Positions 1 to 64,000 of a stretch of DNA of 64,000 nucleotides are shown here, in pieces. The DNA comes from Oscillatoria sp. SIO1A7 (lineage in GTDB: Bacteria > Cyanobacteriota > Cyanobacteriia > Cyanobacteriales > Laspinemataceae): NCBI GenBank assembly GCA_010672965.1, contig JAAHFN010000005.1:233847-297846 (forward strand), in the 5' to 3' direction. The stretch's first letter is position 1, and each line of letters opens with the position of its first letter. The notes beneath the pieces were generated by a model, which saw only the letters and a program-made list of their open reading frames with translations, made no database searches and was not told the DNA's origin. Position numbers and translations under genes: made by a program.

Positions 1-108
1 TCTCCCACACCCCACACCCCACACCCACACCCCACACCCCACACCCCACACCCGACACCCGACACCCCACACCCGACACCCGACACCCCACACCCCACAC
101 CCAACTCT
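1..108. repeat. C/A-rich minisatellite
   Basis: Tandem short units of the form CACACCC and CGACACC run from the window edge to about base 108. The same simple sequence on the other strand (GGGTGTG) appears at 44101-44158 and is woven into the array at 20165-20610. No coding potential is visible. It is an intergenic satellite cut by the window edge. Confidence 0.85.
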
Positions 109-186
109 CCCGATATGGGGACCAAGGTAGCTTATCTGACCTGACATTTTATAGTATGAAAAAGCACAGAGGTTTGGGGTGGTTGG

Positions 187-1065
187 ATGATGACAGCATT
201 GAATGATGAATTTGCCAAGCGGTATATGGCAACATTGTTAGCGCCGTTAGGGCAAGTGGAAACTAGCTGGCAAGCGATCGGGGAAGAGGAGCGTATTGTT
301 ATTTGGACTATTGCTGGTAGCAAGCAAGATAAGCAGATGCAGGAATGCTTCGGAGACAAGCGCCCTGATTTCTCGGAGTATTCAGGTCAAGATAAGTTTG
401 CCCGAGACTTGCTATCTAGCTTATTGGTGCCTCACGAAGTGACCATCGACCCTCAAGATAGGCTTAGGGAACTCGATGTTTGCTTTTCGCCAGAGCAAAG
501 GTCGTTAGAGACTCCGGAATTGTTGGGATGGTTGGGTAAGATGGCATCAGGCGCCTGCGCTTTTCAGTTTTTCTGGCACTCGCCAGATGCGATGGAAATT
601 AATGAATGTCTGGCTAATCTGTTTACTTGGTTTAACGAGTTAGAGCGCAAGGCTTCTGATGAGGGAAATGCCCTAGATGAGGAGGATTTGCCTATTTTGT
701 GGATTGTGATTCCTTCTGCTAGTTTGTGGATGCTTAAAGGTTTTTCCGCCGAGCTAGATAAAGACTGGCCGGAAGGGATTTATTTTATGGCTCCAGGCAT
801 AAAGACTGCGATCGCGGTGATAAATCAACTGCCGCCATACCCAGAAACCCTCTGGCTCCGGGTGCTCGGCAATGGCCAAACCCAAGCAGAAGCAGTTAGG
901 GAAGTGTTAGAACTTCCAAAAGACAATCCATTACGCAATAGCGTTTTGAGGATTTTAGCCGACTGGCATACCAGCTTGCAAAACGAAAAAAACCTAACCG
1001 ATGAAGATAGAGAGTTTATGGGCAATTTATACCCGGCCTATCTTTCCTGTCAAAAACAAATCTAA
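187..1065 (+). CDS. hypothetical protein
   Basis: A 292-residue soluble protein with no signal peptide or membrane segment. The two ATG codons at the start are in tandem and no strong Shine-Dalgarno precedes them. It is rich in Glu, Asp, Leu and Trp. Residues 160-185 hold a hydrophobic strand (LPILWIVIPSASLWML) followed by a possible alternating alpha/beta core, and the C-terminal 60 residues look helical. I do not recognise the family. Composition and HIP1 use match the neighbours, and the length and lack of low complexity argue for a real gene. It stands alone, followed by a broken gene on the same strand. Confidence 0.75.
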   Translation: MMTALNDEFAKRYMATLLAPLGQVETSWQAIGEEERIVIWTIAGSKQDKQMQECFGDKRPDFSEYSGQDKFARDLLSSLLVPHEVTIDPQDRLRELDVCFSPEQRSLETPELLGWLGKMASGACAFQFFWHSPDAMEINECLANLFTWFNELERKASDEGNALDEEDLPILWIVIPSASLWMLKGFSAELDKDWPEGIYFMAPGIKTAIAVINQLPPYPETLWLRVLGNGQTQAEAVREVLELPKDNPLRNSVLRILADWHTSLQNEKNLTDEDREFMGNLYPAYLSCQKQI

Positions 1066-1132
1066 TTTAGCTCTGGGCTTGTTTCCCTGCGCTAGGTTTT
1101 AAATTTTGCTACATTGATATTGCAAGTATATT

Positions 1133-1566
1133 ATGTCCTATAGTAAATTTAATGCCGAGGCAATAAAGAAAGAACTAGGGTTAAGTTTTTCTGAAAATAC
1201 AGACTTATTCTCTAGCGTCTCAGAGTTAGAATACAGTCAGTTTTTAAGAGAAGCGCTGGCATTTAATGTGGGAGCATTTCAATTTCGCATCCAGCCGCCT
1301 GACGCCTATAGGCGTAAGCCCCGCCTCCCAGGCGGCTGGCGCGGCTACACAAAACAAGCGCCCTCCGGGCTGCCCTCTTACAAAAGTGAAATGCTCCCTT
1401 TAATGTCCCCCTTGCTCTTAAAATTAGTAAGGAAAAAGCTCGTTCGGAACTAATTGTCTCTCCTATTTTGCTAGAAATAAAGGTATGGCTATGGGTCTGG
1501 TACTGCAAAGAGCGATTATGTAGCTATCTTAACATAGCAGTATTGAATTTGCGTTTTACCCTATAA
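1133..1566 (+). pseudogene. small gene split by a MITE insertion
   Basis: The frame starting at 1133 reads 45 normal residues and then runs into repeat DNA. The repeat at 1270-1398 has inverted ends and is flanked by an 8-bp direct duplication (TTTAATGT at 1262-1269 and 1399-1406). Removing the element plus one duplication joins the frame across the site and continues it without a stop to the TAA at 1564-1566, through residues such as PLALKISKEKARSELIVSP. The gene was therefore intact before the insertion. The tail after about residue 66 (WLWVWYCKERLC) looks less protein-like, so a second lesion downstream is possible. It looks like a short conserved cyanobacterial hypothetical; function unknown. 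Confidence 0.75.
1270..1398. mobile_element. MITE, 129 bp, 8-bp target duplication
   Basis: The ends are perfect 12-bp inverted repeats, GGGAGCATTTCA and TGAAATGCTCCC, flanked by TTTAATGT on both sides. The interior contains the palindrome CAGCCGCCTG...CAGGCGGCTG and a GC-rich core. There is no transposase, so mobilisation would be in trans. A second copy of the family is at 16551-16650, and fragments of the GC core occur at 61327-61380 and 61577-61664. The 8-9 bp duplications suggest a DDE transposase helper, but the parent insertion sequence is not in the window. Confidence 0.88.
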
Positions 1567-1872
1567 TAATATAGGTAGAGGCACTGCATATCGCACCCCA
1601 TATCCCGCCGGAGTGCTACTTTGCCATAAGGCCGCTAGCGAGACTCCCAAGCGTAGGAGACAGGCACCCAAGGGACGAGAGCCCCCGATCGCTAAATTAT
1701 GCATACTAAATAATGAGCGAGACTTGTAGCAAAAATACCGCTCGGCCTCGTCTAGCTACTTGCCCTCGCACCTTTTCCCCCGAAGCGATCGCTCCCGAGC
1801 GATTTCACAATCCACATCGAATAGACCCACATCGAACAACCCCAGATATAACAGCCCTACATCAAACAGCCC
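1567..1872. other. intergenic, no clear feature
   Basis: About 300 bases between the broken gene and the small membrane protein. It holds a short GC-rich patch (1610-1690) and AT-rich flanks. No promoter, RNA or repeat could be assigned. The overlapping short frames here have unlikely Pro/Thr/His-rich composition and are taken as chance. Confidence 0.4.
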
Positions 1873-2130
1873 ATGTCTCAACAACAGCCGATTAGCCCTT
1901 GGGATTACAAACCTTGGTGGTGCCAGCCTTGGTCTATTTTACTGACGGGCGTTAGCCTAATTAGCAGTAGCTGGTTTATATTTCATCGCATCTGGGCAAC
2001 CGCCATAGTTGCCCTGCCCGTATTGACTTGGATGGGTTTCTTCTTGTTGCTCTGGCCAAAACTGATGCTGGAGAGCGGCCTTCTGGAGAGTTATGGGCGA
2101 TCGGAAAAAAATGAACGGGGACCAGGATAG
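1873..2130 (+). CDS. small two-TM protein, DUF6737-like
   Basis: An 85-residue protein with the N-terminal signature PWDYKPWWCQPWSI, followed by two hydrophobic segments at about residues 22-38 and 43-62. The Trp-rich N-terminus and two-helix layout match a family of short cyanobacterial membrane proteins that I associate with DUF6737 from memory, so that family name is tentative. The function of the family is unknown. No clear Shine-Dalgarno precedes the ATG. The stop is followed at once by a heptamer satellite. Confidence 0.7.
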   Translation: MSQQQPISPWDYKPWWCQPWSILLTGVSLISSSWFIFHRIWATAIVALPVLTWMGFFLLLWPKLMLESGLLESYGRSEKNERGPG

Positions 2131-2202
2131 TTTTGAATTTTGAGTTTTGAGTTTTGAGTTTTGAATTTTGAGTTTTGAGTTTTGAGTTTTGAGTTTTGAG
2201 TT
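2131..2202. repeat. TTTTGAG heptamer satellite
   Basis: Tandem copies of TTTTGAG and TTTTGAA. Short runs of the same heptamer occur at 5600-5640, 9140-9200, 44166-44190 and 56280-56320, usually just after a stop codon. This resembles the short tandemly repeated repetitive sequences known from filamentous cyanobacteria. Confidence 0.8.
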
Positions 2203-2276
2203 ACATTTTTTTATTTAAAATTTACAACTTAAAACTCAAGTCTCGCTACAGCCAATGCCCCAATGTTTAGCTACTT

Positions 2277-4565
2277 ATGAAGCCCGTTTTTTGCAGTAAA
2301 GGACATGCAAATCCGCCTCTAAATCGCTTTTGCCAGTATTGTGGCGAGTATCTTAGCTCTGGGAACGAGCTGTCTGAAGGGGTGATTTTGGGCGATCGCT
2401 ATCGTCTGGTGCGCAAGCTAGGCCAAGGTGGATTTGGCATAACTTATCTTGCCCAAGACATCAATCGCTTTGACGAACTATGCGTCGTCAAAGAATTTGC
2501 CCCTAAAGTTCTAGGCACTCCAGCCCTGACAAAAGCTGAAGAGCTATTCGAGCGGGAAGCAGGAATCCTTTATAAGCTGCAACACCCTCAGATTCCTAAA
2601 TTCCGAGAACTCTGCCGGTGCAAAGTCGGCCAGATAACTCGTCTGTTCTTAGTACAAAGCTATATAGAAGGTCAAAACTATAGCGCCATCCTAGAGAACC
2701 GCATTCGCCAAGGACAGCCCTTCGCGGAAGACGAAGCAAAAGAACTGCTACTCCAGTTGCTCCCTGTATTGGATTACATCCACGCTCGGGGGATAATTCA
2801 CCGAGATATATCTCCAGATAACTTGATTCTGCGCAGTACAGACCAGTTGCCGATACTGATTGATTTTGGTGGCGTTAAGCAACTTGCCGCTCGTATAGAA
2901 AATCAATCTATTTTGTTTGACTTACAACTCGGTATTGCTGACTCGGGAGCAATCGTAACTCGCTTGGGAAAAGCGGGATATTCCCCAGACGAGCAACTCC
3001 AGCAAGGCTTGGTCTATCCCCATAGCGATTTGTATTCTCTGGCAGTGACTGTACTTGTCTTGCTGACCGGAAAAGAGCCGCGACATTTATTTGATAGCAA
3101 GACTTTAACCTGGGATTGGCATAATCTTAGTCTGAGTTATAACTTGGGGGCTGTTCTGAAAAAAATGCTGGCGGCCAATATAAGCGATCGCTACCAAACA
3201 GCAGCTGAGGTAAAAAAAGCAATAGAAGAAGGCGCTACCCCAGACTTATCGGAATCTCCGACATCCTCGCCGGTAGTTTTATCTACCCAAATGCCACCAG
3301 AAATGCTGGCTTCTACCGAAACAATTCCCTCTGAGTCGGGAGTTCCTGTGCCGGGAGTCCTTGTGCCACCAGAAATGCTGGCTTCTACCGAAACAATTCC
3401 CTCTGAGTCGGGAGTCCCTGTGCCGGGAGTCCTTGTGCCACCAGAAATGCTGGCTTCTACCGAAACAATTCCCTCTGAGTCGGGAGTCCCTGTGCCGGAA
3501 GTCGCCGTGCCACCAGAAATGTTGGATTCCCCGGAAGCAATTCCCTCTGAGTCGGGAGTTGCTATGGTGAAAAATTCCAGGATAAACTCTTTAGGTTTAT
3601 TGGCGAAATTGTCACTATTTTTGGCAACTATTGTCTGTTCTGGTGCGGCGGGTTGGTGGGGGGGCTGGAGTTGGATTAGTTCCAGGACTACCCCGCCGGT
3701 GCCAGTGGAAGAAGCAGAAGCAGAAGCAGGAGAAGAGCCGGTTTTATTTCAGCCCATAGACCAAGAGCCAGAGCTGTCGCCAGACTATACAGAAGAGGAA
3801 ATCCAACGCAAGTCAGCGATGAGCGATCGCCGCAAAAAACTAGAAATTGATTATGATTTTTTTGTCAAGTTAGTCAACGAGGAATTTTACGAGCAATATC
3901 CCCAAAAACGAGGATATCTGCTTTCCACCGACCCCGCCGACGAACCCTGGCGAGAGCAATGGGACGAGGTGGCAGCAGAGATATTGGAGAAGCTAGCTAC
4001 CCTGAGCCCCTCTGCAAGGCGGCGCTTGGGGCTATATGGGGTTGGCGATCGCGATCGCTGGAAAAAAGCTGCCAACCAAATGTATCTCAGTAGCAACGCT
4101 CTCTACGATTTAGCCGACGCTCAATTTATTTATCTATTTTCCAATAATGCGGGTAGAGATATTAGCGGCCAGCCTATCGACCAAGTTTGGCACGCGATCG
4201 CAGCCGACCGCCTTGATGACTTACTTTCGGGAAAATCCCTAGAGATTATTCGCTTTAAAAGGGGTGCCTTTAGGCATACTATTGGCGGTATTTTTACTCC
4301 AGGCTCGGGCAAAGTTTATACTGCTTATCTCGCTAAAGGTCAAATTCTGCGGCTTTCTTTGCAGGCAGAAGGAGCAACTCTGCTCTCTATCTACACCCCT
4401 TCTGGAGAAAAAGGCCCATTACTTAACGATTCGCCACAAGTAATTTGGAATGGTTATCTGGAGGAATCCGGTTTCTACGAAATTGCGATCGTTTCCAACG
4501 CTTCAGACCCAGTTGCCTATACTCTCGACATTGCCGTGGATAATATCAGTTCTGATTCTAATTAA
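2277..4565 (+). CDS. Ser/Thr protein kinase with zinc ribbon
   Basis: A 762-residue membrane-anchored kinase. An N-terminal zinc ribbon (FCSKGHANPP...FCQYCG, residues 5-24) is followed by a kinase domain at about 42-320: glycine loop GQGGFGITYLAQD, catalytic Lys in VVKEF, catalytic loop HRDISPDNLIL, and DFGG in place of DFG. Then come four 24-residue tandem repeats (PPEMLASTETIPSESGV; DNA unit 72 bp from 3294), one transmembrane helix at about 437-463, and a C-terminal region with a beta-rich segment that resembles PPC-type domains. The layout is typical of cyanobacterial Pkn2-type kinases with a cytoplasmic kinase and an exported sensor. It is not in an operon. The substrate is unknown. Confidence 0.93.
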   Translation: MKPVFCSKGHANPPLNRFCQYCGEYLSSGNELSEGVILGDRYRLVRKLGQGGFGITYLAQDINRFDELCVVKEFAPKVLGTPALTKAEELFEREAGILYKLQHPQIPKFRELCRCKVGQITRLFLVQSYIEGQNYSAILENRIRQGQPFAEDEAKELLLQLLPVLDYIHARGIIHRDISPDNLILRSTDQLPILIDFGGVKQLAARIENQSILFDLQLGIADSGAIVTRLGKAGYSPDEQLQQGLVYPHSDLYSLAVTVLVLLTGKEPRHLFDSKTLTWDWHNLSLSYNLGAVLKKMLAANISDRYQTAAEVKKAIEEGATPDLSESPTSSPVVLSTQMPPEMLASTETIPSESGVPVPGVLVPPEMLASTETIPSESGVPVPGVLVPPEMLASTETIPSESGVPVPEVAVPPEMLDSPEAIPSESGVAMVKNSRINSLGLLAKLSLFLATIVCSGAAGWWGGWSWISSRTTPPVPVEEAEAEAGEEPVLFQPIDQEPELSPDYTEEEIQRKSAMSDRRKKLEIDYDFFVKLVNEEFYEQYPQKRGYLLSTDPADEPWREQWDEVAAEILEKLATLSPSARRRLGLYGVGDRDRWKKAANQMYLSSNALYDLADAQFIYLFSNNAGRDISGQPIDQVWHAIAADRLDDLLSGKSLEIIRFKRGAFRHTIGGIFTPGSGKVYTAYLAKGQILRLSLQAEGATLLSIYTPSGEKGPLLNDSPQVIWNGYLEESGFYEIAIVSNASDPVAYTLDIAVDNISSDSN
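3294..3564 (+). repeat. 72-bp in-frame tandem repeat
   Basis: Units begin at 3294, 3366, 3438 and 3510; the first three are nearly identical and the fourth is diverged and partial. The period is a multiple of three, so copy-number change keeps the kinase frame. They encode a Pro/Ser/Glu-rich linker between the kinase and the transmembrane helix. Confidence 0.9.
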
Positions 4566-5235
4566 TTGGCAGCCAGAAAAATAACAACTTCCAAAAGGTA
4601 TAGCAGTAAGCTATCAGCAGTCAGCAGTCAGCAGTCAGCAAAAGTCCTGCAATCATTGCAATAGAGCGTTTGTAACTGTCCTAACCTTAACCGGTAGTGC
4701 TATATATAGCACTACGCAAATGGGTTAAGACATTTATAAATGCTCGTTCCTTAGTCAGTTCCTACTTTTGACTTTTAACTTTTGACTTTTGACTTGCGCG
4801 TAGCGCTATAAATCCCTACAGTGGAAATTGCTAGACAATGCTGATTGCCAACAGGCAATCAGTTGGTGCGTTCTACACTATAGCACTACGCATTAAAGTT
4901 AGGACAGTTCAAATCTCGCTCCTGGCTAGTAACGGCAAGGCTTGTGCCGATCGCATGACTGCTCTCTTGCTGATTGCTTACTGCTATATATAGAGTCAGA
5001 GCGAGTCAATGCAGTGAATTTGCGTAAGTCTTTATATAGAGTCTGCCCTATAAGTTCTGATTTTGCTCTCCATGTCTTTGGTCCTAGAGAAATCCCCAAA
5101 GCAACTGCTGGGTAAAACCACAGTGAGTTGCCCTCCGTCAAGAGAGTTTTTTAAAGATTTTGTATATTAACCGATAGAAACCGACAAAGTTTTGGGTAAG
5201 CTTGAGTTAGAGTGATTTAAAATTAGGGGGCCGCG
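4566..5235. repeat. repeat-rich intergenic region
   Basis: No gene seen. CAGTCAG microsatellite at 4615-4640. TATAGCACTACGCA occurs directly at about 4702 and 4879. A block at 4725-4812 (ACATTTATAAATGCTCGTTCC ... GCGCGTAGCGCTATA) recurs at 20811-20895, so it is a dispersed repeat. The rest is AT-rich. Confidence 0.6.
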
Positions 5236-5580
5236 ATGTTAGTCTTAAATGTCGCAGACTTAAAAAGTCAAGGAATTGACTATCAGGGGAAATCGCAAAT
5301 AGTTTTCTACAACACGCCATTTAGCAAAGGGCGTTCTTTTCCTAAAGAGGAGCGTGAAAAAGCGATCGCAATATGTAAGAAATACTTACAAATTGATATT
5401 GTTTGCCTGATTGTAGAAAGCCAGAACAAGCTGACCCTATGGCGGGAGATGAAAAAACCTTTACCTGCCGACAATACGGCAGCCAGCAGCAGTAACGCCA
5501 CCAAATATAAAAATCCCAGACGTGCTTCTCAAGCAAAGTCTAAAGAAGCCATCATTAATGCACCTGCGGCCAAGGGGTAA
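5236..5580 (+). CDS. hypothetical protein
   Basis: A 114-residue cytoplasmic protein. An AGGGGG ribosome site lies just upstream of the ATG. Residues 1-70 look like a compact alpha/beta domain (VLNVADLKSQGIDYQGKS, then a basic helix and the strand IDIVCLIVES). The last 40 residues are a basic, Ala/Ser/Asn-rich disordered tail that could bind nucleic acid. I cannot assign a family. It is monocistronic, with repeats on both sides. Confidence 0.7.
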   Translation: MLVLNVADLKSQGIDYQGKSQIVFYNTPFSKGRSFPKEEREKAIAICKKYLQIDIVCLIVESQNKLTLWREMKKPLPADNTAASSSNATKYKNPRRASQAKSKEAIINAPAAKG

Positions 5581-5644
5581 AATAATTGTGAGTGTTTTCT
5601 GTTGTGAGTTTTGAATTCTGAGTTCTGAATTTTAAACTCTTAGT

Positions 5645-5774
5645 TAAGCTGTTACGCATTTAGATAGGCAACCAATACCGCGACGGCGTACTCTCCGAAC
5701 CGATTGGCTAGAGCTGGCTTATCCGCCCTTTTAACGCCCGTTACTTGTACCCAACATAAATGCGCGACAGCTTA
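5645..5774. mobile_element. MITE-like element, 18-bp inverted ends, TTAGT duplication
   Basis: The ends TAAGCTGTTACGCATTTA and TAAATGCGCGACAGCTTA are inverted repeats with two mismatches. TTAGT flanks both sides (5640-5644, 5775-5779), a 5-bp target duplication. A second copy lies at 9276-9404. It carries no coding capacity. Confidence 0.78.
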
Positions 5775-5952
5775 TTAGTTTCATAGGTTTGAGTTGTAAA
5801 TAAAAGACGAGGAAGGTAGAGACTCAAGACTCGCGATCGCTCTTCGCAAGTCCTGAAGGAGTCAACTACCTATTGCAACGCAAGATACAGCCCAAATGCC
5901 GAGCCTTTAAACAATCAAAACTCAACATTTAAAATTGGGTTTAAAATTAGGT

Positions 5953-7296
5953 TTAAAATTGGTACTCTAGGCCAGTCTCCATCTTTACCTCTACGTTAGG
6001 ATTATTGCGACTAGGCTCCGCTGCGTATTGGATTCTTAAAGCATTGTTGAACGACCAGCCACCGGAAATGGGAACGGCCACGCTGCTGTTTAGCTCCATA
6101 TAATAGTCTTCCAGATTGACCAAGGGAACTTCGAGGGTGTAAAAATTGCGAAACTTTACATTGTCGAAATAGAGATCCTTGTAGCGGACTTTGTACTGAG
6201 CTACGGGAAAATCAAGGTCGTCGTTTCTTCTATTCGACTCCTCAAAGCGAATTCCCAAACCGAGTTGCATATCAAAAGATTGAGAGTTTCCGGCTCGCCA
6301 GATATTCAGTCCCGGACCTGTATAAAAACTCGTTCTGATGTCAATATCGTCTAAAGTATTTCGCCTTGCCGACGAGTTGACGAAATATTGCCAGCGGGCG
6401 GTAGCATGGTGCCGGTACTCTACCTGAAAGCGACCCTCAAATTCATTATCCTGATTGGGAGAGCTGCGGCTGTCGTCAAAATTATTGGTCGCTCTCAAAT
6501 TGATATCGATTTGGTTTCGCCGCCACTTGCGCTCGATATCAGAGGCTACGGTGAAGACGCTGGTGGTTTTATTACCGGAAAAAAATCTGCCTAGCAGTCT
6601 AATTCTCCCCGTCCAGGGAATGGGCTCGAAAGGAAATAGGGGAGGCTTTTCCTCAACCTCCGGCTGTCCGGCAACAGGGCTTTCAGATATGGCTCGCTCG
6701 CTTTGGGACAAAATCTGCTCGGAAACTTCTGAGAGTCGGAGACTGGTAGATTTTAGGGCTATTTCTGCTAGCACCGAAGCCCGAACCTGACCCTCTTCAA
6801 TCTTGTTAGCAATTTCCGCTGCTTGGGAGAAGAGTTCGCTGGCTTCTGCAGATTGTCCCAATCGAGCGTATTGGGCAGCAATGCTTCCGAGTAGAATAGC
6901 TTTTTGGCGAGAATCCACGATGAAATTGACGACCTCTAAGGCTCGCAATAAGAGATCTGCCGATCGCGAAAATTCTCCCAATTCCGCATATTTAAGGGCG
7001 ATTTCGCTCAAAACTCGCGCCTTTCCCGGAGGGTCGGCGATGGTATCGGCTATATCTTCGGCTTGCTGCAACAGGCGATCGCTTATCTGCACTTGCTCAA
7101 GCCCAGTTATATCTATTTGCCTCAAATCGCGATCGCCGACGAGTTCCCCTGCATCGCTTCCGGCATCTAGTCCGCATTCGGGACAGGTATTGCCGCTCTG
7201 CAATAGGAGAAAGGTTTGGGGATTTTGCGCTCTCACTGCCTCCCCGAGCCCAAGAGAAATCAATAAGGCTACAGCAGCTAAGTTTCTTTTTCTCAA
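5953..7296 (-). CDS. outer membrane protein with helical repeats and DUF481-like barrel
   Basis: A 447-residue exported protein. A signal peptide (MRKRNLAAVALLISLGLG, cleavage near AQA/RAQ) is followed by TPR-like helical repeats at about residues 70-205 (ISDRLLQQAEDIADTIAD, ALKYAELGEFSRSADLL). The C-terminal half at about 228-447 has alternating aromatic beta-strands and ends in LEYQF, the terminal Phe expected for Bam-dependent outer membrane barrels. The barrel half resembles DUF481/YdiY-type proteins. It probably sits in the outer membrane with periplasmic helical repeats. Monocistronic; substrate unknown. Confidence 0.78.
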   Translation of the reverse strand: MRKRNLAAVALLISLGLGEAVRAQNPQTFLLLQSGNTCPECGLDAGSDAGELVGDRDLRQIDITGLEQVQISDRLLQQAEDIADTIADPPGKARVLSEIALKYAELGEFSRSADLLLRALEVVNFIVDSRQKAILLGSIAAQYARLGQSAEASELFSQAAEIANKIEEGQVRASVLAEIALKSTSLRLSEVSEQILSQSERAISESPVAGQPEVEEKPPLFPFEPIPWTGRIRLLGRFFSGNKTTSVFTVASDIERKWRRNQIDINLRATNNFDDSRSSPNQDNEFEGRFQVEYRHHATARWQYFVNSSARRNTLDDIDIRTSFYTGPGLNIWRAGNSQSFDMQLGLGIRFEESNRRNDDLDFPVAQYKVRYKDLYFDNVKFRNFYTLEVPLVNLEDYYMELNSSVAVPISGGWSFNNALRIQYAAEPSRNNPNVEVKMETGLEYQF

Positions 7297-7870
7297 CAGT
7301 CGATTGCTCCTGTTTCTTGGAGTTAAATTTTTTGAGTAAATGAAGGCTAAAGCTCAAATGCGCCCCATTCGGGTAAAAATGACCCACCGCGATCGCTCCT
7401 TCCTAATTTTTTATACTGCACCTCCTTAACTTAACCGGCATTTCAGCCAATTTCAGATTATATAGTCTTGCACGGCATTGGGGGCATTGGGCATTGGGCA
7501 TCGGGCATGGGAGTAGGGTGCGCAATGCGGTGCTACAGTAGCACCAGACGCTATATATAGCCTTTCTCAAATTGATGTGAGATACCACCGGCGTTGCATC
7601 CCAATACGAGAACTCTCGTTCTACAGCCCAGACAGTCGCTCTTGTTATTTCTTAGCCCCTACCAGATCGTTCATTACACTTATTTGAGAAACGCTATACA
7701 GCATACGACTATTTGCGTAAGTCCGATCTAGTAGTTTTGAATAGTTTTGCAATTTCCCAAACCACTTAATCCCCCGATGGCCGATGCCCGATGCCCGACG
7801 CCCGATGCCATTTCCCAAGCTGCTTAATCCCCAATGCGAACATGCCCAATGCGAACATGCCCAATTCCTT
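7297..7870. repeat. intergenic repeats with a TA-flanked inverted element
   Basis: No gene supported. GGGCATTGG-type satellite occurs at about 7475-7515 and CCGATGCC units at 7775-7810. At 7556-7698 lies an element with ends TATAGCCTTTCTCAAAT and ATTTGAGAAACGCTATA, homologous to 28880-29022. Short frames over these repeats are taken as spurious. Confidence 0.65.
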
Positions 7871-8572
7871 TTACGCATCCGGCCCATCATATTCCCAGAT
7901 TTGCAAATTCTCTGCGATCGCCCGCAGCTCGGAACCAGTTTGCCCAGCAACTTTTGCCAAATCGCCAAACTCCGGCAAAGACTCCAATTGCTCTGCCAAC
8001 TCCAGCAGTCCTCCAGCTAACTGATAATCCGGCATTTTAGATCCCAGCAACCTTTCTTGATAACCCCCGAACCATTGCCCCCATTGCTCCCCAGTTGCCC
8101 GCCCTTGCAAGTCTTCGAGGAATTCAACTGTTGCCTCGCGACCCCGGCCGACTCGTTGCAGCAATTGCTTAAACAACTCTTCCCATTCGGCTTCCTTCAA
8201 AGGTTCAAACTCTCTGGCTAACTGTTGTCTGCCAATATCCCGAGCGATTTCGCCAATTTCGCCGCAGCCAATATCCCCCAGCTTCACCATCCCCTCGGCC
8301 AATTGCCGATTCGGCACCGGAGAGGATAAGATTGTTTTGCCAAAACGACGCAACCAAGATTTGAAGAAGCGGTCTTGCCTGCGTTCTCCCAAATACTCTA
8401 AAATACGAGATTGCTCCCAATCCGCCGCCACTTTTTCCAGCAGGCGCAGAAACAGGATTTCATAATCGGCATCGCTTAAGGGCTTAATCTCTGGCTGCGA
8501 CGGTTCTGGTTCCTGGGGCGCTGACTGCTGCTGAGTAAGTTCTTTGAGCCATTGCAAAATTTTCTGAAGCAT
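7871..8572 (-). CDS. hypothetical helical protein
   Basis: A 233-residue acidic, almost wholly helical protein without membrane segments. It has two similar halves: SDADYEILFLRLLEKVAADW... and KEAEWEELFKQLLQRVGRG..., each followed by a PNRQLAEGMVKLGDIG / PDYQLAGGLLELAEQL type segment. This indicates an internal duplication of about 95 residues. I recall this domain from cyanobacterial proteins of unknown function. The last codons lie within the CCAATGC repeat zone. It is divergent from the next gene (8656), with 83 bp between starts, so the two may share a regulatory region. Confidence 0.7.
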   Translation of the reverse strand: MLQKILQWLKELTQQQSAPQEPEPSQPEIKPLSDADYEILFLRLLEKVAADWEQSRILEYLGERRQDRFFKSWLRRFGKTILSSPVPNRQLAEGMVKLGDIGCGEIGEIARDIGRQQLAREFEPLKEAEWEELFKQLLQRVGRGREATVEFLEDLQGRATGEQWGQWFGGYQERLLGSKMPDYQLAGGLLELAEQLESLPEFGDLAKVAGQTGSELRAIAENLQIWEYDGPDA

Positions 8573-8655
8573 TTGTTATACCTGGGGCACGATCTAAACA
8601 ATTTTACTGCCGATCGCCTGACTGTTTACTGCTATATTCTATTTTTTGTCAAACT

Positions 8656-9141
8656 ATGAGAAAAATTATCATTGGTGTCATGGGTCCGGGAAATGGCGCG
8701 ATCGCCTCTGATTTGAAAAATGCTTATAAATTGGGTCAATTAATCGCCGAACGGGGCTGGGTATTGCTAACGGGCGGTCGCAAATCTGGGGTAATGGACG
8801 CAGCAACTCAAGGGGCAAAAGCTGCCAACGGTCTGACAATTGGCATTCTGCCCGATGAAGGCGAAGGTTCAATATCCGATGGGGTCGATATTGCTATTTT
8901 CACCGGCATGGGCAGCGCTCGCAATAATATTAACGTTCTCTCTAGCGATGCAGTAATTGCCTGTGGTATTGGCAGCGGCACTGCTTCAGAAATTGCCCTC
9001 GCCCTCAAAGCCAACAAGTCAGTTATTTTGTTAAACGACGACCTAACCAGCCAAGAATTTTTCCGCCAACTAGCCCCAGACCGGGTATTGCTAGCAGCTA
9101 CTTCTGAAGAAGCTATAGCGATCGCTTCTAAGCTAGTTTAA
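8656..9141 (+). CDS. TIGR00725/LOG-like Rossmann nucleotide-binding protein
   Basis: A 161-residue single-domain Rossmann protein. It begins with a beta strand IIIGVMGPGNG, and has LLTGGRKSGVMDAATQGA (corresponds to the PGGxG/GVM region of LOG/SLOG proteins), MGSARNNINVLSSDAVIACGIGSGTASEIALALK and a C-terminal helix. These features match the TIGR00725 family within the SLOG superfamily, related to cytokinin-activating phosphoribohydrolases and nucleotide-derivative sensors. The exact ligand is unknown. Length is normal for the family. Confidence 0.85.
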   Translation: MRKIIIGVMGPGNGAIASDLKNAYKLGQLIAERGWVLLTGGRKSGVMDAATQGAKAANGLTIGILPDEGEGSISDGVDIAIFTGMGSARNNINVLSSDAVIACGIGSGTASEIALALKANKSVILLNDDLTSQEFFRQLAPDRVLLAATSEEAIAIASKLV

Positions 9142-9275
9142 GTTTTAAGTTTTAATTTTTGAGTTTTGAGTTTTAAGTTTTAAGTTTTGAGTTTTAAATG
9201 TAGGGTGCGCAGTGCGCAACAGCTAGTAAATATCTGTTTATGGTTGCGATCGTCGAAAATATCTATTTTTCGAGC

Positions 9276-9404
9276 TAAGCTGTTACGCATTTAAACCCGC
9301 GACAGTCGCGAATGTTGAGGAAATACCCGAACGGGCTACAGCGCGGGCTTATCCCTCGTTCGTTGGCCCAAAGCCCGTACCCAATTTAAATGCGCGACAG
9401 CTTA
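9276..9404. mobile_element. MITE-like element, second TAAGCTGT copy
   Basis: The ends TAAGCTGTTACGCATTTA and TAAATGCGCGACAGCTTA are the same as at 5645-5774, but the interior differs. No clean target duplication is visible, so flanks may have changed after insertion. Confidence 0.7.
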
Positions 9405-9575
9405 ATACCATTTCTGTATTAAGATGCAACAAATCCACCGTTCGGGCTGAGTCCTGAGCCGGTCGAAGGGTCGAAGCCCATACCTCGGACTGGGCTTCGA
9501 CAAGCTCAGCCCGAACGGTAGCCGAACCGTGGATAAAGTCTTTATTTGTTGCATCTTCATAAAGAAATGGTATTA
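9403..9575. mobile_element. palindromic element abutting the previous one
   Basis: Ends of about 30 bp, TAATACCATTTCTGTATTAA and the inverted form ending AAATGGTATTA, face each other. The inner palindrome contains CCGTTCGGGCTGA and TCAGCCCGAACGG. Flanking TTA on each side fits TA-targeting (IS630/Tc1-like) insertion, but this is inferred. Confidence 0.6.
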
Positions 9576-9808
9576 GCTCGAATCCGCGATCGCTGCTTTC
9601 CAAACAGATTATTGAGCCTTGCGTAGGACGGGCGTCTCGCCTCTCCCCAAACAAATCATTGAGACTTCCGTAGGACGGGCGTCCCGCCTGTCCCAAAAAG
9701 CGTATAGGGACAGCTCGTGTCGCCCGTCCTACGGTACAGCTAAATTATAATAACTTTAAAAATTACAACTACAATAACTTAAAACTCAAAACTTAACCCT
9801 CAAAATTA

Positions 9809-10927
9809 TCAAAATTGTTCAAAATATTTTTGAACAATCTTGATAATCCTTTCTGCAGCGCGACCATCGCCAAAAGGATTAATCGCCATTGCCATTGCTT
9901 GGTAAGCAGCAGGATTTCCGAGCAATTCGCTCGCTGCTTCGGCAATGCGAACCGAATCAGTTCCAAGCAGCTTAGCAGTCCCGGCCTCTATCGCCTCCGG
10001 TCTTTCTGTAGTTTCTCGTAAAACCAATACCGGCTTGCCCAGAGCCGGCGCTTCTTCCTGCAATCCTCCAGAATCGGTGAGCAGCATATAACAGCGCTGG
10101 ATAGCCCCAGTCAGTCGAGCGTAATCTAAAGGTTCTGTTAAAAAAATTCTGGGATGATTTCCCAAAGCAGCTTGCAGGGGTTCGCGCACGACGGGATTTT
10201 TATGTAGCGGTAGCAACAGCGCCGTATCGGCAAAACGATTTAAAATTTCTAGAAATCCCCTGGCAATTTCCTGAAGCGGTTCTCCCCAACTTTCCCGGCG
10301 ATGAACCGTGGCGAGCAGGACGCGGTATCGACCCCAATCCAGACCGTCAATTTCGCACTCGGGCTGCATCTTAGCTACCGAGAGCAGAGCATCAATCACG
10401 GTATTGCCCGTTTGATGTATCTCGCCAACGACCCCGGAGCGGCGCAGATTTTCGGCGGCTTGCTTTGTCGGGGCGAAGTGAAGCTGGGCAATCTGGGAAA
10501 TCAAGCGCCGATTGGCTTCCTCTGGGTAGGGGTTGAATAAATTGTCCGTGCGCAAACCGGCTTCGATATGTCCTACGGGAATTTTTTGGTAAAATGCCGC
10601 TAAAGCAGCAGCAAAAGCAGTAGTAGTGTCTCCCTGAACTAAGACCAGTTGAGGCATCTCGCGGGTAAATAATCCTTCTAGCCCCTGCAAGCTGCGACAA
10701 GTTATATCGGTGAGGGTTTGCCCGTGCTGCATAATGGCCAAGTCAATGTCGGCCCTAAGCTGAAACAGATTCATTACTTGCTCGACCATTTCCCGATGCT
10801 GGCCCGTCAAGACCACCTGAGTGGTAAAGGCTGGGTTTTGCTGGAATAGGGCGATCGCTGGTGCCATTTTAATGGCCTCGGGACGGGTTCCCAGAGTGAA
10901 AATGACTTTAATTGGCGACTTGGACAT
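9809..10927 (-). CDS. wecB: UDP-N-acetylglucosamine 2-epimerase (non-hydrolysing)
   Basis: A 372-residue cytoplasmic enzyme interconverting UDP-GlcNAc and UDP-ManNAc for polysaccharide synthesis. Visible family motifs: GTRPEAIKMAPAI at the N-terminus, TGQHREM, VQGDTTTAFAAALAAFY, GHIEAGLRTDNLFNPYPEEANRR, LLATVHRRESWG, and LLTDSGGLQEEAPALGKPVLVLRETTERPEA near the C-terminus, including the conserved Asp, Glu and His residues of the active site. Full length for the GT-B fold family. No other polysaccharide gene is adjacent, so it stands alone, divergent from pilT. Confidence 0.95.
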   Translation of the reverse strand: MSKSPIKVIFTLGTRPEAIKMAPAIALFQQNPAFTTQVVLTGQHREMVEQVMNLFQLRADIDLAIMQHGQTLTDITCRSLQGLEGLFTREMPQLVLVQGDTTTAFAAALAAFYQKIPVGHIEAGLRTDNLFNPYPEEANRRLISQIAQLHFAPTKQAAENLRRSGVVGEIHQTGNTVIDALLSVAKMQPECEIDGLDWGRYRVLLATVHRRESWGEPLQEIARGFLEILNRFADTALLLPLHKNPVVREPLQAALGNHPRIFLTEPLDYARLTGAIQRCYMLLTDSGGLQEEAPALGKPVLVLRETTERPEAIEAGTAKLLGTDSVRIAEAASELLGNPAAYQAMAMAINPFGDGRAAERIIKIVQKYFEQF

Positions 10928-11099
10928 TAGATATTAACTCTTTAGCGGAAAAAACCAAACTTTCAAAATCCAGAACGTGAAAGCCAAGCCCTTAAGACAG
11001 GCTAAGTCTTGCACGGGGCAAGGAACCCCCCAATCCAAAATCCTTCCCAAATCTACAATACAAAATAAATCAGATTAATCCCGTCAAAACAGAACTACC

Positions 11100-12410
11100 A
11101 TGACACAAGCAAAGCGTCCTCCCGTACCGCCACCGCCTCCCGGTCGTCCCCCAGCTCCTCCCGGTCGTCCTCCTGCTCCTCCTGGGGGTCGTGCCCCTAC
11201 AGGAGGTCCACCCAAGCCGCCGGCACCAGCTCCGGCACCAGCTCCGGCACCGGCACCGGCACCGGCACCGGCACCGGCACCAGCTCCGGTTCAACAAAGC
11301 GCTCCAGAGCCAGCCCCAGCCGGAAATAGTGGTCCAGGTCCTAGCCCGGGACACCCAACCTTAAAGACAATTGTCGAGCGAGCCAATGAAGAAGGAATTT
11401 CTGACATTCACCTAGGGGTCAACGAAACCCCCCGCTTCCGCAAGCGCGGCGATATCTCGGATACTGGCTATCCCGTAACAGACTTAGATACTTTTATGAG
11501 CTGGCTGCGGGAATGCATGACCAATGATGAAATTCAGTTTTTCCAAGAAAATCTAGACTTTGACGGAGCATTTGACTTTGGCTTTGTCCGGGTGCGGATT
11601 AGCGCTTTTGATTCTTTAGCCGGTCCGGCAATGGTTTTGCGACTGATCTCCGCCAAAATCTTGACAATGGAGCAACTTAGGTTGCCGGAGGTCTTTAAGA
11701 AGATTTGCCATTATCATAAAGGACTGATGTTGGTGACGGGTCCGACGGGTTCCGGGAAATCGACCACGATGGCGGCGATGATCGACTATATGAATAAGAA
11801 TTTTTCTTATCACATGATCACTATTGAGGATCCGGTCGAATTCGTCCATGAAAGTAAGAAATCCCTGATTAAGCACCGGGAAGTCGGCCGCCATACTCTA
11901 AAATTCTTTAATGCTCTTAAAGGGGCGCTCCGCCAAGACCCAGATATGATGCTGGTGGGAGAAATTCGGGATAAGGAGACGGTGAGTATTGCCATCAAGG
12001 CAGCGTCAACGGGTCACTTGGTTATGGGAACCCTGCACACTAACAGTGCGGTGAAAACTCTGACTCGTATTCTCGATATGTTCTCGGCGGAAGAACAGGC
12101 TTCGGTGAAAATGTCACTTTCGGAAATACTTGTGGCTATTGTTGCCCAACTGTTGTGCAAAACTAGCGATGGCAAGCGAGCGGCTTTCCACGATATTCTG
12201 ATCAATACGGACGTGATTAAGGAATATATGCTCAAGGAAAAGTATGAGGAAATCCAGCAAATTATGTATAAGGATACTTATGAAGGGATGACGACTATGA
12301 ACCAGGCTCTTTACGGCTTGTATCAAGAAGGTCGCGTCACCGAAGAGATTGCCTTGGAGCAGTCGCCAACTCCTAATGAGATGGCTCAAATGCTGCGAGG
12401 TCGAGTTTAG
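11100..12410 (+). CDS. pilT: type IV pilus retraction ATPase PilT
   Basis: A 436-residue hexameric ATPase that retracts type IV pili (twitching motility, DNA uptake). The first 80 residues are a Pro/Ala tail (repeats of PAPAPA, encoded by the GC-rich run 11219-11290). The conserved core follows: Walker A GPTGSGKST, Asp box TIEDPVEF, Walker B DPDMMLVGEIRD, His box TGHLVMGTLHTNSA. The core length is normal; the Pro-rich extension resembles cyanobacterial PilT1. pilB and pilC are not adjacent here. Another gene follows within 10 bases. Confidence 0.95.
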   Translation: MTQAKRPPVPPPPPGRPPAPPGRPPAPPGGRAPTGGPPKPPAPAPAPAPAPAPAPAPAPAPAPVQQSAPEPAPAGNSGPGPSPGHPTLKTIVERANEEGISDIHLGVNETPRFRKRGDISDTGYPVTDLDTFMSWLRECMTNDEIQFFQENLDFDGAFDFGFVRVRISAFDSLAGPAMVLRLISAKILTMEQLRLPEVFKKICHYHKGLMLVTGPTGSGKSTTMAAMIDYMNKNFSYHMITIEDPVEFVHESKKSLIKHREVGRHTLKFFNALKGALRQDPDMMLVGEIRDKETVSIAIKAASTGHLVMGTLHTNSAVKTLTRILDMFSAEEQASVKMSLSEILVAIVAQLLCKTSDGKRAAFHDILINTDVIKEYMLKEKYEEIQQIMYKDTYEGMTTMNQALYGLYQEGRVTEEIALEQSPTPNEMAQMLRGRV

Positions 12411-12420
12411 TAGCGATCGC

Positions 12421-13212
12421 TTGTTAATTCTTAGAACCTTGATTTCTCAGAAACCAAATATTCCAGAACTATTTAAAGGAATTGCCCTATTTACCCCCGG
12501 GGGGGATCTGTTTTATTGCATAGACCCTAGCAAACAAGGCCAGTGGCATATGCATCTATGTGCCGGTTTGCAAGAATGGCTGGGTCTGCCAGAACCCCCC
12601 CATTTTCTGGTTCCTTGCTATACAGCAACAATCGATAAGTGGCTAGATCTCGATAGCCACCAAGTTCGAGTTGCGGCGGAAGCCTATGCGCCAGTCCTGC
12701 GATACCAGAATCTCCTTAATGCCTTGTTCGAGATGGAAGACTTAGTATGGGAAACAGCTCCTTGGCCGGAAGAACTCTGCCATCCGATGGTGCTGAACAC
12801 TTATCGCAAGCAATTTCCCGAACTCTGGGAAAACCACGACCTGGTGGTGCGTTTGGATCGGAAGGCAGAGCAAAAAGAGTTACTTGCCGAGGGCGATCGG
12901 CAACAAGGAGTACCCGTTTCATCACCTGCTATGCAATCAACGACTAAAGGATATGTACTGCGTCTATTTGTTTCTGGCCATAGCGCCGCTACAGAGCGAA
13001 CGCTTCAAGCTCTGCACCAGCTTTTAGAGCAGTCTTTGGGGCAACCTTACACCTTGAAAGTTTTTGACGTACATAAGCATCCAGAACAAGCGGAACTTAA
13101 TCATATTTCGGCAACGCCAACTTTAGTAAAAGTCTGGCCTCTGCCAGTGCGCAGAATTGTCGGCGAGCTAGAAGATGTCGATAAAATAATGCGCGTTTTA
13201 GGAGTAATCTAG
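12421..13212 (+). CDS. protein with C-terminal KaiB-like domain
   Basis: About 263 residues. The open frame extends upstream into pilT, but that part is a shadow; TTG at 12421 or 12439 are the plausible starts, so the N-terminus is uncertain. The N-terminal 170 residues (ELFKGIALFTPGGDLFYCID, WHMHLCAGLQEWLGLPEPP) form an unassigned domain. The last 90 residues (GYVLRLFVSGHSAATERTL, YTLKVFDVHKHPEQAELNHI, SATPTLVKVWPLPVRRIVGEL) align well with the thioredoxin-like fold of the clock protein KaiB, including the cis-Pro region ATPTL. It is not the canonical kaiB (no kaiA/kaiC here). The 10-bp spacing to pilT suggests co-transcription. Confidence 0.82.
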   Translation: MLILRTLISQKPNIPELFKGIALFTPGGDLFYCIDPSKQGQWHMHLCAGLQEWLGLPEPPHFLVPCYTATIDKWLDLDSHQVRVAAEAYAPVLRYQNLLNALFEMEDLVWETAPWPEELCHPMVLNTYRKQFPELWENHDLVVRLDRKAEQKELLAEGDRQQGVPVSSPAMQSTTKGYVLRLFVSGHSAATERTLQALHQLLEQSLGQPYTLKVFDVHKHPEQAELNHISATPTLVKVWPLPVRRIVGELEDVDKIMRVLGVI

Positions 13213-13356
13213 TATTTGGGAATTGGGCGTTGGGCATTGGGAATTGAGCATTGGAAATTGGGACTAAACCTACAATTTTAAGGCAGACAGTCCTCTACAG
13301 CTCTCCTGCTGACTGCTTACCGCTATATCATAAGACTTTTAAAAACTCCAAAAAAA

Positions 13357-14949
13357 ATGAATAACAACTCCCCAAACAAAGTATGTATCGTCACCGGCGG
13401 TAATTCCGGTGTCGGTTTGATGACTGCTGTCGGCTTGGCAAAAACAGGATATCGCGTATTTATTGCCTGTCGTTCTCATAGGAAAGCAGCAAAAGCAGTA
13501 AATTTTATTCGTCGGCGTAGCGGCAATGCAAATGTAGAATCCTTACCTCTAAATCTTGCTTCCTTAGAGTCAGTTCGTCAGTTCGTTAATTTTTTTCAAA
13601 ACAAAAATATAGCTCTCGATCTCTTAGTCAATAATGCTGGCATTTTTAATAAAAGAGGTGTAACGCGAGAAGGTTTTGAATTAATTTGGGGGACTAATTA
13701 CTTAGGTCATTTCCTACTGACATATTTGCTTCTAGACAACCTGAAGCAGTCCCGTGATGCTAAAATTATTATGGTAGCTTCCGACCTAGCATTACGCCCT
13801 CAATCTATTAAATGGAGTCTTTTCGTCAAAAAGACGCCGCTTAATTTCTTAGAATTGTATTCTCTTTCTAAATCTTGCTTGTTGCTGCTAACCGTCGAAC
13901 TGGCAAGACAATTAAATAATAGCAACGTCACTGTTAATGCAGTTCATCCGGGATTTGTAAGGTCTAATATTACAATTTGGCATCGTCTGAGCAAATATTT
14001 AGGATTGGGAATTTCACCAAAGAAAGGAGCATATAGCACGTTATATTGTGCTACTGCTGCGGAACTAGAAGGAGTTAGCGGCAAATTTTTCGATAGTAAA
14101 GCGCGATCGCTTCCTTTGCCTAAGTTAGCAGAAGATCTAGAGCTAGCACGCGAGCTATGGGAAAAAAGCTTAATTTGGACTGGATGCGAGGTAAAGCAAA
14201 AAAATATTGCTCCAGACTACAATAAATACGATAATATTTGGGGAACGTATTCTTTAGCCTTAGACAAAAAAGAAATTAGGGAACTTAGCCAAAATATTTT
14301 TAAGCAAGTTTTACCGAAACCTCCAAACAAGCTTTTGATTTTAAGTTGGTTTAAGTTATTGCTAAAAGGGGAGATTGGTTCTGCATGTCTCCTTTTAGTT
14401 CAAGTATTTAAACGGGAGTTTCACATGGAGAGACATCTCGATTCCGCTGCGGTTTGGAAAATATGTCAGGATGAGAATTTATTGGCAAAGTTGCGGGAGT
14501 ATTTAGGAGAAGAACTAGCCTTATGGCGTTCCGAGTTGTGGGTAAATTATCCAGCGCAACAATTAATTCCCTTTTGGCATCGAGATCTTTATTCAAAGCT
14601 ATTAGTTGGCGAGGGTAAGACGATTAATGTTTATATTGCTTTAACTGAAGTCAATGAGTTTAATGGGTTTGAGTTTCTAGAGGGTAACGCCGATAGTTTA
14701 TCCGTAAAAGTTACGGATCCTTTTAGCGGCAATTCTTTTTTTGATATTCCAGAAGAACTGGCAAAAAAGGCCATACCTGTAGTGTTAAAGCCTGGAGAAT
14801 TTTTGTTGTTCACCGATGAATTAGTTCATCGTTCTGTATGCAATACTAGCGGTCGGGTCAGACTATCGTTAACTTTACGAGTTACTCAACCTAGCGTTAA
14901 GGTTTTGCCCGGTTATAGTTCTAATTATCGCGAACCCGTTTTGTTATAA
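13357..14949 (+). CDS. fusion of SDR oxidoreductase and PhyH-like dioxygenase
   Basis: A 530-residue bifunctional protein. Residues 1-280 are a short-chain dehydrogenase of the retinol dehydrogenase/protochlorophyllide reductase type: TGGNSGVG cofactor loop, NNAG motif, catalytic YSLSK. Residues about 290-530 resemble phytanoyl-CoA-type Fe(II)/2-oxoglutarate dioxygenases: FWHRD supplies an HxD iron pair, DELVHRSVCN the distal His, and RVRLSLTLRV the Arg that binds 2-oxoglutarate. The HxD (not HxG/A) argues for hydroxylation rather than halogenation. The gene is more AT-rich than wecB and pilT. Substrate unknown; a lipid or terpenoid alcohol is a guess. Monocistronic. Confidence 0.82.
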   Translation: MNNNSPNKVCIVTGGNSGVGLMTAVGLAKTGYRVFIACRSHRKAAKAVNFIRRRSGNANVESLPLNLASLESVRQFVNFFQNKNIALDLLVNNAGIFNKRGVTREGFELIWGTNYLGHFLLTYLLLDNLKQSRDAKIIMVASDLALRPQSIKWSLFVKKTPLNFLELYSLSKSCLLLLTVELARQLNNSNVTVNAVHPGFVRSNITIWHRLSKYLGLGISPKKGAYSTLYCATAAELEGVSGKFFDSKARSLPLPKLAEDLELARELWEKSLIWTGCEVKQKNIAPDYNKYDNIWGTYSLALDKKEIRELSQNIFKQVLPKPPNKLLILSWFKLLLKGEIGSACLLLVQVFKREFHMERHLDSAAVWKICQDENLLAKLREYLGEELALWRSELWVNYPAQQLIPFWHRDLYSKLLVGEGKTINVYIALTEVNEFNGFEFLEGNADSLSVKVTDPFSGNSFFDIPEELAKKAIPVVLKPGEFLLFTDELVHRSVCNTSGRVRLSLTLRVTQPSVKVLPGYSSNYREPVLL

Positions 14950-15015
14950 AATTAGTCTTATGGAAAGCAAGTTCAAAATTATGCTAGTCTTTTTAAGAAG
15001 CGATCGGGAATCTTT

Positions 15016-15246
15016 ATGCCAAAAATCACAGTTACTCTGTCTGAAGACCTTCTCGACTTTGTAGATCGGCATTCCCAAGGCAGCCGCAGCGACTATATTA
15101 AGACTCTGCTGGCAGAACGTTTTCGTCAAATTCAGGAAGCCGAAACAATTGCCGCCCTCAAAGAAGATGTTGAAGACCCAGTATATCGGGCAGAAATTGC
15201 CACTTGGGATTCTGTCGTAGGGGATGGGATTGATGCCGAAGAGTAG
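15016..15246 (+). CDS. ribbon-helix-helix antitoxin
   Basis: A 76-residue protein. The N-terminus MPKITVTLSEDLLDFVDRHS with the helix SRSDYIKTLLAERF is the ribbon-helix-helix fold of CopG/ParD-type antitoxins. The acidic C-terminal tail (EDVEDPVYRAEIATWDSVV) would wrap the toxin. The stop overlaps the start region of the downstream PemK-type toxin, typical of translational coupling in type II toxin-antitoxin operons, which are usually autoregulated by the antitoxin. Confidence 0.88.
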   Translation: MPKITVTLSEDLLDFVDRHSQGSRSDYIKTLLAERFRQIQEAETIAALKEDVEDPVYRAEIATWDSVVGDGIDAEE

Positions 15247-15592
15247 TTTAACTTATCGACGTGGGGAAATTCGTTGGGTAAGTCTCGAACCAACAGTAGG
15301 GGCCGAAATAAAGAAAACTCGTCCTTGCTTAATTATTCAAAGGGACACAATGAATCAGTATGGACTCCTAACTATTGTGATGCCGTTTCGACCGGGCAGC
15401 AAGCAAGCCCCCTATGCAGTGAATGTCAAGGCAACACCTGTTAATGGATTAGATCGAGATCGTTTCATTGATGTTGGACAAATCCGGGCGATTGACCATA
15501 GTCGCGTTTTAGATTTAGTGGGCGTGTTAGAGGATGAATACTGGGAACCGATTCGTAAAGCTGTAAATCTGGTTCTGGGATTTAACGTCTAA
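15233..15592 (+). CDS. MazF/PemK-type mRNA endonuclease toxin
   Basis: About 119 residues. RRGEIRWVSLEPTVGAEIKKTRPCLII is the classic MazF/PemK opening (GEI(R/W)... PTxGxExxKTRP), followed by LLTIVMPF, VDVGQIRAIDHSRV and a C-terminal helix. It cleaves mRNA when the antitoxin is lost. ATG codons at 15224 and 15233 are both possible starts; either overlaps the antitoxin stop. Full length and no lesion seen, so the pair is probably active. Confidence 0.9.
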   Translation: MPKSSLTYRRGEIRWVSLEPTVGAEIKKTRPCLIIQRDTMNQYGLLTIVMPFRPGSKQAPYAVNVKATPVNGLDRDRFIDVGQIRAIDHSRVLDLVGVLEDEYWEPIRKAVNLVLGFNV

Positions 15593-15706
15593 AAAAGTTA
15601 GTAGCGATCGCTTTGGTAGTCGGCGAGCATTGCCTTGTTGTATAAGCCGCCCATTAACTACGCCCCTACTACTGACAGCTTACTGCTATAATAATGTGTA
15701 GCGCGC

Positions 15707-15757
15707 AAAAAAACCGGACTCCTCGGGGAGCCCGGCTCGGACTCCTCGGGGAGCCCG
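15707..15757. terminator. duplicated GC hairpins after the 78-residue DCKL gene
   Basis: Two copies of GGACTCCTCGGGGAGCCCGG follow an A-run when read on the plus strand; on the minus strand the hairpins end in a T-tract just after the 78-residue gene. The CTCCTCGGGGAG core is shared with the terminators of the 89-residue paralogues (22943-22969, 59786-59811). Confidence 0.7.
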
Positions 15758-15777
15758 GATGGCTTACAGGCCAGTGC

Positions 15778-16014
15778 TTAGCGGACCCGCAGGAGACCTA
15801 AGCCCAGCAATCCTTGGACCGCTTTGATACATTGTTCGATCGTTAGCTTGCAGTCCCGAGCCATATCGCTGTAGGTGCGCCCTTTCAAGGTACGGGCGAG
15901 CCAGCCAAACACCAAAATTTCCTCACGGGTCAGGCGGCGGCGGCCTTCGGGATTGCTGTCAGTGTTGATTGTCAAGTTGTCCAAGTTATCCAACGACGAA
16001 GGAAAGCTGTTCAT
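15778..16014 (-). CDS. DCKL-family small HTH-like protein (78 aa)
   Basis: A 78-residue protein, one of five paralogues in the window. Family pattern: a short N-terminus, a segment NxDSNPEGRRRLTREEI, a helix VFGWLARTLKGRTYSDMARDCKLT, and a final helix-turn IEQCIKAVQGLLGLGLLRVR. The LTREE...YSDMARDCKLTIEQC spacing looks like a GerE/sigma-4 or winged HTH, so DNA binding is inferred. It has its own promoter (16082-16109), a GC-hairpin leader (16046-16069) and 3' hairpins. I do not recognise a published family. Confidence 0.78.
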   Translation of the reverse strand: MNSFPSSLDNLDNLTINTDSNPEGRRRLTREEILVFGWLARTLKGRTYSDMARDCKLTIEQCIKAVQGLLGLGLLRVR

Positions 16015-16045
16015 AAGCTCTACAATTTAGTTTTTACGTTAACGG

Positions 16046-16069
16046 GGGAGCATTTAGCTCCCTTTTTTC
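16046..16069. promoter_or_regulatory. leader hairpin / opposing terminator
   Basis: GGGAGCATTTAGCTCCC followed by TTTTTT on the plus strand. It lies in the 5' leader of the 78-residue gene (minus strand). Read on the plus strand it is an intrinsic terminator that would stop antisense transcription before the promoter. Equivalent elements sit in all five DCKL leaders. Confidence 0.65.
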
Positions 16070-16081
16070 TGTCTTATCCTT

Positions 16082-16109
16082 ACTATAACATCATTTTTTA
16101 GATTGTCAA
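16082..16109 (-). promoter_or_regulatory. sigma-70-type promoter of the 78-residue gene
   Basis: On the minus strand: TTGACA, 16-bp spacer ATCTAAAAAATGATGT, TATAGT. The spacer length and the central A-run are shared by all five DCKL genes. Confidence 0.75.
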
Positions 16110-16134
16110 CCATTTTTGCAAATATTTTTTTTAT

Positions 16135-16711
16135 ACATGGTTTACTAAGACCTATGGTTTGCCTCTCCGTAGGAAAATCGCGGGCGTCTCCTTATCGCGA
16201 CTTTCCCTGTATGCTGCGATATATGAGAAACCCGGTTTTTAAAACAATACCCTCGCCATTTTCCCGTAGGTTGGGTTGAGCGGAGCGAAACCAAACGTAT
16301 TTGTTGGGTTTCGCTCCGCTCAACCCAACCTACGAATCAGAGTTTTTTTCGGATTGGCGAAGGTATTGTCAAAAAAACCGGGTTTCTGGCTTGCGGAACC
16401 CACCCCAAGCCCCTCCCGAGAGGGGTATTGGGTTATCTTTATTATCAGAAATTACCTAGAGAGCGATCGCTCTAGTCCGAGGCAAAATCGATATATGAGA
16501 AACCCGAGAAACCCGGTTTTCAAAAAAACCGGGTTTCTGGCTTGCGGAACGGGAGCATTTCAATTTCGTATCTATCCGCCTGACGCCTAAAGGCGCGGCT
16601 ACACAAACAAAGCCCTCCGGGCTGCCCCGTTACAAAAGTGAAATGCTCCCTTGCGGAACCCACCCCTAGCCCCTCCCGAGAGGGGTATTGGGTTATCTTT
16701 ATTATCAGAAA
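16135..16711. repeat. tandem duplicated repeat block with nested palindromes
   Basis: A unit of about 150 bp (ending TTGCGGAACCCACCCC ... GATATATGAGAAACCC) occurs twice, at about 16380-16510 and 16530-16770; the second carries a 100-bp MITE. At 16227-16387 an outer pair of AGAAACCCGGTTTTT / AAAACCGGGTTTCT ends encloses an inner palindrome CGTAGGTTGGGTTGAGCGG. No intact gene is visible. Confidence 0.7.
16551..16650. mobile_element. MITE, 100 bp, 9-bp target duplication
   Basis: Ends GGGAGCATTTCA / TGAAATGCTCCC, flanked by TTGCGGAAC on both sides (16542-16550 and 16651-16659). The empty site CTTGCGGAACCCACCCC survives in the adjacent tandem copy near 16391. Compared with the copy at 1270 it lacks about 29 bp of the internal GC stem. 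Confidence 0.9.
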
Positions 16712-17071
16712 TTACCTAAAGAGCGATCGCTCTTCTAGTCGGAGGTAAAATCGATATATGAGAAACCCGGTTTTTTTGACAATACCAACGCCTAGTTCCC
16801 TATAGGTTAGATCCCCCCAACCCCCCTTAAAAAGGGGGGCTAAGCTCTTAAGCCGCTCAATAGCCCCCCTTTTTAAGGGGGGTTGGGGGGATCCAGCGTT
16901 TGCCAAAGATCGGGCATTTGTTGGGTTTCTTTCCCTACAAATAAGGTGTTGGGTGCATTTTGGCGAAGGTATTGTTTGAAAAACCGGGTTTCTGGCTAAG
17001 TTAGGATTTCGTCGTAGAATTTGGGTTTTATAGATCGGAGACAAGTTCTCATCCAACAGATATCTTATCAT
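16712..17071 (-). pseudogene. DUF5615-like PIN toxin, truncated by repeats
   Basis: The first 24 residues MIRYLLDENLSPIYKTQI... match the N-terminus of DUF5615 PIN-like toxins (LLDEN(L/I)SP with the conserved Asp-Glu). From residue 25 the frame enters the repeat AGAAACCCGGTTTTT and nested palindromes (16761-16993), and the rest is junk. The 3' part of the toxin is not found in the flanking DNA. It overlaps the DUF433 gene by 4 bp, as in intact DUF433-DUF5615 pairs. The toxin is therefore lost and the antitoxin orphaned. Confidence 0.8.
16761..16993. mobile_element. nested palindromic repeat inside the toxin gene
   Basis: Outer inverted ends AGAAACCCGGTTTTTTTGAC and the facing GTTTGAAAAACCGGGTTTCT enclose an inner palindrome with arms GATCCCCCCAACCCCCC and GGGGGGTTGGGGGGATC. 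The same outer ends with a different filling are at 16227-16387, which suggests one repeat inserted into another. Confidence 0.7.
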
Positions 17072-17400
17072 TCTTTAGACTTCGCTGCTTCTCTTTCTGC
17101 TCTGAGTTTGCGCAGTTTATAAACAAAAGATGGTGGATTGCGCCGTTGTTCTTCAACCATTTTGTGATGGTGGTCTAGCCAATCTGCGATATATTCGCTC
17201 ACTTCTTCTTTCTTGTGCAAGTAATAAAGAATAGTGGCATAAACCTGCTCTAAAGTTATTGATGGGTAACTCTGGGCAATTTCCTCGGGAGTCTGACAGC
17301 GATGAATGAAATCGTAAAGCACTGTTTCAATACCTACTCTTGTACCTTTGAGTCGAATATCGTTTGGGGTCAGAAAGTTGAAATAGTCTTCCAGTTGCAT
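17068..17400 (-). CDS. DUF433 antitoxin-like protein
   Basis: A 110-residue protein: QLEDYFNFLTPNDIRLKGTRVGIETVLYDFIHR...TPEEIAQSYPSITLEQVYATILYYL is the DUF433 (VapB45-like) helix-turn-helix domain. The C-terminal basic tail (LRKLRAEREAAKSKE) would contact the partner toxin. A good ribosome site (GAGGTG) precedes the ATG. Its 3' end overlaps a DUF5615-type toxin that is broken, so it is now an orphan antitoxin. Confidence 0.88.
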   Translation of the reverse strand: MQLEDYFNFLTPNDIRLKGTRVGIETVLYDFIHRCQTPEEIAQSYPSITLEQVYATILYYLHKKEEVSEYIADWLDHHHKMVEEQRRNPPSFVYKLRKLRAEREAAKSKE

Positions 17401-17620
17401 GGCTCACCTCATAAGCGTTTTTTTTCTAGTTTAGCAGTCAGCGAGATAGCAGTCAGCGGTCAGCGGTCAGCTTTCAGCCTAAGAGCTAAGAGTTTGAGTA
17501 GGGTGCTAGGAGCTTCGGTTCACAGAGCCGATAAATTATTGCTTTCTACCAACGCCCCTACCCCTTGCTGAGAGCTGAGAGCTGACTGCTGAAAGCTGAA
17601 AGCTGAGAGCTGAAAGCTTT

Positions 17621-18409
17621 TTACAAGGGCTGAAAAGTAGGAGCTAGGGCTGCGATCGCTCCTTCTATATTTTCCGAGCCAGCGTCTTCCGTTGTAGAAA
17701 TCAAAAGCACTAAAACATTCCGATCGGTCTGACGCGCTAAAATCCGCCCTTTTATATTTTTTCGATTGCGACCGGAGGTAGAAATGCCGCTCCAAGGAAT
17801 TTCTACTTCTGTCTCTCCGACGACCTGAAAAGGCTCTACCTGAAATCCTTCGCCGCGCTCGAAAGTTGCGATCGCCACCCTGGCCAACTCCTCATAGCTC
17901 AGAGGCTCCCCCGTGAGTTTCGACTTAACGACGACGGTATAAGCCAAACTCCCATCCGGCGATTCTATTAAAGGAAAGGTTCCGATAGTTCCCTGGTTGT
18001 AATCTGCCAGAATTCCAATTTCAAACCGTTGGCTCGGATCTTGATAATTCTGCTCGCTCAGGGGTAACGGTGGAGCCGAATATTTTCTAGGCTCAACATT
18101 TGGCGTTGTTGCCGGAGCCACTGGCACTGGAGCTGGAGATACTGCCGGAGCTGGAGATGCCGCCGGAGCTGGAGATGCTGCCGGAGCTGGAGATGCTGCC
18201 GGAGCTGGAGATGCTGCCGGAGCTGGAGATGCTGCTTGGGCTAGTTGCTTTCTGATGCTCTTAGCTAATAGTTCGGGATTCTGCCCTGCTACTGCCGGTA
18301 ACTCTAAAGTTGGGCTGGTTGCCCAAGACCAAGGTGAGGAGCCAAACGAGATTATGACCAAGGCACTTAGCAAGCCCAAACCGATCGCCCCTAATCTGTT
18401 GCGTTTCAT
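17621..18409 (-). CDS. exported hypothetical protein with Ala-Ser-Pro repeats
   Basis: About 262 residues starting at ATG 18409, which has GGAGG a few bases upstream; a TTG five codons earlier is not needed. An N-terminal signal or anchor segment is followed by a run of (A)ASPAP repeats at about residues 65-100 and then a globular domain with RFEIGILADYNQGTIGTFPLIESPDGSLAYTVVVKS and a C-terminal strand NVLVLLISTTEDAGS. The globular part resembles a conserved cyanobacterial family of unknown function. It probably acts in the periplasm or thylakoid lumen. Monocistronic. Confidence 0.75.
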   Translation of the reverse strand: MKRNRLGAIGLGLLSALVIISFGSSPWSWATSPTLELPAVAGQNPELLAKSIRKQLAQAASPAPAASPAPAASPAPAASPAPAASPAPAVSPAPVPVAPATTPNVEPRKYSAPPLPLSEQNYQDPSQRFEIGILADYNQGTIGTFPLIESPDGSLAYTVVVKSKLTGEPLSYEELARVAIATFERGEGFQVEPFQVVGETEVEIPWSGISTSGRNRKNIKGRILARQTDRNVLVLLISTTEDAGSENIEGAIAALAPTFQPL

Positions 18410-18660
18410 TTTTATAACCTCCAAAAATTAATAAGACTTATTTTCTGTTTGTACTAAGCCAAGTCGAATCCCCCCTTGGAAAAGCAGGGATTATTCGTAA
18501 GAGTGAGAAATTTATGCTGGCCTTCAATTTTCAACCTTTAACCCACCCACACTGCCCGCAACCCACCCACACCGCCCGCAGGAGGGGATGTTGGGGAATT
18601 CGACCCAATTCCCCTCCCAGGAGGGGTTAGGTGTGGGTCTCTTACAATTCATAAATAAAG

Positions 18661-20088
18661 CTATTTGCCCAAAACAGAACCGCTATCGCCGAAATAAAAT
18701 AGACCCGCAATACAGCCGGTCATCAAAGTTGCTAAGGTTGCCGCCCAAAGAGATTTCCAACCTAGAGAACTGATTTCGCTGCGGCGCTCCGGGACGAGAT
18801 TGGACAAGCCGCCGACAAAAATTCCGTAGGAAGGAATATGGGCAAAGCCGCAGAGTATATAGCTGACAATTAGCATGGCGCGATCGCTAATCAGCCCTTG
18901 TCCCGACAAACTCGCTAGCTTCAGATAGGGGGGAATAGAAGTTTGCAAAACCCGCTGACCGATCAGCACCGACGATTGCCAGATTTCTTGCCAATCCAAG
19001 GAAACGCCAGTTAAGAAAGTAAAGGGTACGAACAAAACCCCAAAGATATTATCTAAGGTTACGACAGAAAAAACTATTCCCACTAGGTGCAACGGCAGTA
19101 AGTTGCTATCGGCCAAACCCGCTAAGCTGGCAAATATAGTATTGAGCAGAGCGACTAAGGCGATAATGGCGATAATAACTGCGGCAATTCCTTTGGCCAT
19201 ATTGACCCCATCCAAGGCACCCAAAATCAAGCTATCCATGTAGCTTGGCTTTTTCTCCGCTTCTTCTTCCGGCGCTTCGGGGATGCCGCCCATTGTTTTC
19301 GGTTCGCCTTTTTCCGGCACCAAAATTTTGGCAATTACGAAGCAAGCGGGAATAGTTAGGATGGAAGCAGACATTAAATGTCCGGTGATGGTGGGGAATA
19401 TCGGTCGCAGCAAACTGGCATAAAGGGCTAGCACCGTCGATGCAATCGAGCCGAAGCAGCTTGCTAAAATAGCGCAGATTTCGCTGCGGGTCATGTCGGC
19501 TAGGAACGGCTTAACTGCGATCGCCGATTCAATCCCTACAAAAATATTGGCCGCTCCCGATAGAGATTCTGCCCCGCTAATCTTCATCGTGGCTTGGAAG
19601 ATTTGGGCAAAAACCTGGATTATCGGTTGAATTGCGCCCATCCGGTATAAGAGAGCAACAATAGCCGAGAAGAAAATAACCTGGGGCAAGGCGCGAAAAG
19701 CAAAAATATAGCCCAGATTTAGAAATTGACCGTCAAGGCGATCGCCCGGAAGCGGCACATAGGGGCTGCTTATAGCACGGCTAATCCAGCGTCCCGCATC
19801 CCCTGGACCTAATGCCCCTCCTGGTTTGGGAACGATGACCGACCCGAATAAAAACCTCGCTCCGGCTTCGCTAGCATCGATGACAGCATTTAGAACATCG
19901 TTGAGTCCGCTAATCAAACTCCGGGTGACGGGCACCTGAAAAACTAATACGCCGATAATCAGTTGCAGGCCAATTCCCCAAAACAGCACTTTCCAGGGAA
20001 TCGATCGCCTATCTTCGCTGCCGAGCCATGCGATCGCGCATAACCCAAAAATTCCTAAAAAGGAAATTACATTTAATATCCACTCCAT
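18661..20088 (-). CDS. concentrative nucleoside transporter (CNT family)
   Basis: A 475-residue inner membrane protein with about ten hydrophobic helices. Family landmarks: FQVPVTRSLISGLNDVLNAV, FAFRALPQVIFFSAIVALLY, the signature SGAESLSGAANIFVGIESAIAVKPFLADMTRSE and GHLMSASILTIPACFVIAKILVPE, all typical of NupC-like symporters that take up nucleosides with H+ or Na+. Full length for the family. Adjacent genes do not reveal a specific nucleoside. Confidence 0.93.
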   Translation of the reverse strand: MEWILNVISFLGIFGLCAIAWLGSEDRRSIPWKVLFWGIGLQLIIGVLVFQVPVTRSLISGLNDVLNAVIDASEAGARFLFGSVIVPKPGGALGPGDAGRWISRAISSPYVPLPGDRLDGQFLNLGYIFAFRALPQVIFFSAIVALLYRMGAIQPIIQVFAQIFQATMKISGAESLSGAANIFVGIESAIAVKPFLADMTRSEICAILASCFGSIASTVLALYASLLRPIFPTITGHLMSASILTIPACFVIAKILVPEKGEPKTMGGIPEAPEEEAEKKPSYMDSLILGALDGVNMAKGIAAVIIAIIALVALLNTIFASLAGLADSNLLPLHLVGIVFSVVTLDNIFGVLFVPFTFLTGVSLDWQEIWQSSVLIGQRVLQTSIPPYLKLASLSGQGLISDRAMLIVSYILCGFAHIPSYGIFVGGLSNLVPERRSEISSLGWKSLWAATLATLMTGCIAGLFYFGDSGSVLGK

Positions 20089-20914
20089 ACGATTGACGCC
20101 TCCACCACTTAATACACGACCCGAAATATGGATGAAAAAAATCTACGCATCAAGAGTAGCATCAGTGGGGAGTGTGGGGTGTGGGGTGTGGGGCCGCCAA
20201 GCCCCGAAGGGGCGGCTACGCCTACGGTGTGGGGTGTGGGGCCGCCAAGCCCCGAAGGGGCGGCTACGCCTACGGTGTGGGGTGTGGGGCCGCCAAGCCC
20301 CGAAGGGGCGGCTACGCCTACGGTGTGGGGTGTGGGGCCGCCAAGCCCCGAAGGGGCGGCTACGCCTACGGTGTGGGGTGTGGGGCCGCCAAGCCCCGAA
20401 GGGGCGGCTACGCCTACGGTGTGGGGCCGCCAAGCCCCGAAGGGGCGGCTACGCCTACGGTGTGGGGTGTGGGGCCGCCAAGCCCCGAAGGGGCGGCTAC
20501 GCCTACGGTGTGGGGCCGCCAAGCCCCGAAGGGGCGGCTACGCCTACGGTGTGGGGCCGCCTACAGTGTGGGGCCGCCTACAGTGTGGGGCCGCCTACGG
20601 TGTGGGGGACAAGGGGACCAAGAGAGCGGGGCGAGTTGCTAGGGGCGATCGCCGGTTCCTGGCATATACACAGTTTATGGAAACCTTCAGTTGGGGAATT
20701 CCAATTCAGAATTTGGCAGAGTGACTAGGAAATAGCAAGAAGCCCAATTTTTTCAATAAGGGTAATATCTTCATGTCAGATGATTTTGACGAACCCCTTG
20801 GGCAAATCAGCTAGGACATTTATAAATGCTCGTTCCTTAGTCAGATTATACTTTTGACTTATTACCTTGAGATCTTTAAATTGCGCGTAGCGCTATATTC
20901 GTAAATTCCATAAC
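20089..20914. repeat. 48-bp GC-rich minisatellite region
   Basis: At 20165-20610, eight full units of about 48 bp (two of 41 bp) plus three short 17-bp remnants. Each unit holds GTGTGGGG and the hairpin GCCCCGAAGGGGC inside GCCGCC...GGCGGC. The core begins at 20194, 20242, 20290, 20338, 20386, 20427, 20475 and 20516. It can be read open in several frames only because of its composition. The dispersed repeat seen at 4725 recurs at 20811-20895. Confidence 0.85.
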
Positions 20915-20935
20915 AAAAAAAAGGGCTCGGAGCCC
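20915..20935 (-). terminator. intrinsic terminator of the DCKL gene at 20955
   Basis: Minus strand: GGGCTCCGAGCCC followed by eight T residues, 20 bases after the stop codon. Confidence 0.8.
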
Positions 20936-20954
20936 ATTGCTTTTGCCAGTTTGG

Positions 20955-21221
20955 TTAGCGCGATTGCGCAGAGCGCACGCTGCGCGATCGCGCAGAGCGC
21001 AGTATGCCCAAGTCAATTAGCTCTTGGATAATTTCCTCGCAGCGCTCAAAGCTCTCTAACTTGCAGTCTTTCATTAGCTTCTGGTAGGTGCGTTTCTCCT
21101 GGTAAAAGGAAAGCCATGCGAGAGTGAAGCATTTATCGCGTTCGAGTAAGCGATGGTTTTCGGGGTCGCTGTTAGGGTCGATTTCGAGGCTATTTAAGAA
21201 ACTGTTAAATTTATCGGTCAT
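20955..21221 (-). CDS. DCKL-family small HTH-like protein (88 aa), cassette A
   Basis: 88 residues from ATG 21221, chosen because this start and the preceding ATATCCAAA are conserved with the paralogue at 61851; the 11 upstream residues are not. It reads FLNSLEIDPNSDPENHRLL, then TLAWLSF...RTYQKLMKDCKLESFERCEEIIQELIDLGIL, a probable winged or simple HTH, then a basic tail RSARSRSVRSAQSR encoded by a HIP1-like palindrome. It shares about 89% identity with the gene at 61851. It is divergent from the 89-residue gene at 22644 across the repeat block. Function unknown; DNA binding inferred. Confidence 0.8.
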   Translation of the reverse strand: MTDKFNSFLNSLEIDPNSDPENHRLLERDKCFTLAWLSFYQEKRTYQKLMKDCKLESFERCEEIIQELIDLGILRSARSRSVRSAQSR

Positions 21222-21246
21222 TTTGGATATATTGTTGAGATTAGAA

Positions 21247-21270
21247 GGGGGCAAGTTAGCTCCCTTTTTT
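21247..21270. promoter_or_regulatory. leader hairpin / opposing terminator
   Basis: GGGGGCAAGTTAGCTCCC followed by TTTTTT on the plus strand, in the leader of the minus-strand DCKL gene. Confidence 0.6.
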
Positions 21271-21316
21271 GCTTGGCGAGAGGGAGCCTTATGCTAATTT
21301 TGTCCGCCATACGATT

Positions 21317-21344
21317 AATATAACACTTATTTTTAAATTGTCAA
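21317..21344 (-). promoter_or_regulatory. sigma-70-type promoter of the 88-residue gene
   Basis: Minus strand: TTGACA, 16-bp spacer ATTTAAAAATAAGTGT, TATATT. Confidence 0.78.
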
Positions 21345-21379
21345 GTGTTTTATAAAAAATAATTTTACTTAAAAGTTAA

Positions 21380-22260
21380 ATTTTGAAATCGAAGCGAGGT
21401 TTTTCTCAAGCGCTGTTTTCCCGAACAAAAGCGATCGCAGCAATCTCGTTTCATCCTTCTCAACAGCTACATCCGCTACATCAGTTACCTATCCGCTGCC
21501 AATCTGTTTTTCCGAAGAAGAGCGATCGCAGCAATCTCATTTCATCCTTCTCAACAGCTACATCCGCTACCAATCCGCTGCCAACGCTTCATCCGTTACA
21601 TCCGTTACCAATCCGCTGCCAACATTTCATCCTTCTCAACAGCTACATCCGCTACATCCGTTACCTATCCGCTGCCAATCTGTTTTCCCGAAGAAGAGCG
21701 ATCGCAGCAATCTCATTTCATCCTTCTCAACAGCTACATCCGCTACCAATCCGCTGCCAACGCTTCATCCGTTACATCCGTTACCAATCCGCTGCCAACA
21801 TTTCATCCTTCTCAACAGCTACATCCGCTATATCCAAATTCAAAATTCTCAAGCGCTCGAACTCAAAACTCAAAACTCAAACAAGCCGGGGGCGAAGCGG
21901 TCCGCTCGCTCGGCCTCTGTTTTATTTTCAAACAAGCCGGCGATCGCTCCTCAACAGCTACATCCGCGTTAATCCGTTACCTATCCGCTGCCAAACAAGC
22001 CGGGGGCGAAGCGGTCCGCTCGCTCCACCTCTGTTTTATTTTCAAACAAGCCGGCGATCGCTCCTCAACCGATACATCCGCGTCAATCCGTTACCTATCC
22101 GCTGCCAAACAAGCCGGGGGCGAAGCGGTCCGCTCGCTCGGCCTCTGTTTTATTTTCAAACAAGCCGGCGATCGCTCAATTCAAAATTCAAAACTCAAAT
22201 CTCAAAACTCAAAACGCCCGGTCCGTCGCCGCGTCCGGTCCGTCGCTCCGGCTATTTTAT
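21380..22260. repeat. interspersed repeat array, cassette A
   Basis: Built from at least three unit types: CATCCGTTACCTATCCGCTGCC; GCGATCGCAGCAATCTCATTT with TCATCCTTCTCAACAGCTAC; and AAGCCGGGGGCGAAGCGGTCC with CTGTTTTATTTTCAAACAAG. Units are shuffled, not strictly tandem. The long frame through it is produced by repeats and has an unlikely Ser/Arg/Tyr/Pro composition. The same unit types in inverse order and orientation fill 60480-61560. Confidence 0.82.
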
Positions 22261-22560
22261 ACTAAAGATAAGTATTTTGCAAAATAAACTATCTTGTCCG
22301 TGTTTTATTAGCGCAAGTTTTTTTTACAAGGGCAAATTGCCAAGCTTAAATGCTTTAATTAATTGCGCTTTTAGCCGCGATTAAAAGCAGTTTGCTGGCA
22401 AAAACTTATGCTGCAAGACTGAAGCAAGACAGCTAAAAGTATTGCAATTAAAGGGCTACAAGAACTTAAAGTGCTATAAATTTAGTCCGTAAGTCCGTTT
22501 TTGCTAACAAACTACATCGCCGTAAAGCCGAAATATTTTTCAAAAATTTTCCAAAAAACT
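22261..22560. other. AT-rich block upstream of the 89-residue gene, conserved in both cassettes
   Basis: It holds a hairpin ACTAAAGATAAGTATTTT..., GAAGCAAGACAGCTAAAA and AGTGCTATAA. The equivalent block in cassette B (60195-60480, other strand) keeps these islands but is otherwise clearly diverged. No frame is conserved. It may be regulatory or a non-coding RNA. Confidence 0.5.
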
Positions 22561-22561
22561 G

Positions 22562-22589
22562 TTGACATTTTAAAAATAGTTGCTATAAT
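22562..22589 (+). promoter_or_regulatory. sigma-70-type promoter of the 89-residue gene, cassette A
   Basis: TTGACA (22562-22567), 16-bp spacer TTTTAAAAATAGTTGC, TATAAT (22584-22589). Near-consensus. Confidence 0.82.
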
Positions 22590-22599
22590 AGGAGTAACC

Positions 22600-22625
22600 A
22601 AAAAAAAAGGGGCTTTACGCCCCCC
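22600..22625. promoter_or_regulatory. leader hairpin / opposing terminator
   Basis: An A-tract then GGGGCTTTACGCCCC in the leader; on the minus strand this is a hairpin followed by a T-tract. Confidence 0.62.
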
Positions 22626-22643
22626 AAACAAAGGAAAAATAAA

Positions 22644-22913
22644 ATGATAATGAACCCGCCAGATCCCCCAACCCCCCCAACTCCCCCGGACCCTTCTGAA
22701 TGGCTCTTAGACCATCTAGAGATCAATCCCAATAGTACCAGGGAAGGCCGCCGTAGCCTCACGCGCATTGAGATCTTTGTCCTGGGTTGGTTCGTCTTTA
22801 ACAATAAGGGCCGCCGCTACGCCAATATGGCAAGGGACTGCAAGCTAACCGTCCCAGAGTGCCGAACCGCAGTGATGGCACTCGTTCAAGAGGACATAAT
22901 CCGCCTGAGCTAA
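22644..22913 (+). CDS. DCKL-family small HTH-like protein (89 aa), cassette A
   Basis: 89 residues with AAAGGA upstream of the ATG. The N-terminus is a Pro-rich stretch (NPPDPPTPPTPPDP), followed by the family domain: HLEINPNSTREGRRSLTRIEIFVLGW, then RRYANMARDCKLTVPECRTAVMALVQEDIIRL. A copy at 59841-60110 encodes the identical protein; the two DNA copies differ at five positions, all synonymous. This is direct evidence that the protein is under purifying selection. It has its own promoter, leader hairpin and terminator. Function unknown; the LTRIE...MARDCKLTVPEC pattern suggests an HTH. Confidence 0.85.
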   Translation: MIMNPPDPPTPPTPPDPSEWLLDHLEINPNSTREGRRSLTRIEIFVLGWFVFNNKGRRYANMARDCKLTVPECRTAVMALVQEDIIRLS

Positions 22914-22942
22914 CCCGCGCGCTTCCGGTACGCATTTTGCCT

Positions 22943-22969
22943 GGACTCCCCCGAGGAGTCCTTTTTTTT
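22943..22969 (+). terminator. intrinsic terminator
   Basis: GGACTCCCCCGAGGAGTCC followed by eight T residues. The 3' UTR (CGCGCGCTTCCGGTACGCAT) and the hairpin are nearly identical in cassette B. Confidence 0.9.
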
Positions 22970-23029
22970 GCGGAATTCTCTCATTCAAAATTAAAAATTA
23001 TTTTGAACCGCTGCAAAATTCAATAGCCT

Positions 23030-24214
23030 TTAAGGCTCCATTCTAGAGAAGACAGATAAGCCCAATCGGGATGCTAGGCATTCCTTGCGTGTGGGAGGAT
23101 TGCATCCTGGATGTAAATAATCAGGGTCTTCACCAGAACAAGCCTCAATTACCTTAATAACATCAGGACCTTGATCGACTGATGTATAGGTTTGAGCGGG
23201 CGACTGTGAAACTCGCTCGGACGTATATGCTAAAGACTGATTCTTTTCATCCGTAACGAGCATGGGACCGAGAACTCCCAAAGGCGTGTTTCCGACGATA
23301 TTTTGTAAACTAATCGTGAGTAATCGATCTCGGCTAAGAGGCGTACCTTCCGCAAAGAAAAGAGTACAAGCAAAATCGTCATTGCCAATATTCCGCAAGT
23401 AGTGTTGACTACTTTCAGGGAAGAGGAATATCTCATCGTTTTTAACGAACATTTCCTCAACGATTTTCTCCGAATAGAATTCCTGGCCGTCCTTTGATTT
23501 GGGTATGGTTTGAGACGGCACAATGACTCCTACTTGTCCAATGCCCTCATAACAGTAACCGGCTTCAGCAAACTGTAGATGCCAGTGGGGAGCCCGAATT
23601 GCATTAGGCTTAATGATGAGTTGGCCGATCCCTGCTCCTCCGAGAGCCGGAAAATTGTTCCCAGTAATAGCTCCCAGACTGCCCAGTGGCTCATAGCAAT
23701 ATTCGTCATCTTGATGATTTCCTTCTTTTAGGCATTGCTTGTAGTCGAGACCTTTTTTGGGTATAGCTGCATAGTAATCTTTGCCTATGACAAAATGCCC
23801 GCTTGTGTTATCGCAAGCTTCTTTTTTGGTCTTGAAACCAGACAATAATTGCAGTTGCTCTTTCTCTACGTTAACCTCACATTCGCTTTCGACATGCAAT
23901 GTGCCTGTCTCTCCATCAGAAAGAGGCGTGTTGAAGTGCAACTCCCAACCGTCCTGAATAGGATAGGTTTCCTTAAACTCTCCACCTGGGAATTGTTCGC
24001 CTTCAAAGGTGAATTTTGCATAAACTGTCTCACCGTAGCAAGGATTTTCTCGCTCTACCTCCGTCCGATAGAGTTTATAACCAGTATTCGGTTGCAAACA
24101 TTGCGTTAGCGTATGGTTGGCAGAGGCAGGCTCGCCTAAAATTAACAGCGATCCCAAGACTGCAGAAAGGATAACGGCCAAAAGCCGAATCGTTCGTCGT
24201 TTCAAGTTTTGCAT
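23030..24214 (-). CDS. exported cupin-domain protein
   Basis: A 394-residue secreted protein. A signal peptide ends near PASA (residues 1-33), followed by a Cys-containing N-terminal region and a cupin barrel at about 185-310. The metal-binding motif is visible as PHWHLQFAEAGYCYEG (His-x-His...Glu-like) and the second motif as FLFPESSQHYLRNIG (P...H). This resembles single-domain germin/oxalate decarboxylase-like cupins. AAGGAGAG precedes the ATG. It is the last gene of the oxylipin-like cluster and has its own sigma-leader module upstream (24520-24780). Substrate unknown. Confidence 0.8.
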   Translation of the reverse strand: MQNLKRRTIRLLAVILSAVLGSLLILGEPASANHTLTQCLQPNTGYKLYRTEVERENPCYGETVYAKFTFEGEQFPGGEFKETYPIQDGWELHFNTPLSDGETGTLHVESECEVNVEKEQLQLLSGFKTKKEACDNTSGHFVIGKDYYAAIPKKGLDYKQCLKEGNHQDDEYCYEPLGSLGAITGNNFPALGGAGIGQLIIKPNAIRAPHWHLQFAEAGYCYEGIGQVGVIVPSQTIPKSKDGQEFYSEKIVEEMFVKNDEIFLFPESSQHYLRNIGNDDFACTLFFAEGTPLSRDRLLTISLQNIVGNTPLGVLGPMLVTDEKNQSLAYTSERVSQSPAQTYTSVDQGPDVIKVIEACSGEDPDYLHPGCNPPTRKECLASRLGLSVFSRMEP

Positions 24215-24898
24215 AAGAATCTCTCCTTCTAAAATTATTGTCGGCTACCGACCCCGATGCCAGGAGCCGATACATCTCGGTTAATCTGGGGAACAGTTGT
24301 TTTTCAAGCCGAAAATCCGTTTGGAGGAAGGCGGCGATCGCCCTTTCGGGGGAGCGTTTGTTGTTTAGACGCTACTTGTAGGTTGGATCTGACTGCTCAA
24401 GACAAAAAAATTTCTCGGGGAACCGGGAAAGGGTAACGATTGTTTTTGGCTCCGAGGGTTCGTTTGGAGCAAGGCGCTGCCAAAATTCTGCGACTGGGGT
24501 CGTAAGATTCGGCCCTCCCGGCAGCCCCATCTCTATATTATTCTTTGTATGCGGCAGGCATCATATCCTTGGCCGAGCAGCTTTCGTTTTTGTCATATTT
24601 CCTCTCCACAATACGCCAAATCTCGAATAATAATCCACCGATAGGGAAAAAAATGTCAGGAGGCTCGTACAAAAGGTCTTTTAAAATCGCTAATAAGGCC
24701 CAAAAAATACCTTCCCATAAAAAAAGCGTTTCGTTTCCTTTATGGGAGCGAAACGCTTTTTTTATGGGTCAAAAGGCCGAGTGCTATAGCATTACCGACG
24801 CTCGGTTAGGGCAGTTACAAAGTGCCAATAGCTCGTGGCAAGGCTTTGGCGCCTCGAGCTGACTGCTGACAGCTGACCGCTTACTGCTACAAAATCAG
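24215..24898. promoter_or_regulatory. sigma-leader module upstream of the cupin gene
   Basis: On the minus strand, 24780-24520 carries a terminator hairpin (24717-24767, stem GCGTTTCG/CGAAACGC with A and T tracts), the conserved box around TAAAAGACCTTTTGTACGAG (24652-24690), the promoter-like block ATTCGAGATTTGGCGTATTG, a GGAG site and a remnant ATGACAAAAACG... that stops after 11 codons. It is homologous to the 5' region of the sigma gene at 62602. The 300 bases nearest the cupin hold nothing recognisable. Confidence 0.72.
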
Positions 24899-26530
24899 TT
24901 ATAGCGGGCAGATATCAAACTTCTCCAGCACCAGGTCAGCGGTTTCTAACGCGCCTTCTACCCAACCCTGAGAATTTGAATAAGCTTCGCCGCAGATGTA
25001 GAGGGGGCAATCGGCTAAAGGTTGAATGATTTCATTGATAACCTTCGGACTTTCGACGCCAATATTCCAACTATTCCAACCGCCGCCAAACGGATCGTCG
25101 CCCCAGTCGCGAAATGCCGCATGCTGAACTTCTGGCGTATAGCTGAGATCGTGGATTACCGCGAGTTGGCGTGCAGCTTCTGCAACCATCGGTTTCCCTG
25201 CATAGTATTGAAACCAGGGATTCGATTTCCGTTCTTCCTCGCTGCATTCTCCCTTAAATGGATTGGCAATTTCTGCGACTTCCAAACCCTTTTTCCATGC
25301 CTGACGTCGCTGCGGGCGGAGACCATCCCAAAAGCCGACATTGGTGCCATCGTCATAGCTGGCCATCAGCATAGATGGGCCTTCTGTTGCAGGCTGGCCG
25401 TTGTCTTTCGGCCAGTAGTAGGTCTGCCGCACTGGCAAATCGGTCACGGTTCGGCCCGACTCAACGGGCACGAAATTCCCTTGAGCATCTGTATAGCCAG
25501 CAGCACGCCACCAAGGAGAAGTATAGGTTGTAAAAATCTTGAAAAGAGGACGCGGCGTAACGCTGGAGGTCAGGCGCTCGACTTCTGGAAGCTGAAGGAG
25601 CGGGCTTTTGGGGGCCAAAAGGTCTAAAGAGCGACGGGGCATGGCGAGAATCAATGAATCGGCAGACACCTCATAGGGCAGTAGGTTGAGACCAACTGGC
25701 GTAACAGACAACTGGAACTTGCCATCAACCCGTTCAAAACCATCCACCTTGCTCCGTAGGCGAATTTCACCTCCAATTTCCTGGAAAAGCATCGCTACAG
25801 AATTCGGCACCTGCTGAAATCCCTGCTTAAAGCCCTTGTATTTTGGGGAAATACCAAAATCGGAGAGATACCAAGGAATTGCATCTGCGGCGTTCCAGTT
25901 CAACAGAGTAGAATTGTAGCCGCCTGCATCGACGCTGAGTTCGTAAGCTTCCCCAGTGATGACCCGCATCAGCACGTTCCAGAAACCCTGCTCGTAAAGT
26001 TTCTTTCCAGCAAAATCCGCCTTATGTGCCATTTCTCGGCGCTGTTCTTCACTCAGATCCTCATTTGTAATACCCGGTACGATTTGCTCGATCGCATTCA
26101 CGATAATACCGCCAGGTGACATGCTCCGTTCCAGGAAGGAAAGGTTATAGGGCACCTTATCCGGTTCGGCGGTAAAATCGGAGAGCCGCAGGTGGAAGCC
26201 CCGCAAATAGGCAATATTTTGCGGCTCGTCAACTGGAAAATCGTAGAGTTCTATCTTATCGTTGGCAGCCAGTTGCTTGTTTAGTTTCTTAATCAGAGCC
26301 ACAATCCGGTATTGCGTATTTTCGAGAATGCGCATTCCACCCAGCTCTGCAACCATATTATCAATACCGGGCGGCTTGACTGAGAGCAGTCGCCCGCCAA
26401 TATGGTTGCTGCCCTCGAAAACCACTATCTTTTTCTCGGGGAACTTTTGCTTGAGCCGCCAAGCACAATATACTCCCGATACTCCGCCACCTACGATAGC
26501 GAAATCGATGTTTTCACTTCCATTAGTCAT
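24899..26530 (-). CDS. FAD-dependent amine oxidase family protein
   Basis: About 543 residues from ATG 26530; AAGGAGG lies 10 bases upstream (a TTG three codons earlier is too close). An N-terminal dinucleotide-binding motif DFAIVGGGVSGVYCAWRL, then VFEGSNHIGGRL (the GG doublet after the beta-alpha-beta unit), and a C-terminal FAD segment PLYICGEAYSNSQGWVEGALETADLVLE are typical of flavin monoamine/L-amino acid oxidases. It probably oxidises an amine or amino acid to an imine with H2O2 release. It lies downstream of the ThDP enzyme and lipoxygenase on the same strand. Confidence 0.88.
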   Translation of the reverse strand: MTNGSENIDFAIVGGGVSGVYCAWRLKQKFPEKKIVVFEGSNHIGGRLLSVKPPGIDNMVAELGGMRILENTQYRIVALIKKLNKQLAANDKIELYDFPVDEPQNIAYLRGFHLRLSDFTAEPDKVPYNLSFLERSMSPGGIIVNAIEQIVPGITNEDLSEEQRREMAHKADFAGKKLYEQGFWNVLMRVITGEAYELSVDAGGYNSTLLNWNAADAIPWYLSDFGISPKYKGFKQGFQQVPNSVAMLFQEIGGEIRLRSKVDGFERVDGKFQLSVTPVGLNLLPYEVSADSLILAMPRRSLDLLAPKSPLLQLPEVERLTSSVTPRPLFKIFTTYTSPWWRAAGYTDAQGNFVPVESGRTVTDLPVRQTYYWPKDNGQPATEGPSMLMASYDDGTNVGFWDGLRPQRRQAWKKGLEVAEIANPFKGECSEEERKSNPWFQYYAGKPMVAEAARQLAVIHDLSYTPEVQHAAFRDWGDDPFGGGWNSWNIGVESPKVINEIIQPLADCPLYICGEAYSNSQGWVEGALETADLVLEKFDICPL

Positions 26531-26845
26531 CTTTTTCAAACCTCCTTTGAGGGTTAGTTTCCAGATTCAAGTTTTTAACAGGACTTATATCAAGTCCGCG
26601 TAGTTGTTCCACAGAAAAATTTGGAATCTCCCGTAGGACGGGCGTCCCGCCTGTCCCTCCCGCTCTTTGGGACAGGCGGGACGCCCTGTCCTTGCGCAGA
26701 AGCTTTTTTTGGGGGATTCAAACCGACATGATATTACGCATTAACCGTATATCTAGTAAGGGCGAATGCCATATGCCCTCCTTGGGCAGGCGGAGCCTAC
26801 GCCCCTACATTTAGGTTACATCTCTACAATTTGCGTAAGTCCTAT
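26531..26845. repeat. intergenic with GTAGGACGGGCG palindrome
   Basis: 26630-26700 carries CCCGTAGGACGGGCGTCCCG facing its inverse (GGGACAGGCGGGACGCCC). The rest has no evident signal. Confidence 0.65.
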
Positions 26846-28783
26846 TTAAGAAAGATAGGGCATATTTGCAGGTAGATCCATCCCTTCAGCCCTTAGCTTA
26901 CCTTTGCTTTGGTGGTAGATATTGAGTAGCGGTTGTTGGCGATAGCATGCCATTTTCCGCTCGATGAACTCTGCATCCGTAGAAGGCGGCTGCTCGGGAG
27001 CTGGATCCATACGCATGTCAAGGATATAAGACTGTTTGTTCTGTAAGACAAAATCAATACCCCGTTCTACTGCTGCACGAACGTCCTCGGGTTTTGGCAC
27101 GATTTCCCCTTGAATACCCCAAATTCCTCCTTTTTGCCCGCCGAAAGCTGAACCTAGAGCTACGAAGTCAATCTTGGGTCGTTCGATCTTGAGGTACTCG
27201 GGGTCGAGGGTTTTGGGTTCCCATTCATAGCCCGGTGCGGAACCATATTCTTGAACCACCTGCATGAGTCCCATTTGTAAAGTGTGGTATTCGTGATTGT
27301 TAGTAATGATGTAAAGAACATTGAGTTTGTGATGGGCTATCGTCCACCAGCTCTGAGGGGACATCAAAGTCGAACCGTCACCAATGGCGTTAATGACTAA
27401 CTTCGTCTCAATTCCCTGCCAGCCAGTTTTTTCCAGCTTAATCCCGATGGAAGCGGGCATCGACCAGCCGAGAGAACCACCCCCGACACAGTAGTAACTA
27501 ATCGGCTTGCTATACTCGGTTCCCAACGGCAGCAGGTATTGGAAGGGGGCGGGGTTGGAAACAGCTTCGTGTATGTAAACGAATTCCTGCTCTAGTTCTC
27601 GCTCTAAGATAGCTTGGCGCAGGGCATCGGCAATAACAACTGCCCAGATCTCCTTTTGTTGGAGCGCTTGGTCGAGATATGCCTGCCACTGCAATCGCCG
27701 TCGTTCGTCAAGTTCCCGTAGCTCAAGGTTCCGCTTTGGCGCATCGGCGGGGGGACTTTGGCGAATGAGATTGTTGATGAGAGGAAGGGTTGCCTTGATA
27801 TCTCCAAAAACCGCTACTTCTCCGTAATAGTTTTTGCCGATATCCCAGGTACTGTTGGACAGATAGATCTGCTGGACTTGGGGAGGAATCAGAGAACCGT
27901 CAGAATACTTGAATACCGTCAGTTGCGCCTGGTTGCTGAAGCCGCAAAGAAAGGCAACATCGTGATCCTCGAACACTTTCTGTATGTCGCATTGCGTTCC
28001 GGGAAGCTCTCCCTGCCAGTGGTAGTCATTGTTCGGGAAATTGGCCAAACTACTGAAGGTTTGCAGCAACACTGGAGCGCCAATCAGTTTCGCTAGTTCC
28101 TGTAACTCCGCCCAAGCATCGGCATATCCTATGGCATCCCCGCCGATAATAATCGGATTTTTTGCCTCTGCGAGTTTGCTAGCTGCTGCGGCGATCGCTA
28201 CAGGATCTCCAGTGAAATGGGGCGAGATTCGAGTAATGCCTTTGATGCGATCGTCATCGTTGATGCGAACCATCGTAAATTCCCAAGGAATGGAGATGAA
28301 AACCGGTCCGTTGGGAGGTGCCATTGCCTCCTTAAAAGCGCGCTGCAAGACCAGAGGTAACTCCTCTGGAGCCCGCACCTCGTGAGCCCATTTCGTATAT
28401 TGCCCTGCTAGCTGTACAGTATTAGATGCTAACAGAGGTTCCTGGGTCACCAACTCGTTTTGCTGTTGAGCGCATAAAATAACCAGAGGGATAGCGGAGC
28501 GAAAGGCATTGAAGAGATTACCAATACAGTTGGCAATCCCGGGGGTGATGTGAACCACAACCAAACCGGGCTTGCCCGTCATGTGAGCATATCCCATCGC
28601 CGCCCCGATCGCAACGTTTTCTTGCAAACATTCTATGTATTGGACATCATTTTCTGGATATGACGTGCCATTAATGATGGGAATCTCATTAGTACCGGGT
28701 ACGCCGAACATATAGTGAATGTCGAGTTCGCGCAAAATGTCGAAAATATAGTCGCAAGTCCAGCGCTTTTGGTAATCTGACAT
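26846..28783 (-). CDS. thiamine diphosphate-dependent enzyme
   Basis: A 645-residue enzyme with the three-domain layout of acetolactate synthase/benzoylformate decarboxylase proteins: N-terminal PYR domain with FGVPGTNEIP and the catalytic Glu in IECLQENVAIGAAMGYA, a central domain (FISIPWEF, IIIGGDAIGYADAW), and a C-terminal PP domain with YYCVGGGSLGWSMPASIGIKL and the ThDP/Mg motif GDGSTLMSPQSWWTIAHHKLNVLYIITNN. AAGGAG precedes the ATG. Its place between lipoxygenase and amine oxidase suggests it acts on a 2-oxo acid or aldehyde in the same pathway; the substrate is not deducible. Confidence 0.88.
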   Translation of the reverse strand: MSDYQKRWTCDYIFDILRELDIHYMFGVPGTNEIPIINGTSYPENDVQYIECLQENVAIGAAMGYAHMTGKPGLVVVHITPGIANCIGNLFNAFRSAIPLVILCAQQQNELVTQEPLLASNTVQLAGQYTKWAHEVRAPEELPLVLQRAFKEAMAPPNGPVFISIPWEFTMVRINDDDRIKGITRISPHFTGDPVAIAAAASKLAEAKNPIIIGGDAIGYADAWAELQELAKLIGAPVLLQTFSSLANFPNNDYHWQGELPGTQCDIQKVFEDHDVAFLCGFSNQAQLTVFKYSDGSLIPPQVQQIYLSNSTWDIGKNYYGEVAVFGDIKATLPLINNLIRQSPPADAPKRNLELRELDERRRLQWQAYLDQALQQKEIWAVVIADALRQAILERELEQEFVYIHEAVSNPAPFQYLLPLGTEYSKPISYYCVGGGSLGWSMPASIGIKLEKTGWQGIETKLVINAIGDGSTLMSPQSWWTIAHHKLNVLYIITNNHEYHTLQMGLMQVVQEYGSAPGYEWEPKTLDPEYLKIERPKIDFVALGSAFGGQKGGIWGIQGEIVPKPEDVRAAVERGIDFVLQNKQSYILDMRMDPAPEQPPSTDAEFIERKMACYRQQPLLNIYHQSKGKLRAEGMDLPANMPYLS

Positions 28784-29089
28784 AATTGACTCCTTTTAAT
28801 TGACAGGTAGTTGCACGGATTCAGCCAAATCTTAACTGACGATACAATTGGCTCCATTAGGTGCTGAATTTAGATTAGATATAGCGGTTCTCAAATGGAT
28901 GTGAGTCTTCTGGGGCGAAGCATCCCAATACAGAAAATACCGTTCGGAGCTAAAAGATAGTAGCGGGGATATTTCTTATCCCCTAAGTTTTCGTTCATTA
29001 CACTGATTTGAGAAACGCTATATTGGTATCTAGTGGTTTTAGGAAAGCATAATCTTTGAGCCTCTAAAACCACTATTTAGGACTAACGA
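28784..29089. mobile_element. TA-flanked inverted-repeat element
   Basis: 28880-29022 has ends TATAGCGGTTCTCAAAT and ATTTGAGAAACGCTATA and an inner TCTGGGGCGAAGCATCCC. It is homologous to 7556-7698, with a partial copy at about 31110-31150 and fragments at 54655-54730, 56381-56452, 56567-56638 and 61215-61320. No coding sequence. It separates the lipoxygenase and ThDP genes. Confidence 0.7.
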
Positions 29090-30976
29090 TTAGATGTTAA
29101 TACTCTGAGGAACTTTCGAGGGCATCAGGTATTCATAGGCAACATCGCGATTCTTGTGATTGCGTTCTTCAATCTCCTTTTCAATTGTGTTGAGCTGGCT
29201 TTGAAAGGTTGTCAGTGCTTCTTTTTGCTCGCCACTTAATCCGTCCTCAAAATCACTGGGATAGTACCCCAGTTTAGTATAGTAAACTGACCCTAGTAGA
29301 TAGGTTAAATTCAGTTGCGCAAGCGCGATATCTAGGGTGGGAAGAAATTGGATCAAGTCTTGCTCGCTACCACTACCTGCCGTAGTTGTTGGTGCTGGGG
29401 AATAACCAGCCAGTGGCATTGCTGGAGTATAACTCATAATCTTACTCTGAGGAAAATTTACTGCTGCGTGTTGGGCGCTAGCCGTAAAGATAATCATCGT
29501 GGTGGCTTCAATCAGGTAATTTAAAGTGCCTATCTTACCTTCCTCATTTCCAAATTTCTTCAGCCGTCCGCCCTCATAAGAAAGTAACTCTTTTGCCCAG
29601 CCTTGCAGGTCTGCGTCATTCTGGACATCACTGTCACTTTTGTACTTCTCTTTGAGATACCCCGTTACCCAATCTTGAATCGCATCCCAGATTTCTATAG
29701 CGTCATCTCGGTAAGGGTAATAGGGCAGTTTTTCGGGATCTTCCACCCCCCGACGTTTTAAGGTCTCTTTCAGCATTGAACCATTAAAATCGAACAGATA
29801 GCTTTGAGCGCCCTGTGTCGCCACCACCCGGGTAGCATCTATGGTCTGTGCGAGTAGCTCATCCAAACCACCCTTACGAGCCGCCAGGATATCGTTCGCA
29901 CCCCAGTTAATAAAGAGAGTTCCCTCGAAATGAGGCAGCAGCAGCTTTCGGAGAATGTTGTCTTCGGGAAGCGCCCGATAAGTAGCAATAACAAAAGGTT
30001 CGATAAATAGATGGGTACGTCCTAAATGACTGATTGCCTCGTGAAAATTAGCATCGGCAACTTGAACTATGGTCTTAGCGATAAGCCAGTTCCCATCTTG
30101 GGGCGTGAAGATGGGATTATCATCTCCTGGCTCTTGGAAGCACTGGATAGCAATAGGGCATAAGTATCTTTTTTCCCCCTGCTTAGGGACAGCAAACATT
30201 GCTAGAGGCGCACAGATATACTTTTGCTCTTGGGGATAAGTGCCTTGAAGAGCATTCTCAAAAACCCCATAGTCCGCAAGATAAAGTCGGCCATCAGACA
30301 GAGCTTGCTGGATACTGTCAGCTCCTCCCATTACCGATTGATATTGAGCGTTAGTTACAGGAAAGCGCGAATCCTCCTCAGTCATTCGTTCAATAACCAG
30401 TGGATTCGGACCGGCAACCCGCATATTCGCAAACTGTAGATCCTGTTCAAAGTTCTTACTGATTTCGGGCAAGGGAACGATAGGAATAATGCCGAAGATC
30501 TTCTTGAACTGATCCTCATACCCTTTCAAGGTTTCGGGGCGATCGTTACTGCTTGGTTCTTCTGTCCGATTTACAAGCAACTTAGCAAATTCTAGTACAT
30601 CCTGTGCATCCAAACTATTACTGGCAATCTGCCTCAGAATCTTTTCAAATAGAGTATGGGCTTGACTTTTGTCTGCCACGACATCCAGAGACTTGATAAT
30701 TCGCTCGATGCGATCGCTGGTATGTTGGCTTGGCTGTAAATCATCGCTGCTATATAATGCACTTAGAGCCTCTGCAGCGTCCTTAATACCTTCGTCCTCA
30801 AGAGATTTCGATTCATTAGCAAGGCCATTTATAAAGAGCCGTGTTAGTTGAACGGCGACCTTTAATAACCATCCTGCACCAGCTATTTGCCCCAAGGGTG
30901 GCAACAAGCCTTTGAGCATAGCCAAAGGTGCGAAGTTGGTATTGTAATCGTACTCGTATTTCCGATCTTCACTCAT
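29090..30976 (-). CDS. lipoxygenase family protein
   Basis: About 628 residues from ATG 30976 (MSEDRKYEYDY); the upstream frame to 31060 lacks a ribosome site. Lipoxygenase iron ligands are visible: HEAISHLGRTH (two His five residues apart), TASAQHAAVNFPQ (His and Asn), and the protein ends in NI with the terminal Ile that binds iron in plant-type enzymes. HFEGTLFINWGAND also fits the family core. It has no N-terminal PLAT domain; a helical region replaces it. It would dioxygenate polyunsaturated fatty acids released by the patatins encoded upstream. The hydroperoxide position is unknown. Confidence 0.93.
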   Translation of the reverse strand: MSEDRKYEYDYNTNFAPLAMLKGLLPPLGQIAGAGWLLKVAVQLTRLFINGLANESKSLEDEGIKDAAEALSALYSSDDLQPSQHTSDRIERIIKSLDVVADKSQAHTLFEKILRQIASNSLDAQDVLEFAKLLVNRTEEPSSNDRPETLKGYEDQFKKIFGIIPIVPLPEISKNFEQDLQFANMRVAGPNPLVIERMTEEDSRFPVTNAQYQSVMGGADSIQQALSDGRLYLADYGVFENALQGTYPQEQKYICAPLAMFAVPKQGEKRYLCPIAIQCFQEPGDDNPIFTPQDGNWLIAKTIVQVADANFHEAISHLGRTHLFIEPFVIATYRALPEDNILRKLLLPHFEGTLFINWGANDILAARKGGLDELLAQTIDATRVVATQGAQSYLFDFNGSMLKETLKRRGVEDPEKLPYYPYRDDAIEIWDAIQDWVTGYLKEKYKSDSDVQNDADLQGWAKELLSYEGGRLKKFGNEEGKIGTLNYLIEATTMIIFTASAQHAAVNFPQSKIMSYTPAMPLAGYSPAPTTTAGSGSEQDLIQFLPTLDIALAQLNLTYLLGSVYYTKLGYYPSDFEDGLSGEQKEALTTFQSQLNTIEKEIEERNHKNRDVAYEYLMPSKVPQSINI

Positions 30977-31167
30977 AACTATTGTGATTCCTGATTCTTG
31001 GTTTGTACTTATATAAACTATTTGCTCTTTTTTGCGTAAACCTAGGGGCCACAGCAACAATAGCGACTATCTCTTAGCTCATACCGGAACAGCGCACTCT
31101 CGTTGCTTCGCCCCAGATGTCACATCAATTTGAGACTATAAAAAACGCTAAAAAGCGGTTTTTACAA

Positions 31168-32718
31168 CTATCGGTAAGTAAATCCGAAGACGTCTGGAAC
31201 GATCGTCGTCGGTCCTACAGGAACTTCTTGCGGGTCTGCTATATCCAATTTCTCGAATTGGATGCCATCGTTCCATGCTTTGCGGAGGAAATCCTTGATG
31301 ACATCAACGGTGAAAAGTTCGCCAGGGCAGCGACGGTATCCGAAACCGAAGGGGGCGTAGCCGGCATAGTCAGCCACGGGAAACGCTTTGTCGTCGGTAA
31401 CGTTGTAAACAGTGCCAAATGTGCTATTGGTAATGTTAGTATTTCGGCCATCCTTAGCCAGGAATCCTGTCTTGTGGAAGGGGCATTGGGCAAATCCGAT
31501 TTCCTTGCATTTCTCGGCGTCAACTTCGTTGCTGGTCGGTACTTCTATGTAGCGATCGGGGTTGAAAGTTTTGGGGGTTTTCCAATTTACATGATATTCG
31601 CTGGTTTCCTTGTGAGGAGTAACACTGTAGTTGTACCTGTCGTACAGCAGCGGCTCTCGCACTTCCTCAATCTTGGATATGCTGCCACTGTTGGGCGAAA
31701 TCGTGCGGAATAACTCCATCACGAAGCGATCGAGGGGGGTAAACGGCTCGCCATTCGCTTCGTCATAGTCGCCGCTCATGGTTTTTTCAAACCAGGATTT
31801 GACAACGGGATTGCCTGCGTTTGTGCTGAGCAAAGACATGATTCTGTAAATAGTGTTGCCCCACTGACTAAAGGCTACAAAGTTATGGAAGCACTCGAAG
31901 GTAATATCTTCGCTTTTAAAATATGGAGATTGGCCACCATTACTATTTTCAAGCCAGTAATACACGAAAGTCTTGTCCGCATCGCTTATATTACCCTGGG
32001 CGATATTGTTCACCCCTTTCTCAATCCATTTCTCCAAGTGACGGCGTATTTTGCGCACGTTCATGTAGTTTTTGTAAAACTCTTCGCTGAGTGGGTTTGC
32101 TGCATTGGCAAGGACTGTATTGAAGCTCGTTCCTATGTCCGTGACATAATCCGGAATATCATCGCCCGTAACACCAAGATGTAAGTCCCAGTAGAGGTTG
32201 AAATAGCTATCTAGGTACTTGCTCATCAGTGGTTGGCCGGCGTTGGTCTCGTTCAATAGAGCGTCGAAATAGCCAACCACCTTCTTCTGATAGTTGAAGG
32301 GATAGAGATCGGGGGTAAGAGCCGAATAGTAAATCTTTTTTTGACGATTATCGGGACCTCGGTTTTGATACCCAGTGAGAAATACCGTGGTTCCTTGTTC
32401 CGGTTCCGGCTGCCAATTATCGTATAACAACCCCCACAACTGATAGGGTAGGGCATCCTGCTTGCTGATTTTTTCTTCGTCGATTAGCGGCAAGGTCAGG
32501 CGCTCTCCTTGATTGATCCTTACCAAAAATAAGGCTGTCAATATCACATACCGAATGTAGTCTAGGTCAGTAATGTGAGGGGGTAAGTCACGAAACAAGT
32601 CTGGGGATAATTTCTCTCGCTTATCGAGCTTTTCCTTTAGATCGATGAGGCGCGATTGGGCATCATCGTTTTCAAGCAAAGACTTGATTGATTCTGGAAT
32701 AGCAAAGATATTGTACAT
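31168..32718 (-). CDS. cytochrome P450
   Basis: A 516-residue haem-thiolate protein. The Cys loop APFGFGYRRCPGELF near residue 470 is the P450 signature (FxxGxRxCxG). The ERR-like region is MELFRTISPNSGSISKIEEVREPLLYD. The N-terminal half is unusual and has no membrane anchor, so it is soluble. Next to a lipoxygenase, the likely role is conversion of fatty acid hydroperoxides (as CYP74 or PpoA-like P450 domains do), but this is inference. No ribosome site is evident before the ATG. A sigma-leader module is upstream (32960-33590). Confidence 0.85.
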   Translation of the reverse strand: MYNIFAIPESIKSLLENDDAQSRLIDLKEKLDKREKLSPDLFRDLPPHITDLDYIRYVILTALFLVRINQGERLTLPLIDEEKISKQDALPYQLWGLLYDNWQPEPEQGTTVFLTGYQNRGPDNRQKKIYYSALTPDLYPFNYQKKVVGYFDALLNETNAGQPLMSKYLDSYFNLYWDLHLGVTGDDIPDYVTDIGTSFNTVLANAANPLSEEFYKNYMNVRKIRRHLEKWIEKGVNNIAQGNISDADKTFVYYWLENSNGGQSPYFKSEDITFECFHNFVAFSQWGNTIYRIMSLLSTNAGNPVVKSWFEKTMSGDYDEANGEPFTPLDRFVMELFRTISPNSGSISKIEEVREPLLYDRYNYSVTPHKETSEYHVNWKTPKTFNPDRYIEVPTSNEVDAEKCKEIGFAQCPFHKTGFLAKDGRNTNITNSTFGTVYNVTDDKAFPVADYAGYAPFGFGYRRCPGELFTVDVIKDFLRKAWNDGIQFEKLDIADPQEVPVGPTTIVPDVFGFTYR

Positions 32719-33685
32719 ATCAGTGAATAATTAGATGGATGGTTCGGGAGCCATTCGCTCCCTTGAAATCGGGAAAGAAGGAACGGGGAATAGGGCAACG
32801 GGCAATAGGGCAAGCGACAAGCAATCTTCAAAGCTCCTGTTGTCTTCGCAGTATCGCTCGATCGCTTTCTAAAAACCGAGTCCAAAATCTCCCCTCTACG
32901 GCTGTGATATTTGCTAAAAGCGGCTATATCGACTGAGCCGGCGATCGCTGCTAAGGTCCCTATATTGCCTATGCGGCAGAGATCATATCCTTGGCCGAGT
33001 AGCTAGGGTTTGTTTTTGTCATACTTTTAATCCACAATATTACACCAAATCACGAATGACAATCCACCCCAACACCACCTTTTTTGCTGTCAAAACACCA
33101 CCTTTTTTTGACCTACCTGCATAAATCGTGCAATTTGTCAATTCGCGAGATCCACCTTTTTTCCACTTTTTTCGATCCAATGCATAAGTCGTGCAATTTG
33201 TCAATCTATTTTTTTGGCCTCAAAACACCACCTTTTTTGCCCAGGCCCGCTATCTTAGAAAAATCGCTATTTTTCGCCCAATTAGGAAACAAATGTCAGG
33301 AGGCTCGTACAAAAGGTCTTTTAAAATCGCTAATAAGGCTCAAAAAAAAGCGATCGCTCTCGAAGGCGTCTGGGTCGTTTGCGTAGGAGGTAGGAGAATC
33401 GCCTCCATAAAAAAAAGCGATCGCAGCTCCCACGAAAGGCGATCGCTTTTTGAGAATAGCAACAAGGGCGATCGCGCAAAACATCAAAAAAAAGCGATCG
33501 CTCTGCCTGCCATCGGAGAAAGGGACAGAGCGATCGCTTTTCTTGAAAATAGGAAGCCGAGATTTCGGCACTTCTCATCGGGTTACTGAGCCGCAAGGAA
33601 GAGCGCGCTCTTAGACAATATGCTTGGCGTTTATTTCATTTATTGTCATTTTAACTTAGATTGGGACGCCAAATCCATCGTATTT
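32719..33685. promoter_or_regulatory. sigma-leader module upstream of the P450-lipoxygenase unit
   Basis: Minus strand, in order: two HIP1-based bidirectional terminators (33486-33542, 33408-33451); conserved box TTTTAAAAGACCTTTTGTACG; AACACCACCTTTTTT direct repeats (complement) at 33070-33110 and 33225-33240 with ATTGACAAA boxes; promoter-like TGGATTGTCATTCGTGATTT ... GTAATATTG; then ATGACAAAAACAAACCCTAGC, a 17-codon remnant of the sigma gene start (33022-32969) ended by TAG. It retains the ancestral ATG that the sigma gene itself has lost. Confidence 0.75.
33408..33451. terminator. HIP1-stem bidirectional terminator
   Basis: An A-tract, GCGATCGC, loop, GCGATCGC and T-tract; follows patatin gene 1. 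A second one with stem GCGATCGCTCTG/CAGAGCGATCGC is at 33486-33542. Confidence 0.72.
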
Positions 33686-36037
33686 CTAGGACTCGATCGA
33701 ATTATTGTTCTCATCCTTGTTATCTGGGTTGAGTATTTTACCCCAAAAGTCCTCAAGCTTTTTAATCGTGCTAGATTTTTCAGTGCCTTCCTTCTTTCCC
33801 GTTATCGTAGCCCAGCCTGCTTTTATCTCGTCCTTTTCCTTCTCTGTAAGTTTCCATGAGAGTGGTGGCTCGTATTCACCTTCGCTAGAAAATTCATCAA
33901 GACAAGGGAAGAAGATGGGGAAATATTCAATATCCACTCCTTTTTCTTTATATGCCTTCTGCCATTCCTGCAACAATTCTACCTCAGTTAAATTGCGGGA
34001 AGTAAGAATTGGCTCGCGAACCTTGAATAAGCCTAGCAACGGACCAAGAGTTGCCATAAACAAACCTCGCTTCTTTTCCTTTTTAGGAGAGTCCTTCGAT
34101 CCGTTATTTGAGGTATCTGGCTCCTTCTCTGTATCTTGCTCCTTAGGTTTGACTTCAGGAAAAGGATTGATTTGTAAGATCAGAATTGTTTTTATTTGTG
34201 GGGTAGTTTCTTCGCCTTGTGGGGTAGTTTCTTCATGAAGAAGCTCCTCAAGCCATTCTAATGCTGTCACAAAACCAGAATTGTCGAAATAGCCACCATC
34301 AGCGACGTGATAATTTGCTATTTCCTTGTCCTTATTGTTTGCTGTCTTGCTATCTTTATCGTCCTTTACCTTGGCTCGACAAATGGGAGATATGTAAGGG
34401 AACGTGGCAGAAAGCCTTGCACCTGCGACAACGTCAATATCTTTTCCCGGATAAAGACTATTAAAGTCAAAGAATTTTTTCTTATCGGGATTAGGAAATT
34501 TCGCTGGTGTAATTAGCAAACGAAGGCCGTTTTCAACCAGAGTTGCATTCAATACAGGGAGCGGAATATTACCTTCTTCAACCTCCGATCGCCAATGGCC
34601 TAAGGTTTTTGGAGACTCTGGGGTTTTCATATGTCCTTGCCAGTCCTTCTCTATCGCAATACCTCGATCTCTGACTTTGGGAGTGAGAAAGTCTGGTAGG
34701 AACGGGAGCAAAATCACGCGCCACAAGTCAGGATAGGCTAATCCCCAACCTACTGCATCTAAACTGTTTGCGGTAGCGCCCTCAAATATTTCTTCTGATT
34801 CTGAATGCGGTGGATAACCTTTATCTGTAAAGCGATCCAGATAATACATTGTACCTACTGAGCCACCAGAAACGGAACTAATTAATCCAATTGCCTTAGT
34901 AAATGATTCCCCTAACTCTTCTTGCAAGCCAGTCAATACCTGAGCAGTCCATCCAGCGGCTTGAATTCCACCGCCACTAGCACAGACGACAACTACAGTA
35001 TCTTTTAGAGACCCTTTTTGCTCTTGTTTGTCCAGACGCTTTTGTAATAAGGCCGCGAAATCTGTTGGTTCCTTTGGTTGTTCTGGATCGTCCTTTAGTA
35101 TAAAATAGTGATCCACATTGAAAAGCCGATAGCTCGCTCCAGTAATCAGCACCCAGAAGAACAAGACAGAAATACGCGAGTAATCGAAGAAGAAGGTAAG
35201 ATTGCCTAACAAAAGCACCGATATGGAAATTAACAACATTACATATAAAAGTGCTGGCGGTTCTTGGATCTTCTTCTTCTCGGGGGGCAACGAATTGGGC
35301 ATAAAAACCTTAAATCCGATTATATAGATAACCAAAAGAACGATGAAGAAGACAAGAGCGTCAAAATGATTGTCGATTAAGCGACAATCATTTTCTGCCT
35401 TACAATATATATAGCCTGCTCCTTTGGAAGAGTGTGTGGTCAAAAAGCCAACTGCTTTTACCAAAAAATCGTCAAGAATGGAATCTTTGTCGAGCGAGAG
35501 AAAGTCTCGAATCCGTTGGAAAAGGAACAAAAAGACAACGCCAGATAACACCCCAAGAGACAATCCAGACCATCTTTCTCCCTTTCGCTCTTCTTTTTTT
35601 TCTTCTGGAGTTTCTTCCTCGTATAACAGAAATACTGTCAGGGTCGTCGGTAATGCCAGGGTTATTGCTAACACATAATACCAAACTTTAAAAGAAGAAA
35701 TCTGAGAAGAACCTTCAAACAGTTCCCCAACCTCAAAACGATCTGGCGCACCACCGAGGATTATTGCAACGATAAAGGTTATGGCCATTCCCGCCACGGT
35801 TGCACCCAAAATTGTCAATGCAATTTGACCAGCGTCACGCAGGACAAAAAGATTCTTGAGCATAGATTTCAGGGGGCCTTGTGCGAGAAAAGGGAGCGCA
35901 AAAAGCAATAAGCCCATGAGCAGAGGTATGCGTAGAAAAAAGACATACTGCCAAAAGTCCGTAGGCAGTAGCAGCCATCCCGTAACTACTGCTGCTACAA
36001 GCCCCAGCCACAAAATAATTTGACCTAGCGACTTCAT
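33686..36037 (-). CDS. membrane patatin-like phospholipase 1
   Basis: A 783-residue protein. The first 310 residues contain about eight to ten hydrophobic helices. The patatin domain follows: oxyanion loop VCASGGGIQAAGW, nucleophile elbow SSVSGGSVG (GxSxG-type Ser) and catalytic Asp in VADGGYFDNSG. It would hydrolyse acyl esters of membrane lipids to free fatty acids. AGGAG precedes the ATG. It is a tandem paralogue of the gene at 36964, with which it shares most of the sequence and the upstream module. Immediately upstream of the lipoxygenase/P450 unit, it likely supplies its fatty acid substrate. Confidence 0.9.
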   Translation of the reverse strand: MKSLGQIILWLGLVAAVVTGWLLLPTDFWQYVFFLRIPLLMGLLLFALPFLAQGPLKSMLKNLFVLRDAGQIALTILGATVAGMAITFIVAIILGGAPDRFEVGELFEGSSQISSFKVWYYVLAITLALPTTLTVFLLYEEETPEEKKEERKGERWSGLSLGVLSGVVFLFLFQRIRDFLSLDKDSILDDFLVKAVGFLTTHSSKGAGYIYCKAENDCRLIDNHFDALVFFIVLLVIYIIGFKVFMPNSLPPEKKKIQEPPALLYVMLLISISVLLLGNLTFFFDYSRISVLFFWVLITGASYRLFNVDHYFILKDDPEQPKEPTDFAALLQKRLDKQEQKGSLKDTVVVVCASGGGIQAAGWTAQVLTGLQEELGESFTKAIGLISSVSGGSVGTMYYLDRFTDKGYPPHSESEEIFEGATANSLDAVGWGLAYPDLWRVILLPFLPDFLTPKVRDRGIAIEKDWQGHMKTPESPKTLGHWRSEVEEGNIPLPVLNATLVENGLRLLITPAKFPNPDKKKFFDFNSLYPGKDIDVVAGARLSATFPYISPICRAKVKDDKDSKTANNKDKEIANYHVADGGYFDNSGFVTALEWLEELLHEETTPQGEETTPQIKTILILQINPFPEVKPKEQDTEKEPDTSNNGSKDSPKKEKKRGLFMATLGPLLGLFKVREPILTSRNLTEVELLQEWQKAYKEKGVDIEYFPIFFPCLDEFSSEGEYEPPLSWKLTEKEKDEIKAGWATITGKKEGTEKSSTIKKLEDFWGKILNPDNKDENNNSIES

Positions 36038-36963
36038 ATTTACTCCTAGAACGTTTAACTCAGCAAGACTTTACATTCACTGGACTTACGCTTATCTGTC
36101 GGTTCTAAAGCTATATGTAGTTTCCGGTGCGCACCGCGCACCCTACAAGTAGCGACACGAGCGTAAGTCCCGAACGTCAAAAACATGAAAGGGCCTCGAT
36201 ATTCTTGCCATTGCCGCCAAAATTGCGCTACTAGGTAGCCCGAGGCGGTTACCGTCGCGACCCCGTCCCTATGTTGTCCCGTTCTGCAGGCGGCAGACAT
36301 TATGTCTTTGGCCGAGCAGCTAGGGTTTGTTTTTGTAATAGTTCTCCTCCACAATATTACACCAAATCCCGAATGACAATCCACCCCAACACCACCTTTT
36401 TTGGCTTCAAAACACCACCTTTTTTTGGCCTACCTGCATAAGTCGTGCATTTTGTCAATCCACCTAAATCCAGCTTTTTCGATCTAATTTTGCTCCAATC
36501 CACAAGTCGTGCAATTTGTCAATCCACCTTTTTGCCATTTTTTGGCCTCAAAACACCACCTTTTTTGCCCAGGCCCGCTAGCCTAGGACAATCGCTATTT
36601 TTCGCCCGATCGGGAAACAAATGTCAGGAGGCTCGTACAAAAGCTCTTTTAAAATCGCTAATAAGGCCCAAAAAAAAGCGATCGCCCTCGAAGGCGTCTG
36701 GGTCGTTTGCGTAGGAGGTAGGAGAATCCCCTCCATAAAAAAAAGCGATCGCCGTGGGAATTGCGATCGCTTTTTGAGAAGGGCAACAAGGGCAACAAGA
36801 GCGATCGCGCAAAATCTCAAAAAAAAAGCGATCGCTCTGCCTGCTATTGGAGAAAGGGACAGAGCGATCGCTTTTTCTGAAAATAGGAAACCGAGATTTT
36901 AGCACTTCTCATCGGGTTACTCGGCCGCAAGGCCGCGACGCTTTTAGACAAGATGCCTGGCGT
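36038..36963. promoter_or_regulatory. sigma-leader module upstream of patatin gene 1
   Basis: The longest copy. Minus strand: HIP1 terminators (36820-36877, 36737-36775), conserved box, AACACCACCTTTTTT motifs (three), two ATTGACAAA-TGCACGACTT boxes, promoter-like block near 36348-36393, GGAGG, then an open frame of about 100 codons. That frame matches the sigma N-terminus (CSAKDIMSAA...GDGVAT-type, LVAQFWRQWQEYR) and then diverges and stops just before the patatin gene. The homologous start codon reads ATT. Confidence 0.8.
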
Positions 36964-39171
36964 TTATTTCATATTCCATTCATCTAGCCAAAGCTTCTTA
37001 AGTTTTTCAAACCTGCTAGGTTTTTCAGTTTTGCTTTCCTCCGTTATCGTATCCCAGCCTGCTTTTATCGCCTTTTTTTCGTTGTTTGTTAGTTTCCATG
37101 ACAGTGGTGGCTCGTATTCACCTTTTTTGCTATAAAACGATTCTTTTGCCCTTATATTTTCAGTCATAGAAGGGAAGAAGATGGGAAAATATTCAATTTT
37201 TATCTTTTTATGAGCCTCTCTTGTCTTCTGCCATTCCTTCAACAATTCTACCTCAGTTAAATTGCGTGAATTAAGAATTGGACCGCGAACCTTGAACAAG
37301 CCTAGCAACGGACCAATAGTTGCCATGAACAAACCCAGTTTCTTTTCTTTTTTAGGTTGCTGCTTAGGAAGTTCGGCTTCAGGAAAAGGATTGATTTGTA
37401 AGATCAGAATTCTTTTTATTTCTGGGGTAGTTTCTTCAGCTTGTGGTTTTTCACGAAGAAGCTCCTCAAGCCATTCTAATGCTGTCACAAAACCAGAATT
37501 GTCGAAATAGCCACCATCAGCGACATGATAGTTTGCTATGTCGCTATCTTCACCATTCTTTGCCTTGGCTCGACAAATGGGAGATATGTAAGGGAACGTG
37601 GCAGAAAGTCTTGCAGCCGTGACAACGTCAATATCCTTTCCCGGATAAAGACTATTAAAGTCAAAGAATTTTTTCTCATCGGGATTAGGAAATTTTGCTG
37701 GTGTAATTAGCAGCCGCAAGCCATTTTCAACCAGAGTTGCATTCAATACAGGGAGCGGAATATTACCTTCCTCAACTTCCGATCGCCAGTCGGCTAAGGT
37801 TTTTGCAGATCTTGGGGTTTTCATATTTTCTTGCCAGTCCTTCTCTATAGCAATACCTCGGTCTCTGATTTCGGGAGTGAGAATGTCTGGTAGGAACGGT
37901 AGAAAAATCACGCGCCACAAGTCAGGATAGGCTAATCCCCAACCTACTGCATCTAAACTGTTTCCTGTAGCGCCCTCAAATATTTTTGAGTATTCTGAAG
38001 CCGGTGGAAAACCTTTGTCTGTAAAGCGATCCAGATAATACATTGCACCTACTGAGCCACCAGAAACGGAACTAATTAATCCAATTGCCTTAGTAAATGA
38101 TTCCCCTAACTCTTCTTGCAAGCCAGTCAATACTTTAGCCGTCCATCCAGCGGCTTGAATTCCACCTCCACTAGCACAGACAACCACTAGAGTTTGTTTT
38201 GCAAGAGGCTCTTCTAGATTTTGTTTGTCCAGACGCTTTTGTACTAAAACCGCGAAATCTGTTAGCTCCTTTGGTTGTTTTGGATCGTCATTTAGTGTAA
38301 AATAGTGATCGACATTAAAAAGCCGATATAACGCTCCAGCAATCAGAACCCAGAAGAACAAGATAGAAATACGCGAGTAATCGAAGAAGAAGGTAAGATT
38401 GCCCAATAAAAGCACCGATACGGAAATTAACAACATTACATATAAAAGTGCTGGCGCTTCTTCTTCCTCCTTTATCTTAGGAGGCATATAAACCTTAAAT
38501 GCTATTACATAGATAGCCAAAAGAACGATGAAAAAAACAAAACAGTCAAAATAATTATCGGTTAAAAAACCATCATTATTGATATATCCTTTGTCGGAAA
38601 AATCTTCGGTCACAAAGGAAACTACTTTCGCCAAACTACGATTAAAATCGGGAAACTTTGTGGGCGAAAAAAAATCTCTAGTCTGTTTGAAAAGTAACAA
38701 AAAGATAACGCCAGATGACACCCCAAGAAACAATCCAGACAATCTTTCTCGTTTTTCTGTCATTTCTTCCTTGGACAAGTCAAATACTGTCAGAGTGGTC
38801 GGTAATGCCAGGGCGATCGCTAACACATAAGACCACTTTTTAATAAAATCGGAAGAAATTCTTGGCAGTTCCGGATCAAAACGATCTGGCGCACCAACAA
38901 GGATTATTGCAACGACAAAGGTTACGGCCATTCCCGCTACAGTTGCACCCAGGATTGTCAACGCAATTTGACGAGCGTAACGCAGGACAAAAAGATTCTT
39001 GAGCATAGATTTCAGGGGGCCTTGTGCGAGGAAAGGGAGCGCAAAAAGCAATAAGCCCATGAGCAGAGGTATGCGTAGAAAAAAGACATACTCCCAAAAG
39101 CCGCTAGGCAGTAGCAGCCATACCGTAACTACTGCTACAATCCCCAGCCACAAAAGAATTTTTTGAAGCAC
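36964..39171 (-). CDS. membrane patatin-like phospholipase 2
   Basis: A 735-residue paralogue of the gene at 33686 with the same order: multi-helix membrane half, CASGGGIQAAGW, SSVSGGSVG, VADGGYFDNSG. It is shorter at the linker regions (between catalytic Asp and C-terminus, and in the cytoplasmic loop near 130-150). The start is GTG at 39171, with AGGAGG 11 bases upstream. Catalytic residues are intact in both copies, so both may be active. Same predicted role in releasing fatty acids from membrane lipids. Confidence 0.88.
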   Translation of the reverse strand: MLQKILLWLGIVAVVTVWLLLPSGFWEYVFFLRIPLLMGLLLFALPFLAQGPLKSMLKNLFVLRYARQIALTILGATVAGMAVTFVVAIILVGAPDRFDPELPRISSDFIKKWSYVLAIALALPTTLTVFDLSKEEMTEKRERLSGLFLGVSSGVIFLLLFKQTRDFFSPTKFPDFNRSLAKVVSFVTEDFSDKGYINNDGFLTDNYFDCFVFFIVLLAIYVIAFKVYMPPKIKEEEEAPALLYVMLLISVSVLLLGNLTFFFDYSRISILFFWVLIAGALYRLFNVDHYFTLNDDPKQPKELTDFAVLVQKRLDKQNLEEPLAKQTLVVVCASGGGIQAAGWTAKVLTGLQEELGESFTKAIGLISSVSGGSVGAMYYLDRFTDKGFPPASEYSKIFEGATGNSLDAVGWGLAYPDLWRVIFLPFLPDILTPEIRDRGIAIEKDWQENMKTPRSAKTLADWRSEVEEGNIPLPVLNATLVENGLRLLITPAKFPNPDEKKFFDFNSLYPGKDIDVVTAARLSATFPYISPICRAKAKNGEDSDIANYHVADGGYFDNSGFVTALEWLEELLREKPQAEETTPEIKRILILQINPFPEAELPKQQPKKEKKLGLFMATIGPLLGLFKVRGPILNSRNLTEVELLKEWQKTREAHKKIKIEYFPIFFPSMTENIRAKESFYSKKGEYEPPLSWKLTNNEKKAIKAGWDTITEESKTEKPSRFEKLKKLWLDEWNMK

Positions 39172-40069
39172 GATATTGCTTTCCTCCTAGAACGTTTAAC
39201 TCAGCAACACTTTACATTCACTGGACTTACGCTTAATCTGTCGGTTCTAAAGCTACTTGTAGGTGCCGCACCGCGCACCTACAAGTAGCGACATGAGCGT
39301 AAGTCCCGATCGCCAAAAACATTAAGGGGTCTCGATATTCTTGCCATTGCCGCCAAAATTGCGCTACTAGATAGCCCGAGGCGGTTCCCGTCGCGGCTCC
39401 GTCCCTATATTGTCCCCTTTTGCACGGGGCAGACGTTCTATCTTCGGCCGAGCAGCTAGGGTTCGTTTTTGTAATAGTTTTCCTCCACAATATTACACCA
39501 AATCCCGAATGACAATCCAACCCAACACCACCTTTTTTGCCCAGGCCCGCTACCCTAGGAAAATCGCTATTTTTCACCGAATCCTGAAACAAATAGCGGC
39601 TCGCTGAAAAAGGACCCTCAAAAAGCTGAGAAGCCCAAAAAAAAGCCTTCCATAAAAAAAGCGATCGCAGCTCCCGCGAAAGGCGATCGCTTTTTGAGGC
39701 AAACAAGAAGAGCGATCGCGCAAAATCTCAAAAACAAGCGATCGCTCTGCCTGCTATTGGAGAAAGGGACAGAGCGATCGCTTTTCTTGAAAATAGGAAA
39801 CCGAGATTTGGGCTATATATATCATCGAGGTTTTTCCTTTCAAGCCCCAACCAAAAAAAGCGCGTCTCCGTAGAAGACGCGCTTTTTTTACTAGCCGAGT
39901 TTGCCGAGCTTTTAACCCGTTAGCTTTGGTTGGGCTTGCCAATGTATGCTCGAATTTTTGCCAACAATCGCCAAACAGAAAATTAGCATAAGTCAGGCAA
40001 CACAAAGCTTTTGATTGGTTAAGCCTTAGCTCACTAACTGCTGTAGCCTAAATCATTACATCTTTGCCA
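39172..40069. promoter_or_regulatory. sigma-leader module upstream of patatin gene 2
   Basis: Minus strand: three terminator hairpins (39852-39896 with stem AAGCGCGTCT; HIP1 stems at about 39732-39785 and 39652-39697), one AACACCACCTTTTTT motif, the promoter-like block 39485-39518, then a sigma-N-terminus-like frame (YLVAQFWRQWQEYRD) that ends before the patatin gene. It is the shortest of the long copies; the ATTGACAAA boxes are missing. 39900-40069 holds nothing clear. Confidence 0.76.
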
Positions 40070-40555
40070 CTACCATAGCGGGCACACAGGCGAAGGACAG
40101 GGGGCCACTGACGGACCATCATAACCATTCTGACGAAAAGCTAGACTGTTATTATCGGGGTCGCAAAAGAATGTCAGTCCAACGCCACCACCAGCGTCGC
40201 AAATTGGGGTACTTGGAGTCTGAAGAGCGCGTTGCGCTTTAAGGATGTCAGATACTACGATCGTAGCTGTCGCCTTGTTTGAACCATCAGCCTCTCCTTC
40301 ACTCAATCCAATGTCGGTACTAGGACAAGCCGACTCTGGATAGAAAAGTTCGGCATAATCGCCATAATAAGCGCCAATTTCGAGACCAAGATTCTCTTGA
40401 TACCAGTAGATTGAGTAATCTAGGTCGGAAACATTAAACCGCGTTTGCCATCCCTCTACATAGGTTCCACCGGGTCCTGCGTATGCTGAAAAAGCTGGTA
40501 AACCCAGTAAAAAAATCGCAACAGCAATAACTGCAGCCTTTATGAAGTTTTTCAC
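40070..40555 (-). CDS. exported VOC-family protein
   Basis: A 161-residue protein with a signal peptide (cleavage after SAYA, about residue 26) and a vicinal oxygen chelate fold: GGTYVEGWQTRFNVSDLDYSIYWYQENLGLEIGAYYGDYAELFYPE, then TIVVSDILKAQRAL and LTFFCDPDNNSLAFRQNG. A periplasmic VOC protein is uncommon. Start is GTG with AGGAG upstream. It is a separate unit at the upstream edge of the oxylipin-like cluster; a link to hydroperoxide or aldehyde handling is possible but unsupported. Confidence 0.82.
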   Translation of the reverse strand: MKNFIKAAVIAVAIFLLGLPAFSAYAGPGGTYVEGWQTRFNVSDLDYSIYWYQENLGLEIGAYYGDYAELFYPESACPSTDIGLSEGEADGSNKATATIVVSDILKAQRALQTPSTPICDAGGGVGLTFFCDPDNNSLAFRQNGYDGPSVAPCPSPVCPLW

Positions 40556-40838
40556 CGTTCGCTACTCCTGGTTAAATTACTTTGTCTATTCAGATCTTAT
40601 AACACTATCTGTTGCTATGTAAGTATGACTTTTTTTAGATTTTATGTGACTTTTTTACGATCTTTTTACAGATGCTATATAGGTCCCTTCACGATAAATG
40701 TGAGGCCCTAAATATAGCCTTATAATGAAGGGAACCACAAAAAAAGCGCCCGAACGGTCGTTATTGCGTGCAGCCTCATAAAAAATTGGTCTAAAAGCTT
40801 AAAATCAATTATTGCCGATCGCTCAAAGGAATAAAACC

Positions 40839-41492
40839 ATGCTATTGGAACTGAAGCGATTAACCGTGCCCCCAGGACACCAGCTATTGTTATCGGAAGT
40901 AAGCTGGCAGGAATTCGAGAAAATTTTAGCAGAATTAGGAGAGAAGCGATCGGCTCGTCTCTCCTATAGCAACGGAGTCTTGGAAATTATGACGCCACTG
41001 ATGGGTCACGAAACCTCCAAAGTGCTTATTGGAGATTTAGTGAAAATTATGCTAGATGAAATGGGGCTGGACTACGAACCTACTGGCTCTACTACTTTCA
41101 AAAATCAAAGCATGAAGCAAGCGGTAGAGCCAGACGAGTCGTTTTATATCCAAAATTGTCAAGCCGTGCGGGGTTTGCAACGAGTCAATCTGCAAGTACA
41201 GCCGCCGCCCGACCTGGCTATTGAGATCGATATTACCTCTCGTACCAAGCTCGATAACTATCGGTTGTTAGGAGTGCCGGAACTGTGGCGCTACAATGGC
41301 AAAACTCTGCAAATCAACCTGCTGCGATCGCATAGTTATCTAGAATCGGAATTTAGTCCAACTTTCCCTGGAATCCCTCTGCTCGACAAGATTCCTCAGA
41401 CTATCGAGCAGAGCAAGACTGTTGCCAGAGGCGTATTGCTGAAGTCGTTTCGGCGCTGGTTCTGCGATCGACTGCAGTCAAGGGATATCTGA
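40839..41492 (+). CDS. Uma2-family (DUF820) endonuclease-like protein
   Basis: About 217 residues from ATG 40839, which has AAGGA seven bases upstream; an upstream in-frame ATG at 40812 lacks one. Family features: LLSEVSWQEFEKILAELGEKRSARLSYSNGVLEIMTPLMGHE, EPDESFYIQN, and the PD-(D/E)XK-like core PPPDLAIEIDITSRTKLDNYRLLGVPELWRYNGK. Uma2 proteins are highly multiplied in cyanobacteria with no settled function. Catalytic residues look intact. Confidence 0.9.
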   Translation: MLLELKRLTVPPGHQLLLSEVSWQEFEKILAELGEKRSARLSYSNGVLEIMTPLMGHETSKVLIGDLVKIMLDEMGLDYEPTGSTTFKNQSMKQAVEPDESFYIQNCQAVRGLQRVNLQVQPPPDLAIEIDITSRTKLDNYRLLGVPELWRYNGKTLQINLLRSHSYLESEFSPTFPGIPLLDKIPQTIEQSKTVARGVLLKSFRRWFCDRLQSRDI

Positions 41493-41682
41493 GAAACCCG
41501 ATTTTTAGCTATAGCCAGAAACCCGGTTTTTTGGAAAAACCGGGTTTCTCAGCTCTCTCAGCTCTCTCAGCTCTCTCAGCTCTCTCAGCTTTAAATAGTC
41601 GGATTCAAAGGTTTTTAGCTATAGCCAGAAACCCGGTTTTTTGGAAAAACCGGGTTTCTCAGCTCTCTCTGCTCTCTCTGCT
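41493..41682. repeat. duplicated AGAAACCCGG hairpin with CTCTCAG satellite
   Basis: Two copies of about 110 bp, each a hairpin AGAAACCCGGTTTTTTGG / AAAAACCGGGTTTCT followed by tandem CTCTCAG(or CTCTCTG) and TAGTCGG. The same hairpin ends bound the nested palindromes at 16227 and 16761. Confidence 0.85.
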
Positions 41683-42702
41683 TCAAATAGTCGGGTTCAA
41701 AGCCATCCAGGATTCCGCTCGCATCAGAGCCCATCGCCAGACACTATAACCCTGGGGATTGAGATGCAAGCCATCAGTGGTTAAGTCCTGACGCAATTGA
41801 CCTTCGGGGTTGGCAAACCAGGAATGAATGTCTAGATAAAAAGCTCCTTCTTGTCCTGCGATCGCTGCAATTTGTTGGTTGAGATTGCGAACCCGACTAT
41901 TGGGAATCGAAGCCAGCCGAGTCGGCAAAATAGATTGAACTGCTATGCGAGCTTGGGGATGCTGTTGCCTAAGCTGGCGCATAATCGATCGCAAATTGGT
42001 CAGAACGTGGCGATCGCTCTTGCCCCGACGCAGGTCGTTAACTCCCGCCATCACATATATAATGTCCGGTCGAGTTTGAGAAATAGCACCTAAGCGAGCC
42101 AAGATGCCCGCCGTCGTATCCCCAGAAATTCCCTGATTCAGCCACAAGCGATCTTTGGGCAATCCTTCGCTCGGAAACCACATGCTAATAGAGTCGCCGA
42201 GCAAGACCCCGAGCTTGTTAGAACCCTGACCCAATGCGATCGCCCGAGCTTCCCGAGCTAGAAGACTTTTCCAATCCTGATAGCTCGGTTGTTCGGTCGC
42301 CCTCGTCCAGTGGGACCAAAAACTGTAGGCTGGCAGATTGGTATAAACCCGGCCAACCCCGAGGGCGGCTAATCTTTGGCGATAAAGTTGCGGTCCAGAT
42401 ACGGGCTTGGCAGCAATTCTCAGATGAAGAATAGGATTGCTAATCTGGCCTGAGGAAGAATTCGAGCTACCCAATTTTGGGGATTCCTCTGGCATAGGGG
42501 GCAAATATCTCGATGCCTCTCGCAGGGGAGGCAGCATAGGCTCTGGCGGTCCTTCGCTAGGAGCTGCTATGCTTGCCAGCATAGACTCTCTAGAAGGAGC
42601 AGCATTGTTTAATTCATAAACTTCCGGAGCGGGTTCTATCTGTGCCGGTTCCGAGATTTGTTTGGTTAGTAGGTCTGTAGCTAGCAGCAAGAAGTCGGTC
42701 AT
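41683..42702 (-). CDS. SGNH/GDSL-type hydrolase
   Basis: 339 residues. The N-terminal 130 residues are low-complexity and Pro/Glu-rich. The hydrolase domain has all four SGNH blocks: GDSISMW (Ser), GISGDTTAGIL (Gly), VMAGVNDLRRG (Asn) and DGLHLNPQGY (Asp-x-x-His). It is probably an esterase or acylhydrolase of cell envelope or exopolysaccharide; no signal peptide is obvious. The stop lies within the repeat DNA at 41683. Monocistronic. Confidence 0.9.
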   Translation of the reverse strand: MTDFLLLATDLLTKQISEPAQIEPAPEVYELNNAAPSRESMLASIAAPSEGPPEPMLPPLREASRYLPPMPEESPKLGSSNSSSGQISNPILHLRIAAKPVSGPQLYRQRLAALGVGRVYTNLPAYSFWSHWTRATEQPSYQDWKSLLAREARAIALGQGSNKLGVLLGDSISMWFPSEGLPKDRLWLNQGISGDTTAGILARLGAISQTRPDIIYVMAGVNDLRRGKSDRHVLTNLRSIMRQLRQQHPQARIAVQSILPTRLASIPNSRVRNLNQQIAAIAGQEGAFYLDIHSWFANPEGQLRQDLTTDGLHLNPQGYSVWRWALMRAESWMALNPTI

Positions 42703-43283
42703 GGGCAGTGACTTTTATAAATGCTTTTGTTTTATTGCACCGCGATCGCGCCCTTGGGTCAGGACAATGAGTCCTATTCAATATAGAACAGGGGTAGAAA
42801 ATCGCCAAATACATTATTCGCACCTTGCGATCGGAGAACCACCAGTCCCTATAGCTAGTAGTCTGTCAAGGTAGTTTTGAATAATTTGGCAATTTTTTCC
42901 TATGCCTATGCCCGATAGCCGATGCCCGGGGTGTTTGCTCTGAAGCTCTTTCACCACATTTGTGACATTCGTGTATCGTTCCTGCTGGAAACCGAAACCT
43001 CTTAGCTGTAGGGCTTCCGGCTCCCAAAAGCGATTTCTCGGGAAGCACAGACGCGGGGCGCGAACGGGAAATTAGCTAGATGTTTCCCTACACAAGAGCA
43101 CCCTACACCCCACACCCTAGCCGATGCTAGTTAGGTCCCTTATTTCAAGGTCTAATCCCATCAATCCAGCCAGTTTAATAAAGTTTTCTAAAGCTGAGGG
43201 TTAATTCTGTAATTCGCGAACCCCTCGATGCTTAGAATAGGAGCTTAAGGTCTTCTAAAGATTTTCAGCAAGGAGAATTCAAT
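42703..43283. other. intergenic upstream of psaL
   Basis: No gene or RNA recognised. CCGATGCC satellite near 42905-42930. The psaL promoter must lie in the AT-rich 43140-43270, but I cannot fix a -10/-35 pair. AAGGAG at 43270-43275 is the psaL ribosome site. Confidence 0.45.
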
Positions 43284-43790
43284 ATGGCCGATTCCCGAGA
43301 TATCGAGATGATTAAACCATATAACGGGGATCCATTCGTGGGTAACCTATCGACCCCGGTTAGCGATTCGGCTTTCACCCGTGCTTTCATCGGCAACCTG
43401 CCTGCCTACCGCGAAGGGCTATCTCCCCTTCTGCGAGGACTAGAAGTTGGCATGGCTCACGGTTATTTTCTGTATGGCCCTCTAGCTTTGCTAGGCCCCC
43501 TGCGAGCCACCGAAATCGCTAGCATTGCCGGTTTGCTAGCAACAATTGGATTTGTGACAATTCTAACGATCGCTTTATCGCTTCACGGCGGAGCGGACGT
43601 TACCAAACCTCCAGTTACCGCTGCAAACCCCAATCCACCAGAAGAACTCTGGACAAAATCAGGTTGGAGCGAATTTGCAGGTGGTTTCTTCCTAGGAGCT
43701 TGTGGCGGTGCCTTTTTTGCCTATTTTCTATGTCAGACCCCTCATTTAGCACCCCTGCAAAAAATTGCTAGCGGTGTTTGGTCGTCTTAA
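43284..43790 (+). CDS. psaL: photosystem I reaction centre subunit XI
   Basis: A 168-residue thylakoid membrane protein that mediates photosystem I trimerisation/tetramerisation and binds chlorophyll. Recognisable features: [85 protein letters not shown], and a third helix [21 protein letters not shown]. Full length, with AAGGAG seven to eight bases before the ATG. It forms an operon with psaI 112 bp downstream, a common cyanobacterial arrangement. Confidence 0.98.
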
Positions 43791-43901
43791 GTAGGATATC
43801 GGTACCCCCTATCCTTAAAGATAGATAGACTCTATAAACTCGCGAGTTCTAGCTGTCATATCCTTTTCAGGATTTTGTAACTTTAGAGGAGAAAACTTAG
43901 T

Positions 43902-44003
43902 ATGGCTTCATACTTACCCTGGATTTTTGTTCCCTTAGTTGGTATGGTTGTGCCCGCCGTGGCAATGGGGCTTTTCTTTATTCACGTTGAGAGCGACGAA
44001 TAA
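43902..44003 (+). CDS. psaI: photosystem I subunit VIII
   Basis: A 33-residue single-helix protein: [20 protein letters not shown] followed by [13 protein letters not shown]. The [13 protein letters not shown] motif is diagnostic of PsaI, which packs against PsaL. GAGGAG lies nine bases before the ATG. It shares the psaL transcript and is followed by a terminator. Confidence 0.97.
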
Positions 44004-44057
44004 TCGCAGCCTCATTATTTTAGGGCTGAACCCATTCGGCCCTATTCTCAGATCTAA

Positions 44058-44097
44058 CCAAAAAAAATCCTCTGCTTTCGGGTGGAGGATTTTTTGG
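44058..44097 (+). terminator. terminator of psaL-psaI
   Basis: AAAAATCCTCTGCTTTCGGG with arm GGAGGATTTTTT: stem AATCCTC/GAGGATT and a T-tract, 55 bases after psaI. Confidence 0.9.
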
Positions 44098-44100
44098 TTA

Positions 44101-44317
44101 GGGTGTGGGGTGTGGGGTGTGGGGTGTGGGGTGTGGGGTGTGGGGTGTGGGGTGGGGGGGAGTAAGTTTTGAGTTTTGAGTTTTAAATTTTAAATTAAAG
44201 AATTGCAACTCAAAACTCATATCAAATCCAGTTCAATACCGATTCCCGATTCCCGATTCCCAATGCCCAATGCCCAATGCCCAATGCCCAATGCCCAATG
44301 CCCAATGCCCAATGCCC
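44101..44317. repeat. satellite block between convergent psa operons
   Basis: GGGTGTG units (44101-44158), TTTTGAG heptamers (44166-44190), CCCGATT and CCCAATGC units (44245-44317). No gene. Confidence 0.85.
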
Positions 44318-44351
44318 AAAAAAAACCCCGCCAGTTGGCGGGGGTTTTTTT
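44318..44351. terminator. bidirectional terminator after psaB
   Basis: An A-tract, CCCCGCCAGTTGGCGGGG, then a T-tract. It serves the minus-strand psaAB operon. Confidence 0.88.
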
Positions 44352-44379
44352 CAATAACTTAACAGGCTAGAAGTCAACG

Positions 44380-46584
44380 TTAACCAAACTTCCCAGCCGT
44401 AGAAGCTATCAAGAATGCCGCGTAGGTAACGAAGAAGCCGACAGTGAAGTGAGCTAAACCGACCAAACGCGCTTGCACGATAGACAGAGCAACTGGCTTG
44501 TCTTTCCAGCGCACGAGGTTCGCCAAAGGCGTCCGCTCGTGAGCCCAGACTATAGTTTCAATCAACTCTTGCCAGTAACCGCGCCAAGAGATGAGGAACA
44601 TGAAACCAGTCGCCCAGACCAGGTGTCCAAACAGGAACATCCAAGCCCAAACCGAGAGGTTATTGGTTCCGTAGGGGTTGTAGCCGTTGATCAACTGGGA
44701 AGAATTCAACCAGAGATAATCGCGGAACCAACCCATCAAATAGGTAGAAGACTCGTTAAACTGAGCCACATTTCCTTGCCAGATGGCGAGGTGCTTCCAG
44801 TGCCAGTAGAAATCCACCCATCCTAGAGTGTTGAGCATCCAGAAGACGGACATATACATGGCATCCCAAGCGGAGATATCGCAGGTGCCGCCACGACCGG
44901 GGCCGTCGCAGGGGAAGCTGTAGCCGAAGTCTTTTTTGTCCGGCATTAGCTTGGAACCCCGGGCATCCAACGCACCTTTGACGAGAATCAAGGTGGTGGT
45001 ATGCAGGCCGAGAGCGATCGCGTGGTGTACCAAGAAATCTCCAGGACCGACGGTCAAGAAGAGGGAGTTTGTCCCAGAGTTGATTGCATCCAACCAACCG
45101 GATAGCCACAGACCGTTGGCAGCTCCAGCAGAAAGGCTATCGGGATTCGACAGCAGTACGTCAAACCCATATAGAGCCTTACCAGAAGCCGCTTGAACGA
45201 ACTGAGCAAATACCGGCTCGATTAGGATTTGCTTCTCGGGAGTGCCGAAAGCTACGACTACGTCGTTATGGACGTACAGCCCCAGAGTATGGAAGCCCAA
45301 GAACAGCGACACCCAAGACAAGTGGGAGATAAGCGCTTCCTTGTGTTCGAGCATCCGAGCCAAGACATTATTCTTATTCGCTTCTGGGTCGTAGTCCCGC
45401 ACGAAGAATATGGCTCCGTGAGCAAAAGCCCCCACCATCAAGAATCCTGCAATGTACTGGTGGTGCATATACAGGGCTGCTTGAGTGGTTTCGTCCTGAG
45501 CGATAAAGGCATAGGACGGCAGCGAGTACATGTGCTGGGCAACCAGAGAAGTCACTACCCCTAGGGAAGCCAGGGCGAGCCCCAGTTGGAAATGCAGGGA
45601 GTTATTCAGGGTGTCGTATATACCTTTGTGACCGTCACCCAATTTCCCAGAAGGCGGCTTGTGGGCTTCTAGAATCTCCTTAATGCTGTGGCCGATACCG
45701 AAGTTGGTTCGGTACATGTGACCCGCAATAATGAAGATTGTGGCGATCGCCAAGTGGTGGTGGGCGATATCCGTCAGCCAGAGAGATTCTGTCTGAGGAT
45801 GGAAGCCTCCCACGAACGTTAGAATCGCCGTTCCCGCTCCTTCCGCAGTCCCAAACACATGGCCTGCCGTATCCGGGTTCTGAGCATATACTCCCCAGTT
45901 CCCAGTAAAGAACGGTGCCAATCCCGCTGGGTGTGGCGGTACGGAAAGGAAGTTATCCCAACCCACATGCTGGCCGCGAGACTCGGGAATGGCCACATGA
46001 ACCATGTGCCCCGTCCAAGCCAGAGAGCTGACTCCAAACAGTCCTGCCAAGTGGTGGTTCAGACGCGATTCGGCGTTTTTGAACCAGGCCAGACTGGGAC
46101 GGAACTTGGGTTGCAGGTGCAGCCAACCGGCAAACAGCATCAGCGAAGCCAGAATCAGGAGAAAGATTGCTCCTTGATACAGGTCGCCATTACTGCGCAT
46201 CCCGATGGTGTACCACCAGTGATATACGCCGCTGTAGGCTATATTTACTGGGTTTGAGGCTCCAGCTTGGGTGAAGGCATCCACGGCCGGTTGGCCGAAG
46301 TGGGGATCCCAAATCGCGTGGGCGATGGGACGGATGTTTACGGGGTCAGTGACCCACTGCTCGAAATTACCTTGCCAGGCTACATGAAACAGGTTGCCCG
46401 ATGTCCACAGGAAGATGATTGCCAGGTGGCCGAAGTGGGAGGCGAAAATCTTTTGATAGAGATTCTCCTCAGTCATGCCATCGTGGCTTTCAAAGTCGTG
46501 GGCTGTAGCAATCCCGTACCAGATCCGACGTGTTGTCGGGTCTGCAGCCAGGTCTTGGCTAAATTTTGGGAATTTTGTTGCCAT
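44380..46584 (-). CDS. psaB: photosystem I P700 apoprotein A2
   Basis: A 734-residue thylakoid protein with eleven helices; with PsaA it forms the reaction-centre heterodimer binding P700, A0, A1 and the FX cluster. Landmarks: [20 protein letters not shown], the FX cysteine loop [39 protein letters not shown] and a C-terminal ASTAGKFG. Normal length, no lesion. It lies 90 bp after psaA and is co-transcribed with it. Long frames on the opposite strand are shadows. Confidence 0.99.
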
Positions 46585-46674
46585 AAGTCCTAACTCAAAA
46601 TCTCGCGGTGTCTTGAGATTTCAGATCCGGGATTGGAGAATGAACCAATCCCAAATCCCAATCCCCAACTCTTA

Positions 46675-48936
46675 TCATCCAACAGAAATGACTCGAGCGA
46701 GGAAGAATGCCCAGGTAGTAACAATTCCTCCTAGCAGGTAGTGAGCCACACCTACAGCACGACCCTGAGTGATGCTCAGAGCGCGGGGCTGGATAGATGG
46801 AGCCACTTTCAGTTTGTTGTGAGCCCAAACAATAGACTCTATCAACTCTTGCCAGTAACCGCGTCCGCTGAATAGGAACATGAGGCTAAAGGCAAAGATG
46901 AAGTGTCCTGCCAAGAACATCAGCCCATAGGCGGACAGGGCAGATCCGTAGGAGTTGATTACCTGAGAAGCTTGTGCCCACAGGAAGTCGCGCAACCAAC
47001 CGTTGATGGTGATGGCGCTTTGAGCAAAGTTGCCATAGGTGATGTGCGAAACCGAGCCATCTGGTGCCACAGTCCCCCATACATCCGATTGCATCTTCCA
47101 GCTAAAGTGGAAAATCACGATTGAGAGGGAGTTGTACATCCAGAACAGACCCAGGAACACATGGTCCCAACCAGACACTTGGCAAGTGCCGCCCCGTCCG
47201 GGACCATCGCATGGGAACCGGAAGCCCAGGTTCATCTTGTCTGGAATCAGACGAGAGGAGCGGGCATACAATACGCCTTTGAGAAGAATTAAGACGGTGA
47301 CGTGGATGGTGAACGCATGGATGTGATGCACCATAAAGTCTGCGGTTCCCAGGGCGATCGGCATCATTGCCACTTTACCACCGACGGCAACTACATCGCC
47401 GCCGAAGGCCGGACTGACAGAGGCCAAGGCATGGGGAGCCGTAGTGCCTGGAGCTGCAGCATGCAGACCCTGTACCCATTGGGCAAAGATTGGCTGCAAC
47501 TTAATCGCGCTATCCGAGAACATATCTTCGGGTCGTCCCAAAGCCCGCATGGTGTCGTTGTGGACATACAGGCCGAAGCTGTGGAAGCCCAACCAGATAC
47601 ATACCCAGTTGAGGTGAGAGATGATGGCATCCCGGTGACGGATGACGCGATCGAGCAGGTTATCGACGTTTTTGGCCGGATCGTAGTCCCGTACCATGAA
47701 GATTGCCCCGTGAGCCCCAGCCCCAACAATCAGAAAACCGCCAATCCATACATGGTGGGTGAATAGCGATATCTGGGTCGGATAGTCAGTGGCGATATAG
47801 GGATAGGGGGGCATCGCATACATATGATGCGCCACGATGATGCTCAAAGAACCCATCAGGGCCAGGTTGATAGCCAACTGAGCGTGCCAAGAGGTGGTCA
47901 GGATTTCATAGAGACCTTTGTGGCCTTGGCCGGTAAAGGGTCCTTTATGATTTTCCAGGATCTCTTTCATGCTGTGGCCAATACCCCAGTTGGTGCGGTA
48001 CATGTGGCCAGCAACAATAAACAGCACTGCCAATGCCAAGTGATGGTGGGCTGTATCTGAGAGCCACAAACCGCCAGTCAACGGGTTCAATCCACCCTTG
48101 AAGGTCAGGAAGTCTGAATAGGCTCCCCAGTTTAGGGTGAAGAAGGGTATTATCCCCTGCGGCATTCCCCAAGTCACGCTCGGATACAAGTCTGTCATCA
48201 AGCTGGGGTTGGTGATGAACTCGTGCGGCAGAGGAATTTTATCCGGTGCCACTCCAGAGTCCAACAGCTTGTTCACAGGCAAGGAAACGTGAATCTGGTG
48301 GCCAGCCCAAGATAGGCAACCCAGACCCAGCAACCCAGCTAGGTGGTGGTTCATCATCGACTCCACGTTCTGGAACCATTCCAGTTTGGGAGCCTTTTTG
48401 TGATAGTGGAACCAACCGGCAAACAGCATCAGCGCGGCCATTACCAGTCCGCCGATCGCCGTAGCATATAGCTGAGTTGAGTTCGTGAACCCTGATGCTC
48501 TCCAAAGCTGGAACAGCCCAGAGGTTATCTGAATCCCGTGGAAGCCACCGCCAACGTCGGCATTCAAAATTTCTTGGCCGACGATGGGCCAAACGACCTG
48601 GGCGCTGGGTTTAATCCCAGTCGGGTCGCTCAGCCAAGCTTCGTAGTTAGAAAAGCGCGCGCCGTGGAAGTAGGCACCGCTCAACCAGATGAAGATTACG
48701 GCCAGATGGCCGAAGTGCGCGCTGAAGATTTTGCGCGACACGTCTTCTAGGTCGCTGGTATGGCTATCAAAATCGTGAGCGTCGGCGTGCAGGTTCCAAA
48801 TCCAGGTTGTGGTTTTGGGCCCGCGCTTCAAGGTGCGATCGAAATGTCCGGGCTGTCCCCACTTTTCAAAAGAAGTAGGTACCGGATCTTTATCTACTGC
48901 TACCTTTGCCTCTCGCTCTGGAGGGCTAATTGTCAT
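46675..48936 (-). CDS. psaA: photosystem I P700 apoprotein A1
   Basis: 753 residues, partner of PsaB. Landmarks: [59 protein letters not shown], the FX loop [18 protein letters not shown] and [19 protein letters not shown]. The order psaA-psaB is the canonical cyanobacterial operon. Expression is expected to respond to light via the long upstream region. Confidence 0.99.
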
Positions 48937-49674
48937 CGAGACTCTCCTCTCTGTTTACAAGGACCGATGAGGATTTATTCATCCGAGGTGTTGCTTGTAG
49001 GTTAGCAACGCCCTTTAGAATTTGAGCTTTGAGATAATTTGTGTTTTGGACAATAATATCCCAAGGCTGCTAGAAACTCATAGCGAGTTTTCTTTTGTTT
49101 ACACAGTTTAATACAAACTTCTGATTTGTAAAGGTTTTCCTTTTACAAATTCAATCGAAGTGAGGGAGCTACCTTCAATATTCGGGTTAGTGCTTCTGCT
49201 GCATTATATGACGAGGGCGCGATCGATTTTAACTTGCTTAACAATACTTAAAATTTGCCCCACCCCGCCTGGGTTTTCCGCTCCCTCCTTGCAAACTGGT
49301 TGTCAAAAGTCAAGGGGTTTTATAATTTAGTTTATATATCTTAATATCTCTTAATATCGAGGCCGCCTCTTGGGGGAGTGAGGGACGAAGCCAGATATAG
49401 ATACTTGTAAGCTGGAAGCAAGGGCGGGTAAGTTTTATAGCATTACGCATGTTTGGTTAGGGCAGTTGTAGGGGGCGAATGCCATTGACCCCTACGAAGC
49501 TCTTGCCCTAAGCCTTCTTTGTAGTGCAATATAAAAAGCCGTTTTTCTAGGAATGGCGGCATCAGTTGGCCGATCGCAACCGGATCGAGATATCAGCCGC
49601 GACGCCAAACCAGTTAGTTTTTTCTATGGTTTGCCCCGAAAAATTTCTATTGATAGCTGAGGAGAATGTTTGGC
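48937..49674. promoter_or_regulatory. psaA upstream region
   Basis: About 700 bases with no gene. An inverted repeat ATTTGTAAA/TTTACAAAT lies at 49124-49150, with GTTTACA nearby at 49097 and 48951. (G/T)TTACA is the half-site of the HLR1 element bound by RpaB in cyanobacterial psa promoters, so these are candidate operators; the spacing is not canonical. A -10/-35 pair could not be fixed. The right part also serves the divergent lipoprotein gene. Confidence 0.4.
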
Positions 49675-51201
49675 ATGAACTGGCGAAGGACTTTTGCAAC
49701 AGCATTGCTGGCCTGCGTGATGGCAATGGGATTGTTGGTGGCTGTTGTGGGATGCAGCGATCGCCTGGAAGTACCCCCCACTGTCCCGGAACCTCCCCCG
49801 GCCAAGGCAATCCCAAAAATTTCCGAGGTATCTCCCCCCGAAGCAATTCAAAAACTGCGTCAGGCATTGGATATCTACCATCCTCAAGTTTCAATTATCA
49901 GTCCGCGATCGCAAGAAGTTATCGAAGATACCTCCGTCACGGTAAAACTCTCCGTCCTAGACTTGCCTATCTTCCAGAATCCCGAGTTGGGTCTAGGACC
50001 TCATCTAGAATTGCTTTTAGACAATCAACCTTCTACATCTATATATAATGTCGGCGAGCCAATAGTTTTTGAAGACCTCAGCCCAGGGACCCACACTCTG
50101 CGCCTCTTTGCGGTTCGTCCTTGGTATGAAAGTTTTAAAAATGAAGGAGCCTACGCTCAAACTACTTTCCATATATATACGAGAACCCAAGACAATCAAC
50201 CCGATGCAAGCGAACCTCTCCTGACTTACAATCGTCCGGCCAACAGCTACGGGGCAGAACCGATTATGTTGGACTTCTACCTGGTCAACGCTCCCCTGCA
50301 TTTTGTGGCCCAGGAAGACCCAGAGGACGATGTGGTGGATTGGCGCATTGGGGTCACGGTTAATGGCGAGAAGTTTTTCCTAGATCGCTGGGAACCGATT
50401 TATATGCAAGGTTTCGATCGCGGTCGCAATTGGGTACAGATAGAATTTATCGACGAGCAAGGCAGTTCGGTAAAAAATGCTTTTAATAATACAGTTCGTC
50501 TGATTGACTACGAACCGAAGGGAGAGGATACTCTTTCCCAACTGGTTCGCGGCGAACTCTCCGCAGCAGACGCTATGGGTATTGTCGATCGCAATTACAA
50601 GCCACCGGCTCCAGAAAAGACAGCCCCAGAAGAGATAGCTCCTGAAGAGGTGCCAGAGGAAACTGCCGAGGAAACTGCCGAGGAAATTGCCGAGGAAACT
50701 CTAGAGGAAGTCGCTCCCGAGGATACTGCCGCAGAAGAAATTCCAGAAACTATACCCGAGGAGACTGTAGAGGAAGTAACTCCCGAGGATGCTGAAGAAT
50801 CTCCCGAAGAATCTCCCGAGGAAACTGCCGAAGAATCTCCAGAGGAAGTCGCTCCCGAGGATACTGCGGAAGTTGCTACCGAGGAATCTCCAGAAATAGC
50901 GATCGAAGAAGTTAGCGCAGAAATTTCTGAAGAGACCCCGGAGCAGACTGCCGAGGAAGTAACCGAGGAAGAAACTGAAGAGGTAACCGAGGAAGTAATC
51001 GAGGAAGAAACTGAAGAGGTAACCGAGGAAGAAACTGAAGAGGTAACCGAGGAAGAAACTGAAGAGGTAACCGAGCCGGATATTGCCGAAGAGACTGCAG
51101 CGGATTCAGAGCCAGCAAGCGAAGAACCAGCTAATAAGTCAATTCGCGATCGCGTTTTCTCCCTGGGCGATCGTATTTTCTCTCTTTTTGATGGTAACTA
51201 A
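49675..51201 (+). CDS. lipoprotein with acidic C-terminal repeats
   Basis: About 508 residues. ATG 49675 is 10 bases after GGAG; ATG 49666 is only one base after it. A lipoprotein signal ends in LLVAVVGC (lipobox, Cys near residue 26). The middle (residues about 60-280) is a beta-rich domain (HPQVSIISPRSQEVIEDTSVTVKLSVLDLPIF..., VNGEKFFLDRWEPIYMQGFDRGRNWVQIEF) seen in conserved cyanobacterial proteins. The last 200 residues are imperfect repeats of EETAEEV/PEE, strongly acidic, with a short basic end. Probably periplasmic and membrane anchored. Function unknown. Confidence 0.8.
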   Translation: MNWRRTFATALLACVMAMGLLVAVVGCSDRLEVPPTVPEPPPAKAIPKISEVSPPEAIQKLRQALDIYHPQVSIISPRSQEVIEDTSVTVKLSVLDLPIFQNPELGLGPHLELLLDNQPSTSIYNVGEPIVFEDLSPGTHTLRLFAVRPWYESFKNEGAYAQTTFHIYTRTQDNQPDASEPLLTYNRPANSYGAEPIMLDFYLVNAPLHFVAQEDPEDDVVDWRIGVTVNGEKFFLDRWEPIYMQGFDRGRNWVQIEFIDEQGSSVKNAFNNTVRLIDYEPKGEDTLSQLVRGELSAADAMGIVDRNYKPPAPEKTAPEEIAPEEVPEETAEETAEEIAEETLEEVAPEDTAAEEIPETIPEETVEEVTPEDAEESPEESPEETAEESPEEVAPEDTAEVATEESPEIAIEEVSAEISEETPEQTAEEVTEEETEEVTEEVIEEETEEVTEEETEEVTEEETEEVTEPDIAEETAADSEPASEEPANKSIRDRVFSLGDRIFSLFDGN

Positions 51202-51216
51202 ACTCGCTATTTCCTT

Positions 51217-51444
51217 GTAGGACGGGCATCCTGCCTGTCCTGCTACGAAAGCCGGGACAGGCGGGACGCCCGTTCTACGAAAACTCGGACGCCCGTCCTA
51301 CGAAAACTCGGACGCCCGTCCTACGAAAGCCGGGACAGGCGGGACGCCCGTCCTACGAAAACCCGGACAGGCGGGACGCCCGTCCTACGAAAACCGGGAT
51401 GCCCGTCCTACGAAAACCCGGACAGGCGGGACGCCCATCCTACG
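51217..51444. repeat. GTAGGACGGGCG repeat cluster
   Basis: At least six tandem, partly inverted copies of GTAGGACGGGC / GACGCCCGTCCTAC separated by GAAAACCCGGACAGGCGG. It is the densest cluster of a repeat dispersed through the window. Confidence 0.88.
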
Positions 51445-51450
51445 GGATTT

Positions 51451-51933
51451 CTAAATTCTAAAAACCGGCCCGTTAGGGTGGGCTGGGTTGGTAATAACTT
51501 GCCGATTTTCCTCATCTACTACCAAGTCCAATAGCTCCAAAGCAATGCGACCCAGCACCACTTCATCCCCAAGGACAATTGCACCCATACCAGTCTGTCG
51601 ACCTAGCAGCTCGATCTTAAAAGATTCGCTAAAATCTGCTATTTGCTGCTTGCCATCATCCCAGATAATAACTGGCCGCTGGCTGCGAATCATTAAATCT
51701 AGAGTCTGCATTACCTCTCTGGGCAGGATTGTATATACGGTGCTGCGATCGACCTTGGCTTCTGTTTCATAGATATGAATTTGACTTGGGTCTAGTTGTC
51801 CCTGTTCTACAAAGTATTCATCTAAGGTGTTCGTTAGCTTGACCGGAACTCGGATCGCTTGGCTTTGGCTATTCTCCCTAAGCACCTCTCGCTCTGCAAT
51901 ATTCATAGTTTTGTGTTTTTGAGTATTTATCAT
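51451..51933 (-). CDS. retropepsin-like protein without the catalytic DTG
   Basis: A 160-residue protein homologous to the gene just downstream (51955) in layout: VRVPVKLTN(T/A)..., then EAKVDRSTVYTILPREV where the partner has EALVDTGSSSLVIP, and a C-terminal VVLGRIALELLDLVVDEENRQV. The aspartic protease D-T/S-G triad is replaced by D-R-S, so it is probably inactive. GGAG lies 8 bases before ATG 51933. It may regulate or bind the partner. It lies 21 bp downstream of the other gene, so the two form an operon. Confidence 0.78.
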   Translation of the reverse strand: MINTQKHKTMNIAEREVLRENSQSQAIRVPVKLTNTLDEYFVEQGQLDPSQIHIYETEAKVDRSTVYTILPREVMQTLDLMIRSQRPVIIWDDGKQQIADFSESFKIELLGRQTGMGAIVLGDEVVLGRIALELLDLVVDEENRQVITNPAHPNGPVFRI

Positions 51934-51954
51934 CTATCTTTCTCCAGATTACAT

Positions 51955-52350
51955 TTATATCTCGGGATTGACACTGTTTGGAATTAGACGGTGGTTTTTA
52001 CAATCTACTAGCAAATCTAAATCCTCCAATACAGTCTGTCCAATTAGCACTTGATTGCCAGTCGCTAGGGCGGTCTGAACGGTATCAAAACCTGATATAT
52101 AGAGGATAACGTACCCGGTCAAGCTAACTATCTCTTCCCTGCCATCAGCGTATGTAACCATCTGGCGCTCCACCATCTTGAGTCCAAGGTACTCTGCTAC
52201 ATCCATAGGAATTACAAGAGATGAAGAGCCAGTATCTACAAGTGCTTCGGCTTCATAGGAGCGCAACAGATTCGGACTCAGCAGTCCTCGATTGACTAAT
52301 TTTCGATCGATTGCGTTTATAAGCTTAACGTTAACTCGAACAGCACCCAT
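51955..52350 (-). CDS. retropepsin-like aspartic protease family protein
   Basis: 131 residues: EALVDTGSSSLVIPMDVAEYLGL is the DTG active-site loop of clan AA proteases, and VLIGQTVLEDLDLLVDCKNHRLIPN is the typical C-terminal psi-loop region. Single-domain, so it would act as a dimer as retropepsins do. Short cyanobacterial proteins of this kind have no established substrate. First gene of a two-gene unit with the DTG-less paralogue. Confidence 0.85.
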   Translation of the reverse strand: MGAVRVNVKLINAIDRKLVNRGLLSPNLLRSYEAEALVDTGSSSLVIPMDVAEYLGLKMVERQMVTYADGREEIVSLTGYVILYISGFDTVQTALATGNQVLIGQTVLEDLDLLVDCKNHRLIPNSVNPEI

Positions 52351-52423
52351 CTTTTATTTTATCCTAGGGATTGACTATACAGACGCTTATTTTACAAGAA
52401 ACTATGACGCCCTCCTGCAGCTA

Positions 52424-54544
52424 CTACAGGGGCGGAAATCCTCCCTTCAACTGGGTGGCAACCCATTTCTGGAATTCCCCAGGTTCAAAAGTTTGGCGAT
52501 AATCTGCGGGGAGGCGATCGGGGTCTCGGTTATCTTCGGTGGGATATCGCATATAAATGTAATCGCAGTCGATTTCTGCGAATTCTGTCGTTTCGCTAAT
52601 TTGCCAATTTTGAATATAAGCCCCTGTCAGACGAGCGCCAGTTAAATTTGCTCCGTCTAATTTGGTTCTTACTAGCTCGGCTCCAAATAAATCGGCTCCC
52701 TGCAAGTTGGCTTGGCTGAGATTGCTGTCAATAAAGCTGGCATAAGCTAAGTCGGCATTGGCCAGGTTGATGCCCCGCAAGTCCAGGCGATCGCACCTTA
52801 TGTTTTGCCCGCTGCCAGTTGTGACTATTTTTTGGATTTCGGGATGTTGGAGATAGCTGTTTGTTAGAAAAGCGCGATCTATTTTTTCTGCATGTCGCCA
52901 GCTAGCTAGGGTCAAGTTAGCACCTCTAAAGTCTGCACTGTTGAGATTTGCCCGAGTAAAATTAGCATTGGTTAAGTCAGCCCCTCGAAAGCTGGTGTTT
53001 TTTTTAAGAGGTGCAATGGCTAAATTGCGAATGGCAGCCAACTCCGGATCGTTGGATTGCGATCGCTTTCTAATGTCCCAGCCTAGCAAAACAAACACTA
53101 CACCGATTGCGATCGTAAAGATTACAATGAAACCAGCTTCAAGTCCATTACTAAACCATTTTATAATATCTACAATACCGCCGACCCAGTAACCGACGGT
53201 CAGCAAGGCTAATGCGCCAGTAATAGACCTATATTCTAGGGTTTTAAAGTTTGGCATAATACGAAACACGACAAAAACGACTATCGCTAGCCAATAAAAG
53301 CCTAATGATGGGAATGGAACAAGAAATAAGGTAACTAAAATTGTTAACCCAAAATCTTCAATGCCATATCTTAAATAAACATAAATATCAATATTAGGTC
53401 GCTCAAAAGCGGCAAACAAAAAGATAGCGCCTAAATTTGCTATAACAAAACTCAATATATGGAATATTATTAGCCCGCCCAAAAGAGAGAAGCCACTTTC
53501 AGGAGCCGGTGGGGGTAAGGCCGCTCCTAAGAGAACGCCCATAGTAATAAGTGCGATCGCAGCAATAATTCCCAACACAGCGAACAGCAGTAAGGAACAA
53601 GACAGTATAATAATTTCCCAGCGGCGTTGCAATCCTGTTTCGGCTCCGCTGAAGTCTGCACCAACCAGCTTGGCATTGGTAAAGTCGGCGCTGCGAATGT
53701 CGGTTTTACTAAAGTTTGCTCCAGTTAGATCTTGACCTCTGAAAGACCGAGCTTGGAGATTTTGACCGCTGAAATCCGCCGCGATCGCTTTGCTGGAGTT
53801 GGGCAGTTTTTCCTTAGCGCGATCGGGAATGGGCAAGTCTAAGCCGACAACTTCGATTTTGCCAGATTCGGCGACTGTGGCAAATTGTTCTACTGCTGCT
53901 TCAACATCGTCGCGGGCAAAGCTTGCAATTGCTCGGGCATAAACTAAAAGCGGCTGGCATTTTTTCTCTGACGAAGGCTCGGACAAGGGCTCGGACAGAG
54001 TTTCCACTACAGCGGCAAGACGAGCTAACTCTATTTTATCCAGTAGCTCTGGATCTAAAGGAGGTTTTGGGAATTGTTTCTGAAAGGTAAGAGCCAATTC
54101 GCGGGCGGCTTGAATTGGTTGGATATAGGCCAAAGCCGTCCAATGTTGGGCTTTGGCAAAATCTTGCAGGTCGATGTCTTCGCTGTAAAGTTGCTGCCGA
54201 ACGTATTCGCCCAAAAAAAGCGACAGATCGATAATTCGCTTTTGGCCGAGAGCCTCATCTTTTTTTAGTCCTTCGAGCAGTTGGCTTTTTACAGCATCAT
54301 CCATTTCATAGAGTTCGTAGCCAACTTCTTTAAACAAGCCCGATAGGAGCAGATTGGCGACAGCTACCCAAGGAATATTCAGGGAGCGACCCTGGCAGTC
54401 TCGCTGAAAGTTAGCCCAGAGAGAGTAGAGCAAATCGGGGGTGACGGCTAGGGGCAAAGCTGCATGGTAAGCCAAATACAAGTGCGGCTTACCAAAGCGT
54501 TTTTCAAAGGAGGCAATATATTGGCTAGCTGCTTCCGGTCTCAT
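52424..54544 (-). CDS. membrane pentapeptide-repeat protein of the conflict operon
   Basis: 706 residues. The N-terminal 190 residues are helical (QYIASFEKRFGKPHLYLAYHAALPLAVTPDLLYSLWANF) and look like an adaptor domain. Pentapeptide repeats, A(D/N)LxX type, are at about 255-305 and 540-660, split by a membrane region of about six helices at 312-505. It is the last gene of the Trypco1-trypsin-MoxR-vWA operon. In vWA-MoxR systems a terminal variable protein is usually the effector, so this could act at the membrane; that role is inference. The N-terminal domain may instead be the peptide-recognising part. Confidence 0.82.
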   Translation of the reverse strand: MRPEAASQYIASFEKRFGKPHLYLAYHAALPLAVTPDLLYSLWANFQRDCQGRSLNIPWVAVANLLLSGLFKEVGYELYEMDDAVKSQLLEGLKKDEALGQKRIIDLSLFLGEYVRQQLYSEDIDLQDFAKAQHWTALAYIQPIQAARELALTFQKQFPKPPLDPELLDKIELARLAAVVETLSEPLSEPSSEKKCQPLLVYARAIASFARDDVEAAVEQFATVAESGKIEVVGLDLPIPDRAKEKLPNSSKAIAADFSGQNLQARSFRGQDLTGANFSKTDIRSADFTNAKLVGADFSGAETGLQRRWEIIILSCSLLLFAVLGIIAAIALITMGVLLGAALPPPAPESGFSLLGGLIIFHILSFVIANLGAIFLFAAFERPNIDIYVYLRYGIEDFGLTILVTLFLVPFPSLGFYWLAIVVFVVFRIMPNFKTLEYRSITGALALLTVGYWVGGIVDIIKWFSNGLEAGFIVIFTIAIGVVFVLLGWDIRKRSQSNDPELAAIRNLAIAPLKKNTSFRGADLTNANFTRANLNSADFRGANLTLASWRHAEKIDRAFLTNSYLQHPEIQKIVTTGSGQNIRCDRLDLRGINLANADLAYASFIDSNLSQANLQGADLFGAELVRTKLDGANLTGARLTGAYIQNWQISETTEFAEIDCDYIYMRYPTEDNRDPDRLPADYRQTFEPGEFQKWVATQLKGGFPPL

Positions 54545-54816
54545 TTCAAATCGAGTCTTTTAAGGTTATTTCTGATACCGATACCCTTCTGCTTACCTCG
54601 GGGTATGTTTTTTGTAATTGCCCTTTTTGATTTTGTCAGTGGGTTCCCGGGTTTTCTGGGGCGAAGCATTCCAGTATAATACATTTCTGTTATAACCCAG
54701 GGTTATCTCGGGAATGCTGTCGCCCCTACACCTTATTGCGACGGCTTATCTGCGTTTTTTAGATTTGGCCTTCAACGCCCGTCCTACGGGAATGGGGACA
54801 GCTCGTGTCGCCCGTC

Positions 54817-56274
54817 CTACGGGAATTTGGTTGTTGCTTTGCCGCGCAAGACGCAAATCGATTCGTGCAAGCCCGGACGATCGCATTCAAACATCGGCAC
54901 TAAACGAGCAATTTCGGCGGCGCTAGTTCCCGGCCAGGAGGAGCTGGGCATGGGATTGAGCCATGCGACATATCTTATCTGCTGTCCGAGTTGCTGGAGA
55001 AATGCTGCGGTTTGTTCGACTCGCCGCCGGTTAAGAACTCCGCGAGCGGCACCGGCATCGCTAAAAATTAATACTCCCGCCCGTTTCGATCGCAGACTAA
55101 TGACGACACTGCTAACCAGTTCGGCTTCTAGATGATAGGGATCTCTATATAAGTATTTGCCGGGACAGTTGTGGAAATAGTAAATTCTGGGTTGGCCAAA
55201 ACGACCGCGATCGCAAGCAGTCTGTATCAATCGATTAGACAAGGAATGAAACGGCACCATCGAGCCATCGCGATCGACTAGCAATAGCAAATCGCTCTGG
55301 TTGCTCCGACGGGGTACTAGCACTGGTTTGAGGAAGCAACCCTGACGGCCAATCTCTTCTATTGTTGCTTCTAAATCCAGCTCGACCGGCGGACCTTGGC
55401 GAACCGGACGCCGCAAGTAACGCCAGCTCTGTTTCATCTGTCTGCGGGTTACGGGAAAATATTCGGCTGCGATCGCAAATTGATTGCTATTAGTCTTATT
55501 ATCCTTAGTTTCATAATTTCTAATTTCGCTATCTCTGGCACTCTCATGCCATGCCGCCCGAGCCACCTGAACTTCGTCGTCAATTTCCTTGGTCAGTTCT
55601 GCACCAAGAGCAGGAGAGTTTGGAGCTGATTTTTTAGAAGAGGAGCGATCGCCAGTAGCGCGCTTTTTGATTCTTTGCCGATAAAGTCGCCAGATTAATA
55701 TAGAGCCGGTAGCCAGGGCTAGGGCTAGGGGCAGTAACCAGGCGATCGTGTTATTTTGCTCCGATTCGTTATTGGTTCCAGGAGTCGGTGCATTGAATCC
55801 TCCAGCTCCTGTTGTCGCTGGCTGGTCGGGAAGCTCGGTTGGCGTTGTTTCTCCTGGAGTTACTGGGTTATTGTCATCTATTATTGTGTTGCCAGTTGTA
55901 TCGATTGTACTGAGTCTATCTAAGACAACTCCACTGCCCACAACCAGAACTGCTAACAGCATTGCATAGTCCAAACGCCGCCTTGCCTTAGCCTTCTGCT
56001 CTTGCGAATCTTCTGGCTTGCGGACAGACTTGGAGCCTGAAGATAGGGCAACCTCGGCCATCACTTTTTCAAAACAACTGTCAAATATTATCTTTTCTTC
56101 TGGCGACTTAACCCATAAAGTGCGGCAGAGTCGCGCTAAGGCGGCGCGGTCTGGAATACCGAAACCAGACTGCAGGGCGCGCAAAGCCAATTGATATTCT
56201 TCTAGACCGAGGGGCAAGCCGGCCTCGCGCAATTTTTTAAATAGTTCTAGCAGGGGGAGTTCAGGGTCGGTCAT
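54817..56274 (-). CDS. SAV_2336-like N-terminus with vWA-like domain
   Basis: About 485 residues from ATG 56274 (MTDPELPLLELFKKLREAGLPLGLEEY); the upstream frame reads satellite sequence. Residues 1-90 match the SAV_2336-related domain of conflict systems. Two hydrophobic segments (about 103-120 and 175-195) flank a Thr/Pro/Gly linker. The C-terminal vWA-like domain has the MIDAS-type DRDGSM, YYFHNCPGKYLY and VLIFSDAGAARG. It would couple with the MoxR ATPase to transmit a signal. The operon order is conserved with known vWA-MoxR ternary systems. Confidence 0.82.
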   Translation of the reverse strand: MTDPELPLLELFKKLREAGLPLGLEEYQLALRALQSGFGIPDRAALARLCRTLWVKSPEEKIIFDSCFEKVMAEVALSSGSKSVRKPEDSQEQKAKARRRLDYAMLLAVLVVGSGVVLDRLSTIDTTGNTIIDDNNPVTPGETTPTELPDQPATTGAGGFNAPTPGTNNESEQNNTIAWLLPLALALATGSILIWRLYRQRIKKRATGDRSSSKKSAPNSPALGAELTKEIDDEVQVARAAWHESARDSEIRNYETKDNKTNSNQFAIAAEYFPVTRRQMKQSWRYLRRPVRQGPPVELDLEATIEEIGRQGCFLKPVLVPRRSNQSDLLLLVDRDGSMVPFHSLSNRLIQTACDRGRFGQPRIYYFHNCPGKYLYRDPYHLEAELVSSVVISLRSKRAGVLIFSDAGAARGVLNRRRVEQTAAFLQQLGQQIRYVAWLNPMPSSSWPGTSAAEIARLVPMFECDRPGLHESICVLRGKATTKFP

Positions 56275-56736
56275 GGGGTCAAGTTTTGAGTTCTTAGCTA
56301 GAGAGTTTTGAGCCTTGAGTTTTGATTTTTTAATTGAGGGGCATTCTTGAGAGGTATCGAGTATAGATTGACGGCGTAGGGGCGACAGCATTCCCAAGAT
56401 AGCTTTTGCTTTTCGCAAAAATTATTGTATTGGAATGCTTCGCCCCAGAAACGTATGCCGCCTACCGACTGCTTTAAAAAAGAGGATTATAAAAAACATA
56501 CCCTCTTGGGAGAGGTTAGGGGTGGTTTGCCAGAGGATTAGGTGGTTGGTTTCCCGAGCTTTCTAGGGCGAAGCATTCCAGTATAATACATTTTTGTTAT
56601 AACCCAGGTTATTTCGGTAATGCTGTCGCCCCTACACCTTATTGCGAGGGTTTATATGCCAACGGAGCGTCAAATATAAAAACATGCTCTTGAAAGCCCC
56701 TAACCCTCTTAAAACTTAAAACTCAAAACTCAAAAC
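56275..56736. repeat. intergenic repeats within the conflict operon
   Basis: TTTTGAG heptamers at 56280-56320; inverted hairpin GGGGCGACAGCATTCCC ... GGAATGCTTCGCCCC (56381-56452) and its opposite-orientation copy at 56567-56638, near-identical to 54655-54730. TTTTGAG again at 56708-56745. The 460-bp gap may separate promoters, or the operon may be read through. Confidence 0.65.
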
Positions 56737-57675
56737 TCAAAACTTCTCACGGGCTAGGTAACGGCGATGGTCTTCCCAACTTTTGAGCAATATGCCGGGA
56801 AAGGGGAGTTTGCCTTCGAGTTTTTCCAGAATCTCATCTTCGGGATGGCGGCGCAGGATATCTATCCAGTCAATCAGTTCGCTGGTGCTGACCTTTTTGC
56901 CCGCATTGCCTTTCTGCTGCTGCATTTCCCGGCGCAATTTCAGAAAGCGAGCTACTGCTTTTTTCTGCAATTCTTGGGAAATGGTCGGAAACATGGCTCG
57001 GACAATACTGCCCAAGCGCTTTTCTTCGGGAAACTCGACATAGTGAAACAAGCAGCGGCGCAAAAAAGCATCGGGCAAAGCTTTCTCGTCGTTGCTGGTA
57101 ATCAAAACAATCGGCGGGGCTTTGGCTCGAACTTCCCGGCGAGGCCGAGTTTCTTCTATAAAAAACCGGCGCTCGTCTAGTTCTAGCAACAAGTCGTTGG
57201 GAAAATCGATATCGGCTTTGTCGATTTCGTCAATTAGCACCACCGTGCGGCGATCGCTCAGAAAAGCATTTCCCAAAGGTCCCCATTCAATGTAAGTAGC
57301 GGGATCTCTAATCTGCTCCAGATCTTCATTGGCAGGCAAAGATTTCGCCGCCGCCAGTTGTGCGTCTCGCAAGCGTCCCACCGTGTCATATATATAGAGT
57401 CCATCTCGGGCTCGGCTCGTCGATTTGACATACCAGGCTTCAAAAGGAAGCTCCAGTTCGTAGGCCACAGCCCGAGCCAATTTGGTTTTCCCGCATCCCG
57501 GTTCCCCCTTGAGCAGCAACGGCCGTTCGAGCTGAATCGCCAGATTGACTGCTTCTACCAAATCTCGATCGGGAAAATAGGGATAAAGCGGCTGTCCGCT
57601 AGGATCGAATTTCCCCGGCTGCGGTTGCACTTCGCCAGTATATTCCAGCCTCTCGTTGCTCAGAATTTCAGCCAT
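56737..57675 (-). CDS. MoxR-family AAA+ ATPase
   Basis: About 312 residues from ATG 57675 (MAEILSNERLEYTGE), overlapping the end of the trypsin gene by about 16 bases. Walker A GEPGCGKTKLARA, Walker B VVLIDEIDKADIDFP, sensor 1 LITSNDEKALPDAFLRRC. It pairs with the downstream vWA-like protein, the usual MoxR-vWA functional unit, here in a conflict context. Confidence 0.92.
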   Translation of the reverse strand: MAEILSNERLEYTGEVQPQPGKFDPSGQPLYPYFPDRDLVEAVNLAIQLERPLLLKGEPGCGKTKLARAVAYELELPFEAWYVKSTSRARDGLYIYDTVGRLRDAQLAAAKSLPANEDLEQIRDPATYIEWGPLGNAFLSDRRTVVLIDEIDKADIDFPNDLLLELDERRFFIEETRPRREVRAKAPPIVLITSNDEKALPDAFLRRCLFHYVEFPEEKRLGSIVRAMFPTISQELQKKAVARFLKLRREMQQQKGNAGKKVSTSELIDWIDILRRHPEDEILEKLEGKLPFPGILLKSWEDHRRYLAREKF

Positions 57676-59021
57676 TTCTCCGATTCCCCATACCAATCAA
57701 TATCGCAAAGATGACAAATTTCTTCTAGGGTAAGCTCTGGAATGCCCCCGTCGCTGTTATAGATAATCTCCTCCACCACCCGTTCCATTTCTTCGCTGAG
57801 TTCGGCAGGCATCTCGTCTTCCATCCAGTCAGTCAATTCGCTATCGGAAAATTTAGTAAGCTTCGGCACCTCGATCGGCGTGTAAGGTTGCCAGCTCGCA
57901 TCCATTTTGTCGATTTTGTCGGTCAAGGGCACGTCCCAACTGGCAGTAATTCCCTGGTAATCTACCAAAAACATTAGCAACTTATAGGGAATGGCTTCAA
58001 CCTGGGAGTCTCGCACTTTCGTCGCCAAGGGCAGCCAAAAGTCCTGGATAAGCTGCTCTAAGCCCTTTGGCGGCAAGCAGTCCACGTCGTGGAAAATCAA
58101 AAGTATATCCTGACTTTGCCACCATTGATAGACTCGCTCGACGATCGCTCTCGGAACGCGCTCTTTTCCCCGCAAGCCAACCCAACTGCCCAACTCGCGC
58201 CACAGGGCATCGACATCGTTTTTGCGAACCTTCCGAGCCAGGTTTATTTTAACTGGTTTGCCCCTGAAACAGTCGGGAACATGCTGCACTAAAAGCCGAT
58301 TTAGCAACCAGCGCTGTCCGTAACTGGGCAACCCGTGGATTAAGAAACCGGCTACGGAATGCTTGCCAATTAATTTTCGGAATAAGCGCACTTGCTGCCG
58401 ATAGCCCAATTTTAATAAATTGTGGTAGAGGCGATCGCTATCTACAATCTGACAAATACGATCCAGCGCCTTAATGCAAATGGCCAAGCCACGTTTGCCG
58501 TCTTGTTGTCTCTGAATGACTACAGCGATAACATTGCCGCTATCTGGGTCAACTACTGGAGAGCCGCTATAACCACGCTTGAGAGCATAGTCCTGAATTT
58601 GTAAATCCCAGGCTTGAATTCGGTCTAAACCCCTAGACTGCAAGCCAACGCGATCGCCGAGGGTTACTCGCAAAGATCTAATTAAGTGCTTATCGTCAAG
58701 CACTTGGAATCCAGCAGTAATAAAAGAACTACCTTGATTCCCAGTTCCCAGCAAATTTAGCGCTGGCATCTCAAACAGCCCGTCAACTCTCAAGACTGCC
58801 AAATCTAGTCCGTTTTCGTCTCCAGTCGCCACCACCGTTACCGGGCGATCGCCAATCTTAACTTTATCTCTTCCACCCACATCTCGGACTACATGGGCGC
58901 AAGTCAGTATATAGACACTGCCTCTGTTTTGCCTAAAGACAAAACCAGTGCCAAAATCGTTGTTTTTTTGTTCGCTGCTGGATATTAATACCAACGACTG
59001 CTGTAATTCTTCCGGCGTCAT
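57660..59021 (-). CDS. trypsin-like protease fused to a degenerate STAND-like domain
   Basis: 453 residues. The trypsin domain at 1-190 has a complete triad: His in ILTCAHVVRDV, Asp in GLDLAVLRV, Ser in RGYSGSPV (GYSGSP instead of GNSGGP). The C-terminal part (190-453) has a degenerate P-loop VAGFLIHGLPSYGQRWLLNRLL with no Walker Lys-Ser/Thr and a Walker-B-like DILLIFHDVD; this matches the inactive STAND domains described in vWA-MoxR/trypsin conflict systems. It probably cleaves a system partner or target on sensing. Confidence 0.85.
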   Translation of the reverse strand: MTPEELQQSLVLISSSEQKNNDFGTGFVFRQNRGSVYILTCAHVVRDVGGRDKVKIGDRPVTVVATGDENGLDLAVLRVDGLFEMPALNLLGTGNQGSSFITAGFQVLDDKHLIRSLRVTLGDRVGLQSRGLDRIQAWDLQIQDYALKRGYSGSPVVDPDSGNVIAVVIQRQQDGKRGLAICIKALDRICQIVDSDRLYHNLLKLGYRQQVRLFRKLIGKHSVAGFLIHGLPSYGQRWLLNRLLVQHVPDCFRGKPVKINLARKVRKNDVDALWRELGSWVGLRGKERVPRAIVERVYQWWQSQDILLIFHDVDCLPPKGLEQLIQDFWLPLATKVRDSQVEAIPYKLLMFLVDYQGITASWDVPLTDKIDKMDASWQPYTPIEVPKLTKFSDSELTDWMEDEMPAELSEEMERVVEEIIYNSDGGIPELTLEEICHLCDIDWYGESEKWLKF

Positions 59022-59193
59022 ACAGTATTAGTTTAATTTTTTACTGCGGTTTTGTAGCGATCGCTCAGAGTCCTGCCAACGATCTAATTTTTGTTAGTAA
59101 AGCCGCCAAGGCATTATGTATCTCAGCTTAGCACAATTAACGCGCTGCCTTACAATAGCTTATTGGCTAGAGACGGCGGCTTTACATTCTCGG

Positions 59194-59517
59194 TCATTTT
59201 TTAGGTGTTAATACCAATTTAACCTTGATATTAGCAGCACCCTTTGACTTAGTTACATAGAGATTGCCCTCTCCTTCAAAGCTGAATCCCAGATCCACTT
59301 CTGCCCGCTCGATATCCGCTTCTTGACCCAGTTCTTGGCGCAGGTCTTTCCAAGCCTCTACAACAGGGCGGCAAGTTTTAAGGAGTAGGGGTCTAATTTG
59401 AGCAAAGGTTGCATCCACCCGCTTGGCTAAGCGCCCAGAAATTTCCTCAAATTGGTCTTCTCGAACTTCTACCTCTACCAAAGTTTCGTCGTCTAATTCG
59501 ATCAATTGGGTTCGCAT
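59194..59517 (-). CDS. Trypco1 (CU044_2847-like) domain protein
   Basis: A 107-residue beta-rich protein: RTQLIELDDETLVEVEVRED, a central helix VEAWKDLRQEL, then ERAEVDLGFSFEGEGNLYVTKSKGAANIKVKLVLTP. The strand pattern VDLGFSF...GN(L)Y(V)TKS...NIKVKL matches trypsin-co-occurring domain 1, a small domain usually next to trypsin genes in conflict systems. It is the first gene of the operon, 172 bp before the trypsin gene. Confidence 0.85.
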   Translation of the reverse strand: MRTQLIELDDETLVEVEVREDQFEEISGRLAKRVDATFAQIRPLLLKTCRPVVEAWKDLRQELGQEADIERAEVDLGFSFEGEGNLYVTKSKGAANIKVKLVLTPKK

Positions 59518-59840
59518 CGCTGTTTCCTCTGTAGATAGACTTCCCTAACCAAAATAACCATAGCTGGCTTACGGTAGTGCAATGGACGGCTAGAGATATT
59601 GGGTTACAGCTTAAATATATGCCAGAAACCCCAGGAAGCGGCGATCGCCCCTTCCCGCCGCTTCGTAGGACGGGCGGGACGCCTGTCCCTCCCGCCCGTC
59701 CTACGGTTCGCGCACATCGGACAGGCGAGACGCCCGTCCTACGGTTACCTATATCTGGTATATCTGGTAAGGGTCAACGGCCGCCAAAAAAAAGGACTCC
59801 TCGGGGAGTCCAGGCAAAATGCGTACCGGAAGCGCGCGGG
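59518..59840. repeat. intergenic repeats and terminator
   Basis: GTAGGACGGGCGGGACGCC palindromes at 59664-59745. At 59786-59811 is the terminator of the 89-residue gene (minus strand: GGACTCCCCGAGGAGTCC plus T-tract). Confidence 0.75.
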
Positions 59841-60110
59841 TTAGCTCAGGCGAATTATGTCCTCTTGAACGAGTGCCATCACTGCGGTCCGGCACTCTGG
59901 GACAGTTAGCTTGCAGTCCCTTGCCATATTGGCGTAGCGGCGGCCCTTATTGTTAAAGACGAACCAACCCAGGACAAAGATCTCAATGCGCGTCAGGCTA
60001 CGGCGGCCTTCCCTGGTACTATTGGGATTGATCTCTAGATGGTCTAAGAGCCATTCAGAAGGGTCCGGGGGAGTTGGAGGGGTTGGGGGATCTGGCGGGT
60101 TCATTATCAT
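59841..60110 (-). CDS. DCKL-family small HTH-like protein (89 aa), cassette B
   Basis: Identical in protein to the 89-residue gene at 22644. The DNA differs at five positions (Pro, Leu, Thr, Arg and Ile codons), every change synonymous. AAGGA precedes the ATG. Promoter at 60166-60193, leader hairpin at 60130-60154, terminator at 59786-59811. It is divergent from the gene at 61851 across the repeat array. Function unknown. Confidence 0.85.
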   Translation of the reverse strand: MIMNPPDPPTPPTPPDPSEWLLDHLEINPNSTREGRRSLTRIEIFVLGWFVFNNKGRRYANMARDCKLTVPECRTAVMALVQEDIIRLS

Positions 60111-60129
60111 TTAACTTTTCCTTAGATAC

Positions 60130-60154
60130 GGGGGCGTCAAGCCCCTTTTTTTTT
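60130..60154. promoter_or_regulatory. leader hairpin / opposing terminator
   Basis: GGGGGCGTCAAGCCCC then a nine-T tract on the plus strand, in the leader of the minus-strand 89-residue gene. Confidence 0.65.
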
Positions 60155-60165
60155 GGCTTCCTCCT

Positions 60166-60193
60166 ATTATAGCAATTATTTTTAAAACGTCAA
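60166..60193 (-). promoter_or_regulatory. promoter of the 89-residue gene, cassette B
   Basis: Minus strand: TTGACG, 16-bp spacer TTTTAAAAATAATTGC, TATAAT. Confidence 0.8.
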
Positions 60194-60194
60194 T

Positions 60195-60480
60195 AGTTTT
60201 TTTGAAAATATTTGAAAATATTTTGGCTTTTTCTGCGATGTAATTTGTTGGCAAAAACGCAGATACGGGCTAACATTATAGCACTTAAAGTTCTTTAAAT
60301 TCTTTGAAGTCAATAATTTTAGCTGTCTTGCTTCAGTTTTGCAGCAGAAAAAACAAACATGATAAAAACGACATTAATAACAATATTTAAAATTGACAAT
60401 TTGCCCCTGTCAAAAAAGCCAGTAATAATAAAAAACGAGCAAGATAGTATTTTTTAAAAAATACTCATCTTTAGTATAAA
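60195..60480. other. AT-rich block homologous to 22261-22560
   Basis: On the minus strand it keeps the same islands as cassette A (ACTAAAGAT hairpin, GAAGCAAGACAGCTAAAA, AGTGCTATAA, GCCAACAAATTACATCGC) with many differences between. No conserved frame. Confidence 0.5.
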
Positions 60481-61680
60481 TTTGCCGGAGCGACGGTCCG
60501 GGCGCGGCGACGAGGCGGACCGCTTCGCCCCCGGCTTGGCGACGGTCCGGGCGCGGCGACGAGGCGGTCCGCTTCGCCCCCGGCTTGGCGACGGTCCGGG
60601 CGCGGCGACGAGGCGGACCGCTTCGCCCCGGCTTGTTTGAAAATAAAACAGAGGTGGATAAGCGGACCGCCTCGCCCCCGGCTTGTTTGAAAATAAAACA
60701 GAGGTGGATAAGCGGACCGCCTCGCCCCCGGCTTGTTTGAAAATAAAACAGAGGTGGATAAGCGGGCCGCTTCGCCCCCGGCTTGTTTGAAAATAAAACA
60801 GAGGTGGATAAGCGGACCGCTTCGCCGCCGGTCTGTTTGAAAATAAAACAGAGGTGGATAAGCGGACCGCTTCGCCGCCGGTCTGTTTGAAAATAAAACA
60901 GAGGTGGATAAGCGGACCGCTTCGCCGCCGGTCTGTTTGAGTTTTGAATTAGAGCGGTTTCGGACGATCGCTCTTGAAGTTAAAAAATAAAACAGAGAAT
61001 GAAACGTTGGCAGCGGATAGGTAACGGATGTAACGGATGTAGTGTTGGCAGCGGATTGATAAGGATGAAATGAGATTGCTGCGATCGCTTTTGTTGGGAA
61101 AAAAACAGAAACGTTGGCAGCGGATAGGTAACGGATGTAACGGATGTAACGGATGTGGCGGTTGAAATGAGATTGCTGCGATCGCTCTTCTTCAAAAAAA
61201 AATAGCGGACGAGAAAGGTGTCTGGGGCGAAGCATCCCAATACGGTAATTACCGTTACACAGCCGAGATTGTCCAAGGGATGCTGTCGCCCCTACGTTTA
61301 TTTTATTACACTTATTTGAGAAAGTCAGCCCTCCGGGCTTAGTCTGTGTAGCCGCGCCTTTAGGCGTCAGGCGGCTGCGTGCTGCGGATTAACGCGGATG
61401 TAATGGATGTGGCGGTTGAAATGAGATTGCTGCGATCGCTTTTGTTGGGAAAAAAACAGAAACGTTGGCAGCGGATAGGTAACGGATGTAACGGATGTAG
61501 TGTTGGCAGCGGATTGATAAGGATGAAATGAGATTGCTGCGATCGCACCGCATTCAAAAAAAAACAGCGGATGAAAAAGTCAGCCCGGAGGGCTTAGTCT
61601 GTGTAGCCGCGCCAGCCGCCTGGGAGGCGGGGCTTACGCCTATAGGCGTCAGGCGGCTGCGTGCTAAACCTCACAAAAAG
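60481..61680. repeat. interspersed repeat array, cassette B
   Basis: Starts with three 49-bp units (GACGGTCCGGGCGCGGCGAC), then seven 50-bp units anchored on GTTTGAAAATAAAACAGAGG at 60635, 60685, 60735, 60785, 60835, 60885 and 60935. Then come inverted copies of the cassette-A units (GGCAGCGGATAGGTAACGG, GAAATGAGATTGCTGCGATC). Two fragments of the MITE GC core lie at 61327-61380 and 61577-61664. Periods of 49 and 50 bp are not multiples of three, so the long frame is an artefact. Confidence 0.85.
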
Positions 61681-61719
61681 CTTTAATACATATAAGTAAA
61701 ATTATTTTTTGCAAAATAG

Positions 61720-61747
61720 TTGACAACTTAAAAATAAGAGCTATATT
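61720..61747 (+). promoter_or_regulatory. promoter of the 88-residue gene, cassette B
   Basis: TTGACA (61720), 16-bp spacer ACTTAAAAATAAGAGC, TATATT (61742). Followed by an A-tract and AGAGCTAACTTGCCCTG at 61800-61825, matching the cassette-A leader. Confidence 0.78.
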
Positions 61748-61850
61748 AATCATATGGCGTTCAAAAGGACAAGATTAGCCTTTGGCTCCCTCTCGCCAAG
61801 AAAAAAAAAGAGCTAACTTGCCCTGTTATAATCTAAAAAATAAATCCAAA

Positions 61851-62117
61851 ATGACCAATCGTTTTAACAGGTTCCTAAATAGCCTCGAAATCGACCCGAA
61901 TAGCGACCCCGAAAACCATCGCTTACTCGATCGCGATAAGTGCTTCACTCTGGCATGGCTTTCCTTTAACCGGAAGAAACGCACCTACCAGAAGTTAATG
62001 AAAGACTGCAAGTTAGAGAGCTTTGAGCGCTGCGAGGAAATTATCCAAGAGCTAATTGACTTGCGCATACTGCGAACCGCGCGGTCGCGCAGCGTGCGCG
62101 GAGCGCGATCGCGCTAA
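61851..62117 (+). CDS. DCKL-family small HTH-like protein (88 aa), cassette B
   Basis: 88 residues from ATG 61851 (after AAATCCAAA, as in cassette A). About ten differences from the paralogue at 20955-21221 (for instance GIL to RIL, FYQEK to FNRKK). The core FLNSLEIDPNSDPENHRLL and RTYQKLMKDCKLESFERCEEIIQELIDL is identical. The basic tail RTARSRSVRGARSR again comes from a HIP1-like palindrome. No clear terminator. It is 480 bp upstream of the sigma factor on the same strand. Confidence 0.8.
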   Translation: MTNRFNRFLNSLEIDPNSDPENHRLLDRDKCFTLAWLSFNRKKRTYQKLMKDCKLESFERCEEIIQELIDLRILRTARSRSVRGARSR

Positions 62118-62601
62118 TCCGTTTCATCCGGCAAAAGGCAAAGTGCTTCATGCGATCGCATTCCTCAATGCGATCGCTCTTTGCTACCAAACATTCATGC
62201 GATCGCTTACCGGGTCACAAGGGATCCAAAAGCATTTTGAATTTTGAATTGCGTGAATTCCGCGCAGCGCCCACAGACGCCTTCGAGGGCTCGCGCTTTT
62301 TTGGGCCTTATTAGCGATTTTAAAAGACCTTTTGTACGAGTCTCCTGACATTTGATTCCCGATCGGGCGAAAAATAGCGACTTTCTAGGGTATGCGGCCT
62401 GGGCAAAAAAGATGGTGTTTTGAGGCCAAAAAATGGCAAAAAGGTGGATTGACAAATGCACGACTTATGCAGGTAGGCCAAAAAAAGTGGTGTTTTGAGA
62501 GCAAAGAAGGTGGTGTTGGGGTTGATTGTCATTCGAGATTTGGCGTAATATTGTGGAGGGGAAGTATAATAAAAAGCAACTCTAGCTGCTTGGCCAAGGA
62601 T
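62118..62601 (+). promoter_or_regulatory. upstream region of the sigma-factor gene, parent of the leader modules
   Basis: HIP1 sites to 62210; then the conserved box GCGATTTTAAAAGACCTTTT (62310-62340), CCGATCGGGCGAAAAATAGCG, GGTGGTGTTTTGAG motifs (inverse AACACCACC), ATTGACAAATGCACGACTTA at 62448, promoter-like TTGATTGTCATTCGAGATTT...TAATAT at 62522-62552, and GGAGGGG at 62556. At the position of the ancestral start codon it reads ATA (62566-62568). Confidence 0.75.
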
Positions 62602-63678
62602 ATGATGCCTGCCGCATACAAAGGACAATATAGGGACGGGGTCGCTACAGGGACCAAACAAGACGATATAGTCGCAGAATTTTGGCGACAATGGGAAGAA
62701 AATAGAGACGCCCTCTACCGGCTCTGTCTCGGGATGATGAAAAATAACCAGGCAAATGCGGAAGATGCCCTTCAAGAAGCTTGTATCAAGGCTTGGGAAA
62801 AGTTGCACAAATTTGCCGGGAAAATTGGCAAGTTAAAAAGCTGGCTCTTTGAGCTGACTAGAAATCTCTGTATCGATATCATCCGAAAGCGCTCTCGGGT
62901 TGCGGCGGTAGAGAGCATTGATTGGACGAGCCCGGAAGAGACGATCGCTACGGCTGTGGTGGAGACGCCAGAGCTAGTGTTGGAGAAAGAGGAAAAATAT
63001 AACGAGATTGCAAGAGCGATCGCGGATTTGCCCGAACGGCTGCGATCGACTTTTGTTTTACATTTTTATCAAGAGCAAGCTCATACAGAAATTGCGGAAA
63101 AGCAAGGGATATCCTACGACAACGTTTGCAAGCGGATATCCCAGGCGCGAAAAAAACTAAAACAGAATTTGACTGCGTATTTTCGAGCTTCAGAGTCAGA
63201 AGATCTGAATCTAAATAATAATAAGACATTTGATAGGGATTCCATCTCCAAACCAGCCGAAACCCCTATCTCGCCATCACGACCAGAGGAGGTTGAGCTT
63301 GAAAAGTCAGACAGTCTGGAATCTCGGGTTGAGTCAAGGGAAAAAATTAAGGAAACAGTAACAGTATCGGCAACAGTTGAGGTCTTGGAAGTAGAAGAAT
63401 CAAAGAATGTTGGGAGTTTAGGAAATTTAATAGCGTTCGAGGGTTTAAACACTTTAACTAATTTTTCATCACAACTATCTGTTTTGGATAGGAGTGTGAT
63501 AAGGGGGATGGGATGTAAGGGTGGTGGTGGAGCGATAGGCTTAATACTGGAAAAATGGATGAGAGGTTTGGTTGAGTTTGTTCAAGAGCTTCCTTATCTA
63601 GAAAATTATGATAATTCGTCGATAGCTTCTGAATCTATTGATAAAGTCTATGTTTGTGTTGGCTTCGACACGGGCTAA
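62602..63678 (+). CDS. ECF-type RNA polymerase sigma factor with C-terminal extension
   Basis: About 358 residues from ATG 62602 (ATG 62605 also possible); the frame is open further upstream but that part is regulatory. Sigma-2 at about 25-95: FWRQWEENRDALYRLCLGMM, AEDALQEACIKAWEKL, LKSWLFELTRNLCIDIIRKRS. Sigma-4 at about 130-190: LPERLRSTFVLHFYQEQAHTEIAEKQGISYDNVCKRISQARKKLK. A tail of about 165 residues follows, Ser/Glu-rich then hydrophobic (ending YVCVGFDTG), with no known domain; it may sense a signal or replace a separate anti-sigma factor. Its 5' region recurs upstream of the oxylipin-like genes. Confidence 0.88.
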   Translation: MMPAAYKGQYRDGVATGTKQDDIVAEFWRQWEENRDALYRLCLGMMKNNQANAEDALQEACIKAWEKLHKFAGKIGKLKSWLFELTRNLCIDIIRKRSRVAAVESIDWTSPEETIATAVVETPELVLEKEEKYNEIARAIADLPERLRSTFVLHFYQEQAHTEIAEKQGISYDNVCKRISQARKKLKQNLTAYFRASESEDLNLNNNKTFDRDSISKPAETPISPSRPEEVELEKSDSLESRVESREKIKETVTVSATVEVLEVEESKNVGSLGNLIAFEGLNTLTNFSSQLSVLDRSVIRGMGCKGGGGAIGLILEKWMRGLVEFVQELPYLENYDNSSIASESIDKVYVCVGFDTG

Positions 63679-64000
63679 TAAATTTATATATATTTTAAAA
63701 TAGAGATAAAAGCTGATGTCATGTCCGAAAATCTTTTTTCACTTCCAAGAAAAGATTTTTAGGATGGTGAAGGTAAAGTAACAAAACGCCAAAGCCACAA
63801 GCATAGAGATTGAGGCTCTAATAAGGCTGCGTTTTTATAGAATTTTTTTGTGTTTCGCTGCCAAAATTAACTCATAACAGGATTTACGCAGAGATACTAT
63901 TTTTAGGGTGCTGAACCGCTCACCCCTCCTGCGTGTGGGTGGGTTCCGCAATTCCTACTCAACTCACACCGCCCGCAGGAGGGGAAATTAAGTTTGCTCG
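63679..64000. other. intergenic to window edge
   Basis: A hairpin GAAAATCTTTT...AAAAGATTTT at 63727-63762 may terminate the sigma gene. 63920-63985 holds the ACCCACCCACACCGCCCGCAGGAGGGG repeat also seen at 18540-18590. No gene seen. Confidence 0.5.

Follow-up and report, generated by a model that had tools for sequence, protein, structure and literature searches.

Two genes in the window (the whole stretch of DNA analyzed, 64,000 nucleotides of Oscillatoria sp. SIO1A7) encode the same 89-residue protein and differ only silently, yet the DNA directly upstream of them has diverged widely. We think it likely, with a probability of roughly 0.6, that the pair sits in related cassettes of ~2 kb within a family of ~50 units and that the contrast reflects selection, faster upstream drift, and occasional exchange, with DNA binding by the proteins and spread of the units as presumed parts of the picture. 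A family of one-gene units has expanded in the host's genome lineage, and the pair (P0001 and its copy) are paralogues in two related cassettes. Each unit would be transcribed into a short mRNA, starting from an extended −10 promoter close to consensus; its leader hairpin would double as an antisense terminator, its gene would encode a small winged-helix protein, and its own terminator would end it. The contrast would then have three sources: purifying selection that, after cassette duplication, maintains the protein as well as the 3′UTR and terminator; AT-rich, repeat-rich upstream DNA that drifts faster; and ectopic exchange, which occasionally takes place among cassettes and probably also renewed the tract from coding sequence to terminator in cassettes 1 and 2. 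We infer that the proteins bind DNA, most likely at or close to the promoter that the family shares, in auto- or cross-regulation.

The pair belongs to two of four paralogous ~2-kb cassettes, each made of two divergent units around a tandem-repeat spacer and set in unrelated surroundings. Cassettes 1 and 2 lie in the window together with a third, stand-alone family unit (C128 is the window's contig):

20915..20935, minus strand: terminator of the cassette 1 partner, at the left cassette end and homology boundary
20958..21221, minus strand: divergent partner gene of cassette 1, a distant family member (88 aa from an internal ATG)
21316..21344, minus strand: predicted promoter of the cassette 1 partner (family promoter pattern, promoter scan)
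21413..22177, no strand: tandem-repeat spacer between the divergent units of cassette 1 (repeat analysis)
22562..22589, plus strand: predicted promoter of the P0001 unit, cassette 1 (TTGACA-16-TATAAT with TG before the −10; 12 of 12 consensus positions in the scan; fits the family promoter pattern)
22601..22627, plus strand: leader A9 run and GC hairpin, cassette 1 (opposite strand an intrinsic terminator, stem 22625-22607; found in most family units)
22644..22913, plus strand: P0001, the 89-aa winged-helix-like gene of cassette 1 (translation, family search, AlphaFold2 model)
22914..22970, plus strand: 3′UTR and intrinsic terminator, cassette 1 (stem 22943-22961, T8; conserved between cassettes; homology end)
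59786..59840, minus strand: 3′UTR and terminator of the second copy, cassette 2 (comparison with cassette 1)
59841..60110, minus strand: second copy of the 89-aa gene, cassette 2 (translation, family search)
60131..60154, minus strand: leader hairpin and A-run, cassette 2
60165..60193, minus strand: predicted promoter of the P0001 unit, cassette 2 (family promoter pattern, C128:294011-294039)
60490..60940, no strand: tandem-repeat spacer, cassette 2 (49-50 bp units)
61720..61748, plus strand: predicted promoter of the cassette 2 partner (family promoter pattern, C128:295566-295594)
61851..62114, plus strand: divergent partner gene, cassette 2 (family searches)
15778..16014, minus strand: third family unit in the window, stand-alone, 78 aa (one of five ~490-bp unit copies)
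16081..16109, minus strand: predicted promoter of the stand-alone unit (family promoter pattern, C128:249927-249955)

The spacers at 21413-22177 and 60490-60940 consist of high-identity tandem repeats (units of 176, 114, 49, and 50 bp), and repeat units common to cassettes 2 and 3 are 93–96% identical. Adjoining cassette 2, at 56740-59517 on the minus strand, genes for an AAA ATPase, a trypsin-like peptidase with an inactive STAND domain, and a Trypco1 domain stand in a row that resembles a biological-conflict operon.

We compared positions 22644-22913 with the reverse complement of 59841-60110. As the preliminary description had it, 5 of 270 bases differ, all at third positions and all silently (codons 11 CCC/CCT, 39 CTC/CTG, 69 ACC/ACT, 74 CGA/CGG, and 86 ATC/ATT), and both 270-bp frames translate to an identical 89-residue protein. 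The probability that five random substitutions would all be silent is ~0.0016. The diverged, indel-bearing upstream blocks that it reported were also found, at ~25% divergence between cassettes 1 and 2 over 22262-22535; segment by segment, the promoter region differs by 12%, the 5′UTR by 16%, and the coding sequence by 1.9%. That the flanks have diverged far more than the gene is true on the upstream side but not downstream, where the noncoding 3′UTR and terminator (22914-22970, 57 bp) are conserved like the gene, with one indel and 0 substitutions. The near-identical tract opens with the ATG and not with the start of transcription, leaving promoter and 5′UTR outside, and similarity ends abruptly just past the T-run of the terminator.

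Strong selection on the protein, one of two causes proposed in that description, is supported. All close intact family pairs are under purifying selection, with dN/dS of 0.04–0.3 in most: 0.14–0.22 for the other pairs of the four-member P0001 clade, 0.04 for the C150 pair, and 0.08–0.30 for a five-member group. The partner genes are less constrained (0.31–0.77). For the P0001 pair itself, NG86 dN/dS is 0 at a dS of 0.086; at this dS, an omega of 0.17 predicts three replacements, and the probability of seeing none is ~0.05. Since purifying selection acts in all close intact pairs, the silent-only pair is not exceptional: it is mildly unusual and an ordinary product of such selection, possibly with gene conversion. 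Moreover, the gene-versus-flank contrast is common to all four cassettes, and so a difference in rate accounts for much of it.

Purifying selection and this rate difference might even suffice by themselves, with cassettes 1 and 2 as the latest-separated pair, a constrained coding sequence and terminator, unconstrained upstream DNA, and no conversion. We regard this simpler explanation as tenable, if short of an even chance. The omega values within the same clade are in its favor, as is a coding dS that is lower than upstream divergence for each pair of cassettes. When only third positions are counted, the contrast between coding and upstream DNA lacks significance (p=0.14), and by BIC a single proportional tree is the better model. 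It sits poorly with the way in which the closeness of cassettes 1 and 2 changes along their length. Relative to other cassette pairs, their distance is 0.72 upstream (CI 0.53–0.91) and 1.09 in the promoter/5′UTR but 0.25 in the coding sequence (CI 0.05–0.47) and 0 in the 3′UTR, where other pairs have 3–8 substitutions. Conflicting trees from other cassette segments also speak against it.

In quartet comparisons, the partner promoter/5′UTR favored 13|24 (dL 8; AU p <0.05 against both alternatives), the partner 3′UTR, with 29 columns only, favored 14|23 (dL 16; AU p <0.05 against both alternatives), and the P0001 coding sequence favored 12|34 (dL 6; AU p 0.04 against each alternative). The cassettes are mosaic in this sense, and exchange among the copies therefore occurs, a conclusion that these sequence comparisons support. 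A more specific proposal is that gene conversion copied the tract from coding sequence to terminator between cassettes 1 and 2 and that the five silent changes came later. The data hint at such an event, but we consider it rather unlikely. The 12|34 tree of the coding sequence, with other trees elsewhere, favors it, as does a Fisher test on polymorphic sites that singled out the cassette 1–2 pair only (p=7.6e-5, a value inflated by rate heterogeneity and saturation). Unlinked branch lengths fit better than proportional ones (2dlnL=10.4, 4 df, p about 0.03), with an AIC better by 2.4 and a BIC worse by 15. However, the five silent changes occur all along the gene and leave no identical core, and power is low with a 3′UTR of 57 bp and, separately, 19 polymorphic third positions. 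A GENECONV-like run test was set aside, having picked an upstream stretch and not the gene (p 0.02). Gene conversion, the second cause originally put forward, has moderate support: the coding ratio and the conflicting trees argue for it, the third positions alone show no significant contrast, and the likelihood ratio test is marginal. Its supposed limitation to the transcribed unit does not hold; the 5′UTR was not homogenized, and the signal of exchange is clearest elsewhere in the cassettes.

It is very improbable that the 89-aa unit is mobile and was reinserted or replaced as a unit in one of these two cassettes: other members do occur as discrete copies of ~470–500 bp at unrelated sites, but cassettes 1 and 2 remain homologous without interruption across the promoter and for 300 bp upstream, and no separate insertion need be invoked here. 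For other members of the family, movement of single units has more to recommend it. Five of them, including the stand-alone unit at 15778-16014, have a common block of ~490 bp (82–91% identity), and their flanks, compared over up to 2.5 kb each way, show no collinear similarity. At a dS as low as 0.10 (C1:207944 versus C79:69399), co-duplicated flanks should still be recognizable, which argues that the unit itself moved or was copied. The units may have spread as insulated expression cassettes. The marks of a transposon or MITE were absent: no flanking direct repeat of at least 5 bp was present in 7 of 8 copies checked, no target-site duplication or terminal inverted repeats were seen, and clustering of 328 neighboring ORFs gave no recurrent transposase neighbor.

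Units are self-contained and ordered alike, with an extended −10 sigma70-type promoter, an A-run and GC hairpin, a gene of ~75–89 aa, and a terminator of their own. The predicted promoter, present in 40 members, reads TTGACA-N16-TATAnT; a TG stands ahead of the −10, and the spacer has a conserved TAAAAA. With at most two mismatches, the pattern TTGACAANNTAAAAANNNNTGNTATANTA has 40 matches in the genome and 0 in a reversed control; 39 of the 40 precede family members, and the remaining one heads a gene-less remnant. In the relatives, it was limited to scattered single two-mismatch matches in 7 of 58, comparable to control. This apparent remnant, at C7:8553-8581, has the family promoter and leader hairpin but no gene; a TATAGC-type repeat, TATAGCGTTTCTC, follows directly in the gene's place. 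Downstream of the promoter, most units carry an A-rich run and GC hairpin whose opposite strand is a consensus intrinsic terminator. On the alignment used, covariation in this hairpin was not above that of shuffles, and its assignment accordingly comes from its presence and the A-run only; within the window, it had no Rfam match at the gathering threshold. The gene is followed by an intrinsic terminator similar in design to that of the leader. ATTATA comes after 16 of 29 family terminators versus 5 of 62 others, a comparison whose p-value is optimistic given that members are related. After about half of the family terminators, ATTATA(GC) and abundant short repeats starting with TATAGC are found.

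AlphaFold2 models of two members (window-only alignments) had pLDDT values of 85.4 and 85.9 and elements E-H-H-H-H-E, a winged-helix-like order. They contain the three-helix HTH core and the strands in winged-helix order of that structural class, with the wing reduced to one strand. The nearest PDB chains are winged helices of the Lrp/AsnC, MarR, and CodY type, at middling scores (Z about 7; Foldseek E >0.1), and VIA-align to Lrp/MarR-type domains gave Z 6–7 with an rmsd of 1.7–2 over about 50 residues. No Pfam model passed its cut-off: the best E values, 0.0029 (HTH_36) and 0.0027 (MarR_2), came from 2–3 of 25 members, one member scored 14.8 bits against the 25-bit cut-off of HTH_36, and DnaD_N was also subthreshold. 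Searches of Pfam, PHROGs, NCBIfam, PADLOC, and PDB sequences returned weak generic HTH matches or nothing. Weak matches to PADLOC WH_III-A in 12 of 25 members (best E 0.0015) likely reflect generic winged-helix similarity. As in Lrp/AsnC, MarR, the CodY C-terminal domain, HTH_36, and MarR_2, a three-helix core, a recognition helix, and a terminal strand are predicted; unlike Lrp/AsnC, MarR, and CodY, the proteins are only 75–89 aa long, have no effector or dimer domain and a reduced wing, and fall below curated cut-offs. Across the family, the core is conserved, whereas variability is among the highest at positions 59, 63, and 64 of the presumed recognition helix. A role as DNA-binding regulators is suggested by two features only, the fold and the promoter exclusive to the family, and from the models we would expect the proteins to bind DNA as small regulators.

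The 9.08-Mb genome contains ~50 family members (49 matches to a single query sequence, 51 to a profile), with a mean identity of 41% among 27 nonredundant members. Profile searches outside the genome were scored on the best candidates per genome, in a sample without a genus mate of the host. No family relative was found in the genomes of 58 relatives, in 292 further genomes sampled from the order, in 385 other sampled genomes across the phylum (profile, E≤0.001; also with a second member as query), or in phage, plasmid, or viral-contig collections. As far as sampled, the family is restricted to its lineage; literature searches gave no description of such a family. Weak phylum-wide profile matches (E 0.01–0.05, some with stops) were judged to be chance, and a match in a WOR-3 MAG was an unrelated 181-aa ORF, OmpA C-terminal-like by eye, the NSTREGR peptide being common by chance.

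Homogenization of dispersed bacterial paralogues is known from tuf (tufA/tufB) and, in cyanobacteria, from psbA and psbD (PMC6053082). Like those genes, the P0001 pair combines near-identical coding sequences of dispersed paralogues with diverged flanks; unlike them, its copies sit within paralogous cassettes and belong to a family that is large and diverged, and conversion is moderately supported, as seen from one genome alone. The discrete ~490-bp units at unrelated sites (88–91% identity), decayed copies among them, recall MITE or REP-like elements. The gene that they carry, however, is intact, under selection, and equipped with a promoter and terminator of its own, and we found neither terminal inverted repeats nor target duplications nor a link to a transposase. 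The silent-difference pair is itself ordinary and is useful mainly as the way into an orphan family whose ~50 members are insulated winged-helix units of one gene each. It is rare for a bacterium to have dozens of copies of a single tiny gene that is strongly promoted, apparently regulatory, and absent from sampled relatives. If the units did spread as insulated one-gene cassettes, they would represent a route by which a new regulator family can arise and multiply without a transposase. A bolder version, which we hold to be improbable, has a lineage-restricted unit dispersed over ~50 sites without transposon hallmarks, proteins that act on the shared promoter as one large self-regulating network, and coding tracts partly homogenized by exchange.

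Five members are decayed (C98:90681, C128:316940, C106:49919, C112:2025, and C134:31695), with an internal stop, a split frame, or a C terminus that has given way to repeat-encoded residues, the pattern of a birth-and-death family. The same genome has 57 TPS-domain and 78 CHAT-domain matches. Of 49 members, 12 have such a gene within 5 kb (5.5 expected, p 0.002), but the excess is not significant within 1.5 or 2.5 kb, and we therefore claim no linkage. Frequent sites of the HIP1 sequence, GCGATCGC, suggest a cyanobacterial genome.
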